Shown here: in pieces, positions 1-41,719 of the stretch
Layout of the letters: each line of letters starts with the position of its first letter
How positions within the stretch are numbered: the stretch's first letter is position 1
Source of the DNA: Paracoccaceae bacterium
Lineage (GTDB): Bacteria > Pseudomonadota > Alphaproteobacteria > Rhodobacterales > Rhodobacteraceae
Assembly (NCBI GenBank): GCA_019911965.1
Contig: JAIOJF010000025.1
Coordinates: 1-41,719, forward strand
Direction of reading: 5' to 3'
DNA length: 41,719 bases
The notes under the pieces: generated by a model
What the model saw: the letters and a program-made list of their open reading frames with translations, nothing else
Database searches by the model: none
Told to the model about the DNA's origin: nothing
Program-made: the position numbers and the translations under genes

Positions 1-2
1 GC

Positions 3-443
3 CCCGAGGCGGTGGGGGAAGGCGGCGTGGACCGCGCCGCCCTGCGTGCCTGGATCGCCCGCGATTCCGCTGCCCTGACGGCCCTCAACGCGCTGGTGCA
101 TCCTTTGGTGGCGGCGGATCGTGCGGAATTTATCGCGCAATCCGCGGCCGGCGGCCACAGGATCGTGGTGGTCGATGTGCCGCTTCTGTATGAAACCGGC
201 GGCGATGCGCATGTCGATGCGGTGGTCGTGGTTTCCGCCCCGCCCGAGGTGCAGAAAGCCCGCGTGCTGGATCGCCCCGGCATGGACCCGGCGCATTTCG
301 AGCGTATCCTGGCCAGTCAGATGCCCGATGCCGAAAAACGCGCCCGCGCCGATTTTGTGATCGAAACCACCGGCCTTGAAGCGGCGGAAAACGCGGTTCA
401 GGATGTGCTGACAGCGATCCGTGAAAGGCTGGATGATGCGTGA
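3..443 (+). CDS. coaE: Dephospho-CoA kinase, 3' part (N-terminus outside window)
   Basis: This is the C-terminal 146 residues of a P-loop kinase that phosphorylates the ribose 3'-OH of dephospho-CoA, the last step of coenzyme A synthesis in the cytoplasm. The reading frame is open from the window edge, so the ATP-binding P-loop lies upstream. The visible part contains the family signature DVPLLYE after a hydrophobic strand ([15 protein letters not shown]). It also has the stretch with [18 protein letters not shown], which matches the CoaE lid region (R...R..aQ..). The gene ends at TGA 441-443 and overlaps the start of dnaQ, which suggests translational coupling. The coaE-dnaQ-secB order is usual in Rhodobacteraceae. 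Confidence 0.93.
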
Positions 444-1122
444 AATTGTGCTGGATACCGAAACCACCGGCTTCGATCCTGATTCCGGTGACCGGATCGT
501 CGAGATCGGCGCGATCGAGTTGCTGAACCACCTGCCGACCGGAAACGTATATCACCAATATATCAACCCCGAACGCGCAATGCCGGCGGATGCCTTCGCG
601 GTGCACGGGCTGGGCGATGATTTCCTGGCCGACAAGCCGGTTTTCGCCAGTATCGCGCGGGATTTTGTTGCCTTTGTCGGATCGGCCAAGCTGGTCATCC
701 ATAACGCCTCGTTCGACATGAAATTCCTCAATGCCGAGCTGAAATGGGCCGAATTGCCGGGCCTGCCGATGGATCAGGCGATTGACACGCTGGAAATCGC
801 CCGCCGCCGCTTTCCCGGGGCGCAGAACTCGCTGGATGCCTTGTGCCGTCGCTTCGCGGTGGACAATTCCGCGCGCGAAAAACACGGCGCGTTGCTGGAT
901 TCCGAATTGCTGGCCGAGATTTATCTGGAACTGATCGGCGGCCGCCAGCCCGATCTGGTGCTGGCCGCGGGCGGCAACGGGCGGCAGGGCCACGATGTGG
1001 AGATCGAAGGTGGCTGGAAGCCGATGCCCCGCCCGAACAAGCTGCCCCCGCGCCCGAGCGAGGCCGAGATTGCCCGCCACGCCCATTTCATGGCGACGCT
1101 GAACGAAAAAGACCCCGGATGA
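436..1122 (+). CDS. dnaQ: DNA polymerase III epsilon subunit, 3'-5' proofreading exonuclease
   Basis: This is the proofreading subunit of the replicative polymerase core, a 228-residue DEDDh-family exonuclease. Catalytic residues are visible with this start: Asp7 and Glu9 in DTETTGF (Exo I), Asp94 in HNASFDMKF (Exo II), and His150 and Asp155 in [13 protein letters not shown] (Exo III). The C-terminal tail is presumably the segment that binds the alpha subunit. ATG 436 was chosen because the protein then begins [10 protein letters not shown], as in homologues, and a GAAAGG lies just upstream. ATG 433 would add one residue. The start overlaps the coaE stop by 8 nt. The 3' end also encodes the terminator of the convergent secB gene on the opposite strand. 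Confidence 0.95.
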
Positions 1123-1131
1123 ACTCCGGGG
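1106..1131 (-). terminator. Rho-independent terminator of secB, inside the 3' end of dnaQ
   Basis: Read on the minus strand, CCCCGGA (1131-1125), loop GTTCA and TCCGGGG (1119-1113) form a perfect 7-bp GC-rich stem followed at once by TCTTTTT (1112-1106). It lies 26 nt after the secB stop codon. The hairpin covers the dnaQ stop codon, so terminator and dnaQ coding sequence share the same bases. In the dnaQ direction the stem lacks a U-tract, so termination there would be weaker. Confidence 0.8.
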
Positions 1132-1156
1132 CCTTGTCAAACGCGCTGTTGCGCGG

Positions 1157-1657
1157 TCAGGAAACCGGCTTGCCGCCCTTTTCCGCGTCAGCCCGGCGCT
1201 GCAATTCCTGGCGGTACAATTGCAGGAAATCGATGTTTTCCAGGTTCAGCGGCGGATAACCGCCGTCGCGGGTGATGTCTCCGACGATCCGGCGCACATA
1301 GGGGAAGATCATGCGCGGGCATTCGATCAGCAGGAACGGATGCATCTGATCCTCGGGCACGTTCGAGACATGGAACACACCGGCATATTCCAGCTCAAGG
1401 ATGAACAGCTTGTCGTCGCCCTCCTTGGCCTTGGATTCGATGTTCAGCTTCAGCACGACTTCGTAATTCCCGTCCTGTTCGCGCTTGCGGGCATCCAGGT
1501 TCACCTGCACCTGAATATCGGGCTGCACATTGCCGGCGAAACCGCGCTGCGCGGCGAGGTTTTCAAAGCTCATGTCGCGGATGAACTGCCCGAGAACCTG
1601 CAATTGCGGTGCCGGGGTCGGTTGCGGCTGGGCCGCCGGTTTCTTCTCATCGGCCAT
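1157..1657 (-). CDS. secB: Protein-export chaperone SecB
   Basis: SecB is a cytoplasmic homotetrameric chaperone that keeps precursor proteins unfolded and delivers them to SecA at the Sec translocon. The 166-residue product has the family's conserved core, including QFIRDMSFENLAAQRG at the N-terminal part, LELEYAGVFHV in the middle, and LLIECPRMIFPYVRRIVGDITRDGGYPPLNL near the end. A Pro/Gln/Ala-rich N-terminal extension of about 20 residues is usual in alphaproteobacteria. ATG 1657 is preceded by AGGAGTCC at good spacing. The gene converges on dnaQ and carries its own terminator inside dnaQ. Confidence 0.96.
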   Translation of the reverse strand: MADEKKPAAQPQPTPAPQLQVLGQFIRDMSFENLAAQRGFAGNVQPDIQVQVNLDARKREQDGNYEVVLKLNIESKAKEGDDKLFILELEYAGVFHVSNVPEDQMHPFLLIECPRMIFPYVRRIVGDITRDGGYPPLNLENIDFLQLYRQELQRRADAEKGGKPVS

Positions 1658-1693
1658 TTGGGACTCCTGAATATCTGAAATTGATCTGCGCCA

Positions 1694-1722
1694 TGATTAG
1701 CAGGTCGGGCCAATGACGGCAA
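1694..1722 (-). promoter_or_regulatory. Candidate sigma-70-type promoter of secB
   Basis: On the minus strand a TTGCCG (-35, 1722-1717) is followed after exactly 17 nt by TAATCA (-10, 1699-1694), about 40 nt before the secB start codon. The -35 box is good and the -10 box is poor. It sits in the 86-nt gap after the fxsA stop, so secB could be transcribed alone or together with fxsA. Confidence 0.35.
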
Positions 1723-1743
1723 TCGGGGAAAGGCGGTGCGATA

Positions 1744-2232
1744 TCAATGCTTTGTCCAACCCGAGGGCTTGTCGGGGCGGTTCGCCGCACCCTCGTCCAC
1801 CACGGTATAATCGCCATCAATGGTTGTACCGTCACCGCGGTCCGGTGCGGGCCTGACGGTGGACGAGGTGTAAACCACGCCGCTGGTGGTGATCCGCGAC
1901 GCCGCCCAGCGGATCAGAACCGCCCGTACCGGCGGCAGCAACAGGGCAAAGCCCACCGCATCGGTGAAAAACCCCGGCGTCAGCAGCAACACGCCCGCCA
2001 CCAGGATCATCGCGCCCTGCGCCATCGGATCGGCAGGGTTGCCGCCCTCGGCCAGCGAGCGCTGCAAGCGGTTCAGCGTGGACAACCCTTGCGCGCGCAT
2101 CAGCGTGGTGCCGGCAAGTGCCGTCAGGATCACGATGGCCAGCGTCGGCCACAGCCCGATCGCCCCGCCCACCTGGATGAACAGCGCAATCTCGATGATC
2201 GGCACGGCCACGAACAACAAAAACAGCCACAT
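1744..2232 (-). CDS. fxsA: FxsA-family inner-membrane protein
   Basis: This 162-residue membrane protein belongs to the FxsA family. E. coli FxsA is named for suppression of F-plasmid exclusion of phage T7 when overproduced, and its normal role is unknown. The opening MWLFLLFVAVPIIEIALFIQVG is the typical first helix. It is followed by a second helix (LWPTLAIVILTALAGTTLMRAQG) and a third around AMILVAGVLLLTPGFFTDAVGFALLLPPVR. The remaining approximately 60 residues are polar and probably cytoplasmic. ATG 2232 is preceded by GAGGAAATC. The gene is divergent from the Tim44-like gene and lies upstream of secB on the same strand, a conserved neighbourhood in this family of bacteria. Confidence 0.9.
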   Translation of the reverse strand: MWLFLLFVAVPIIEIALFIQVGGAIGLWPTLAIVILTALAGTTLMRAQGLSTLNRLQRSLAEGGNPADPMAQGAMILVAGVLLLTPGFFTDAVGFALLLPPVRAVLIRWAASRITTSGVVYTSSTVRPAPDRGDGTTIDGDYTVVDEGAANRPDKPSGWTKH

Positions 2233-2351
2233 GATGATTTCCTCGCAAACTCTTGCCCTGCGGCTGGTAGACTTGCCGCCGGGTGTGACTTACATATGTG
2301 CTAACCGGCCCCGATACCATGAACGGGCTGCAATTTTCAGGAGTCTACCGC

Positions 2352-3017
2352 ATGAGTTCTGCTGTCATACAGCTTCTCGTTCTGGCCGGGATCGCGCTTT
2401 TCCTCATCCTCAGGCTGAAAAACGTGCTGGGCACCCGCGACGGATTTGAAAAACCGCCGATCAGCGGCGCACCGAAGGCGGTGCAGAAACCCGTCAAACG
2501 CGATTTCGCGGTGATCGAGGGCGGCCCGGACCGCGACATTTCCGACAACATTGATGCCGACGGCAAGGCCGGGCAGGCGCTGGCGGCGATGAAGCAGGCC
2601 GAGCCGGAATTCGGCGTGACCGATTTCCTGGGCGGCGCGCGCGGTGCCTATGAAATGATCCTGACCGCCTTTGAAAGCGGCGAGATCGAGGGCCTGCGCC
2701 CCTTCCTGTCACCCGATGTCTACGAAAGCTTCGAGGCGGTGGTGCAAACCCGCGAGGCCGAGGGCCTGCGCGTGGACGCCAATTTCATCGGCATCCGCGA
2801 AATCAAGCTGACCGATGCCGATTACGATGCCACCACCGGCGAGGCGGAAATCACCATCCGCTTTGTCGGCGAGCTGACCTCGGTGGTGCGCGACCGCGCC
2901 GGCGAGATCATCGAAGGCAACCCCGAGGAAATCAAGCGCCAGAAAGATGTCTGGACCTTTGCGCGCATCATGGGCAGCAAGGATCCGAACTGGCTTCTGG
3001 TTGCCACGGGCGGATGA
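2352..3017 (+). CDS. Tim44/TimA-family adaptor protein
   Basis: The 221-residue protein has one N-terminal membrane helix (SSAVIQLLVLAGIALFLILRL) and a soluble Tim44-like domain from about residue 70 (GVTDFLGGARGAYEMILTAFESG...) to the end (VWTFARIMGSKDPNWLLVATGG). Mitochondrial Tim44 tethers Hsp70 at the TIM23 translocon. The alphaproteobacterial relatives are inner-membrane proteins of unclear role in envelope biogenesis. ATG 2352 was chosen because AGGAG lies 8 nt upstream and the helix then starts at once. An upstream in-frame start at 2298 would add 18 residues without a good ribosome site. The stop overlaps the mltA start (ATGA), so the two genes are coupled. Confidence 0.9.
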   Translation: MSSAVIQLLVLAGIALFLILRLKNVLGTRDGFEKPPISGAPKAVQKPVKRDFAVIEGGPDRDISDNIDADGKAGQALAAMKQAEPEFGVTDFLGGARGAYEMILTAFESGEIEGLRPFLSPDVYESFEAVVQTREAEGLRVDANFIGIREIKLTDADYDATTGEAEITIRFVGELTSVVRDRAGEIIEGNPEEIKRQKDVWTFARIMGSKDPNWLLVATGG

Positions 3018-4045
3018 TCCGGGCGGCGCGTATTCTGGCCCTGTTGGCATTGGCGTTACCGCTGGCCAATGCGGGGCAGTCCGCGCCGCGATACCGCGCC
3101 GTCCCGTATGCGCAATTGCTGGGATGGTCGGGCGACAATCATCAGGAGGCGCTGGACTCCTTCCTGAAGTCCTGCATGGATATCAAGGCAAAGGAATGGA
3201 AGCCGCTTTGCCGGATGGCCGAAACCCGCCCCCATGCAAAGACGTTTTTTGAAACCTTCTTCACCCCGGTCGAGGTTCGCCCCGGCACCGAGGCGCTGTT
3301 CACCGGCTATTATGAGCCGGTTCTGAACGGATCATTGTACAAGGTCGGGCCGTATCAATACCCGATCTATGAAAAACCCGCCGATCTGACCCCGAAGGAC
3401 CCGAACCTGACCCGTGCCGCGATCAGCGCCGGGGCGCTGCGCTACAAGGGGCTGGAAATCGCCTATGTCGATGATCCGGTCGAGGCGTATTTCCTGCATA
3501 TTCAAGGTTCGGGCCGCATCAGGCTGACCAATGGCAATGTCGTGCGGGTCGGCTATGCGGCCGAGAACGGCCATGTCTACCGCTCGGCCCCGCGCGAATT
3601 GATCCGCATGGGTGAGGTGACGCCGGATCAGGCCTCGATCGAAGGCATAAAGGCCTGGGCCAAGGCCAATCCCGACAAGGCGCAGGCGGCGCTGGATTTC
3701 AACGCGTCTTACGTGTTCTTCCGCAAGGTCGAGACATTGACCGAGGATTCCGGCCCCTACGGCGCATTGGAGCGCCCGATAACGCCGCTGCGCTCCATTG
3801 CGGTTGATCCAAGGCATGTGCAGCTTGGCGCGCCGGTCTGGATCGAAAAAGGCGGGCGCAACGCGATGCGCCGGTTGATGGTGGCGCAGGATGTCGGTTC
3901 CGCCATCAAGGGGCCGCAGCGGGCGGATATCTTCTTTGGCACCGGCGCACATGCCGGGAAACTGGCCGGTGAAACCCGCAATGGCGGGCGCATGGTGGTC
4001 TTGATGCCGAACGCGCTGGCGCTTCGCCTGGCACCCGAGGGCTGA
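3014..4045 (+). CDS. mltA: Membrane-bound lytic murein transglycosylase A (MltA)
   Basis: MltA cleaves the MurNAc-GlcNAc bond of peptidoglycan, forming 1,6-anhydro-muropeptides in the periplasm. The 343-residue product begins with a signal peptide, probably cut after ANA (residues 18-20). No lipobox cysteine is present, so unlike E. coli MltA it is probably not a lipoprotein. The MltA domain includes FTGYYEP (96-102) and HIQGSG (162-167). The C-terminal 3D domain has AQDVGSAIKG with Asp293 and RADIFFG with Asp305, corresponding to the conserved catalytic aspartates. The start overlaps the Tim44-like stop, and the smr gene follows after 3 nt, so all three form one operon. Confidence 0.94.
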   Translation: MIRAARILALLALALPLANAGQSAPRYRAVPYAQLLGWSGDNHQEALDSFLKSCMDIKAKEWKPLCRMAETRPHAKTFFETFFTPVEVRPGTEALFTGYYEPVLNGSLYKVGPYQYPIYEKPADLTPKDPNLTRAAISAGALRYKGLEIAYVDDPVEAYFLHIQGSGRIRLTNGNVVRVGYAAENGHVYRSAPRELIRMGEVTPDQASIEGIKAWAKANPDKAQAALDFNASYVFFRKVETLTEDSGPYGALERPITPLRSIAVDPRHVQLGAPVWIEKGGRNAMRRLMVAQDVGSAIKGPQRADIFFGTGAHAGKLAGETRNGGRMVVLMPNALALRLAPEG

Positions 4046-4048
4046 ACA

Positions 4049-4660
4049 TTGGCAGGCAGGCGGCGCAACGGACGCGGAATCGATGCCGAGGAACGGGCGC
4101 TGTGGCAAAAGGTGGTGGAACAGGCCGAACCGCTGCATGATCGCAGGCCGCCGATGATCGAAACCCTGCGGCAGGCGGTGGCCTCTGCCAGCACCCCCGC
4201 CCCGGCCCGCCCGGCCCCGTTGCCGAGGTTCCGCCTGGGCGAGAAGGCGGCGAAATACACCCCGGTGAACCGTTTGCAACCAAGCCTTGACGATCATTAT
4301 GCAAATGTCTCGTCCAACATGGACAAGCGGAATTTCGACCGCCTGAAGAAGGGCAAGATGGCGGTGGATGGCCGTATTGATCTGCACGGCATGACCCTGG
4401 CCGAGGCGCATCCCGCCCTGATCGGTTTCGTGCGCGAGGCGCATCATGCCGGAAAACGCCTGCTTCTGGTGATCACCGGCAAGGGCAAGGCCGGGCGCGA
4501 CGATTGGGTGATGCCGGCGCGGCAAGGCGTGCTGAAACATCAGGTGCCGCAATGGCTGGCGATGCAGCCCCTTGCCCCGTTGGTTTTGCAGGTGACACAG
4601 GCCACGCGCAAACATGGCGGCGCCGGGGCGATCTACGTTTACCTCAGGCGGCAGCGTTAG
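4049..4660 (+). CDS. Smr-domain protein (predicted endonuclease)
   Basis: The 203-residue protein has a basic, proline-rich N-terminal half and a C-terminal Smr (small MutS-related) domain from about residue 105. The domain shows IDLHGMTL at 110-117 (the LDxH-type motif), TGKGKAG near 143-149, and the closing AGAIYVYLRR. Smr domains nick DNA or RNA, but the target of stand-alone proteobacterial versions is unknown. No ATG fits the beginning. TTG 4049 gives MAGRRRNGRGIDAEERALW, which resembles homologues, and it has GAGGG 7 nt upstream. The stop overlaps the end of the convergent MFS gene by 17 nt. Confidence 0.88.
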   Translation: MAGRRRNGRGIDAEERALWQKVVEQAEPLHDRRPPMIETLRQAVASASTPAPARPAPLPRFRLGEKAAKYTPVNRLQPSLDDHYANVSSNMDKRNFDRLKKGKMAVDGRIDLHGMTLAEAHPALIGFVREAHHAGKRLLLVITGKGKAGRDDWVMPARQGVLKHQVPQWLAMQPLAPLVLQVTQATRKHGGAGAIYVYLRRQR

Positions 4661-5870
4661 GCAGCAAAGGTGCGGCCCGGCGCATCGCCAGATGTGTCAG
4701 CGTACAGGCGGCCAGAATATAGACGGCAAAAAACACCATCTGATCGGCGAAGGGATAGCCAAGATCAATCAGCGCCCCGGTCAGCCCCGGCCCAAGCGCC
4801 GATCCCAGCACCATCAGCGAGGTCGCCAGCGATTTCACCGCGCCAAGGTTGCGGGTGCCGTAAAATTCCGGCCAGAACGCCCCGAACAACGTCGCCCCGC
4901 CGCCCTGCATCAGCCCCATCAGCACGAAACCAAGCATCGCGGCTGCGATGGTATCGCCCAGCCCGAACACCACATAAGCCAGCGCCATCGGCACCTGGAA
5001 CCACGCGATCAGCTTCGCGCAGCCGAAGCGGTCAATCGCCCAGCCATAGGCGAACATCGAGGCGATGGTGGTGACGGTGAACAGCGGAAACAAGGCCACG
5101 AAATGCGCATGTTCCCAGCCCTTGCCGGTGCTGAGATGCACCTGCTGGAAAAACAAGGCGGTGGAGAATATGCCCGGCGCGCTCATCGTCGGCAGGATCA
5201 TCCAGAACAGCCAATGCGACAGCGCCTGATGCCGTGTCCAGTGGATGCCGTTCATGCCGGCGCTGCTATCCTGTTCGGCAATGGATTGCGGCGTGCGTTC
5301 GCGTTGTAACAGGATCAGAAGGACCGGGATCATCAGCACCGAGGCCAGCGCCGCAATCAGCCAGAGCGACCGCCACTCGGCGAATGCCAGCAGGAAAACG
5401 AACAGCATCGGCAGGAACGCCTCGCCAACGGAAAAGCCAAGGGTGGAAATCGCCAGCGCCTTGCCGCGTGCCGCCTGGAACCATCGGGCGATGGCAACCA
5501 CCGCGATATGGCTGAGCATGCCCTGCCCGGTGAACCGGAGCGCGAAAATCGCCAGCGGCAAGGCCCAGGCCCCGGGCAGGTTGGCCATGAACAGGCAGGC
5601 AATCGCCAGCCCGACCAGCACGATGGCGGCCAGGGTTCCGGCGCGGAACCGGTCGCTCAGGATGCCGCCCCATAGCATGACAATTGCCGAAGCTGTTGTT
5701 CCGGCGGAATAATATCCGCCCCATTGGCCATCGGACAGGCCGAACTCGGCCATGATCTCGCCCGCGAAGATCGAGATGAAAAAGGTCTGGCCATAAGACG
5801 ACGACAGCGAAATCAACCCGCCCGCCAGCAGCCAGCGCTTGTTCAGAAACAGGAAGTCGAACATCCGCAT
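4644..5870 (-). CDS. MFS transporter
   Basis: This is a 408-residue major facilitator superfamily permease with about twelve predicted membrane helices in two halves, joined by a hydrophilic loop around residues 185-205 (QRERTPQSIAEQDSSAG). Between helices 2 and 3 lies GGILSDRFRAG, the MFS motif A. The first helix contains SLSSSYGQTFFISIF, seen in the uncharacterised alphaproteobacterial subgroup that keeps the GQTFFI motif. The substrate cannot be read from the sequence. ATG 5870 is used; ATG 5864 is possible. The gene is convergent with smr with overlapping 3' ends and no visible terminator between them. Confidence 0.85.
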   Translation of the reverse strand: MRMFDFLFLNKRWLLAGGLISLSSSYGQTFFISIFAGEIMAEFGLSDGQWGGYYSAGTTASAIVMLWGGILSDRFRAGTLAAIVLVGLAIACLFMANLPGAWALPLAIFALRFTGQGMLSHIAVVAIARWFQAARGKALAISTLGFSVGEAFLPMLFVFLLAFAEWRSLWLIAALASVLMIPVLLILLQRERTPQSIAEQDSSAGMNGIHWTRHQALSHWLFWMILPTMSAPGIFSTALFFQQVHLSTGKGWEHAHFVALFPLFTVTTIASMFAYGWAIDRFGCAKLIAWFQVPMALAYVVFGLGDTIAAAMLGFVLMGLMQGGGATLFGAFWPEFYGTRNLGAVKSLATSLMVLGSALGPGLTGALIDLGYPFADQMVFFAVYILAACTLTHLAMRRAAPLLPNAAA

Positions 5871-5917
5871 GGGCGCGACCTTGCGACGGAAATCGCGCGG
5901 ACGCCATTGCTAAAATG

Positions 5918-5970
5918 CCGGGGTCTTCCCGCCCCCGGACCCCCGGGGAGTATTTCTGCCAAAAAGAAGC
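5918..5970 (-). repeat. Post-stop repeat element, copy 1 (after hslU), terminator-like
   Basis: Starting 10 nt after the hslU stop, the minus strand reads CTTCTTTTTGGC, then AGAAATACTCC, then a CCGGGG...CCCCGG stem and CATTTT. The same module order, with small changes, follows parC (copy 2) and fghA (copy 3), always in the orientation of the gene just ended. The stem followed by T residues could terminate hslU. The shared T-rich and AAATA block before the stem is not explained by termination alone. Confidence 0.6.
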
Positions 5971-5979
5971 CCGGGCGGT

Positions 5980-7287
5980 TTACAGCACGTAGCGGCTGAG
6001 ATCGGCCGAGCGGGACAATTCGCCAAGGTTCTTTTCGACGAACGCGGCATCGACAACCACCTTGTCGCCGCCGCGGTCCGGGGCGGTGAAGCTCAATTCC
6101 TCGAACACCCGCTCCAGCACGGTATAAAGCCGCCTTGCGCCGATATTTTCCACCGACTGGTTGACCTCGGCGGCGATTTTCGCCAGCGCCGCGATGCCGT
6201 CTTCGGTGAAGGACATCTCCACCGCCTCGGTCTGCATCAATGCGGTATATTGCCGGGTCAGGGCGTTGTCGGTTTCCGTCAGGATGCGGATGAAATCGGC
6301 CTCGGTCAGGGCGCGCAGTTCCACCCGGATCGGCAGGCGGCCCTGCAATTCCGGCAGCAAATCCGACGGTTTGGCAATGTGGAACGCGCCCGAGGCGATG
6401 AACAGGATATGATCGGTGCGCACCGGGCCGTGTTTGGTGGAGACCGTGGTGCCTTCGATCAGCGGCAACAGATCGCGCTGCACGCCTTCGCGGCTGACAT
6501 CGGCACCGCGGGCATCGGCGCGGGCGCAGACCTTGTCGATCTCATCCAGAAACACGATGCCGCTTTCCTCGACCGCTTTCACCGCCTCGCGGGTGACACT
6601 GTCCTGATCGACCAGCTTGTCGGCCTCCTCGCTGATCAGCAGATTGTACGAGTCCGCCACCGATAATTTGCGCCGCTGGGTGCGCCCGGAAAACGCCTTG
6701 CCGAACAGATCGCCGAGATTCATCATCCCCATGCCGCCGCCAGGCTGGCCGGGGATATCGAACATCTGCATCGGGTTCGCGGTATCGGCGACCTCAAGTT
6801 CGATCATCTTGTCGTCCAGCAGGCCGTCGCGCAGTTTCTTGCGGAACATCTCGCGGGTCTGTTCGCGGGCATCCGATCCGGCCAGCGCGTCGATCACCCT
6901 TTCTTCGGCGGCGGCATGGGCACCGGCCTTGACGGCCTCGCGCTTGGTTTCGCGCACCATCACGATGGCGCTGTCCACCAGATCGCGGATGATCTGTTCG
7001 ACATCGCGCCCGACATATCCGACCTCGGTGAACTTGGTGGCCTCGACCTTCAGAAAGGGGGCCTTGGCCAGCCGCGCCAGGCGGCGGGAAATCTCGGTCT
7101 TGCCGACGCCTGTGGGGCCGATCATCAGGATGTTCTTGGGGTAAACCTCTTCGCGAAGATCGTCGCCCAACTGCTTGCGCCGCCAGCGATTTCTGAGCGC
7201 GACCGCCACCGCGCGCTTGGCGTCGTTCTGGCCGATGATGAAGCGGTCAAGCTCGGATACGATCTCGCGGGGGGTCAGGTCGGTCAT
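5980..7287 (-). CDS. hslU: ATP-dependent protease ATPase subunit HslU (ClpY)
   Basis: HslU is the AAA+ unfoldase that feeds substrates into the HslV peptidase in the cytoplasm. The product is 435 residues, the usual length. Walker A is GPTGVGKT (57-64) and Walker B is [10 protein letters not shown] (243-252). The family's I-domain lies between them and is Met/Gly-rich near 180-200. Sensor-2 type residues lie in [13 protein letters not shown]. The C-terminal LSRYVL matches the tail that inserts into HslV to activate it. ATG 7287 starts [20 protein letters not shown] as in homologues. It overlaps the stop of the upstream membrane protein gene as ATGA. An in-frame upstream extension has no homologue-like sequence and was left out. 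Confidence 0.97.
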
Positions 7288-8366
7288 GTTGCCTCGGGAT
7301 AGGGCGGAAGTTTCGATTTCAGGGCAAAGTCGGGCAGGGAGCGCATCAGCGCGGCACGCAGCGGCACCCAGGCGGCACCGATCCAGGTGATGAAGCCGCC
7401 CATCAGCAGCAGCGTCCAGATCACGCCCCAGCCGGTATCCATGTCGGTGGACGAGATCGCCCAGGTGAGGATCGTGCCGATATAGATGATGCCGGCCGTC
7501 AGGAACGAGCGGCGGTCGATGATCAGCGCGGCGATGGTGATTAGCGCCAGGGCGAAGGCGGCCAGAAGGTAGCCGGACGCGCCGCCGATCCCCAGCAGGC
7601 TGACCACCACGACATTGACGATGGCGGGCGCGGCCAGGATATGCAGCCAGAAGGCGCTGGCGGCGTTGCGCGAAATCCGGTGCGGATCGCGCAGATCGAA
7701 CACCATTGCGCCGGTGAAGGCGACAAGGCCGAAGCCCAGCAATGTGAGCGCCAGCGTCGGGCTGGTGCCAAGGTCCAGATATTCCGCCAGCGAGCCGCCG
7801 ATGCTTTCGCCGATGAAGCGTTCCGGCAGCAAGAAACCGGCCAGCGAATAGGCCAGCCCGACACCGCAAAGCCCGGTCAGGAACATCACGAACGGCACCC
7901 GGAACATGCGGAAATAGCCCAGCAGGGCGGCGGCGGTGGCGATGAAGACCAGCGCGAAGCTGCCCGCATCCGGCATGGCCGAGCCGCCGAGCATGATCGC
8001 GAAGAACACGAAGACCGAAAAGCCGAACGTCCCGGCCAGGAATATCGACGGTAGGGTCATGCGGCGCTTCAGGGTGAAATAGCTGGCGAACAACGCCGAA
8101 ACCCCGGCGGCAACCAGCGGCAGCAGAAAGGGATTGCCCAGCATCAGCGACAGGGCGACGATGCCGCTGGTCAGCAGGGCAAGGCCGACGGTGACGAAAA
8201 TCTCGGAAAAGCCTTTGAACAGCTCGAACGGTTCGTCTTCATCCGCCATGTTGCTGCGAAAGCCGCCGCGTTGCTGGCTGATTACCAAAAGGCGGGCGGC
8301 CTGTGCTTCGGACACCACACCGGCAGCGACGGCGGCGCGCAGATCGTCGGTGGACAGATCAGCCAT
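7284..8366 (-). CDS. Ten-helix membrane protein of unknown function between hslV and hslU
   Basis: The 360-residue protein is not firmly recognised. Its N-terminus ([24 protein letters not shown]) resembles the short cytoplasmic head of DUF2157-type predicted membrane proteins. About ten hydrophobic helices follow from residue 53 to 335, then a short polar tail. The helices contain almost no charged residues, which argues against a classical ion-coupled transporter. ATG 8366 is preferred over TTG 8369. The start overlaps the hslV stop by 8 nt and the stop overlaps the hslU start as ATGA, so it is translationally coupled to both protease genes. A link to HslVU or heat stress is inferred from position only. 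Confidence 0.75.
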
Positions 8367-8919
8367 CAATCACCTCGACCGTTACGTTGCCGTTGGTGTA
8401 GACGCAGATATCGGCGGCGATTTCCAGCGCGCGGCGGCCGATCTGTTCGGCGCTCTGGTCGCCATCAATCAGGGCGCGGGCGGCGGCCAGTGCGAAATTT
8501 CCGCCCGAACCGATGGCGGCGATGCCATGTTCAGGCTCCAGCACATCACCTGCGCCGGTGATCACGAACAGATCCTTGCCATCGGTCACGATCAGCATCG
8601 CTTCCAGATTGCGCAGGTATTTGTCCATCCGCCAGTCCTTCGCCAGTTCGACCGAGGCGCGGGCCAGTTGCCCCGGTGCCGCCTCCAGCTTGGCCTCCAG
8701 CCGCTCCAGCAGGGTGAAGGCATCGGCGGTTGACCCGGCGAACCCGCAGACCACGTCAAACCCGCCCGGCGAGATGCGCCGCACCTTGCGGGCGGTGCCC
8801 TTGATTACCGTCTGGCCAAGGCTGACCTGCCCGTCGCCGACGATGGCAACCTTGCCGGCCTTTTTCACGCCGATTATGGTGGTCCCGTGCCAGCCGGGGA
8901 ACCTGGTGCTGTCGGTCAT
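8359..8919 (-). CDS. hslV: ATP-dependent protease peptidase subunit HslV (ClpQ)
   Basis: HslV is the proteasome-like threonine peptidase of the HslVU complex; it forms two stacked hexamers capped by HslU. The 186-residue product starts [12 protein letters not shown] followed by [12 protein letters not shown]. The nucleophile is therefore Thr13 after removal of a 12-residue propeptide, as in other alphaproteobacteria (E. coli removes only Met). The stretch [22 protein letters not shown] and the internal GAGDVLEPE and [14 protein letters not shown] segments are characteristic. ATG 8919 has GGAGGG five bases upstream. The gene heads the hslV - membrane protein - hslU operon. Confidence 0.96.
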
Positions 8920-8943
8920 GCCGCCCTCCGTAGTTCTGCGCCC

Positions 8944-8972
8944 TATATGGAAGCTGGACGCGGCGGAAACAA
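8944..8972 (-). promoter_or_regulatory. Candidate hslV operon promoter, possibly RpoH-type
   Basis: On the minus strand TTGTTT (8972-8967) and CATATA (8949-8944) are separated by 17 nt. The -10 context reads TTCCATATAGG, which resembles the CCATAT core of alphaproteobacterial heat-shock (RpoH) promoters. The -35 has the TTG but not the full CTTGAAA. Transcription would begin about 20 nt before the hslV start codon. Confidence 0.4.
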
Positions 8973-9029
8973 CCGGGCTTCTTGCGTGTTCAGTGGCTTG
9001 CGCATAGCTTGCAGCAAAAAGGTGCTGAC

Positions 9030-9947
9030 ATGGACATTGATCGAAAACTCGGCATTTACCTCAACGACGGCATTCGCGGCGATGTCGAGGCCGGGCGGCA
9101 CAATTTCTTCACGATCCTGATGAAAACCTTTGCGGACCGGGATTTCGAGGTGACGCTTTATCCCAACACGCCCGAGGAACGGCTGAGATCGGCGGACCGG
9201 CCCGGATACACGATGTTCCACCTGGAAACCTCGACGCATGAGCGATCCCTGGATGTGCGGCTGGCCTATATGTATCCGTTCTGGCGGATCGAACGTGCCC
9301 GCTGGCGCGAGGATTATCGCCTGGCCCGGATGCCGTTCCGGCCCGAAACCATAGACGAGAAAGCGGCCCAGCAGTTTTTCAATTTCTGGCGGCGGCAGAC
9401 CTTCGTGGGAAAGCTGGATCAGGAAAGCGAAAAGGGCTTCGTTCTGGTGGCGTTGCAGGGCAAGTTGCTGGAGCAGCGGCACGGCCAGACGATGTCACCG
9501 ATCGAGATGGTCCGCACGACCATTGCCGAGGAACGGTTCCGCAAGATCAGGATCAAGCTGCATCCGAGCGAGATTCATGACCGTGCCGAACTGACGGCCC
9601 TGACCGCCCTTGCCCGCGACAAGAGGGTGGAGATCATCACCGATGGCAACATTCACCAGCTTTTGCAGGATTGCGATTACGTGGTGACGGAAAATTCCAG
9701 CGCGGCCTTCAAGGGGATATTGCACCGCAAGCCGGCGATCTGTTTCGGCGAGACCGATTTTCACCACCTGTTTGCCAGCGTCGCCCGCGACGGAGTGCCC
9801 AAAGCGTTCAAGAATATCCTTGTTCCGACAAGGGCTTATGCGAAATACTTCTACTGGTTTCTGCAGTTGAACTGCATCAATGCCGGGCGCGATTTTGCGC
9901 CGGATCGGATCCTGGAACAGGTTCGGGTGTTCGGCTGGAAGGTCTAG
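9030..9947 (+). CDS. KpsC/KpsS-like capsule polysaccharide protein (putative)
   Basis: This 305-residue cytoplasmic-looking protein has no membrane segment. The second half carries the pattern IRIKLHPSE ... [48 protein letters not shown]. It matches the C-terminal half of capsule-synthesis (KpsC/KpsS, Kdo-transferase-type) proteins: a His-Pro motif, a conserved N-S-S after a beta strand, and a Lys-Pro before the next strand. A sugar-transfer role in surface polysaccharide synthesis is therefore inferred, but the acceptor is unknown. ATG 9030 is preceded by AAAAAGG. An upstream in-frame start at 8982 lacks a ribosome site. The gene is divergent from hslV and converges on the GT61 gene. Confidence 0.6.
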
Positions 9948-10007
9948 GCCCTCCAGCCTTCACAGGCCGGATGAGCCTTTGTCGATTAACACAATGAAAC
10001 CAAATGA

Positions 10008-11120
10008 TTAAACCGGCTTCGGCTGATACAGCTTGAAGCCGATCTTCTGGCGTTCTTCCAGCACCGCCATGATCTCGGCCCGCGCGGCATCCGACATGCC
10101 GGGCCAGGGCTTGTCGCCCTTGATCAGGCCACCGCCTTTCAGCGCACGGTAGACCTCGGCAAAGTCGATCTCGCCGTAAGACAGGCGGCTGGGCCGGGCA
10201 TGGTTGACCGGAATCCAGTGGTCGCGCAGCGCGTCGATGGTCAGGGTTTCGATGCCGCAGAAGGCGCGGAACTGCAATTCAAACTGCGCCGCCACATCGG
10301 GCCGCCGCGCGATCACCGCGATTTTGGTGGTCGGCTTCACCACCAGCGCCGCCATGTGCAACGGCGAGCCGTCGGGCGACACGATGTAATCGGCGGATTT
10401 GTAGGCGGCAAGCTGGGTGGCGAAATCGTGCTTTTGCGGGTGGAAAATCTCGTAGCCCTCGCCGCGCAGATACTCCTCGATCAGGGTTTCGCCCAGCAGC
10501 CCGCCACGTTCCTGCGGCAATTCCGAGCGCGAGACATAAAGCCGCTTCGCCCCGTTATCGGCGATCTTCGCCCCCATCCGGGCGCGCATGAATTCACGAT
10601 ACTCGCGCAGGCCCTCGATCATGCCGAACATGCCGAAGCCCTGCTGCGGGACATGGGCGATATCCACCTGTGCCGGGCTGGGGATATTGTGGATCGGTGC
10701 CTCGATCCCGAGCAGTTTCATGAACGGGGTATAGACATTCTGCACATGGTCGATGCGGCGCTGCACTTTCGGCAGATAGACGATGCCGTCGATCTTGTCC
10801 TGCAAGGCCTCGTAAGCCCAGAGCCGGGCAGTGGATTCCACCAGGAAATGCCCGAAATGCCCGAACAGCAGGCCGCCGAACATGTACCGGCCGGGCAGGG
10901 GCTCGATCTCGGCGGCAGTCAGATCGCGCGGCGGCAGCGAAAAGGCCCGCCCGTCGCGCCAGGTGGTGCTTTCCTCGACAAGCTGATGATCCGGCGTCAG
11001 CACGCCGCAATTCAGCGGCTGGATACCGTCATTGTCGTTCGGGATCGGCACGAAGATGCCTTGCGGAACCTCGCGGATGACCGGAGGGGTATCGAGGCTC
11101 AGATCAGGGGGGGTCGACAT
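10008..11120 (-). CDS. Glycosyltransferase family 61 (DUF563) protein
   Basis: The 370-residue protein has the three landmarks of the GT61/DUF563 family. They are a His-rich GHFGHFLVESTARLW segment near residues 86-100, a KRLYVSRSELPQERG strand after the middle, and the SPDGSPLHMAALVVKP segment in the last third that lines the nucleotide-sugar site. GT61 enzymes add sugars to exo- or capsular polysaccharides. No signal peptide or membrane helix is visible, so it acts in the cytoplasm or at the membrane face. It lies 18 nt downstream of the alpha/beta-hydrolase-like gene on the same strand, and both follow infB. The donor and acceptor are unknown. Confidence 0.82.
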   Translation of the reverse strand: MSTPPDLSLDTPPVIREVPQGIFVPIPNDNDGIQPLNCGVLTPDHQLVEESTTWRDGRAFSLPPRDLTAAEIEPLPGRYMFGGLLFGHFGHFLVESTARLWAYEALQDKIDGIVYLPKVQRRIDHVQNVYTPFMKLLGIEAPIHNIPSPAQVDIAHVPQQGFGMFGMIEGLREYREFMRARMGAKIADNGAKRLYVSRSELPQERGGLLGETLIEEYLRGEGYEIFHPQKHDFATQLAAYKSADYIVSPDGSPLHMAALVVKPTTKIAVIARRPDVAAQFELQFRAFCGIETLTIDALRDHWIPVNHARPSRLSYGEIDFAEVYRALKGGGLIKGDKPWPGMSDAARAEIMAVLEERQKIGFKLYQPKPV

Positions 11121-11138
11121 GCGCGAAAGTCCTTGTTT

Positions 11139-12104
11139 CTATTTGTTTTTCTTGGCGGCCTTGTCCAGAAATGCCTGCCGCCGCCGTACCAACCCAGCCT
11201 GCAGGTTCGGATTGCCCGAGGCCGCCCTCGCACCGCGGATGATCCGCTCGGCCAGGCCGTAATGTCCGCGCTCCAGCGCCATATCCATCAGGCCCATGTA
11301 ATACCACGGTAATTTGCGCCGATTGCGGTAAAGGCCATCGAACATTGCCGGTGTCATTTCGCCGGAGACGCATTTCGCGGTCACGTCCTTCAGGATGCCG
11401 GCGCGGCGCAGGAACACCACGGTCTTGTGGCCGACATAATTGGAATGCAGATGCGCGATGTTGTCGCCCGAGAACCGGCGGGCATGGATGCGATCACCCT
11501 CCATATAGGGATCGTAGATCAGGTAGACCTTCGAGGCGCTTTCGGTCAGCGCCGCCGCATCCGCATAACGCCCCGACCAGTCCTGCTGGCGGCCGCGGTT
11601 GAACCGCTTTTCCCAGGGCACCAGTTCCTTTTTCAGGGTCGATTGCGGCGAATAGGAGATTACCGTGGCACCGGGGGCCAGCCCGCAGAACGCACAGGCC
11701 GCATAGCCGCCCATCGAGGTGCCGGTCATCACCACCTTGCGGTACTGGCGGAACAACCCCTGATCGCGCAGCCCTTCCAGATAATCAAACAGCACATCAT
11801 CGCGGTACCAGTTGGCATCGAAGGACAGGATACCAAGGCTCGACCAGTTGTTTTCGGCAAAGAACTTGTCGCCCCAGGCCTCGCGTTCAAGGCTGTCGTC
11901 GTTCACCGCCGACAGGTTGTCGAACGACACCACCAGCACATCGTTGCCGCGCGCCACCTGCACCGCGGCGAATGTCTTGTAGTTGACGTAAAATCCCTGT
12001 GGCCGCCCGACATGATCGCCGCCCTTGCGGCTTTTGCGCATTTCGGCAAGCCAGCGCGGGGCCATGCGGCCCTGATTTGGGTTCTTTTCTGGCTGCTCGG
12101 CCAT
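11139..12104 (-). CDS. Alpha/beta-hydrolase-like protein (GxSxGG) of a roseobacter family
   Basis: The 321-residue protein contains VVMTGTSMGGYAACAF (nucleophile elbow G-x-S-x-G-G). It is preceded by LGILSFDANWYRDDVLFDYLEGL, followed by VISYSPQSTL. A later YLIYDPY Asp and NYVGHKTVVFL His could complete a catalytic triad. Similar proteins in marine Rhodobacteraceae are sometimes mislabelled as PAPS reductases, but no such motif is present here. The C-terminal 70 residues look helical and repeat-like (YYMGLMDMALERGHYGLAERIIRGAR). Gene context (GT61 18 nt downstream) suggests modification or export of a surface glycan. That is inference. Confidence 0.6.
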   Translation of the reverse strand: MAEQPEKNPNQGRMAPRWLAEMRKSRKGGDHVGRPQGFYVNYKTFAAVQVARGNDVLVVSFDNLSAVNDDSLEREAWGDKFFAENNWSSLGILSFDANWYRDDVLFDYLEGLRDQGLFRQYRKVVMTGTSMGGYAACAFCGLAPGATVISYSPQSTLKKELVPWEKRFNRGRQQDWSGRYADAAALTESASKVYLIYDPYMEGDRIHARRFSGDNIAHLHSNYVGHKTVVFLRRAGILKDVTAKCVSGEMTPAMFDGLYRNRRKLPWYYMGLMDMALERGHYGLAERIIRGARAASGNPNLQAGLVRRRQAFLDKAAKKNK

Positions 12105-12139
12105 ATGTTTCTTGCGGATCAGATTGTCCGCACCCTTCC

Positions 12140-12159
12140 AGGAGGCTTTTGAGCCACCT
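12140..12159 (-). terminator. Hairpin after infB (weak terminator candidate)
   Basis: Minus-strand AGG-T-GGCT, loop CAAA, AGCC-T-CCT forms a stem of seven pairs with one T-T mismatch, about ten bases after the infB stop. There is no U-tract, so it may only partly separate infB from the downstream hydrolase-GT61 pair, whose first start codon lies 63 nt past infB. Confidence 0.3.
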
Positions 12160-12167
12160 TAGTCAGA

Positions 12168-14678
12168 TCACAGGGTGCGTTCAATCTCTTCCGTTTCGAA
12201 AATCTCGATCACATCGCCTTCGCGGATGTCTTCGTAATTCTCGAACGCCATGCCGCATTCCTGGCCGCCCTGAACTTCCTTCACTTCATCCTTGAAGCGT
12301 TTCAGGGTTTTCAGCTTGCCTTCATGGATCACCACGTCGTCGCGCAGCAGGCGCACCCCGGCAGAGCGCCGTGCCACGCCTTCGGTGATCACGCAGCCGG
12401 CGATCTTGCCGACGCCGGTGATCTTGAACACTTCCTTGATGGTGGCGTAGCCGATGAAGGTTTCCTTGATCTCGGCCGACAGCAGGCCCGAAGCCGCCGC
12501 CTTCACGTCATCCACCAGGTCGTAGATGATCGAGTAATAGCGGATTTCCACGCCTTTCTGGCGGGCGGCGTCGCGGGCCGGGGCGTTGGCGCGGACGTTG
12601 AAGCCGATGATCGGCGCGCCCGAGGCTTCGGCCAGGGTCACGTCGCTTTCGGTGATCGCGCCGACGCCGGAATGCAGCACGCGCACGCGCACCTCGTCAT
12701 TGCCGACCTTGTCCATCGCCTGAACGATGGCTTCCGCCGAACCCTGCACATCCGCCTTCACAAGGATCGGCAGTTCGGAAACGTTCTGATCCGCCTTGGC
12801 CTTGGCCAGCAACTGATCCAGCGTTGCGCCGGCACCGACGGCGGCCTTCTTGTCCTTGGCAAGCTGATGGCGGTAATCGGCGATTTCACGCGCGGTTGCC
12901 TCGTCGGCGACGACGTTCAGCACGTCGCCGGCTTCGGGTGTGCCGTTCAGGCCCAGAACCTCGACCGGGGTGGACGGGCCGGCTTCGGCCACCCGCTCAC
13001 CCTGATCGTCGATCAGGGCACGGACCCGGCCCCATTGTTCGCCGACCACGAAGATATCGCCGGTTTTCAGCGTGCCTTTCTGCACCAGAACCGTGGCGAC
13101 AGGGCCGCGTCCGGTGTCCAGCTTGGCCTCGATCACAGCGCCTTCGGCATTGCGGTCGGGATTGGCCTTCAGGTCCAGCAATTCGGCCTGAAGCACGATG
13201 TTTTCCAGCAATTCGTCCAGGCCGTCGCCGGTAACTGCCGAAACCTCGACATCCAGCACGTCGCCCGACATCTTCTCCACCACGATCTCGTGCTGCAGAA
13301 GCTGCGTGCGCACGCGGGTCGGATCGGCACCGGGGCGGTCGATCTTGTTGATCGCCACGATCATCGGCACACCCGCTGCCTTGGCGTGGTTGATGGCCTC
13401 GATGGTCTGCGGCATGACACTGTCATCCGCCGCGACAACCAGGATGACGATATCGGTCACCTGTGCGCCGCGTGCCCGCATCGAGGTGAAGGCGGCGTGG
13501 CCGGGCGTATCCAGGAATGTCAGCAGATGGCCGCTGTCGGTGGTGATCTGGTAGGCCCCGATATGCTGGGTGATGCCGCCGGCCTCGCCGGAAACCACGT
13601 TGGTCTTGCGGATCGCATCCAAAAGCGAGGTCTTGCCGTGGTCGACATGGCCCATGATGGTGATGACCGGCGCACGCGGCGACTGATCCTCATCCTTGTC
13701 TTCGACGATATTGATCGCGTCTTCGACATCGGCGTCGGACACACGCACCACGCGGTGGCCGAATTCCTCGACGATCAGTTGCGCGGTATCGGCGTCGATG
13801 GTCTGGTTCTGGGTGGCCATGATGCCGTTCTGCATCAGCGCCTTGACCACGGCGGCCACGCGTTCGGCCATCCGGTTCGCCAGTTCCTGCACCGTGATCG
13901 CCTCGGGCACCTGCACGTCGCGCATGACCTTTTCACGCTCGCCCGTGCCGCCCATCGCCTTGCGGCGTTCGCGTTCCTGGGCGCGCTTGATCGCAGCCAT
14001 CGAGCGTTGCCGCCCGCCTTCGCCGCCGGTCAGCGCCTGATTGATCGTCAGCTTGCCCGAGCGGCGGCGGTCATCGCCCTTGTTGCGCTGCTGCTTGCGG
14101 GCTTCGTCGTTGTCGCGTTCGGTGGCGCGGCGCGGCGTGGCGTTGCGGGGTGCACCGCGGTCATCGGATTTCGGCCCGCCTGCGGGGGTTTCGATGGGTT
14201 CGATAACATCGGGCGTCGCCTTGGCGGCCGCTTCGGCGGCCAGCGCGCGTTTTTCTTCCTCGGCCTTGGCGGCTTCGCGCTCCAGGCGTTCCTGTTCCTC
14301 GCGTTCCTTGGCGTCGATCTCGGCCCGCTTGGCTTCGCGTTCTTCCTCGCGGCGGCGCGATTCTTCCTCGCGCTTGGCGGCCTCTTCGGTTTCGCGTTCC
14401 TTGGCCGCCTTCAGCGCGGCCAGACGGCGCTCCATCTCGGCATCGGTGATGCCGGCGGGGCGCTTGGTGGTGTCCGGGCGCGACTGGGCGACGGATTTCT
14501 GGGTGGCTCCGGGTGCCGGCGGCTTGGTGCCGGGCTTCGGGACGACGACCCGCTTGCGCTTGGTTTCGACCACGACCGATTTCGTCCGGCCATGCGAGAA
14601 ACTCTGGCGGACATGACTCCGGTCGCCGCCGCCACGCAGGCCGAGGGGTTTGCCGGTTTTGTTGTCGCTATCGCTCAT
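12168..14678 (-). CDS. infB: Translation initiation factor IF-2
   Basis: IF-2 is the GTPase that places fMet-tRNA on the 30S subunit and promotes 50S joining. The product has 836 residues. The N-terminal third (about 80-150) is a long charged Glu/Arg/Ala-rich helix, followed by the IF2_N domain near 258-310. GTPase motifs are GHVDHGKT (343-350), DTPGH (390-394) and NKID (444-447). Domains II, III and IV follow to the end ([14 protein letters not shown]). ATG 14678 gives [18 protein letters not shown] as in relatives. A longer in-frame extension overlaps ylxR and is rejected. The start overlaps the ylxR stop as ATGA. Confidence 0.98.
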
Positions 14679-15337
14679 GAGTCTTCTACACCTATCTGCT
14701 CCGGCCCGGGGCCGGATGGGTCCGCGCCCCCGGGGACGCATCCATCGCGCACACCTGCCAGCCGCGTGGCCTCCTCTACAATACGTTCGCAGAGACCACC
14801 AGCGGCAAGCGCCGCATGTATCACATTTTCCCGCCCGAATGCCAAACCCAATTCGGCGGCAAAAAGGCACGTTATATGGGCATTTTCGCCCTTTGGCGGA
14901 CGAATCCGCGCCATTTGCGCCACTGACCCGTCCCGCGCCTGTAGCAGAACGGCAACGGAGCCTGCAACCGCCGCCTCGCGTACCTTCTCGTAGCCGGCGA
15001 TTGCCTTGCCACCCTTGCGGGCAAGCGCCAGAAGCCCCGTCACCTGCCGTAACAGCAGGTCCTCGGTAGCGGCCACCAGATCGGGCGGCACGCTGACCGA
15101 TTGCCGCGCGGCGCGGGCGAACAGCTTTTTCGCCACCGCACGCTCCAAGGCGGCGCGATCCGCCGCCACCCAGATGCCCCGCCCCGGCAGCTTGCCGGCG
15201 ATATCGGGCACGATGGTGCCGCCGGGATCGACCACGAAGCGCACAAGGCCAGCCTTCGGCTGCACCGCCCCGGTGGCGATGCAGCGACGTTGGGGATCAT
15301 CCCCTGTCTTTTTCCGGCCGCCGCGTGTCACGGGCAT
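14675..15337 (-). CDS. ylxR: YlxR (DUF448) RNA-binding protein fused to an L7Ae/YlxQ-like domain
   Basis: The 220-residue protein has an N-terminal YlxR domain ([20 protein letters not shown] ... [21 protein letters not shown]). Next comes a domain like the ribosomal L7Ae-type protein YlxQ ([21 protein letters not shown] ... [13 protein letters not shown]), and then a short acidic/Pro tail. In Bacillus ylxR and ylxQ are separate neighbours between nusA and infB. Here they are one chain, which is common in alphaproteobacteria. YlxR has been linked to RNase P and transcription regulation in Firmicutes; its role here is inferred to be RNA binding in translation. The stop overlaps the infB start, and the nusA stop lies 18 nt upstream. 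Confidence 0.88.
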
Positions 15338-15355
15338 GATCCGAAGCCTGAAGGA

Positions 15356-16981
15356 TCAGGCTCCGGCCTCCTGTTCGGCGGACTCGGCATCTTCGCCGTC
15401 TTCGCCGTCCTCCTCAACCTCCAGATCGGCGGGATCGACCCAGCCAAGCTGAATGCGGGCGCTCATGATCAGGGTCTGCGCTTCCTCAAGCGACACATCG
15501 AACGGCTCCAGGATGCCGTCATCCTTCACCCGTTCGCCGTTCTTGTCGGTGGTGTAGCCGCCGGCCAGTTCCCAATCCGCGCAGGTGGCGAAATCTTCCA
15601 GAGTCTTGATGCCGTCCTGCCCGAGGGCGACGAACATGTCCGGGGTCAGGCCTTCAAAATCGAACAGCGATTGCTCGACCCCGAGGTCACGCGCCTTTGC
15701 CAGCGCCTTGGCGTGCATCTCCTCGATTGAATCGCGGGCGCGGGCCTGAAGCTCCTCGGCGGTTTCCGCATCGAAGCCCTCGATGGACAGCAATTCGTCG
15801 ATGTCGATATAGGCAACCTCTTCCAGCGTGGCAAAGCCTTCGGCCACCAGAAGCTGCGCCACCATTTCATCGACATCCAGCGTGTTCATGAACAATTGCG
15901 AGCGTTCGGCAAATTCCGCCTGGCGGCGTTCGCTTTCCTCGGCTTCGGTCATGATGTCGATATCGAAACCGGTCAACTGGCTGGCCAGCCGCACGTTCTG
16001 GCCGCGCCGGCCGATGGCCAGCGACAACTGATCGTCGGGCACCACCACCTCGATCCGCGAGGCGTCTTCGTCGAGCACGACCTTGGTCACCTCGGCGGGC
16101 TGCAGCGCGTTCACGAGGAACGTGGGCGCATCGGCGTTCCAGGGGATGATGTCGATCTTCTCGCCGCCCAGCTCGTTGACCACCGCCTGCACCCGGCTGC
16201 CGCGCATACCGACGCAGGCACCGACCGGATCAATCGAATTGTCATAGGAAATGACGCCGATCTTGGCGCGGCTGCCGGGGTCGCGGGCAACCGCCTTGAT
16301 CTCGATGATGCCGTCGTAAATCTCGGGCACTTCCATCTTGAACAATTCGGCCATGAATTCCGGCGCGGTGCGCGACAGGAAGATCTGCGGGCCGCGGGCC
16401 TCTTCGCGGACTTCGCGGATATAGGCGCGCACCCGGTCGCCGGTGCGGTAAGGTTCGCGGTTGATCAACTGGTCACGGCGCAGGATCGCCTCGCCCCGGC
16501 CGACATCGACGATGACATTGCCGTATTCCACGCGCTTGACGATACCGTTGATGATGGTGCCGACGCGATCCTTGAACTCGGCATATTGACGGGCGCGTTC
16601 GGCCTCGCGGACCTTTTGCAGGATCACCTGCTTGGCCGATTGCGCGGCGATCCGGCCGAAATCCATCGGCGGCAGGTTGTCGATGATCTGGTCACCGACC
16701 TTGGGATCGTCGAGGAAGGCGCGGGCGTCGCGCGGGGTCATTTCGGTGGAATGGTTTTCCACCTCGTCCACCACCGAGCGCACGCGGGTCAGTGTCAGCT
16801 CGCCGGTCTTGCGGTCGATATGGGCGCGGATATCAAGTTCCGCGCCGTAGCGCGACTTGGCCGCCTTGGCCATCGATTCCTCCATAGCCTCGATCACGAG
16901 GCCCGGTTCGATCAGTTTTTCCCGCGCGACCGCATCGGCGATCTGCAAAAGCTCCAGCCTGTTGGCACTGGTGATGCTCAT
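15356..16981 (-). CDS. nusA: Transcription termination/antitermination factor NusA
   Basis: NusA binds RNA polymerase and nascent RNA and modulates pausing, intrinsic termination and antitermination. The 541-residue product has the N-terminal polymerase-binding domain (1-135), an S1 domain (about 139-204, [15 protein letters not shown]...), KH1 with GMRGSR (258-263) and KH2 with AIGRRGQN (322-329). Two helix-hairpin-helix-type acidic repeats occupy about 360-500, before a very acidic tail. ATG 16981 is preferred to ATG 16987. It has AGAGGA at 6-nt spacing and begins [13 protein letters not shown] as in relatives. The 16987 start would overlap the rimP stop as ATGA. Confidence 0.97.
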
Positions 16982-16983
16982 GG

Positions 16984-17553
16984 TCATTCCTCTTCAGGGG
17001 TTTCGTCCGTTTCAATCTGGTCAAAGTCTTCCTCGCGGAAGCCCTGCGCCTTGCGCGCCTTCAGCATCTCCGCGATCAATTCGTCGGTCAGCACCAGCTT
17101 GGCATCCGACAGCCAGTCGAATTTCAGCCCGATCGTGCCTTCGGCAATCTCGATCAGCACTTCATCGCCCTCGGTGCCGGCCAGCCGGCCCTTGAAGCGG
17201 CGGCGACCGTCGATCAGATCGGTGGTCTCGATCCTGGCTTCGTAATCGGCCCAGGTGTCGAAATCCTTCAGCCGGGTCAGCGGCCGGTCGATCCCGGGCG
17301 AGGAAACCTCAAGGGTATATTCCGCCTCGATCGGGTCTTCGACATCCAGGATCGCCGATACGGCGTTCGAGATTTTCGCGCAATCATCCACCTCGATCCC
17401 GCCATCGGGGCGTTCAGCCATGATCTGCAGCGTGGTCGACTTGCCCGACATCAGGCGGATGCGCACCAGCTCGAACCCCATCCCCTCGATCACGGGTTGG
17501 ACGATGCGGGCCAGGCGCTTGTCGATCGCGGCATTTGCGATGAGATCGGACAT
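16984..17553 (-). CDS. rimP: Ribosome maturation factor RimP
   Basis: RimP is needed for maturation of the 30S subunit. The 189-residue protein shows the N-terminal domain ([21 protein letters not shown] ... [46 protein letters not shown]), with the family signature [16 protein letters not shown]-terminal SH3-like domain and an acidic tail follow. ATG 17553 gives [18 protein letters not shown], with GGA five bases upstream; ATG 17562 would add METM-type residues but has no ribosome site. It is the first gene of the rimP-nusA-ylxR-infB operon and begins only about 17 nt after the T-run of an intrinsic terminator in its leader. Confidence 0.95.
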
Positions 17554-17569
17554 GGTTTCCATCAGGCAT

Positions 17570-17593
17570 AAAAAAACGGGCGCGCGGCCCGTT
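17570..17593 (-). terminator. Intrinsic terminator in the rimP-nusA-infB leader
   Basis: On the minus strand AACGGGC (17593-17587), loop CGCGC and GCCCGTT (17581-17575) form a perfect 7-bp stem running into seven Ts (17576-17570). It ends about 17 nt before rimP ATG 17553. Because a promoter-like sequence lies upstream of it and downstream of the DUF1801 stop, it may act as an attenuator for the operon. It could also simply terminate the DUF1801 gene. Confidence 0.8.
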
Positions 17594-17643
17594 GAACTTC
17601 CGGTGGAGGCTGGTTGTGGAGGCCAGCCGCCGCTGTTGAAGGC

Positions 17644-17672
17644 GATATAGGCGAGTCGGAACCGGAATGCAA
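17644..17672 (-). promoter_or_regulatory. Candidate promoter of the rimP-nusA-ylxR-infB operon
   Basis: TTGCAT (-35, 17672-17667) and TATATC (-10, 17649-17644) are separated by exactly 17 nt on the minus strand, just past the DUF1801 stop at 17683. The predicted start near 17637 gives a leader of about 85 nt. That leader contains a GGCTGG/CCAGCC hairpin and the intrinsic terminator. A GAGTC (GANTC, CcrM-type) site falls inside the spacer. Confidence 0.55.
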
Positions 17673-17682
17673 GGGCGCTGCC

Positions 17683-18102
17683 TCAGCCCTGCGCATCCGG
17701 GTAGCGTTGGCGCATCTCATCCAGCGAACGGCGGATCAGGTCTTCCAGAATGTCGATATTCACCTTGTCCAGCCGCGTGATGTACAGGCAGGAACTGGAA
17801 TGCCTGTGCGGGCCAAGCTGCGCCAGAAGGTCGCCGTAGGCCGAAAATCCCGGCATAATATATATGGTAAGCGCCGCCTTGCGCGGCGAAAGCCCGGTCA
17901 GCATGAAGGAATGCGCGCTGCCATCCTTGCGTTTGTAGCGGTAACTGCCGAAGCCGATGATACTGTCGCCCCACATTCTGGGCGGCAGACCGGAAAGCCG
18001 TTCCATGATCTCCATGACAAGCCGCGCATCTTCGGCCCGACGCTTGTTTTCGACACAATTGAGAAAGCCGATCACATCGCCGTCATTCTCGGTGGTTTTC
18101 AT
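17683..18102 (-). CDS. DUF1801 (YdhG-like) domain protein
   Basis: The 139-residue protein is a DUF1801 family member of unknown biochemical role; related folds are called YdhG/SHS2-like. The conserved core is visible: MWGDSIIGFGSYRYKRKDG, then FMLTGLSPRKAALTIYIMPGF, and the C-terminal SCLYITRLDKVNIDILEDLIRRS with the Y-x-x-x-L-x-x-V-D pattern. ATG 18102 is taken because the protein then starts just before the first helix. ATG 18132 with a ten-residue extension is possible. It lies upstream of the rimP operon on the same strand and is divergent from the LysR regulator. Confidence 0.82.
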   Translation of the reverse strand: MKTTENDGDVIGFLNCVENKRRAEDARLVMEIMERLSGLPPRMWGDSIIGFGSYRYKRKDGSAHSFMLTGLSPRKAALTIYIMPGFSAYGDLLAQLGPHRHSSSCLYITRLDKVNIDILEDLIRRSLDEMRQRYPDAQG

Positions 18103-18309
18103 GTCCGACACGCCGTTCCTCCCGCAAAACATGGACTATGGGCCGGATTGTCGGGGATCGTCGCGGATCGGTCAACCATTGTGGCAATTGCGTTTCCCGA
18201 TCCCGCACAGTAGCGAAAAAAGGCTTTCAATTGTCCGGTTGTCTCCAAATTCGCGCCTGATTTGCAGCGCTAAATGCCCCCAGTTCCGAGTGTAAACAGG
18301 GTATTGAAC

Positions 18310-19215
18310 ATGGATCGGCTAACAGAAATGGAAGCGTTCGCCAGCGTGGTAGACCAGGGGGGGTTTACTGATGCAGCGCGGAAAATGGGTATCTCCAAAT
18401 CGGCGGTATCAAAACACGTTTCATCGCTTGAGGCGCGGCTTGGCGCAAGATTGCTGAACCGCACCACGCGGCGGGTCAGCCCGACGGAAATCGGCCTTGC
18501 CTATTACGACAAGGCGCGGCGGGTGCTGAACGACGCCGGCGAGGCGGATGCGATGGTCACCTCGATGCAGGCGGCACCTTCCGGCTCGCTCAGGTTGTCG
18601 GCGGGGACGGATTTCGGGGTTAACCATATTTCCAGCGCATTGGGCGCGTTCCTGCACCAATATCCGGAAATCAACGTCAACCTGGTGCTGAACAACCGCT
18701 ATGTCGAACTGATCTCGGAAGGGTTCGACCTGGCGATCCGCATCGGCGAGATGGAAGACAGCACGCTGCGCGCCCGCAAGCTGACCGAGACCAACATGAA
18801 GATGGTCGGCGCGCCGGAATATTTCCAGCGACATGGCATGCCGAAGAAGATCGACGATCTGAACGAGCATATGCTGCTGCATTATTCCAACCAGTCCAGC
18901 GGCAATCTGTGGAAACTGACCTCGCCCACCGGCGAAGTGCGCCAGATCCGCACGACCGGGTGCCTGACGGTGAATGACGGCCAGTCGCTGCTGAATGCGG
19001 CGGTCTCGGGGATCGGCATCGCCTATCTGCCGGCCTTCCTGTACTGGGAAAAGCTGGAGCTTGGCCTGTTGCAGGAGGCCATGCCGGAACTGCCGGTCGA
19101 AAAGCGCGGGATCTACGCGGTTTATCCGCCGGGGCGCTACACGCAGCCGAAACTGCGTGCGTTCATCGACTTCCTGGTCGATCACTTCAAGTCGGTCGGA
19201 CCGGAAGAATGGTGA
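18310..19215 (+). CDS. LysR-family transcriptional regulator
   Basis: The 301-residue protein has the N-terminal winged helix-turn-helix MDRLTEMEAFASVVDQGGFTDAARKMGISKSAVSKHVSSLEARLGARLLNRTTRRVSPTEIG and a C-terminal effector-binding domain of the CrgA/DgdR-like subgroup. In that domain ISEGFDLAIRIGEMEDSTLRARKL is characteristic. It probably activates or represses a nearby or distant gene in response to a small molecule that cannot be deduced. ATG 18310 fits the family start; the in-frame codon at 18274 is rejected. Its divergent neighbour is the DUF1801 gene, and the 207-nt gap between them is the likeliest place for its operator. Confidence 0.9.
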   Translation: MDRLTEMEAFASVVDQGGFTDAARKMGISKSAVSKHVSSLEARLGARLLNRTTRRVSPTEIGLAYYDKARRVLNDAGEADAMVTSMQAAPSGSLRLSAGTDFGVNHISSALGAFLHQYPEINVNLVLNNRYVELISEGFDLAIRIGEMEDSTLRARKLTETNMKMVGAPEYFQRHGMPKKIDDLNEHMLLHYSNQSSGNLWKLTSPTGEVRQIRTTGCLTVNDGQSLLNAAVSGIGIAYLPAFLYWEKLELGLLQEAMPELPVEKRGIYAVYPPGRYTQPKLRAFIDFLVDHFKSVGPEEW

Positions 19216-19305
19216 TCTGAAGTTTCACGCTTAGGTGCGGAAGGGCCTGGCATCTGCGCAAGCAGGGCCGGGTTCTTTCCGTTTTGGGGGGTGACGTCGG
19301 GCGCT

Positions 19306-19325
19306 GCCCGGCGGTTCCGCCGGGC
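19306..19325. terminator. Strong hairpin between convergent lysR-type and ompA-type genes
   Basis: GCCCGGCGG (19306-19314) and CCGCCGGGC (19317-19325) form a perfect inverted repeat, effectively an 8-bp stem with a GTTC tetraloop. It sits midway between two convergent stops and could end transcription from both sides. Neither flank has a U-tract, so this is a structural guess. Confidence 0.4.
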
Positions 19326-19373
19326 GGGGCGGCTGTACGGATCAATCCCATTACGGAGGTATTGCGGCCGGGC

Positions 19374-20327
19374 TTACTCGCTCACCGTCAGAACCACCTC
19401 AACCCGGCGGTTGCGATCGCGCCCTTCCGGCGTGGCGTTATTGGCGCGCGGTGCCAGATAGCCGATGCCTTCCGCCGTTAACTGCGCAGGTGTAACGCCG
19501 TATTGATCCACCAGTTGCTGCAACACCGCCGCTGCCCGCTTGCGCGACAGGGCGATATTGCCGGCCAACGAGCCGGACGCATCGGTATGGCCGACCAGGA
19601 TCACCTTGCGGTCGGGATTGTCCTTCAGGAAATCCGCCAGTTCCTGCAATGCCGTCGAAGGCTCACCGCTCAGATCGGATGCGCCGCGCACGAATTCCAG
19701 CCCTTCCAGCACTGCCGCGCCGTTCAGGCCGAGCTTGGCGGCCAATGTACCGTCGTCGCCCGCCAGATCGGCGGCATCGGCTGTTGGCTGCTTGGTTGAC
19801 AGCGCCACCTCGGCCTCGCCCTCGGGCAAAGCACCGACGCGCGTTACCTGGATGAAGCCGCGTTCCGGGCTTCGGCTGACCAGCAGGCCGATGAACGCGG
19901 CCTTGTCGCCTTCCGGCTTCGTTGCCGCCAGATAGCGGTAATCGCCGAGATCGACATGCATCATCGGCTCATCCACCACATCCGCCTTGAAGCGGAAATC
20001 GAAGCCGCCGCAATCGCGCGTCTCGCATTCATAAAGGATCGAATAGCCGGCATCCTCAAGCTGGCTGCGCAGGGGCGCGATCAGCCTGGCGGTTTCAACC
20101 TTGGGATTCACGGTTTTCCAGACCTCGCGCAAAACCGGGCCTTCGGCGGTTGCCGTGTCGATCTTGCCGTTCTGATAGGGGCCAACTGGCAGCAGCAGGC
20201 GTTCCGCGGGCGTCGCTTCGGCGAAATCGCGGATGGTGCCATCGGGAAATGCCAGGATATCACCCGCCTGCGCCAGCATCGGCGCGGCACTTGCCAGAAG
20301 GCAGAATATGATGCTGCGGTGGATCAT
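19374..20327 (-). CDS. Secreted OmpA-domain protein
   Basis: The 317-residue protein begins with a signal peptide (MIHRSIIFCLLASAAPMLAQA, cut near residue 21) and has no beta-barrel. The last approximately 110 residues are an OmpA-like peptidoglycan-binding domain. It contains VILVGHTDASGSLAGNIALSRKRAAAV and the closing YLAPRANNATPEGRDRNRRVEVVL, with the conserved Asp and Arg that hold diaminopimelate. The N-terminal 190 residues (with a CETRDCGGFDF pair of cysteines) are not recognised. A periplasmic or outer-membrane-associated protein bound to the cell wall is expected. The start codon overlaps the AhpD-like stop as ATGA, so the two are coupled. Confidence 0.87.
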   Translation of the reverse strand: MIHRSIIFCLLASAAPMLAQAGDILAFPDGTIRDFAEATPAERLLLPVGPYQNGKIDTATAEGPVLREVWKTVNPKVETARLIAPLRSQLEDAGYSILYECETRDCGGFDFRFKADVVDEPMMHVDLGDYRYLAATKPEGDKAAFIGLLVSRSPERGFIQVTRVGALPEGEAEVALSTKQPTADAADLAGDDGTLAAKLGLNGAAVLEGLEFVRGASDLSGEPSTALQELADFLKDNPDRKVILVGHTDASGSLAGNIALSRKRAAAVLQQLVDQYGVTPAQLTAEGIGYLAPRANNATPEGRDRNRRVEVVLTVSE

Positions 20328-20899
20328 CTGTATTGCGAATGATACTCGATATTCGGTTGTTTATCTATCGCCGAGGATACCCGGTTCGACATGTTGAAGA
20401 ACCCCGCAACCGAGGCGATATCCCAGATGTCGCGGTCGGTGAATCCAACGTCGCGCAAGGCCTGGCGATGCTGTTCCTCGATCTTGTGGGATTGTTCCGT
20501 CATCATCACCGCGAAATCCAGCATCGCCTTCTGGCGGGCGGGCAGGTCGGCGGCGCGGTAATTCATCACCAGGACTTCCCCCAGCGCCGGATCGCCCGAC
20601 AATTGCCGCACCGCTGCGCCATGCGCGCTGAGGCAATAAAAGCAGTGATTGATTGACGAAACCACAACGGCGATCATTTCGCGTTCCAGCTTGGAAAGCC
20701 CGCTCGGCCCCAGCATCAGGTCGTTGTAGAGCGTGGTGAAGCCGTTCAGCTTGGTAATGTCGAACGCATAGGCCTGTAGCACATTTGGTACAAAGCCCAG
20801 CTTTTCTACGCATATATCGAAATATCGCTGTGTTTCCGGCGGCAACGGATCAACCGGCGGCAGGTCGAGCGCGTGAATGGGCTTGCCCTTGACTGACAT
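20324..20899 (-). CDS. Peroxidase-related AhpD/carboxymuconolactone decarboxylase-like protein
   Basis: The 191-residue protein belongs to the AhpD-like 'uncharacterised peroxidase-related' family. The redox pair is Cys86 and Cys89 in NHCFYCLSAHG, with His93 downstream, as in AhpD proton-relay sites. LEREMIAVVVSSINHCFYC is the canonical lead-in helix. Members reduce or sense peroxides with a thiol partner, though the physiological partner here is unknown. The start (ATG 20899) is 16 nt after the GNAT stop, and the stop overlaps the OmpA start, making a compact operon. This pairing may mean a role in envelope oxidative stress, which is inference. Confidence 0.88.
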   Translation of the reverse strand: MSVKGKPIHALDLPPVDPLPPETQRYFDICVEKLGFVPNVLQAYAFDITKLNGFTTLYNDLMLGPSGLSKLEREMIAVVVSSINHCFYCLSAHGAAVRQLSGDPALGEVLVMNYRAADLPARQKAMLDFAVMMTEQSHKIEEQHRQALRDVGFTDRDIWDIASVAGFFNMSNRVSSAIDKQPNIEYHSQYR

Positions 20900-20915
20900 T
20901 ATGAACGCAACCCCT

Positions 20916-21638
20916 TCATTTCATTCGGTAATGGTACTTACCCACAACCTGCATAGGAAGGGAAGCAAACAATTTCTGGGCCGGCAGGTTTTCGCCGGTA
21001 GTAACCACCGAAAGATGGCTTGCATTGTTCTCTTCCGCCCAGATCGCGGCGCGGCCCATCAGCTTGTGGGCCAGCCCGGCGCGGCGCATTTCGGGGATGA
21101 CCACCAGCGCGTGCAGCATGGCGATATCGCCGTCGATGGCAACGAAGGCCGCCCCGGCGGGTTTGTCGCGGAAGCGGCTGAAAAGATGGGTCTTTGGCCC
21201 TTTCGTGCGCCGCATCACCGCGATACGGGCGGCGCTGATGCCGTTTTCGGCCCATAATTCCTGCATCAGCGCCAGCGGCTCCTCGCAGGGGATGGCCATC
21301 AGCGGTTCCGGTCTGATCGCCGCGATACCGGCAGTTTCGGCAACATAGATCAACACCGGATCGACCACGCGATACCCGCGTGCGGCCAGCGCAGCATCCA
21401 GTTCGCCATTGCCGCTGCGCAGCATGAAGATCGGCACCTGCGACATTTCGCGCATCGCCGCCTCGGCGGCGTCGATCTCGGGCCCGGTAACGGCTGTGTC
21501 GGTGGTGGCCGCCGATACCCGTTTGCCGCCATCAAGGCCGCGCCGAAGCGTCCAGGGGCCAAGCCGGCGCATCTCGACCGGTGCCCAGGTGGCATCCATC
21601 GCCGCCAACAGGCGGGACTCGTCGGGCAGGCCGCTCAA
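20916..21638 (-). CDS. GNAT-family N-acetyltransferase
   Basis: The 240-residue protein has an N-terminal half without clear signature and a C-terminal GNAT fold. AMLHALVVIPEMRRAGLAHKLMGRAAIWAEENNASHLSVVTTGENLPAQKLFASL shows the acetyl-CoA pyrophosphate loop (RRAGLA) and the N-x-x-A-x-x-L-F end of motif B. The acceptor substrate is unknown. TTG 21638 was chosen because it overlaps the upstream stop as TTGA and the protein then starts like relatives. ATG 21599 would shorten it by 13 residues. It is the second gene of the CinA-like - GNAT - AhpD-like - OmpA operon. Confidence 0.85.
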   Translation of the reverse strand: MSGLPDESRLLAAMDATWAPVEMRRLGPWTLRRGLDGGKRVSAATTDTAVTGPEIDAAEAAMREMSQVPIFMLRSGNGELDAALAARGYRVVDPVLIYVAETAGIAAIRPEPLMAIPCEEPLALMQELWAENGISAARIAVMRRTKGPKTHLFSRFRDKPAGAAFVAIDGDIAMLHALVVIPEMRRAGLAHKLMGRAAIWAEENNASHLSVVTTGENLPAQKLFASLPMQVVGKYHYRMK

Positions 21639-22369
21639 ATCTCGGCCGCATCTGGAAAGGCCGCGGCGAACTCTGCAACGGCTTCGTTTAACAGGCCGGT
21701 ATCGGTTGCGCGGAACACCAGATTGGCCCCGAACCGCCCCTGCCGGATGAACGGATAGGAACCGATGGACACCGCCGGGTGGCGTTTCGCCACCTCCCCC
21801 AGCGGGCCGGCAATCTCGCCCTCGGCGCGATCCAGCCTGAGCGTGCGCGAAATCACCGGATCGCCGCCCTGCAAGGTGGCCAGCACCGATTGCACCATCG
21901 CCTGGAACACCGCCGGAACCCCGGCCATCACATGCACATTGCCAAGCGTGAAACCGGGTGCAATCGACACCGGATTGTCGATCAGCACCGCCCCGTCGGG
22001 AATGCGCGCCATGCGAAGGCGGCTTTCGTTCAGCTCGATCCCGTTCTTTTCGTAATGCGCCGCCATCAGGGCGCGGGCGTCCTCGCGCACGTCAATCGGC
22101 ACGCCGAAGGCGGCGGCAATCGCGTCGGCGGTGATGTCGTCATGCGTCGGCCCGATCCCGCCCGAGGTGAAGACATGATCCCACGCCCCGGACAAGGCCC
22201 GCACCGCCGCCATGATCGCATCGTGATCGTCGGTGACCATGCGGACTTCTTTCAGGGCAATCCCGGTTTCGGTCAGGCGCTCGGCCAGGTAGCCGGTATT
22301 GGTGTCCCTGGTGCGGCCCGACAGGATCTCGTCCCCGATCACCAGCATTGCAGCGGTTGGATTGGCCAT
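21635..22369 (-). CDS. CinA-like molybdopterin-binding domain protein
   Basis: The 244-residue protein is the COG1058 (MoCF_biosynth) half of competence/damage-inducible CinA. It has AMLVIGDEILSGRTRDTNTGYLAERL at the start, FTSGGIGPTHDDITADAIA in the middle and VHVMAGVPAVFQAM later. The C-terminal PncC deamidase domain of full CinA is absent, as in many alphaproteobacterial single-domain versions. The enzymatic role of the stand-alone domain is uncertain; ADP-ribose-type pyrophosphatase activity is known for CinA proteins. ATG 22369 is used. A very long in-frame extension runs backwards through sfsA and map on the opposite strand and is rejected. The gene is divergent from sfsA. Confidence 0.9.
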   Translation of the reverse strand: MANPTAAMLVIGDEILSGRTRDTNTGYLAERLTETGIALKEVRMVTDDHDAIMAAVRALSGAWDHVFTSGGIGPTHDDITADAIAAAFGVPIDVREDARALMAAHYEKNGIELNESRLRMARIPDGAVLIDNPVSIAPGFTLGNVHVMAGVPAVFQAMVQSVLATLQGGDPVISRTLRLDRAEGEIAGPLGEVAKRHPAVSIGSYPFIRQGRFGANLVFRATDTGLLNEAVAEFAAAFPDAAEI

Positions 22370-22417
22370 GTCGCACCTGATATTGCCCCGGTCAGGCCCG
22401 AGGTATAGGACCGTTCC

Positions 22418-23125
22418 ATGCAGTTTCAAACCCCCCTTGTCCCGGCCCGGCTGATCCGGCGCTACAAGCGGTTTCTGGCCGATATCGTGCTGGACGACGG
22501 GCGCGAGGTAGTGGCGCATTGCGCCAATCCCGGGGCGATGACCGGGCTGGCGGATGAAGGCACGGCGATCTGGGTGGAACCGAACGACGATCCGAAGAAA
22601 AAGCTGGATTGGGCGTGGAAGCTGGTGGACCTGCCGCAGGATGGCATGGCCTGCATTGATACCGCCTTGCCCAACCGGCTGGTGGCCGAGGCTCTGGCGG
22701 CGGGGCGCGTGCCGGGGCTGGCGGGCTATGATCTGATCCGCCGCGAAGTGCCTTACGGTGAAAACAGCCGGGTGGATTTCGTGCTGTCGGCACGAGGGCG
22801 GCGCGACGCCTATGTTGAGGTGAAGGCGGTGACGCTGCGCCGCCACAGCAATCTGGCCGAGTTTCCCGATACCGTGACCAAACGCGGCACCAGGCATCTG
22901 AATGAACTGGCGGCGATGGCCGAAGCCGGAAGCCGGGCAGTAATGCTTTATGTCGTGGCGCGCAGCGATTGTTCGCGGGTGACGCTGGCAGGCGATATTG
23001 ATCCCGCCTATGCCGCCGGGTTTCGCGCGGCGCGGGCGGCGGGGGTGGAGGTGCTGGCGCATGGCGTCAGGATATCGCCAAAGGCTTTGGCGCTGGGCGC
23101 TGCGCTGCCCTTCGCCGATCCGTGA
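22418..23125 (+). CDS. sfsA: SfsA-family protein (sugar fermentation stimulation homologue)
   Basis: The 235-residue product matches SfsA, a DNA-binding protein with a nuclease-like fold first found as a stimulator of maltose metabolism in E. coli. Visible motifs are VPARLIRRYKRFLADIVLDDG and HCANPGAM, then YGENSRVDFVLSARGRRDAYVEVKAVTL with the D...E-x-K pattern, and HLNELAAMAEAGSRAVMLYVV. The whole length matches the family. The start is 48 nt from the divergent CinA-like gene, so they share an upstream region. It is followed 81 nt later by map on the same strand. Confidence 0.95.
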   Translation: MQFQTPLVPARLIRRYKRFLADIVLDDGREVVAHCANPGAMTGLADEGTAIWVEPNDDPKKKLDWAWKLVDLPQDGMACIDTALPNRLVAEALAAGRVPGLAGYDLIRREVPYGENSRVDFVLSARGRRDAYVEVKAVTLRRHSNLAEFPDTVTKRGTRHLNELAAMAEAGSRAVMLYVVARSDCSRVTLAGDIDPAYAAGFRAARAAGVEVLAHGVRISPKALALGAALPFADP

Positions 23126-23206
23126 CAATTTCGCCCGCAGCACTGGCATCATCGGCAATTTCGGCCTATTCAGGCGCTGACCAGCAGGAAAGCACGGAGT
23201 AGCACG

Positions 23207-24019
23207 GTGGAAGGTCAGACCCCGGGCCGTCTGAACAGGGACGGCATCCAGATACATGATGCAGACGAATTCGACGGCATGCGCAAGTCCGGCGCGCTGG
23301 CCGCCCGCACGCTGGACATGATCGCGCCGCATGTCGTACCGGGGGTGACGACGGGTGAGCTGGATCAGTTGATCCATGATTTCATGCTTGAACACGGCGC
23401 GGTGCCTGCCACGCTTGGCTACAAGGGCTATCCGAAATCCTCGTGCATTTCGCTGAACCACGTGGTCTGCCACGGTATTCCCGGCGACAAGAAGCTGAAG
23501 GACGGCGATATCCTGAATATCGACGTGACCTGCATTCTGGACGGCTGGTTCGGCGATACCAGCCGGATGTTCGTGGCCGGACGGCTGAACCGCAAGGCCG
23601 AGCGGCTGATCCAGGTGACCCATGATGCGCTGATGCTGGGTATTGATCAGGTGAAGCCCGGCAATACGTTCGGCGATATCGGCGCGGCGATCCAGGCCTA
23701 TGTCGAGGCGCAGCGGATGTCGGTGGTGCGCGATTTCTGCGGTCACGGGCTGGGGCGGGTGTTCCACTCGGCACCGAACGTGCTGCATTACGGGCGCTGG
23801 GGCACCGGGCCTGTGCTGGAAGAGGGCATGTTCTTCACCATCGAGCCGATGGTCAATCTGGGACGTCCCGATACCAAGGTTCTGGGCGATGACTGGACGG
23901 CTGTGACCAAGGATAAATCGCTGTCGGCGCAGTTCGAGCATTCAATCGGGGTGACGGCGGACGGGGCCGAGATTTTCACCCTGTCACCAGCGGGCAGGTT
24001 TCACCCGACCTGGGAATAA
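23207..24019 (+). CDS. map: Methionine aminopeptidase, type I
   Basis: This enzyme removes the initiator methionine from nascent proteins using two divalent metals. The 270-residue product has the metal ligands Asp106 (NIDVTCI), Asp117 (FGDTSRMF), His180 (CGHGLGRVFH), Glu213 (FTIEPM) and Glu244 (FEHSIGV), and the conserved His89. GTG 23207 is the start that agrees with homologue length and lies after a CGGAG. The 15 to 20 residue N-terminal extension before the catalytic core is usual here. It is the last gene before a 431-nt gap with a structured RNA candidate. Confidence 0.96.
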   Translation: MEGQTPGRLNRDGIQIHDADEFDGMRKSGALAARTLDMIAPHVVPGVTTGELDQLIHDFMLEHGAVPATLGYKGYPKSSCISLNHVVCHGIPGDKKLKDGDILNIDVTCILDGWFGDTSRMFVAGRLNRKAERLIQVTHDALMLGIDQVKPGNTFGDIGAAIQAYVEAQRMSVVRDFCGHGLGRVFHSAPNVLHYGRWGTGPVLEEGMFFTIEPMVNLGRPDTKVLGDDWTAVTKDKSLSAQFEHSIGVTADGAEIFTLSPAGRFHPTWE

Positions 24020-24450
24020 TAGGGTCAGGCATCCGGCCTGCGTGGCATCGGGCGCCACTCCAAGATCGTGCCGGAACTTTTGCCGAGTCGGGGCGTGAAT
24101 CTGTAAATTGCGGAGTCGATGAATAACCGGCAGGTTGTTGATTGCCTTCGATTAAAGACGTGAAAGCGGGTTTTCCGGAACCCCGGAATCCCCGTATTGT
24201 CGGCAACGCTGAATCGCGAAAGCCCCGCCATCCGGGGCGAGGCTACGGCCAATTGTAGTCCCCGGTATCGCGGATCTGGGTGGGGGCTGATTAACCGCGA
24301 CACCGGGGTGAGCCTTCGCTCGCTACAGGAAACGGTATGCCGGTGGTTCGCGGCACAAAGGTGGGCGGTTTCGGGCAGCGGCATGGCAAGGCGCGGATTC
24401 GGGGAAACGCTGCGTCGGGGATGTGGAAACAATCACGGCCCCGCCAGTGA
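24020..24450. other. 431-nt intergenic gap between convergent map and ubiH
   Basis: No convincing protein gene is seen. A small CAGGC/GCCTG hairpin (24026-24040) follows the map stop and could end map transcription. Open frames exist on both strands but have no start signal, no recognisable domain and are crossed by the stems described in the next entry. The tail of a minus-strand frame near 24027-24110 looks protein-like and may be a gene remnant, which is not certain. The right half (24215-24355) is dominated by nested inverted repeats. Confidence 0.6.
24215..24355 (-). ncRNA. Candidate structured small RNA (three-way junction) downstream of ubiH
   Basis: Read on the minus strand, TGTAG (24327-24323) pairs with CTACA (24258-24254) and encloses two helices with one-nucleotide linkers. 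These are GAGC-GAAG-GCTC (24321-24310) and a 14-bp stem (24308-24295 with 24273-24260). The long stem has one G-U pair that would be an A-C mismatch on the other strand, favouring a minus-strand RNA. Its 21-nt loop contains CAGCCCCCACCCAG, a C-rich single strand of the kind that can pair with ribosome-binding sites. A TGCCG/CGGCA hairpin (24355-24338) precedes it. GCCCCG-GATGG-CGGGGC-TTTCG (24238-24217) follows like a terminator. No clear promoter was found, so it may derive from the ubiH 3' UTR. Confidence 0.45.
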
Positions 24451-25677
24451 TCAGATCGCCCTGCCCTGCATCAGCACCGGCAGATCGCCGGTCAGCCCGG
24501 CAGCCTGCCGCATCAGGCCGCGCCGCAGCCCCGGCAGCGCATTGACCAGCCCAAGGCCGATATCGCGGCCCGCTCTCAGCAGCGGATTGTCGTTGGAAAA
24601 CAGCCGGTTGATACCCTCGGTCGCACCGGCCATCGCCAATGTGTCGAACCGCCGCCATTGCTGGTAACGCTCCAGCACCAGCGGTGACGCGACATCCTCG
24701 CCGCGCCGACGCGCCAGCACCAGCACCTCGGCCAAGGCCGCGACATCGCGCAGGCCCATATTCAGGCCCTGACCGGCCAGCGGGTGCATCCCGTGTGCCG
24801 CATCCCCGACCAGCGCCAGCCGTGGCGCAATGAAGCTGTCCGCGATGGTCAGTTTCAGCGGATAGGCAAAGCGCGCGCCTTCCAGCCGGATCCCGCCCAG
24901 GAAATCACCGAAGGCGGGGCGCAGTTCGCCCAGATATTCGGCATCCGACAACCCGGTGATCCGCTCCGCCCGCGCGGTCTCGACCGCCCAGACGATCGAG
25001 CAGCGATTGCCCGGCAGCGGCAGGATGCCCAAGGGGCCGGACGGCATGAAGAACTGATGCGCGATGCCGCCATGCGGCTTGTCATGGGCGATGGCGGATA
25101 CGAGGCCGGTCTGGTCATAGCCCCAGCCGTGGCGTCCGATACCGGCCCGCCGCGCGGTGCCGCTGTCGCGCCCGTCGCAGCCGACCAGAAGGCTGCCGCG
25201 CAGCACGCGGCCATCGGCCAGCGTGATCTCGGCCCCTGCGCCATCGGTGGATTGCGCCACCACTTTGGCCCCGCTCAGATGCGTGATGCGGGGATGCGCG
25301 GCAATCGCGGCCAGCAGGGCGCGGCGCAGGTAGCGATCTTCCAGCATATGGCCCATCGGGCCTTCCTCTAGCTCGCGGTGGTCGAAATGCAGGGTCCAGG
25401 GCGCGGCCCCTTCACCGGCGCGGCCATCGCTGGCGATGATATCGAGGATCGGCTGGCTGTCTGCCGCGACCCGATCCCAGATGCCAAGGGCCGACAGCAT
25501 CCTTGTCGAGGCCAGCGCCAGCGCATAGGCGCGGCCATCGAAATCCGAATCCGTCAGGGTTTCAAGCGGCTGCGCATCGACGATGGTGACGCTGAAGCCG
25601 CCACTTGCCAGGGCCAGGGCCAGCGCCGGGCCGTTCAGTCCGCCACCGGCGATCAGGATGTCGCTGTCGGTTCTCAT
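24451..25677 (-). CDS. UbiH/UbiF/Coq6-family FAD-dependent hydroxylase
   Basis: This flavoprotein monooxygenase family hydroxylates the ring of ubiquinone precursors. The 408-residue protein has the N-terminal dinucleotide-binding motif DILIAGGGLNGPALALALA (6-24) and a central LLVGCDGRDSGTARRAG (DG motif). The C-terminal RLALVGDAAHGMHPLAGQGLNMGLRDVAAL is the flavin ribityl-binding GD motif of UbiH-type enzymes. Which ring position it hydroxylates cannot be told from sequence alone. ATG 25677 follows GGAGG closely; an upstream ATG at 25713 would add 12 residues. The gene is divergent from the amidase, and its 3' flank holds the candidate small RNA. Confidence 0.9.
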   Translation of the reverse strand: MRTDSDILIAGGGLNGPALALALASGGFSVTIVDAQPLETLTDSDFDGRAYALALASTRMLSALGIWDRVAADSQPILDIIASDGRAGEGAAPWTLHFDHRELEEGPMGHMLEDRYLRRALLAAIAAHPRITHLSGAKVVAQSTDGAGAEITLADGRVLRGSLLVGCDGRDSGTARRAGIGRHGWGYDQTGLVSAIAHDKPHGGIAHQFFMPSGPLGILPLPGNRCSIVWAVETARAERITGLSDAEYLGELRPAFGDFLGGIRLEGARFAYPLKLTIADSFIAPRLALVGDAAHGMHPLAGQGLNMGLRDVAALAEVLVLARRRGEDVASPLVLERYQQWRRFDTLAMAGATEGINRLFSNDNPLLRAGRDIGLGLVNALPGLRRGLMRQAAGLTGDLPVLMQGRAI

Positions 25678-25762
25678 GGCCTCCAGTATCGCGGCGCGAA
25701 CGGGATTGTCCATCGCTGAAAGCGCCGCTACCGTTCGCGCAACGCATGGACAGGAGACCGCG

Positions 25763-27094
25763 ATGTCACAGGAATGGCTGTACCTGAGTGCAAGTGAACT
25801 CGGCCGCTTCATCGGCAAGGGCGAGATTGATCCGCTGCGCCTGACGGAAGTGTATCTTGAGGCGATTGACGGCCATCCGCTGCGTGACCGCATCTATGCC
25901 CGCGTCACCCATGACCGCGCCCTGGCCGAGGCCGGGGCGGCATCTGCGCGTGCGGCATCGGGCCAGCGGCTGGGGCTGCTGGACGGGGTGCCGATAAGCT
26001 GGAAGGACCTGTTCGATACCGCGGGCATCGGAACCGAGGCAGGCACGGCCTATTTCAGGGGCCGGGTGCCGGAGCGTGACGCATTGGTGGTGCAGAACGC
26101 GACCGCCGCCGGGCTGGTCTGCCTTGGCAAGACGCATATGTCGGAACTGGCATTTTCCGGGCTTGGCTATAACCCGATCACCGCCACCCCGCCTTGCGTG
26201 AACGACGAGGCGGCGGTGCCGGGGGGGTCATCCTCGGGCGCGGCGGCCTCGGTGGCGTTCGGGCTGGCGGCGGCGGGGATCGGATCGGACACCGGCGGGT
26301 CGGTGCGTATTCCGGCGGCGTGGAACGATCTGACCGGGCTGAAGACAACGCATGGCCTGCTGTCGCTGGAGGGCGTGGTGCCGCTGGCCGAAAGCTTCGA
26401 CACGGTCGGCCCGCTCTGCCGGTCGGTCGAGGATGCCGGCCATCTGATGGCGGCGCTGGGCGGAACATCCGCGCCCGATCTGGCCGGGTCCAGCCTGGCC
26501 GGGCGGCGATTGCTGGTGCTGGAAAATGTCGCCTGCGAGGACTTGCGCCCGGAGGTGGAGGCGGCGTTCAAGGATGCGGTGGCGCGGCTCGGCGATGCCG
26601 GAGCGCGGATCGAGCACGGCCGGATTGACGAGGTGTCCGAGGCGATGCCGCTGTCGCCCTGCCTGTTCACCGTGGATGCCTATGCCAGATGGCGCGACAT
26701 GATCGAGGCCGATCCGTTGCTGATGTATCACCAGATACTGGACCGCTTCCGCAGCGGGGCGGCATTCAGCGGAATCGACTATGTGCAGGGCTGGACGCGG
26801 CTGCGGGATCTGCGCCGGGGATATCTGGCCAGGACCGCCGGCTATGATGCGGTGCTGCTGCCGACCGCGCCGATCCTGCCACCCGATCGCCAGCGGCTGC
26901 TGGATGACGGCGATTACTACATCTCCGAGAACCTGCTGGCGCTGCGCAACACGCGGATCGGCAACCTGATGGGCCTGTGCGGGTTGAGCCTGCCGACCGG
27001 CACGCCATCGGTCGGGGCGATGCTTTTGGCCGCGCCGGGCTCCGAGAACCGCCTGCTGCGGCTGGGCGCGGCGGCAGAGGCGGCGCTGGGCTGA
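25763..27094 (+). CDS. Amidase signature family amidohydrolase
   Basis: The 443-residue enzyme is an amidase-signature hydrolase with the Ser-cisSer-Lys triad. Lys81 lies in PISWKDLFDT, the cis-serine is in PGGSSSGAAAS (156-158) and the nucleophile is Ser180 in GSDTGGSVRIPAAW. It is shorter than GatA, and no gatB or gatC is adjacent, so a catabolic or detoxifying amidase acting on a small amide is more likely. The substrate is unknown. ATG 25763 has AGGAG eight bases upstream; an in-frame extension to 25583 runs through ubiH and is rejected. The gene is divergent from ubiH, leaving an 85-nt shared promoter region. Confidence 0.9.
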   Translation: MSQEWLYLSASELGRFIGKGEIDPLRLTEVYLEAIDGHPLRDRIYARVTHDRALAEAGAASARAASGQRLGLLDGVPISWKDLFDTAGIGTEAGTAYFRGRVPERDALVVQNATAAGLVCLGKTHMSELAFSGLGYNPITATPPCVNDEAAVPGGSSSGAAASVAFGLAAAGIGSDTGGSVRIPAAWNDLTGLKTTHGLLSLEGVVPLAESFDTVGPLCRSVEDAGHLMAALGGTSAPDLAGSSLAGRRLLVLENVACEDLRPEVEAAFKDAVARLGDAGARIEHGRIDEVSEAMPLSPCLFTVDAYARWRDMIEADPLLMYHQILDRFRSGAAFSGIDYVQGWTRLRDLRRGYLARTAGYDAVLLPTAPILPPDRQRLLDDGDYYISENLLALRNTRIGNLMGLCGLSLPTGTPSVGAMLLAAPGSENRLLRLGAAAEAALG

Positions 27095-27147
27095 AGGGGT
27101 CCTTCCGCCCGCTGACGCCCTTCGGGCGACAGTGGTTGGGCCGGGCG

Positions 27148-27163
27148 CCGCGCTGACGCGCGG
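27148..27163 (+). terminator. Hairpin after the amidase gene
   Basis: CCGCGC-TGAC-GCGCGG is a perfect 6-bp stem with a tetraloop, extendable by two pairs. It is preceded by a smaller CGCCC-TTC-GGGCG stem in the 120-nt gap between convergent amidase and DUF4268 genes. No U-tract is present, so termination is a guess from position. Confidence 0.35.
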
Positions 27164-27214
27164 TGACAGTCATCAACCAGCAGGCCGACAAACAGACCAT
27201 ATGTCTGCGCCGGT

Positions 27215-28357
27215 TCAATCTTCGATTGCAACAGTCCTCAGTCCACGCGCAGCGGCTTTCAGGTCATCTGAAATCGCCTCTTCCAGCCGCGCCCGGTTGT
27301 CAATCAGCCACGCGATCATGTTGGGCCAATCGTCCTTGTTGAAGCCATCGAATTCCTGCGATGCGACAATCCGGCTGGCCTTGTTCTCGTCAAGCCGAAG
27401 CCAGTTCAGTTGTCCCTTGAACGCATTCTCGATCTTGGTTTTCTTTGCCTCCAATGCGTCGAAAATGGACTTGTTCTGATCGCGGTCCGGGCTTTCCAGG
27501 TTAAGCTGGACGCGAACGCCTGTGCTTAGCAGAACGAGAGAATAGTTGCATCCAGAAACACCAGTCCCTGTTGAAATCCAGTTGTCCCTTGTGGGGCTGA
27601 TATTGGCGTAACGCGTCAGGCCTGCCGAACGCAGGGCAGCCAAGGTTTCTGTCCAGAATTCCAGCCTCAACCGATGGCTGCGTCGCATGACGCCCGCTGT
27701 CTGAGCTTCGCTTTTCTCCTTCCCGGCTATGCCGATCATGAATTCTTCCGCTTCGGGCGTGGGGATGATCTGTTGCATATCGAGGATCAGTTCTTCTCCA
27801 AGGCTGTAGGGAGTGACCCGGAAACACTGAACCTGCAGGCCGTGCCCCAACAGCCACATGACGGTGGCCGTCACCTCTTTGCGGAAATTGGCGGCAACCA
27901 GCATGATGCGCTGGCTGTTGCCTTCGTTCAGGACGGTTTCTTCCAGATCGGCCCCGTCGAGGAATTCGCTGATGATCGATGCGGCCTCGCTGCCGGAGCC
28001 GCCCATATGCCGATCAAGATACGAGCGGAAAATCTCGATGATCTGGCTGGTCTTGAGGCTTGAACAATAGGCCGCATATTTTAGCGACTGCCACACCAGA
28101 TCGCGCCCTGAATCGTCGAGCTTGTTTTCGATCAGAACAAGCTGGCCGTTCTTGTCGAGCGCGAGCAGGTCGAGGCGTTCGCGGGTTTCGTCAAAACCAT
28201 CGAATTCCTTCTGGATGATCAGCAGTTCCTCGCCGAAGGCGTCGGGCGAGCTGATCAGCCATTCCTGAAGGTTGTCGCGCTCCCGAAAGCCAAGTTCGCT
28301 GAAACTGCGCTGTTTCAGGCGTGACAGACTGTTGGTGGCGGCGTCGATCTTGAACAT
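27215..28357 (-). CDS. DUF4268 protein with NucS-like PD-(D/E)xK nuclease domain
   Basis: The 380-residue protein has an N-terminal restriction-endonuclease-type core. Asp63 lies in ERLDLLALD, Glu77-Asn78-Lys79 are in LVLIENKL, and a Q-x3-Y element (WQSLKYAAY, Gln90/Tyr94) fits the RecB/NucS style. A linker follows, and the C-terminal half (EFWTETLAALRSAGLTRYANISPTRDNWIS to the end) matches DUF4268. Family members occur singly or near restriction and defence genes, and their function is not established. Codon and base usage look less GC-rich than the neighbours, suggesting horizontal gain. ATG 28357 has GAAGG upstream. No methylase or other partner gene adjoins it. Confidence 0.75.
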   Translation of the reverse strand: MFKIDAATNSLSRLKQRSFSELGFRERDNLQEWLISSPDAFGEELLIIQKEFDGFDETRERLDLLALDKNGQLVLIENKLDDSGRDLVWQSLKYAAYCSSLKTSQIIEIFRSYLDRHMGGSGSEAASIISEFLDGADLEETVLNEGNSQRIMLVAANFRKEVTATVMWLLGHGLQVQCFRVTPYSLGEELILDMQQIIPTPEAEEFMIGIAGKEKSEAQTAGVMRRSHRLRLEFWTETLAALRSAGLTRYANISPTRDNWISTGTGVSGCNYSLVLLSTGVRVQLNLESPDRDQNKSIFDALEAKKTKIENAFKGQLNWLRLDENKASRIVASQEFDGFNKDDWPNMIAWLIDNRARLEEAISDDLKAAARGLRTVAIED

Positions 28358-28460
28358 GGATGACCTTCGCTAAGTGCTTTTGGTTTCGGCAATGGGTAGT
28401 GTTTCAGCCCGGCGATGCGAACGGTAGCGCCCTGCCGCCTGACGGGCAAGGCGGGTCGTT

Positions 28461-28527
28461 TCGCGCAAAGTGCCGCGCGTGCCGCGCGGCGTGACTCCGG
28501 CGGGAGTATTTGGGCCAAAAAGAAGCC
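28461..28527 (-). repeat. Post-stop repeat element, copy 2 (after parC), with hairpins
   Basis: Seven to eight nucleotides after the parC stop the minus strand reads GGCTTCTTTTTGGCCC then AAATACTCC. Two hairpins follow: ACTCC-CGCC-GGAGT, and further on GCCGCGC-GGCAC-GCGCGGC. The T-rich/AAATACTCC block is nearly the same as copy 1 after hslU, while the downstream stem differs in sequence but not in kind. Confidence 0.6.
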
Positions 28528-28533
28528 TGAAGA

Positions 28534-30879
28534 TCAGGTGAAGCGGTTGTTGCGCGGGAAGCCGTAGGGCGGGCGTTTGCCGGCGGTGGCGCGTTTGCCG
28601 AGCCATTCGCCCATATCCGCCTGATGGCGTGTCTTGCCGCCGCCCATTGGCCAGCTGAGGCCATTGGCGAGATCGAAGGTGGTCACGTCCGACAGGCCGC
28701 CATCGAGGTCGAGCGTGCCCTGGGCGCTGCGGGCGGATTTGTATTTCTGCATCCGAACCCCCTTGCCGCGTGCCATTTCCGGCAGGTCGGACAGCGGGAA
28801 GGCCAGCAATTTGCTGTTCTCGCTGATCACCGCGACATGATCGCCGATGGCGGGCACGCAGACCTTGGCAACCGCGTCGCGGACATTCAGCACCTGCTTG
28901 CCGTTGCGGGTTTGCGCGATCACCTCGTCCTCGGCCACCACGAAGCCGTCGCCGGCGCTGGAGGCGACCAGCAGCTTGCCGCCGGGGCGGTGCAGGAACA
29001 GATCGACGATCTCGGCCTCGTTCGGCAGATCGACCATCAGGCGCACCGGCTCGCCCATGCCGCGCCCGCCGGGCAGGTTGGCGCAGGCCAGCGTGAAGAT
29101 GCGCCCGTTCGAGGCAAACAACAGCAGGCGGTCGGTGGTCTGGGCGTGGAAGATGAAGCGCCCGTTATCGCCGTCCTTGAATTTCAGATCGCTGTCCAGC
29201 GCGATATGGCCCTTCATCGCGCGGATCCAGCCCATGCCGGAACAGACCACGGTGATCGGCTCGCGTTCGATCATCGCTTCCAGTGGCACTTCTTCGATAT
29301 CGGGCGCATCGGCCAGATCGGTGCGCCGCGCGCCGCCGGGGCTGTCCTTGCCGAATTGCTTTTTCACATCGCGCAATTGTTCGGACAGGCGCGACCATTG
29401 CAGGCGCTCGTCGTCCAATAGGTCCTCAAGCCCGGCGCGTTCTTCCATCAGCGCGTCGCGTTCGCGCAGAAGTTCGATTTCCTCCAGCCGCCGCAGGCTG
29501 CGCAGCCGCATGTTCAGGATCGATTCGGCCTGCAATTCGCTCAGCTCGCCATCGCCGGGGGGTGGCGGGACGTAATCGCGCTCGCTGGCGGCGCGGGGGG
29601 TGGCACGCGACCAGTCCTCGCGCATCAGCGCGGCCTTGGGGTCGGTATCGTAGCGGATGATGTCGATCACCCGGTCGAGGTTCAGGAAGGCCACGATCAG
29701 CCCTTCCAGCACCTCAAGGCGGTGGTCGATCTTGTCCATCCGGTGTTGCGAGCGCCGCAGCAGCACATCGCGCCGATGGTCCAGAAACGCCCGCAGGATT
29801 TCGCGCAGGGCGCAGACCTTCGGCGTCAGTCCGTCGATCAGCACGTTCATGTTCACCGAGAACCGGGTTTCCAGATCGGATTGCCGGAACAGGGTTTCCA
29901 TCAGCACATTGGCATCGACGCTGCGCGAGCGCGGTTCCAGCACGACGCGGATGTCTTCGGCGCTTTCGTCGCGGATATCGGCGAGGATCGGGATTTTCCT
30001 GGCCTGGATGATCTCGGCGATCTTTTCGATCAGCTTGGATTTCGCCACCTGATAGGGGATTTCGGTGATCACGATCTGCCACTGGCCACGGCCCAGATCC
30101 TCGACCCCCCAGCGGGCGCGCAGGCGGATCGGGCCGCGCCCGGTGCGATAGGCGACCAGGATGTTCTCGCGAGGTTCCACGATGATGCCGCCGGTGGGGA
30201 AGTCCGGGCCGGGCAGAAGTTCCATCAGCTTGTCGTCGGTGGCGTTCGGGAACCTGATCAGATGCAGGGCGGCATCGCATAATTCGCCGATATTATGCGG
30301 CGGAATATTGGTCGCCATGCCGACGGCGATCCCGCTGGAGCCATTGGCCAGAAGGTTCGGGAAGGCCGCCGGCAGGACCACGGGTTCCTGCAGGCTGCCA
30401 TCGTAATTGTCGCGGAAATCGACGGCGTTTTCCGCCAGCCCGTCCAGCAGCGCCTCGGCGGCGGCGGTCATGCGGGCCTCGGTATAGCGGGCGGCGGCGG
30501 GGTTGTCGCCGTCGATATTGCCGAAATTGCCCTGCCCGTCCACCAGCGGGTAACGGACATTGAAATCCTGCGCCAGACGCGCCATCGCATCGTAGATCGC
30601 GGCATCGCCATGCGGGTGGTAATTGCCCATCACGTCGCCGGTGATCTTGGCGGATTTGCGAAACCCGCCGGTCGAGGCCAGCTTCAGCTCGCGCATCGCA
30701 TAGAGAATGCGGCGATGCACCGGCTTCAGGCCGTCGCGGGCATCCGGCAGGGCGCGGTGCATGATGGTGGACAGGGCATATTGCAGATAGCGTTCACCGA
30801 TGGCGCGGCCCAGCGGTTCGGAAACCGTCAGTCCGGCGGTGCTGTCCGGAATGCTGTTGTCGTCGGATTGGTCGGCCAT
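28534..30879 (-). CDS. parC: DNA topoisomerase IV subunit A
   Basis: ParC is the breakage-reunion subunit of topoisomerase IV, which decatenates daughter chromosomes. The 781-residue product has the N-terminal winged-helix and tower domains, with catalytic Tyr132 in [11 protein letters not shown]-terminal DNA-wrapping domain begins near residue 510 ([12 protein letters not shown]...). At the quinolone region the sequence is [13 protein letters not shown], so the position equal to E. coli ParC Ser80 is Ala93 and Glu84 is Asp97. The C-terminal propeller is short compared with GyrA, which, with the family sequence, supports ParC. ATG 30879 is used. The gene is divergent from the SDR gene, and parE is not in the window. 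Confidence 0.95.
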
Positions 30880-30981
30880 ATCCGTGGTCTAATGTCTCGC
30901 CTCGGGCGGGTCCAGTGGAAAGCTTGCGCGCTGCCGCAACAGGCTCTAAGTGGGGCCAAACACCGGGGGGCTGCAAGCGAA

Positions 30982-31815
30982 ATGCCGAAGAAATCCGTTC
31001 TGATCACCGGCTGTTCCGGCGGTATCGGCCATGACGCCGCGCATGCCTTGGCGGCGCGGGGCTGGCGGGTATTCGCCACCTGCCGCAAGGAGGCCGATTG
31101 CGAACGGCTTCGCGGTGAGGGGCTGGAGAGTTTCCGCCTGGATTACGAAGACCCGGCCACGATCGAGGCGGCGCTGGCCGAAGTGCTGGCGCGGACCGGC
31201 GGGCGGCTGGATGCGCTTTATAATAACGGCGCTTATGCGATACCCGGCGCGGTCGAGGATGTGCCGGTGGCCGCCATGCGTGCGATATTCGAGGCCAACC
31301 TGTTCGGCGGGCACGACCTGACCTGCCGGGTGATCCCCGTGATGCGGGCGCAAGGGCAGGGCCGGATCGTGCAATGTTCCTCGGTTCTGGGGATGGTGGC
31401 GATGAAGTGGCGCGGGGCCTATGTGGCGTCGAAATTCGCGCTTGAGGGTTTGAGCGATACCTTGCGGATGGAACTGCGTGGCAGCGGCATCTCGGTGTCG
31501 CTGATCGAGCCGGGGCCGATCACCTCGGATTTTCGCCGCAATGCGCGGGGGCAGTTTCACAAATGGATTGATTGGGAGGCTTCGGCCCTGGCCGATCTCT
31601 ACCGCGACCGCCTGCTGGTTCGCCTGAATGCCGCCGGCGAGGCCCCGGACCGGTTCGAACTGCCGGCCTCGGCGGTGACGGCAAAGCTGATTCATGCGCT
31701 GGAATCGCCCCGCCCGAAGGCGCGGTATTTCGTAACCACTCCGACCTGGGGGGCAAATATGATTCGCCGCCTCTTGCCAACCCGGGCAGCGGACGCGATC
31801 CTGTCGGGCGATTGA
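30982..31815 (+). CDS. Short-chain dehydrogenase/reductase
   Basis: This is a classical SDR of 277 residues. The cofactor motif is TGCSGGIG (9-16), followed by the NNGAY variant of the NNAG motif (81-85) and Ser134 in CSSVLGM. Tyr147 and Lys151 lie in YVASK. Arg36 after the second strand (ATCRKEADC) suggests NADP preference. The substrate is unknown. ATG 30982 starts the Rossmann fold directly; in-frame upstream sequence overlapping parC is rejected. The next gene begins 13 nt after the stop, and this SDR - HIG1 - adenosyltransferase run is a frequent grouping in Rhodobacteraceae. Confidence 0.92.
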   Translation: MPKKSVLITGCSGGIGHDAAHALAARGWRVFATCRKEADCERLRGEGLESFRLDYEDPATIEAALAEVLARTGGRLDALYNNGAYAIPGAVEDVPVAAMRAIFEANLFGGHDLTCRVIPVMRAQGQGRIVQCSSVLGMVAMKWRGAYVASKFALEGLSDTLRMELRGSGISVSLIEPGPITSDFRRNARGQFHKWIDWEASALADLYRDRLLVRLNAAGEAPDRFELPASAVTAKLIHALESPRPKARYFVTTPTWGANMIRRLLPTRAADAILSGD

Positions 31816-31828
31816 AAGGAAAACGACC

Positions 31829-32032
31829 ATGCTTGGCAATCCGATGTTCTACGTGGTGGCGGCGGCGGTGCTGCTGGTGCTGGCGATACTGGTGTTCGGT
31901 CTGATGACCTTCATGCGGGGCGGCGATTTCAACCGCAAACACGCCAACCGGATCATGCGCTACCGCATCGCGGCGCAGTTGGTGGCGGTGCTGCTGATCC
32001 TGTTGTTCGTCTGGCTGTCGAGGGGAGGCTGA
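31829..32032 (+). CDS. Twin-transmembrane HIG1-domain protein
   Basis: The 67-residue protein has two membrane helices (FYVVAAAVLLVLAILVFGLMTFM and AAQLVAVLLILLFVWLS). They are joined by a conserved polar loop, GGDFNRKHANRIMRYRI, the hallmark of the HIG1 (hypoxia-induced gene 1) family. Mitochondrial relatives (Rcf1/HIGD) assist cytochrome oxidase and respiratory supercomplexes. A similar respiratory role in alphaproteobacteria is inferred. ATG 31829 has AAAGGA eight bases upstream, and the next gene starts 4 nt after the stop, so it is coupled to the adenosyltransferase. Confidence 0.88.
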   Translation: MLGNPMFYVVAAAVLLVLAILVFGLMTFMRGGDFNRKHANRIMRYRIAAQLVAVLLILLFVWLSRGG

Positions 32033-32036
32033 GGCA

Positions 32037-32609
32037 ATGGTGGTCCTGAACCGCATCTACACCCGCACCGGTGACAAGGGCGACACGGCCCTTGGCGATG
32101 GCAGCCGGGTGGCCAAGCATTCGCCGCGCGTCGCCGCCTATGGCACGGTGGACGAAACCAACGCCACGCTGGGGCTGGCACGGTTGCATGCGGCGGGCGA
32201 GATGGATGCGCGGCTGGCGGCGATCCAGAACGATCTGTTCGATCTTGGTGCAGATCTGTGCCGCCCGGAAATGGACAAGGACGCGACGGCGGAATATCCG
32301 CCGCTGCGGGTGACGGCGGCGCAGGTGCTGCGGCTGGAAGCCGAGATCGACGCGATGAATGCCGGGCTGGCGACGCTCAGGAGTTTCATCCTGCCGGGCG
32401 GCTCGGCGCTGGCGGCGCATCTGCATCTGTGCCGGACAGTCTCGCGCCGGGCCGAGCGGCTGGCGGTGGAACTGGCCGTTGCTGAAGCGGTGAACCCCGA
32501 AGTGGTGCGCTATCTGAACCGGCTGTCGGACTGGTTTTTCGTGGCGGCGCGGGTGGCGAACGATAACGGGGCGACGGATGTGTTATGGGTGCCGGGGGCC
32601 AATCGCTGA
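32037..32609 (+). CDS. ATP:cob(I)alamin adenosyltransferase, PduO type
   Basis: The enzyme transfers the adenosyl group of ATP to cob(I)alamin to make coenzyme B12. The 190-residue product has the PduO/MMAB signatures: IYTRTGDKGDTALGDG near the N-terminus (ATP site), YGTVDETNATLGLAR, RTVSRRAERL and the C-terminal RYLNRLSDWFFVAAR. It is the PduO rather than the CobA/CobO type, so no cobO name is given. It probably supports B12-dependent mutases encoded elsewhere. It is the last gene of the SDR-HIG1 run. No cobalamin riboswitch is visible upstream. Confidence 0.94.
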   Translation: MVVLNRIYTRTGDKGDTALGDGSRVAKHSPRVAAYGTVDETNATLGLARLHAAGEMDARLAAIQNDLFDLGADLCRPEMDKDATAEYPPLRVTAAQVLRLEAEIDAMNAGLATLRSFILPGGSALAAHLHLCRTVSRRAERLAVELAVAEAVNPEVVRYLNRLSDWFFVAARVANDNGATDVLWVPGANR

Positions 32610-32761
32610 GGTTTGGCCGGGTCGTTGCGTGGGGATTATTGAGTATTTGTGGTACAAGGTTGAGGTGAAGTGTTACCTTAAATAACACATATAATTTATT
32701 GATATTACAAGATTATACTTCGTTCTTGATGTAAAACATCAACCCGCGGAAATCCACCGTT
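32610..32761. other. AT-rich intergenic patch between convergent adenosyltransferase and glpK
   Basis: From about 32632 to 32742 the sequence is obviously richer in A and T than anything else in the window. It contains two perfect stems, GTGTTA-CCTTAAA-TAACAC (32670-32688) and TTGATGT-AAA-ACATCAA (32726-32742). The first is followed by ATATAATTTATT on the plus strand and could end the adenosyltransferase transcript. The second lies 20 nt past the glpK stop. No gene is recognised, and a short minus-strand frame ending near 32713 has no support. Confidence 0.5.
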
Positions 32762-34243
32762 TCAGGGATGGCCGCCAAGGGTGCGGCGAACCGCGTCCTG
32801 CCATCCGGCATAGTCGCTGGCGCGGGTTGCGGAATCCATGTCCGGTGTGAACCGGTGTTGCAACGCCCAGGAGGCCGCGAAGGCCTCGGGGCCGGGTGTG
32901 ATGCCCGCCCCGAGACCGGCCAGATAGGCCGCCCCCAATGCGGTGGTTTCGGTGACGACCGGGCGATCGACCGGCGCGTCGAGCTGATCGGCGATGGCCT
33001 GCATGGCCCAGTCGCTGGCAGCCATGCCGCCATCGACGCGCAGGATGGTTTCGCCCGCCTCGGGCCAGTCGGCCTGCATCGCGGCGATCAGATCGCGGGT
33101 CTGGAAGGCGACGCTTTGCAGGGCGGCGCGGGCGATCTCGGCGCGGCCGGTGCCACGGCTGAGGCCATAGATCGCGCCCCGGCAATCGGCGTCCCAATAG
33201 GGTGCGCCAAGGCCGGTGAAGGCGGGTACGAGGTAGACCCGCTGATCGGGATCGGCAGCGGCGGCAAGGGCGTTGACCTCGGCGGCCTCGGCGATGATGC
33301 CAAGGCCGTCGCGCAGCCATTGCACGCCTGACCCGGCGACGAAGATCGAGCCTTCCAGTGCGTAAGTCACCTCGCCGTTCAACCGGCTGGCGATGGTGGT
33401 CAGCAGGCGGTTGGTCGATCGGATCATCCGCTGGCCGGTATTCATCAGCGCGAAACAGCCGGTGCCATAGGTGGATTTCAGCATGCCCGGGCGGAAACAG
33501 GCCTGCCCGATCGAGGCCGCCTGCTGGTCGCCCGCGACGCCGCGAATGGCGATGGCGGCACCGAACAGGGCGGGGTCGGTGGTGCCGAAATCACCGGCGC
33601 TGTCGCGGACTTCGGGCAGGGCGCTGGCGGGCACGCCGAACAGCGCCAGAAGGTCCGCATCCCAATCTCCGCGCCCGATATCGTAAAGCATTGTGCGCGC
33701 GGCATTGGTGGCGTCGGTGGCATGGACCTTACCGCCGGTCAGCCGCCAGATCAGGAAGCTGTCGATTGTGCCAAGTGCCAGCCGCCCGGCATCAGCGGCG
33801 GCACGGATGGCGGGGACGTTTTCCAGCATCCAGGCGATCTTGCTGGCGGAAAAGTAGGGGTCCAGCAAGAGGCCGGTTCGGGCGTTCACCATGTCCTCCA
33901 GCCCGTCCGCCTTCAGCGCGGCGCAATGGGCGGCGGTGCGGCGGTCCTGCCAGACGATGGCATTGCCGAAGGTCTGGCCGGATTGGCGGTCCCAGGCGAC
34001 GATGGTTTCGCGCTGGTTGGTGATACCGATGGCCGCCACGTCTGCGGGATCGGCACCCGCCAGCGCGGTGCGGCAGGTGGCCAGCACGCTTTGCCAGATG
34101 TCATCGGGATCATGCTCCACCCAGCCCGGTTCGGGGAAATGCTGGGAAAACTCCTGCTGGCCGGTCGCCAGCGGGCGCAAGGCATCATCGAACAGGATCG
34201 CGCGGGTTGAGGTGGTTCCCTGATCAATCGCCAGAATGGTCAT
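32762..34243 (-). CDS. glpK: Glycerol kinase
   Basis: Glycerol kinase phosphorylates glycerol to glycerol 3-phosphate using ATP. The 493-residue FGGY-family product has the N-terminal ATP-loop [17 protein letters not shown], the substrate segment [10 protein letters not shown], and [17 protein letters not shown]. The second FGGY half includes [20 protein letters not shown] and [19 protein letters not shown] 34243 is chosen because AAGGAG lies 8 nt upstream and homologues begin [11 protein letters not shown] 34249 would overlap the glpD stop as GTGA. It is co-transcribed behind glpD. No glycerol facilitator gene is visible. Confidence 0.97.
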
Positions 34244-34245
34244 GT

Positions 34246-35727
34246 TCACGTCTCCTTCAGCCAGTTCTCCAGCGCGGCGATTTGTGCCTCATCCATCGCC
34301 AGGCCGCATTTGCTGCGCCGCCACAGGATATCCTCGGCCGTGACGGCCCATTCGCGGGCGATCATCCAGCGGATTTCAACCTCGCTCAGGCCCGCGCCGA
34401 AATCGCGCCCCAGATCGCCCGCCGATCGGGCATTGCCCAGCATCCGCCAGGTATCGGTGCCGTAAGCCGCGATCAGGCGGGCGGCATTGTTTGCTGCAAG
34501 GAACGGGTAATCCGCCATCAGCCGCGCCGTCAGCGCCGCGCGGCCGTCAAATTCGAAATCGCCACCCGGCAGCGGCGCATGGCCGGTCCAGGCATGGCCG
34601 CTCAATTCCAGCCAGCGGCCCAGATGCTCGACCGCCTGTTCGGCCAGCTTGCGATAGGTGGTGATCTTGCCGCCATAGATGGTGAGGAGCGGCGGCGGCC
34701 CGGACTCGATGCGGATGTGATAATCGCGCGAGGCAGCGCTTGCCTTGCCGCCACCGGCATCATCCAGCGGGCGCACCCCGGAAAATGTCCAGACCACATC
34801 CGCCGGGCGGACCGGGGCGGCGAAATATTCCGACGCGGCAGAGCAGAGATAGGCGATTTCCGCATCCGAACAGGCGGCCTGCGACGGATCGCCGGTGTGA
34901 TCGACATCGGTGGTGCCGATCACGGTGAAATCCTGATGATAGGGGATGGCGAACATGATCCTGCCATCGGCGTTCTGGAAGAAATAGGCGCGATCGTGAT
35001 CGAACAGCCTCGGCACCACGATATGCGAGCCGCGCACCAGCCTGAGGGGGTCGGGTGGTGTTGCCCCAAGTGCCTGTTGCATCACGATATTCACCCAGGG
35101 CCCCGCGGCGTTGATCAGCACCTTCGCGCGCACCTGTTCATCGGTATCGCCGTGACGAAGCGTCACCAGCCAGTTTCCGCCATCGCGCCGCGCCGACATC
35201 ACCTTGGTGCGGGTGCGGATATCGGCCCCCCGGTCGGCGGCATCGCGGGCGTTCAGCACCACCAGCCGCGCGTCATTGACCCAGCCGTCGGAATATTCAA
35301 ACGCCGTGCGAAAGCCCGGCTTCAGCGCCCGCCCGGCCTTGTCCTGGCGAAGATCCAGCACGCGCGTGCCCGGCAGCCGCTTGCGCCCGCCCAGATGGTC
35401 ATAAAGGAACAGCCCAAGCCGCAGCAGCCATTTCGGCCGCATGCCCTGCATATGCGGCAGAACGAAACGCATGGGGTGCGAGATATGCGGCATGTTGGCC
35501 AGCAATACCTCGCGTTCGATCAGCGCCTTGCGCACCAGCCGGAAATCGTAGCTTTCCAGATAGCGCAGGCCGCCGTGGAACAGCTTGGTCGAGGCGGATG
35601 AGGTGGCGCTTGCCAGATCGCCCTGTTCGCACAGGATCACCGACAGGCCGCGCCCCGAAGCATCGCGCGCAATGCCGGCCCCGTTGACGCCGCCGCCGAT
35701 CACCAGAATATCCGCGATGGTGTCCAT
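34246..35727 (-). CDS. glpD: Aerobic glycerol-3-phosphate dehydrogenase
   Basis: GlpD is a membrane-associated FAD enzyme that oxidises glycerol 3-phosphate to dihydroxyacetone phosphate and passes electrons to ubiquinone. The 493-residue product starts with the FAD-binding motif [22 protein letters not shown]. The signature [17 protein letters not shown] follows, then [11 protein letters not shown] and [15 protein letters not shown] further on, and a C-terminal helical domain. ATG 35727 is the homologue-like start; the upstream in-frame ATG at 35781 adds an unrelated 18 residues and is rejected. It forms an operon with glpK. Confidence 0.97.
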
Positions 35728-35753
35728 TACCCCTCGTCGCTCGCAGGTGGTCC

Positions 35754-35781
35754 AGATTAGGCGAACCACGGCGAACATCAA
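35754..35781 (-). promoter_or_regulatory. Candidate glpDK promoter with direct-repeat operator
   Basis: On the minus strand TTGATG (35781-35776) and TAATCT (35759-35754) are 16 nt apart. The spacer consists entirely of TTCGCC-GTGG-TTCGCC, two exact hexamers one helical turn apart. A repressor of the DeoR/GlpR type bound there would block the promoter. The nature of the regulator is inferred from gene function, and no glpR is in the window. Confidence 0.4.
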
Positions 35782-35837
35782 TCGGCAAATGCCGCTGACG
35801 GGGGCGACGCGGGGTCAGTGCCGGATGGAAAGCAGAT

Positions 35838-35867
35838 GGCCCGGTCGGTTTTCAGGCCGACCGGGCC
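35838..35867 (-). terminator. Hairpin terminator after the 44-residue gene
   Basis: GGCCCGGTCGG, loop CCTGAAAA and CCGACCGGGCC form a perfect 11-bp stem on the minus strand ten bases after the stop codon of the small gene. It lies upstream of the glpD promoter candidate. The downstream sequence ATCTGCTTTCC is only moderately T-rich. Confidence 0.55.
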
Positions 35868-35876
35868 GCCGGCGGG

Positions 35877-36011
35877 TTACTTCGGCTTCTTGCCGAGCAT
35901 GTTCGCGGTGTCGGCCGCGCCGCGACTGACAGCCGCGACCGGAGTTTTCGGCTTCTCACGTTTGGGTTTTTTCGCTTCGCGGTTGCCGCGCTGGTTGTTG
36001 CCCTTTGCCAT
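35877..36011 (-). CDS. Small basic protein, 44 residues
   Basis: This gene is too short for ordinary gene callers but is well formed. ATG 36011 is preceded by AAGGAGAGG at good spacing, and TAA 35877-35879 is followed by a strong hairpin. The product begins MAKGNNQRGNREAKKPKREK and ends in NMLGKKPK; it is rich in Lys, Arg, Asn and Pro and lacks any hydrophobic segment, so it is likely disordered. Similar short Lys-rich proteins with the start MAKG-Q/N...N-R/K-E-x-K-K-P-K are scattered through alphaproteobacteria and have no known role. Nucleic-acid or ribosome binding is a guess from charge. Confidence 0.7.
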   Translation of the reverse strand: MAKGNNQRGNREAKKPKREKPKTPVAAVSRGAADTANMLGKKPK

Positions 36012-36070
36012 GACGTACCTCTCCTTCAGGTTGCGGGATGTTCAGCTCGCGTGTGGATCGGATCGCGCGA

Positions 36071-36136
36071 CTACTTCTTGGGGCCGGGTTTCGAGCCGGG
36101 TTTCGCGGGGGCGGAGGGTTTGGTTGCGTAGCGCAT
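36071..36136 (-). CDS. Tiny Pro/Lys-rich protein, 21 residues
   Basis: ATG 36136 follows AGGAGTTATCC, a near-ideal ribosome site, and the frame closes with TAG 36071-36073 after 21 codons. The peptide starts MRYATKPSAPAKPG and continues with a second KPG unit and a Lys-Lys end; it has no acidic residue. It lies 59 nt upstream of the 44-residue gene on the same strand and is likely co-transcribed. Recognition is by ribosome site and composition only, so it could also be a leader peptide of the following gene. Confidence 0.5.
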   Translation of the reverse strand: MRYATKPSAPAKPGSKPGPKK

Positions 36137-36461
36137 GGATAACTCCTGCAAAGAGATTCCGGATTGCTTATGCAATACGGTCATTCGATCAGGAAAATCA
36201 GGGTTGCCTGGGTATCGCCCAGGGCGATGATCTGCCGGACAGAGGCCCGTGCGAACCGGTTCCTTGGTTTTGATCCCGACTCGGCCGGTACCTCTTGCGT
36301 GAAATTTAGTGCTGCGCGGATGGCCTTACAAGGGGGTCGCCGGGGTGGCTGAAAAAGATTTGTGCGAGGTTCAAAAGCCGCGCAATCGGTCGCTATTCAG
36401 GTTTTAACCCGGCCCGGAACGTCTTAGGGTGGGCACAGCGAAAGACCGAGGGAGAAATGCG
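36137..36461. other. 325-nt gap between the mini-genes and adhC
   Basis: This gap separates two divergent transcripts and should hold both promoters. A dyad ATTGC-TTAT-GCAAT (36163-36176) lies 27 nt before the 21-codon gene. A perfect 15-bp dyad ATCGCCC-A-GGGCGAT (36214-36228) lies further up and looks like an operator. On the adhC side TTCAAA and TATTCA at 18-nt spacing (about 36370-36400) make a weak promoter guess. No gene or tRNA is seen. Confidence 0.45.
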
Positions 36462-37574
36462 ATGAAAACCCGCGCCGCCGTGGCCCTTGAGGCCGGCAAA
36501 CCGCTTGAAATCATGGATGTGAACCTGGAAGGCCCGCGCGCCGGTGAAGTGCTGGTCGAGATCAGGGCGACCGGCATCTGCCACACGGACGAGTTCACCC
36601 GTTCCGGTGCCGATCCCGAGGGCCTGTTTCCCGCCATTCTTGGCCATGAAGGGGCGGGCGTGGTGCTGGAGGTGGGTGCGGGCGTGACCTCGCTGAAACC
36701 CGGCGATCACGTCATTCCGCTGTATACCCCGGAATGCCGCGAATGCGAGTATTGCCTGAACCCGAAGACCAATCTCTGCCAGTCGATCCGCATGACGCAG
36801 GGCCAGGGGCTGATGCCGGACGGAACCTCGCGGTTCTCGATGCCGGATGGCACGCCGATCCTGCATTACATGGGCTGTTCGACCTTCGCCAACCACACCG
36901 TCCTGCCGGAAATCGCGCTGGCGAAAATCCGCCCGGACGCGCCGTTCGACAAGGTCTGCTATATCGGCTGCGGTGTCACCACCGGCATCGGCGCGGTGAT
37001 CAACACCGCCAAGGTGGAACTTGGCGCGCGCGCCATCGTGTTCGGGCTGGGCGGTATCGGCCTCAACGTGGTGCAGGGGCTGCGGCTGGCGGGCGCGGAT
37101 CAGATCGTCGGGGTCGATCTCAACAACGACAAGGCCGTGATGGCGCGGAAATTCGGCATGACCGATTTCGTCAACCCCTCCGAGGTGAAGGGCGATCTGG
37201 TCGGCCATCTGGTGGAACTGACACGCGGCGGCGCGGATTACACCTTCGATGCCACCGGCAATGTCAATGTCATGCGCACGGCGCTGGAAAGCGCCCACAA
37301 GGGCTGGGGCGAAAGCGTGATCATCGGCGTGGCACCGGCGGGGGCCGAGATTTCCACCCGCCCGTTCCAGTTGGTCACCGGGCGGGTCTGGCGTGGCACC
37401 GCATTTGGCGGCGCGCGTGGCCGCACCGATGTGCCGAAGATCGTGGACTGGTACATGCAGGGCAAGATCGAGATCGACCCGATGATCACCCACAAGCTGA
37501 AGCTTGAGGATATCAACAAGGGGTTCGATCTGATGCATTCCGGTGAAAGCATCCGCGCAGTGGTGGAGTTCTGA
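36462..37574 (+). CDS. adhC: S-(hydroxymethyl)glutathione dehydrogenase / class III alcohol dehydrogenase
   Basis: The enzyme oxidises S-hydroxymethylglutathione (formaldehyde plus glutathione) to S-formylglutathione with NAD. The 370-residue product has the catalytic zinc ligands Cys40, His62 and Cys170, and structural zinc ligands Cys92, Cys95, Cys98 and Cys106. The NAD motif is [27 protein letters not shown] and the overall length are diagnostic of class III enzymes (also called flhA or frmA). ATG 36462 follows GAGGGAG. The NYN gene begins immediately after the stop, and the partner hydrolase fghA follows it, so the three form one transcription unit. Confidence 0.96.
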
Positions 37575-38294
37575 TTGGCCTCCCGTAACGATCGCCCGTT
37601 ATTCGCCGTCCTGATCGACGCCGACAATATTCCCGCCCGCCACGCCGAGGCGATCCTGAAGGAGATTGCCGCCATCGGCGAGCCGGCCCTGCGGCGCGTC
37701 TATGGCGACTGGTCCTCGGGGCGGCTGGCGAAATGGTCCGATCAGGTGCGCGCGCTGGGCATGGTGGCGCATCAGGAATCCGCCAATACCACCGGCAAGA
37801 ATGCCAGCGATATCGGCCTTGTGATCGACGCGATGGATATCCTGCATACCGGGCGGTTCGACGGCTTCGTGCTGGTCTCGTCCGACAGCGATTTCACCGC
37901 GCTGGCCAACCGCATCCGCGAACAGGGGCTGGAGGTGATTGGCGTGGGCGAGGCTAAGACCCCGGAATCGCTCAGGAATGTCTGCAACCGCTTCATCATG
38001 ATCGAAAACATCGTCGATGAACCCGCCGATACCGGCACCGGCGGGCGGCAGAGCACGTCCAAGCGCGAGGACCCGACCAAGGCGATCCCGCTGATCCTGA
38101 AGGCGATGGCGACCATTCCTCAGGACGAGGACTGGTATTCGCTGGGCCAGATCGGCCAGCATCTGGTTGCCGCGCACCCGGATTTCGACAGCCGTACCTA
38201 TGGCTGCGCCAAGCTCAGCGATCTGGTGCGCAAGCTGAAGCGGTTCGAGACCTCCAAGCAGGGCAACCAGTTGCTGGTCCGCCGGGTTGACTGA
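37575..38294 (+). CDS. NYN (PIN-like) nuclease with C-terminal LOTUS/OST-HTH domain
   Basis: The 239-residue protein has an N-terminal NYN domain. Asp15 and Asp17 lie in AVLIDADNI, Asp79 in KNASDIGLVIDAMD, and Asp104 and Asp106 in LVSSDSDFTAL, forming the acidic metal-binding cluster of PIN-like ribonucleases. After a linker, residues about 165-237 (KAIPLILKAMATI ... GCAKLSDLVRKLKRFE) match the OST-HTH/LOTUS fold, which binds RNA. Such NYN-LOTUS proteins are widespread but poorly characterised. TTG 37575 directly abuts the adhC stop, with GGTGGAG upstream, and no ATG fits. fghA starts 25 nt after its stop. A link to formaldehyde metabolism is inferred only from position. Confidence 0.85.
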   Translation: MASRNDRPLFAVLIDADNIPARHAEAILKEIAAIGEPALRRVYGDWSSGRLAKWSDQVRALGMVAHQESANTTGKNASDIGLVIDAMDILHTGRFDGFVLVSSDSDFTALANRIREQGLEVIGVGEAKTPESLRNVCNRFIMIENIVDEPADTGTGGRQSTSKREDPTKAIPLILKAMATIPQDEDWYSLGQIGQHLVAAHPDFDSRTYGCAKLSDLVRKLKRFETSKQGNQLLVRRVD

Positions 38295-38319
38295 CGACAA
38301 GCGAAAGGCCTGAGGGCAG

Positions 38320-39150
38320 ATGAAAACCATATCGGAAAACAGATGCTTCGGCGGCGTTCAGGGTGTCTATTCCCACGCTTCCGCAGCCTGCGCCTGCGAC
38401 ATGACCTTTGGCCTGTTCCTGCCACCACAGGCGGAAACCGGGAAAGTGCCGGTGTTGTGGTTTCTCGCCGGGCTGACCTGCACGCATGAAAACGCGATGG
38501 TCAAGGCCGGTGCGCAGGCCTGGGCGGCGGATCACGGTATCGCGCTGGTCTTCCCCGATACCTCGCCACGCGGCAAGGGCGTCGCCGATGACGACGATTT
38601 CGCGCTGGGCCAGGGGGCCGGGTTCTATGTCAATGCCACGGAAAAACCCTGGGCACCGCATTTCCGCATGTGGGATTACATCGCCAATGACCTGCCCGCC
38701 CTGTTGTTCAACAATTTCGCACTGGACGAGGACGCGCAGGGCATTACCGGCCACTCGATGGGCGGGCATGGCGCGCTGACGCTGGCAATGGCGCATCCGG
38801 GGCGGTTCCGCTCGGTCTCCGCCTTCGCGCCGATCGCCAACCCGACCGAAACCGATTGGGGGCAGGTGCAGCTTGAAGCCTATCTCGGCCCCGACCGCAG
38901 CACCTGGGCACGCCACGACGCCACCTTGCAGATGGTTGAGGCCGGTTTTGACGGCCCGATCCTGATCGATCAGGGCAGCGACGACCAGTTCCTGAACAAT
39001 CTGCGCCCCGAGGCGCTGTCGCAGGCGATGGCGGCCCGCCGTCAGGATGGTGTTTTCCGGATGCAAAGGGGCTACGACCACTCGTATTTCTTCGTCTCCA
39101 CCTTCATGCCCGATCATGTCGCCTTCCACGCCGACGCCCTGCTGGAGTGA
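38320..39150 (+). CDS. fghA: S-formylglutathione hydrolase
   Basis: The enzyme hydrolyses S-formylglutathione to formate and glutathione, completing formaldehyde detoxification after AdhC. The 276-residue esterase-D-type protein has the nucleophile Ser146 in ITGHSMGGHGAL. The Asp in LIDQGSDDQFL and the His in GYDHSYFF complete the catalytic triad. FLAGLTCTHENAMVKAGAQ is a family signature near the N-terminus. ATG 38320 follows GAGGGCAG. The gene is last in the adhC - NYN - fghA unit and is followed by copy 3 of the post-stop repeat element. Confidence 0.96.
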   Translation: MKTISENRCFGGVQGVYSHASAACACDMTFGLFLPPQAETGKVPVLWFLAGLTCTHENAMVKAGAQAWAADHGIALVFPDTSPRGKGVADDDDFALGQGAGFYVNATEKPWAPHFRMWDYIANDLPALLFNNFALDEDAQGITGHSMGGHGALTLAMAHPGRFRSVSAFAPIANPTETDWGQVQLEAYLGPDRSTWARHDATLQMVEAGFDGPILIDQGSDDQFLNNLRPEALSQAMAARRQDGVFRMQRGYDHSYFFVSTFMPDHVAFHADALLE

Positions 39151-39156
39151 TGCGCC

Positions 39157-39200
39157 AACTTTGGTCCAGAAATAATCCGGGGTCCGGGGCAGCACCCCGG
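39157..39200 (+). repeat. Post-stop repeat element, copy 3 (after fghA)
   Basis: Six nucleotides after the fghA stop the plus strand reads AACTTTGGTCC then AGAAATAATCC. After this come GGGGTCCGGGG and a CCGGGG-CAGCA-CCCCGG stem. The order and much of the sequence match copy 1 after hslU (TTTTTGGC, AGAAATACTCC, GGGGGTCCGGGGG, CCCCGG), but here on the opposite genome strand and again in the gene's own direction. Confidence 0.6.
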
Positions 39201-39232
39201 CCTGAGCCGGCCAGCCTGCCAGGGTGGCTGGC

Positions 39233-39694
39233 ATGAGCGCGCTTTACGTCGATGCCGATGCCTGCCCGGTGAAGGACGAGGCGCTGCGCGTCGCCGCCCG
39301 CCACAATCTGCCGGTGTTCATCGTCTGCAATGGCGGCATCCGGCCCAACCCGCATCCGCTGGTGCAGACCATCATCGTGCCCGATGGCCCGGACGAGGCC
39401 GACCGCTGGATCGCCGAACGCGCCGGCAGGGGCGATGTGGTGATTACTGGCGACATACCGCTGGCGGCAAAATGCGTCGCCGCGGGTGCCCGCGTGCTGC
39501 GCCATAACGGCGAGGCGCTGACACCGGCCAATATCGGCAATGTCCTTGCCACCCGCGATCTGATGAGCGATCTGCGCGCCGCCGATCCGTTCCGCCAGGG
39601 CGGCGGCAAGTCGTTCAGCAAGGCGGATCGCTCGCGGTTTCTGGAAGCACTGGAACGCGATGTCCGCGCCGCCCTGCGCGAAGCGGGCGGGTGA
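39233..39694 (+). CDS. UPF0178 (YaiI/YqxD) family protein
   Basis: The 153-residue protein belongs to the UPF0178/DUF188 family. The start [19 protein letters not shown] is the family signature. [22 protein letters not shown] and the C-terminal [20 protein letters not shown] are also conserved. A PIN-like fold with Asp residues (YVDAD, TGDIPL) suggests a nuclease, but no function is established. ATG 39233 is chosen over the upstream in-frame start at 39224 because homologues begin at the DADACP strand. It lies downstream of fghA and its repeat. Confidence 0.9.
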
Positions 39695-39777
39695 TGTCGC
39701 AAACCGGACAGACCCGCCTATCCCCGCCCCGCAGGCTTGCCGCGAACCGCCCGACCCAAGCAGGAGCCTGACCGCCC

Positions 39778-40740
39778 GTGACCCAAGCCACCCAGAGGGC
39801 CAACCTGATCGGCATTTTCTGCGCCATCGGGGCCTCGGTCTTCTTTTCCGTCAACGATATGGCGATCAAGTTCCTGAGCGGCGATTACGCGCTGCATCAG
39901 GTGATACTGATCCGTTCAACGATCGGCATGGTGATCCTCATGGCCTTCATCATTCCGCTGGAAGGCGGGTTTCAGGCGCTGAAAACCAGACGCCCCGTAA
40001 TCCATCTGGCGCGTGGCCTCTGCGTGGTCTTCGCCAACATGACGTTCTTTCTGGGCCTGGCCGCGATGCCGCTGGCGGAAGCGGTGGCGATCTTCTTCAT
40101 TGCGCCTTTGGTGATCACCGCCTTTTCGGTGATTTTTCTCGGCGAGAAGGTCGGGCCGCATCGCTGGGCGGCGGTCGGGGTCGGGCTGATCGGGGTGCTG
40201 GTCATGCTGCGCCCGGGCAGTTCGGCGTTTCAGCCGGCCGCCCTGTTGCCGCTGGTCGCCGCTGTCGCCTATGCCATGCTGCATATCCTGACCCGCAAGA
40301 TCGGAATTGCGGAAAAGGCGGCGACGATGTCGTTTTACATTCAGGTCACCTTCATCACCGTCAGCGCGGCAATGGGACTGGCCTTCGGCAATGGCCAGTT
40401 TGCCGGGTCCGACGATCCGTCGCTGGATTTCCTGTTCCGGGCCTGGTCGATGCCGGCGAGTACGGATTTCCTTCTGTTCACCGTGATCGGTACCTGCTCG
40501 GCCCTAGGCGGCTATCTGATCAGCCAGGCCTATCGGCTGGCCGAGGCGGGGCTGGCGGCACCGTTTGAATATATCGCGATGCCGATGGCGATTGCCTGGG
40601 GGGTCGTGGTGTTTGGCGAATGGCCCGATGCCGTCGCCTGGATCGGGATATCGTTGATCATCATCGGCGGCCTCTATACCGTCTGGCGCGAAAGCGTGCA
40701 GCACCGCCGGGTCACCATCGACCAGCCCGCCCGCCGCTGA
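39778..40740 (+). CDS. EamA/DMT-superfamily transporter
   Basis: The 320-residue inner-membrane protein has ten predicted helices arranged as two EamA repeats. The first repeat contains SVNDMAIKFLSGDYALHQVILIRSTIG and the helix FFIAPLVITAFSVIFLGEKVGPHRW. The second contains LAAPFEYIAMPMAIAWGVVVFGEWP, the mirrored P...FGE motif. Such proteins export metabolites, often amino acids or S-adenosylmethionine; the substrate cannot be told. GTG 39778 is used. AGGAG lies 12 nt upstream, rather far, so the exact start is uncertain by a few codons. The HAD gene follows 23 nt later. Confidence 0.9.
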   Translation: MTQATQRANLIGIFCAIGASVFFSVNDMAIKFLSGDYALHQVILIRSTIGMVILMAFIIPLEGGFQALKTRRPVIHLARGLCVVFANMTFFLGLAAMPLAEAVAIFFIAPLVITAFSVIFLGEKVGPHRWAAVGVGLIGVLVMLRPGSSAFQPAALLPLVAAVAYAMLHILTRKIGIAEKAATMSFYIQVTFITVSAAMGLAFGNGQFAGSDDPSLDFLFRAWSMPASTDFLLFTVIGTCSALGGYLISQAYRLAEAGLAAPFEYIAMPMAIAWGVVVFGEWPDAVAWIGISLIIIGGLYTVWRESVQHRRVTIDQPARR

Positions 40741-40763
40741 GCTGCAATCCGATACGAGGCCCC

Positions 40764-41399
40764 ATGCCCCAACGCCCCGAAGCCGTGATTTTCGATATCG
40801 GCAATGTCCTGATCGAATGGCACCCGGAACGGTATTTCGACACCGTGATGCCGCCTGCTGATCGCGCGCGCATGTTCGCCTCGGTCGATCTGCACGCGAT
40901 GAACGACCGGATTGATCGCGGCGGCGATTTCCGCGCCATCATCGCCGAAACCGCCCGCGCCAATCCCGCATTCGCCGACAAGATCATGCATTGGCACGAT
41001 CACTGGCTGGACCTTGCCAGCCCGGCCATTCCCCGAAGCGTTGCGCTGTCGCGGGCGCTGCGCCGGGAAGGGATCACCACCTGCATCCTCAGCAATATCG
41101 GGCGCGACACCTATGATCTGGCCGCCACCCGCTACCCGTTCCTGGCCGAGTTCGATCGCCACTACCTGTCTGGCCATATGGGTGTGATCAAGCCGGAGGC
41201 CGAGATTTACGAGATGGTCGAGGCTGATTGCGGCCTGCCGCCTGACCGCCTGCTGTTCACCGACGACCGCGCCGACAATATCGCGGCGGCGGCGGCGCGG
41301 GGCTGGCAGACCCACCTGTTCCAATCGTCCGAAGGCTGGGCCGATGCCCTTGTCCGCCACGGCCTTCTGAGCTTTGAGACCGCAAGCGAGGAGCCATGA
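40764..41399 (+). CDS. HAD-superfamily hydrolase, YihX-like subfamily
   Basis: This is a 211-residue haloacid-dehalogenase-type phosphatase. Motif I is VIFDIGNVLIEW with nucleophile Asp11. The usual second Asp is replaced by Gly in the D-x-G-N form, as in YihX-type sugar-phosphate phosphatases and relatives. Motif II is ILSNIG, motif III the Lys in GVIKPEAEIY, and motif IV LLFTDDRADN. The substrate is probably a small phosphate ester. ATG 40764 follows GAGGC; an in-frame extension into the transporter gene is rejected. The stop overlaps the next gene as ATGA. Confidence 0.88.
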   Translation: MPQRPEAVIFDIGNVLIEWHPERYFDTVMPPADRARMFASVDLHAMNDRIDRGGDFRAIIAETARANPAFADKIMHWHDHWLDLASPAIPRSVALSRALRREGITTCILSNIGRDTYDLAATRYPFLAEFDRHYLSGHMGVIKPEAEIYEMVEADCGLPPDRLLFTDDRADNIAAAAARGWQTHLFQSSEGWADALVRHGLLSFETASEEP

Positions 41400-41719
41400 A
41401 CATTCCCCACATCACCGCCGAGGCAGCGGAACCGCGTCTGGATTGGCTGGCGGTCGCTGCCGCGTTGGAAGCCGGGCATGATCTGCCGAAGGCGCAGATG
41501 CAGGACGTGATCCTTGAACGCGGCGAGGATGTGATGCTGTCGCGCCACGCCTGGATCGACGGGCTGGGCGCACTGGTCAAGACCGCGATGATCTTCCCTG
41601 AGAACATGCAGCGCTACGGGCGGGCCAACCTCAACGGCAACGTCGCGCTTTACGGCGATGCGGATGGCTGCCTGACCGCCACTTTGGATTTCGCGCTGGT
41701 CACGAAATGGAAAACCGCC
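41396..41719 (+). CDS. Ornithine cyclodeaminase / mu-crystallin family protein (3' end outside window)
   Basis: Only the first 108 codons are present, open to the window edge. The sequence LDWLAVAAALEAGHDLPKAQMQDVILERGEDVMLSRHAWIDGLGALVKTAMIFPEN, followed by LVTKWKTA, matches the N-terminal domain of this NAD-dependent family. In ornithine cyclodeaminases the substrate-contacting Lys lies in the equivalent ALVK-T segment. Members include cyclodeaminases and ketimine reductases, so the substrate is open. ATG 41396 overlaps the HAD stop, so the two are translationally coupled, a pairing common in Rhodobacteraceae. Confidence 0.82.
   Translation, partial: MNIPHITAEAAEPRLDWLAVAAALEAGHDLPKAQMQDVILERGEDVMLSRHAWIDGLGALVKTAMIFPENMQRYGRANLNGNVALYGDADGCLTATLDFALVTKWKTA

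Follow-up and report, generated by a model that had tools for sequence, protein, structure and literature searches.

In the window, the 41,719-nucleotide stretch of DNA that we analyzed, a gene for a UbiH/UbiF/VisC/COQ6-family hydroxylase (here called ubiH) and a gene for a type I methionyl aminopeptidase (map) are convergent, and the gap between them holds a small structured element on the minus strand (Table 1). A first-pass annotation had drawn this element as a three-way junction, in which a closing stem (P1) encloses a short hairpin (P2) and a long hairpin with a C-rich loop (P3), followed by a GC-rich hairpin. All of the pieces that it described were found in the sequence, at the place and on the strand given for them. 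The minus strand of positions 24190-24360 had a folding z score of -2.73, with 2 of 200 shuffled sequences being equally stable; for the plus strand of the same positions, the z score was -1.23 and 24 of 200 shuffles were equally stable. In its minimum-free-energy fold, the minus strand formed both P2 and P3. P1 as drawn was absent from this fold, and the TGTA of this stem was paired elsewhere. To describe the element as a family, a covariance model (R1) was built from 34 copies, the window copy among them.

Table 1. Parts of the minus-strand element, its predicted control region, and the flanking genes, in positions of the window
Feature	Position	Strand	Basis or remark
Conserved sRNA core (P1, P2, P3, and loop)	24253..24329	minus	Match to covariance model R1, 100.3 bits, E value 1.4e-20
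P1 closing stem, TGTAG/CTACA	24254..24327 (24327-24323 with 24258-24254)	minus	Sequence
P2 hairpin, GAGC-GAAG-GCTC	24310..24321	minus	Sequence and minimum-free-energy fold
P3 hairpin, including loop	24260..24308 (14 bp, 24308-24295 with 24273-24260)	minus	Covariation
C-rich loop of 21 nt	24274..24294	minus	CAGCCCCCACCCAG core nearly constant among the copies compared
GC-rich hairpin and TTTCG, weak intrinsic terminator	24217..24238	minus	-15.8 kcal/mol, then TTT
-10-like box CATACC, predicted promoter of the sRNA itself	24334..24339	minus	Position kept in 156 elements
Phased GCC-N8-GCC-N19-GCC, predicted ChvI sites	24352..24387	minus	GCC at -61, -50, and -28
Duplicated unit (upstream region, sRNA, and terminator)	24216..24449	minus	92% identity to a copy on contig C26 of the same genome
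UbiH/UbiF/VisC/COQ6-family hydroxylase, upstream neighbor on the same strand	24451..25671	minus	TIGR01988, 411.9 bits, above cutoff
Type I methionyl aminopeptidase (map), convergent neighbor	23207..24019	plus	TIGR00500, 315.2 bits, above cutoff

The covariation that the annotation had proposed to look for was found in P3. Among 94 copies fitted to the covariance model, compensatory changes occurred at 11 of the 13 modeled P3 pairs, 98.5% of the paired cells were standard, and 115 P3 cells were altered on both sides, compared with 26.9 in shuffles; shuffled or slid structures were far worse. Covariation of P3 was also seen in a MAFFT alignment of 34 copies. P1 and P2, on the other hand, showed no compensatory change in 22 distinct copies of the type found in this genus (plus L020). 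In this set, three of the four P2 pairs were invariant, while 90.0% of the P1 cells were paired and three of the five P1 pairs varied on one side only, and covariation at P1 and P2 in the genus-type copies says nothing for or against these stems. The minus strand had been favored at first from a single pair, which is G-U there and would be A-C on the plus strand, and this argument holds for the whole family: when the 94 copies were read on the minus-type strand, their paired positions held 146 G-U cells versus 4 A-C cells, and the 34-copy alignment, which includes P1 and P2, contained 77 versus 12. Because G-U outnumbers A-C throughout the family, the functional strand is fixed as the minus-type strand.

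Two forms of the element were distinguished. Type I, the genus-type form, has P1, as do a few other copies (e.g., L020 and L185). Type II, the widespread form that is linked to the gamma-glutamyltransferase gene (ggt), starts with GTAGCTG; it has no P1, and its P2 can pair in a different register. When both forms were taken together (34 copies, 32 of them distinct), pairing was lower, at 80.6% for P1 and 81.3% for P2, since P1 is missing from the commoner form, in which P2 is paired in another register. The three-way junction is seen in the genus-type copies and the few others with P1, but not in the commoner type II.

The R1 model matched 289 of 394 sampled Rhodobacteraceae genomes, the genome of the window included, in a sample of approximately one genome per genus, and such a distribution excludes a chance origin of the structure. 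Most of these genomes had one or two matches each, among the matches listed, and 105 genomes had none, for which the strict filters are perhaps part of the cause. Of 289 genomes sampled across the class, 4 had matches, all of them Rhodobacteraceae. By blastn against 60 relatives, weak matches appeared in 6 of the 27 Rhodobacteraceae genomes of other genera and in none of the 24 genomes outside the family; one of the matches (L025) misses the loop and is, we think, spurious. A pattern scan of named genomes gave at least 119 stretches, mostly from Rhodobacteraceae genera, judged by title, or from unclassified metagenome genomes; the matched titles include Ruegeria, Roseovarius, Salipiger, Marivita, Pseudooceanicola, and Rhodovulum, which we take to be Rhodobacteraceae genera. 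The element also occurred in records named Enemella, Castellaniella, and [Pseudomonas] hibiscicola (L069, L087, and L135). At least the first of these names looks wrong; the Enemella contig is equal in length to a contig of the Rhodobacteraceae genome G011.

The annotation had called the element an uncatalogued small RNA of the minus strand, and this description was borne out in Rfam 15, where no family matched at or above its gathering cutoff anywhere in the window or at the element in 25 related loci (7 plus 18 named). With a lax threshold, just subthreshold matches were obtained at the element (anti-hemB, suhB, and ST7-AS2_1). A description of the element was not found in the accessible text of papers on the sRNAs of R. 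sphaeroides (PMC3413700, PMC3688512, PMC8307010, PMC11354728, PMC5089854, and PMC10673084), R. pomeroyi (PMC4809877), and P. denitrificans (PMC5107571), nor in the accessible literature on ggt and sRNAs in Rhodobacter or in surveys of RNA motifs; in the open literature, the loop strings occurred in unrelated work only. According to the available part of the P. denitrificans paper, some intergenic sRNAs are conserved in Rhodobacteraceae, e.g., intergenic 134, 60, and 100 (PMC5107571), and one of these, or an entry in a supplementary list, could be the element, which may thus have been detected earlier as a numbered transcript.

Six matches in all, the window copy included, were found at four places in the genome of the window: the copy between map and ubiH, two copies in tandem on contig C57, two on C26, of which one is a divergent form that precedes ggt, and one on C2. 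The unit that the window copy has in common with a C26 copy is 234 nt long and takes in the upstream and terminator regions as well as the sRNA. Among the 60 relatives, all nine genomes of the same genus had two or three matches each, among the matches listed, and the copies were mostly about 240 nt apart; at the five loci with both flanks visible, the order was NlpC, the copies of the element, and ggt. Neither map nor the element lay beside ubiH in these nine genomes within the flank covered after ubiH, which was approximately 0.26 kb in two genomes, 0.9 kb in one, and 1.5 kb in six. The map-ubiH junction of the window (24019-24451), which holds the sRNA copy, was one not seen in the nine relatives within their flanks, and the NlpC-array-ggt locus of the relatives is split across four sites in this genome. 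The copies of the element may have acted as recombination points. In plasmid records, the window copy had no match at all. Tandem copies were also seen in Salipiger and Alloyangia, about 250 nt apart (L136:1054-1360, L139:1243-1549, and L143:1445-1742), with no match to ggt or NlpC within 900 nt.

The annotation had suggested that the RNA is perhaps released from the ubiH 3' untranslated region (UTR). This suggestion was not supported. The window copy has an upstream region of its own, with the -10-like box and the phased GCC triplets, in common with 156 elements; the nine relatives had no element beside ubiH within the flanks covered, and the usual neighbor of the element is ggt or an NlpC/P60 gene. 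The best reading of the odd hairpin beside ubiH is that it is a gene copy and not a by-product of ubiH. Copy number alone, with six copies in one genome and one of them at a junction that the relatives do not show within their flanks, could suggest a dispersed repeat of the MITE or REP type with no regulatory role. However, within the genus the copies are arranged as tandem units, all five loci with both flanks visible represent one conserved locus, most Rhodobacteraceae genomes have only one or two of the matches listed, the stems covary, and the upstream region is conserved, so that a repeat of this kind is largely refuted and hardly credible.

Across the loci compared, ggt was the most constant companion of the element, being located downstream on the same strand, within 900 nt, at 115 of 147 loci. 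This link was seen at 91 of the 119 pattern-chosen named loci, among the matches listed, and at 24 of the 28 loci chosen by the model, two sets that partly share contigs, and the median distance from the start of the element to the start of ggt was 146 nt and 159 nt, respectively. At 12 of the 119 listed named loci, the element instead followed an NlpC/P60 gene; 6 listed named loci ended before the context could be read, and 14 loci (10 named and 4 model chosen) had another context. Gemmobacter megaterium has a TPP riboswitch (RF00059; L086:2284-2391) downstream of the element, at a distance of approximately 165 nt. In G084, which we take to be R. sphaeroides 2.4.1, the genes preceding the element (L248) look like those for an anti-sigma antagonist and an RsbW-like kinase.

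A link to ggt of this strength and at such short distances is what would be seen if the hairpin were a cis-acting leader in the 5' UTR of ggt that controls this gene, with the window copy being a displaced relic. Several observations argue against this explanation. In 59 of 156 cases, compared with 2.5 in shuffles, the element is followed by a promoter-like sequence (TTGR-N18-20-TAnnnT), and this speaks for ggt being transcribed separately. Conservation of the 156 elements fades about 40 nt past the loop, the NlpC/P60 loci have the element in a different setting, and the genus-type copies mostly have a terminator hairpin at their end and stand in tandem, with no ggt directly after them. We thus consider a ggt leader quite unlikely.

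The predicted ends of the RNA differ between the two forms. Of the 23 type I copies, 21 had a hairpin more stable than -8 kcal/mol that was directly followed by at least three T residues, with the end located 106 to 123 nt from GTAG; the window copy is among them, but with TTT only, a short T run. By the same test, the type I copy on C26 had no terminator hairpin, and the copy on C2, near NlpC, had a weak one. Type II copies have just a T- and C-rich tail following P3. The RNA is predicted to be approximately 72 to 75 nt long in the ggt-linked form and approximately 105 to 125 nt long in the form of the window, which has the extra terminator.

The upstream region was compared in 156 nonredundant elements, which share a -10-like box and, upstream of GTAG, four conserved CC peaks 11 nt apart, with information peaks at -59/-58, -48/-47, -37/-36, and -26/-25. 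These peaks correspond to up to four GCC triplets spaced by 11 bp. GCC pairs at distances of 11, 22, and 33 numbered 68, 85, and 65, compared with 4.5, 3.8, and 2.8 in shuffles. GCC-N8-GCC was present upstream of the start in 63 of the 156 elements (shuffled mean, 4.4), and a pair at any of the distances 11, 22, or 33 bp was present in 121 (shuffled mean, 10.5), leaving 35 elements with no such pair. No such set of pairs was found in a control stretch (-130 to -70) or in mraZ leaders, and the region after the element had an excess only at a distance of 11 (18 versus a mean of 7.7; standard deviation, 3.0). Across the whole genome of the window, the three-GCC pattern was hardly commoner than its reversed control (520 versus 456 matches); in this GC-rich genome, the bare pattern is common by chance. 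Besides the GCC repeats, inverted GTTTCC/GGAAAC half-sites (e.g., GGAAACCGACCGTTTCC) were noted upstream of later tandem copies, at approximately 1425-1460 in L012, at approximately 1694-1710 in L011, and upstream of the second copy in L015 and L019.

Direct repeats of GCC with this spacing resemble the binding site of ChvI. In the accessible text of PMC9731502, the ChvI consensus of S. meliloti is given as 15 bp long, with direct repeats of GCC (N-GCC-N8-GCC), and ChvGI is described as an envelope guard; the Caulobacter motif is reported there as different, TTGC-N3-GCAA with a center that is mostly GCC. In the genome of the window, the gene for an OmpR-type regulator is directly followed by those for a ChvG-like kinase and HprK, in that order. 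The best match of the kinase was to NF058527, with 396.8 bits, which is below the cutoff of 740. No family model names the regulator as ChvI, a name that we gave it from the place of its gene, and by eye the stretch upstream of this chvI-like gene had no obvious GCC array. From the spacing, the triplet, and the presence of these genes, we infer that ChvI controls the promoter of the element. CenR of R. sphaeroides, with TGA-N8-TGA (PMC9275681, accessible part), has an equal spacing of 11 bp; as its triplet is another one, it was rejected as a candidate.

The reading that we prefer, with a probability of roughly 60%, is that the element is a duplicate of a free-standing, ChvI-controlled gene for a trans-acting sRNA, which is conserved across the Rhodobacteraceae and works like ChvR of Caulobacter. 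When the envelope is stressed, or in acid or minimal medium, ChvI would be phosphorylated by the ChvG-ChvI two-component system, bind the GCC repeats phased by 11 bp, and turn on transcription at the -10-like box that immediately precedes TGTAG. In the resulting RNA, the C-rich loop would stand open on top of a rigid P3 hairpin. This loop would serve as a constant seed for pairing with G-rich segments in one mRNA or a small number of them, most likely encoding envelope proteins, whose translation would be lowered. The extra copies in the genus would provide a higher dose. In a variant of this reading, which we regard as possible but doubtful, the element would be a core envelope-stress sRNA of almost the entire family that ChvI switches on via a four-repeat GCC array, and its loop would dock on a protein or on one very old universal RNA partner and so be kept from changing, unlike its surroundings.

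The CAGCCCCCACCCAG core of the loop was nearly constant among the compared copies, some rows of which had been chosen with part of the motif, and CCCCCACCCAG was constant in nearly all of the 156 diverse elements, while P3 varied; this invariance is overstated because the 156 rows were picked with CCCCCACC and because both the pattern and the selection of best-model loci favor well-conserved copies. The G084 element retains only CCCCCACCC in its loop, the edges of which are altered. If the loop bound a protein, the RNA being a decoy or a cofactor for a C-rich-RNA-binding protein, a constant loop beside a drifting stem would be accounted for, as would the lack of a conserved RNA partner in our searches. 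However, the way in which the rows were chosen and the changed loop edges of G084 weaken this argument, and an sRNA with many targets would give equal conservation, so that we find a protein-binding role unlikely.

With regard to targets, the annotation had described a C-rich loop of this kind as typical of RNAs that pair with G-rich ribosome sites. Such pairing is at most putative; no conserved partner of the loop was found among the near-matches to its complement in the genome of the window or in mraZ leaders. Near-matches in this genome numbered 50, of which 6 were the copies themselves, compared with 15 for the reversed control; when 24 of the 44 nonself near-matches were inspected, 23 lay within open frames that were 132 codons long or longer. 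In one locus (L205:1501-1514), the loop complement resembles lipobox (LVAGC) codons near the start of a likely lipoprotein gene, which is perhaps a hint at envelope-protein targets or perhaps a matter of codon usage only.

One known sRNA was weighed as the identity of the element itself. StsR (RSs0827) of R. sphaeroides is an RpoHI/RpoHII-dependent sRNA that targets UpsM and rpoE. It is a stress sRNA of 72 nt, also from the Rhodobacteraceae (PMC8307010, accessible text), which is near the size predicted for the element (approximately 72 nt in G084, counted from TGTAG to a point within the T- and C-rich tail, both ends being predicted), and UpsM is described as exclusive to the Rhodobacteraceae in the accessible part of PMC5089854. 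In PMC10673084, as far as its text was accessible, one RpoHI/RpoHII-dependent promoter has TTG at -35 and TAT at -12. Against this identity, the sole match in G084 precedes ggt at 87 kb of the main chromosome, while mraZ/UpsM (formerly RSs0682) is located at approximately 695 kb; RSs0827 is therefore expected far from 87 kb, if the numbers follow the gene order. Additionally, when the loop was compared with shuffled loops in 31 mraZ leaders, it reached or passed the 5% mark in a single leader, and the pairing of the G084 element with its own mraZ leader was no better than that of shuffled sequences. With support from neither chromosomal place nor mraZ-leader pairing, StsR was set apart as very unlikely, on these grounds rather than by sequence comparison.

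The element is probably a new sRNA family of the envelope-stress type, and it may be a widespread and so far unstudied stress-response RNA. The computations show that the element is an RNA, which strand it is on, how it is distributed, and that its upstream region is periodic, while its regulation, transcript ends, and targets are predictions. If this is true, the ChvG-ChvI envelope safeguard of the Rhodobacteraceae, which include marine roseobacters and R. sphaeroides, would have a conserved RNA arm comparable to ChvR. An RNA with matches in nearly three-quarters of a sample drawn at about one genome per genus has stayed outside the Rfam cutoffs in the sequences tested, and its defined upstream region, structure, and putative seed make direct tests possible in tractable strains.

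Several known RNAs resemble the element in part. The C-rich alphaproteobacterial sRNAs with anti-Shine-Dalgarno character, CcsR1-4, have a C-rich loop, occur in multiple tandem copies, and carry the motif CCUCCUCCC. The element shares the C-rich loop and the tandem copies with them; however, CCUCCUCCC was present in 0 of 34 copies of the element, and its gene context differs from that of the CcsR and cuckoo RNAs. Anti-hemB RNA (RF02837) was the best subthreshold Rfam match at the element, in two copies of L008, but with 22.9 and 20.1 bits versus a gathering score of 49.5, and most of the match is carried by the terminator. Similarly, suhB/mmgR (RF00519) matched the 3' part of one L012 copy below the threshold, with 21.7 bits versus a gathering score of 41 and an E value of 3.2. 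StsR is near the predicted size and comes from the same bacterial family, but it probably has another chromosomal place, and pairing of the element with UpsM was unsupported. The closest parallel in kind is ChvR of Caulobacter crescentus, an 84-nt sRNA that is controlled by ChvI-ChvG and represses the TonB-dependent receptor ChvT (PMC6237742, accessible text). Both are small stand-alone sRNAs of similar size, and the element has the GCC-N8-GCC array upstream. However, chvR is called specific to C. crescentus in a figure legend of that paper, while the element is present in hundreds of genera; the neighbor of ChvR is recF, the element has a single C-rich loop, and the two are likened by description and not by sequence. 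By analogy with ChvR, we propose that the element may be a ChvI-controlled, trans-acting regulator that uses its loop as the seed.
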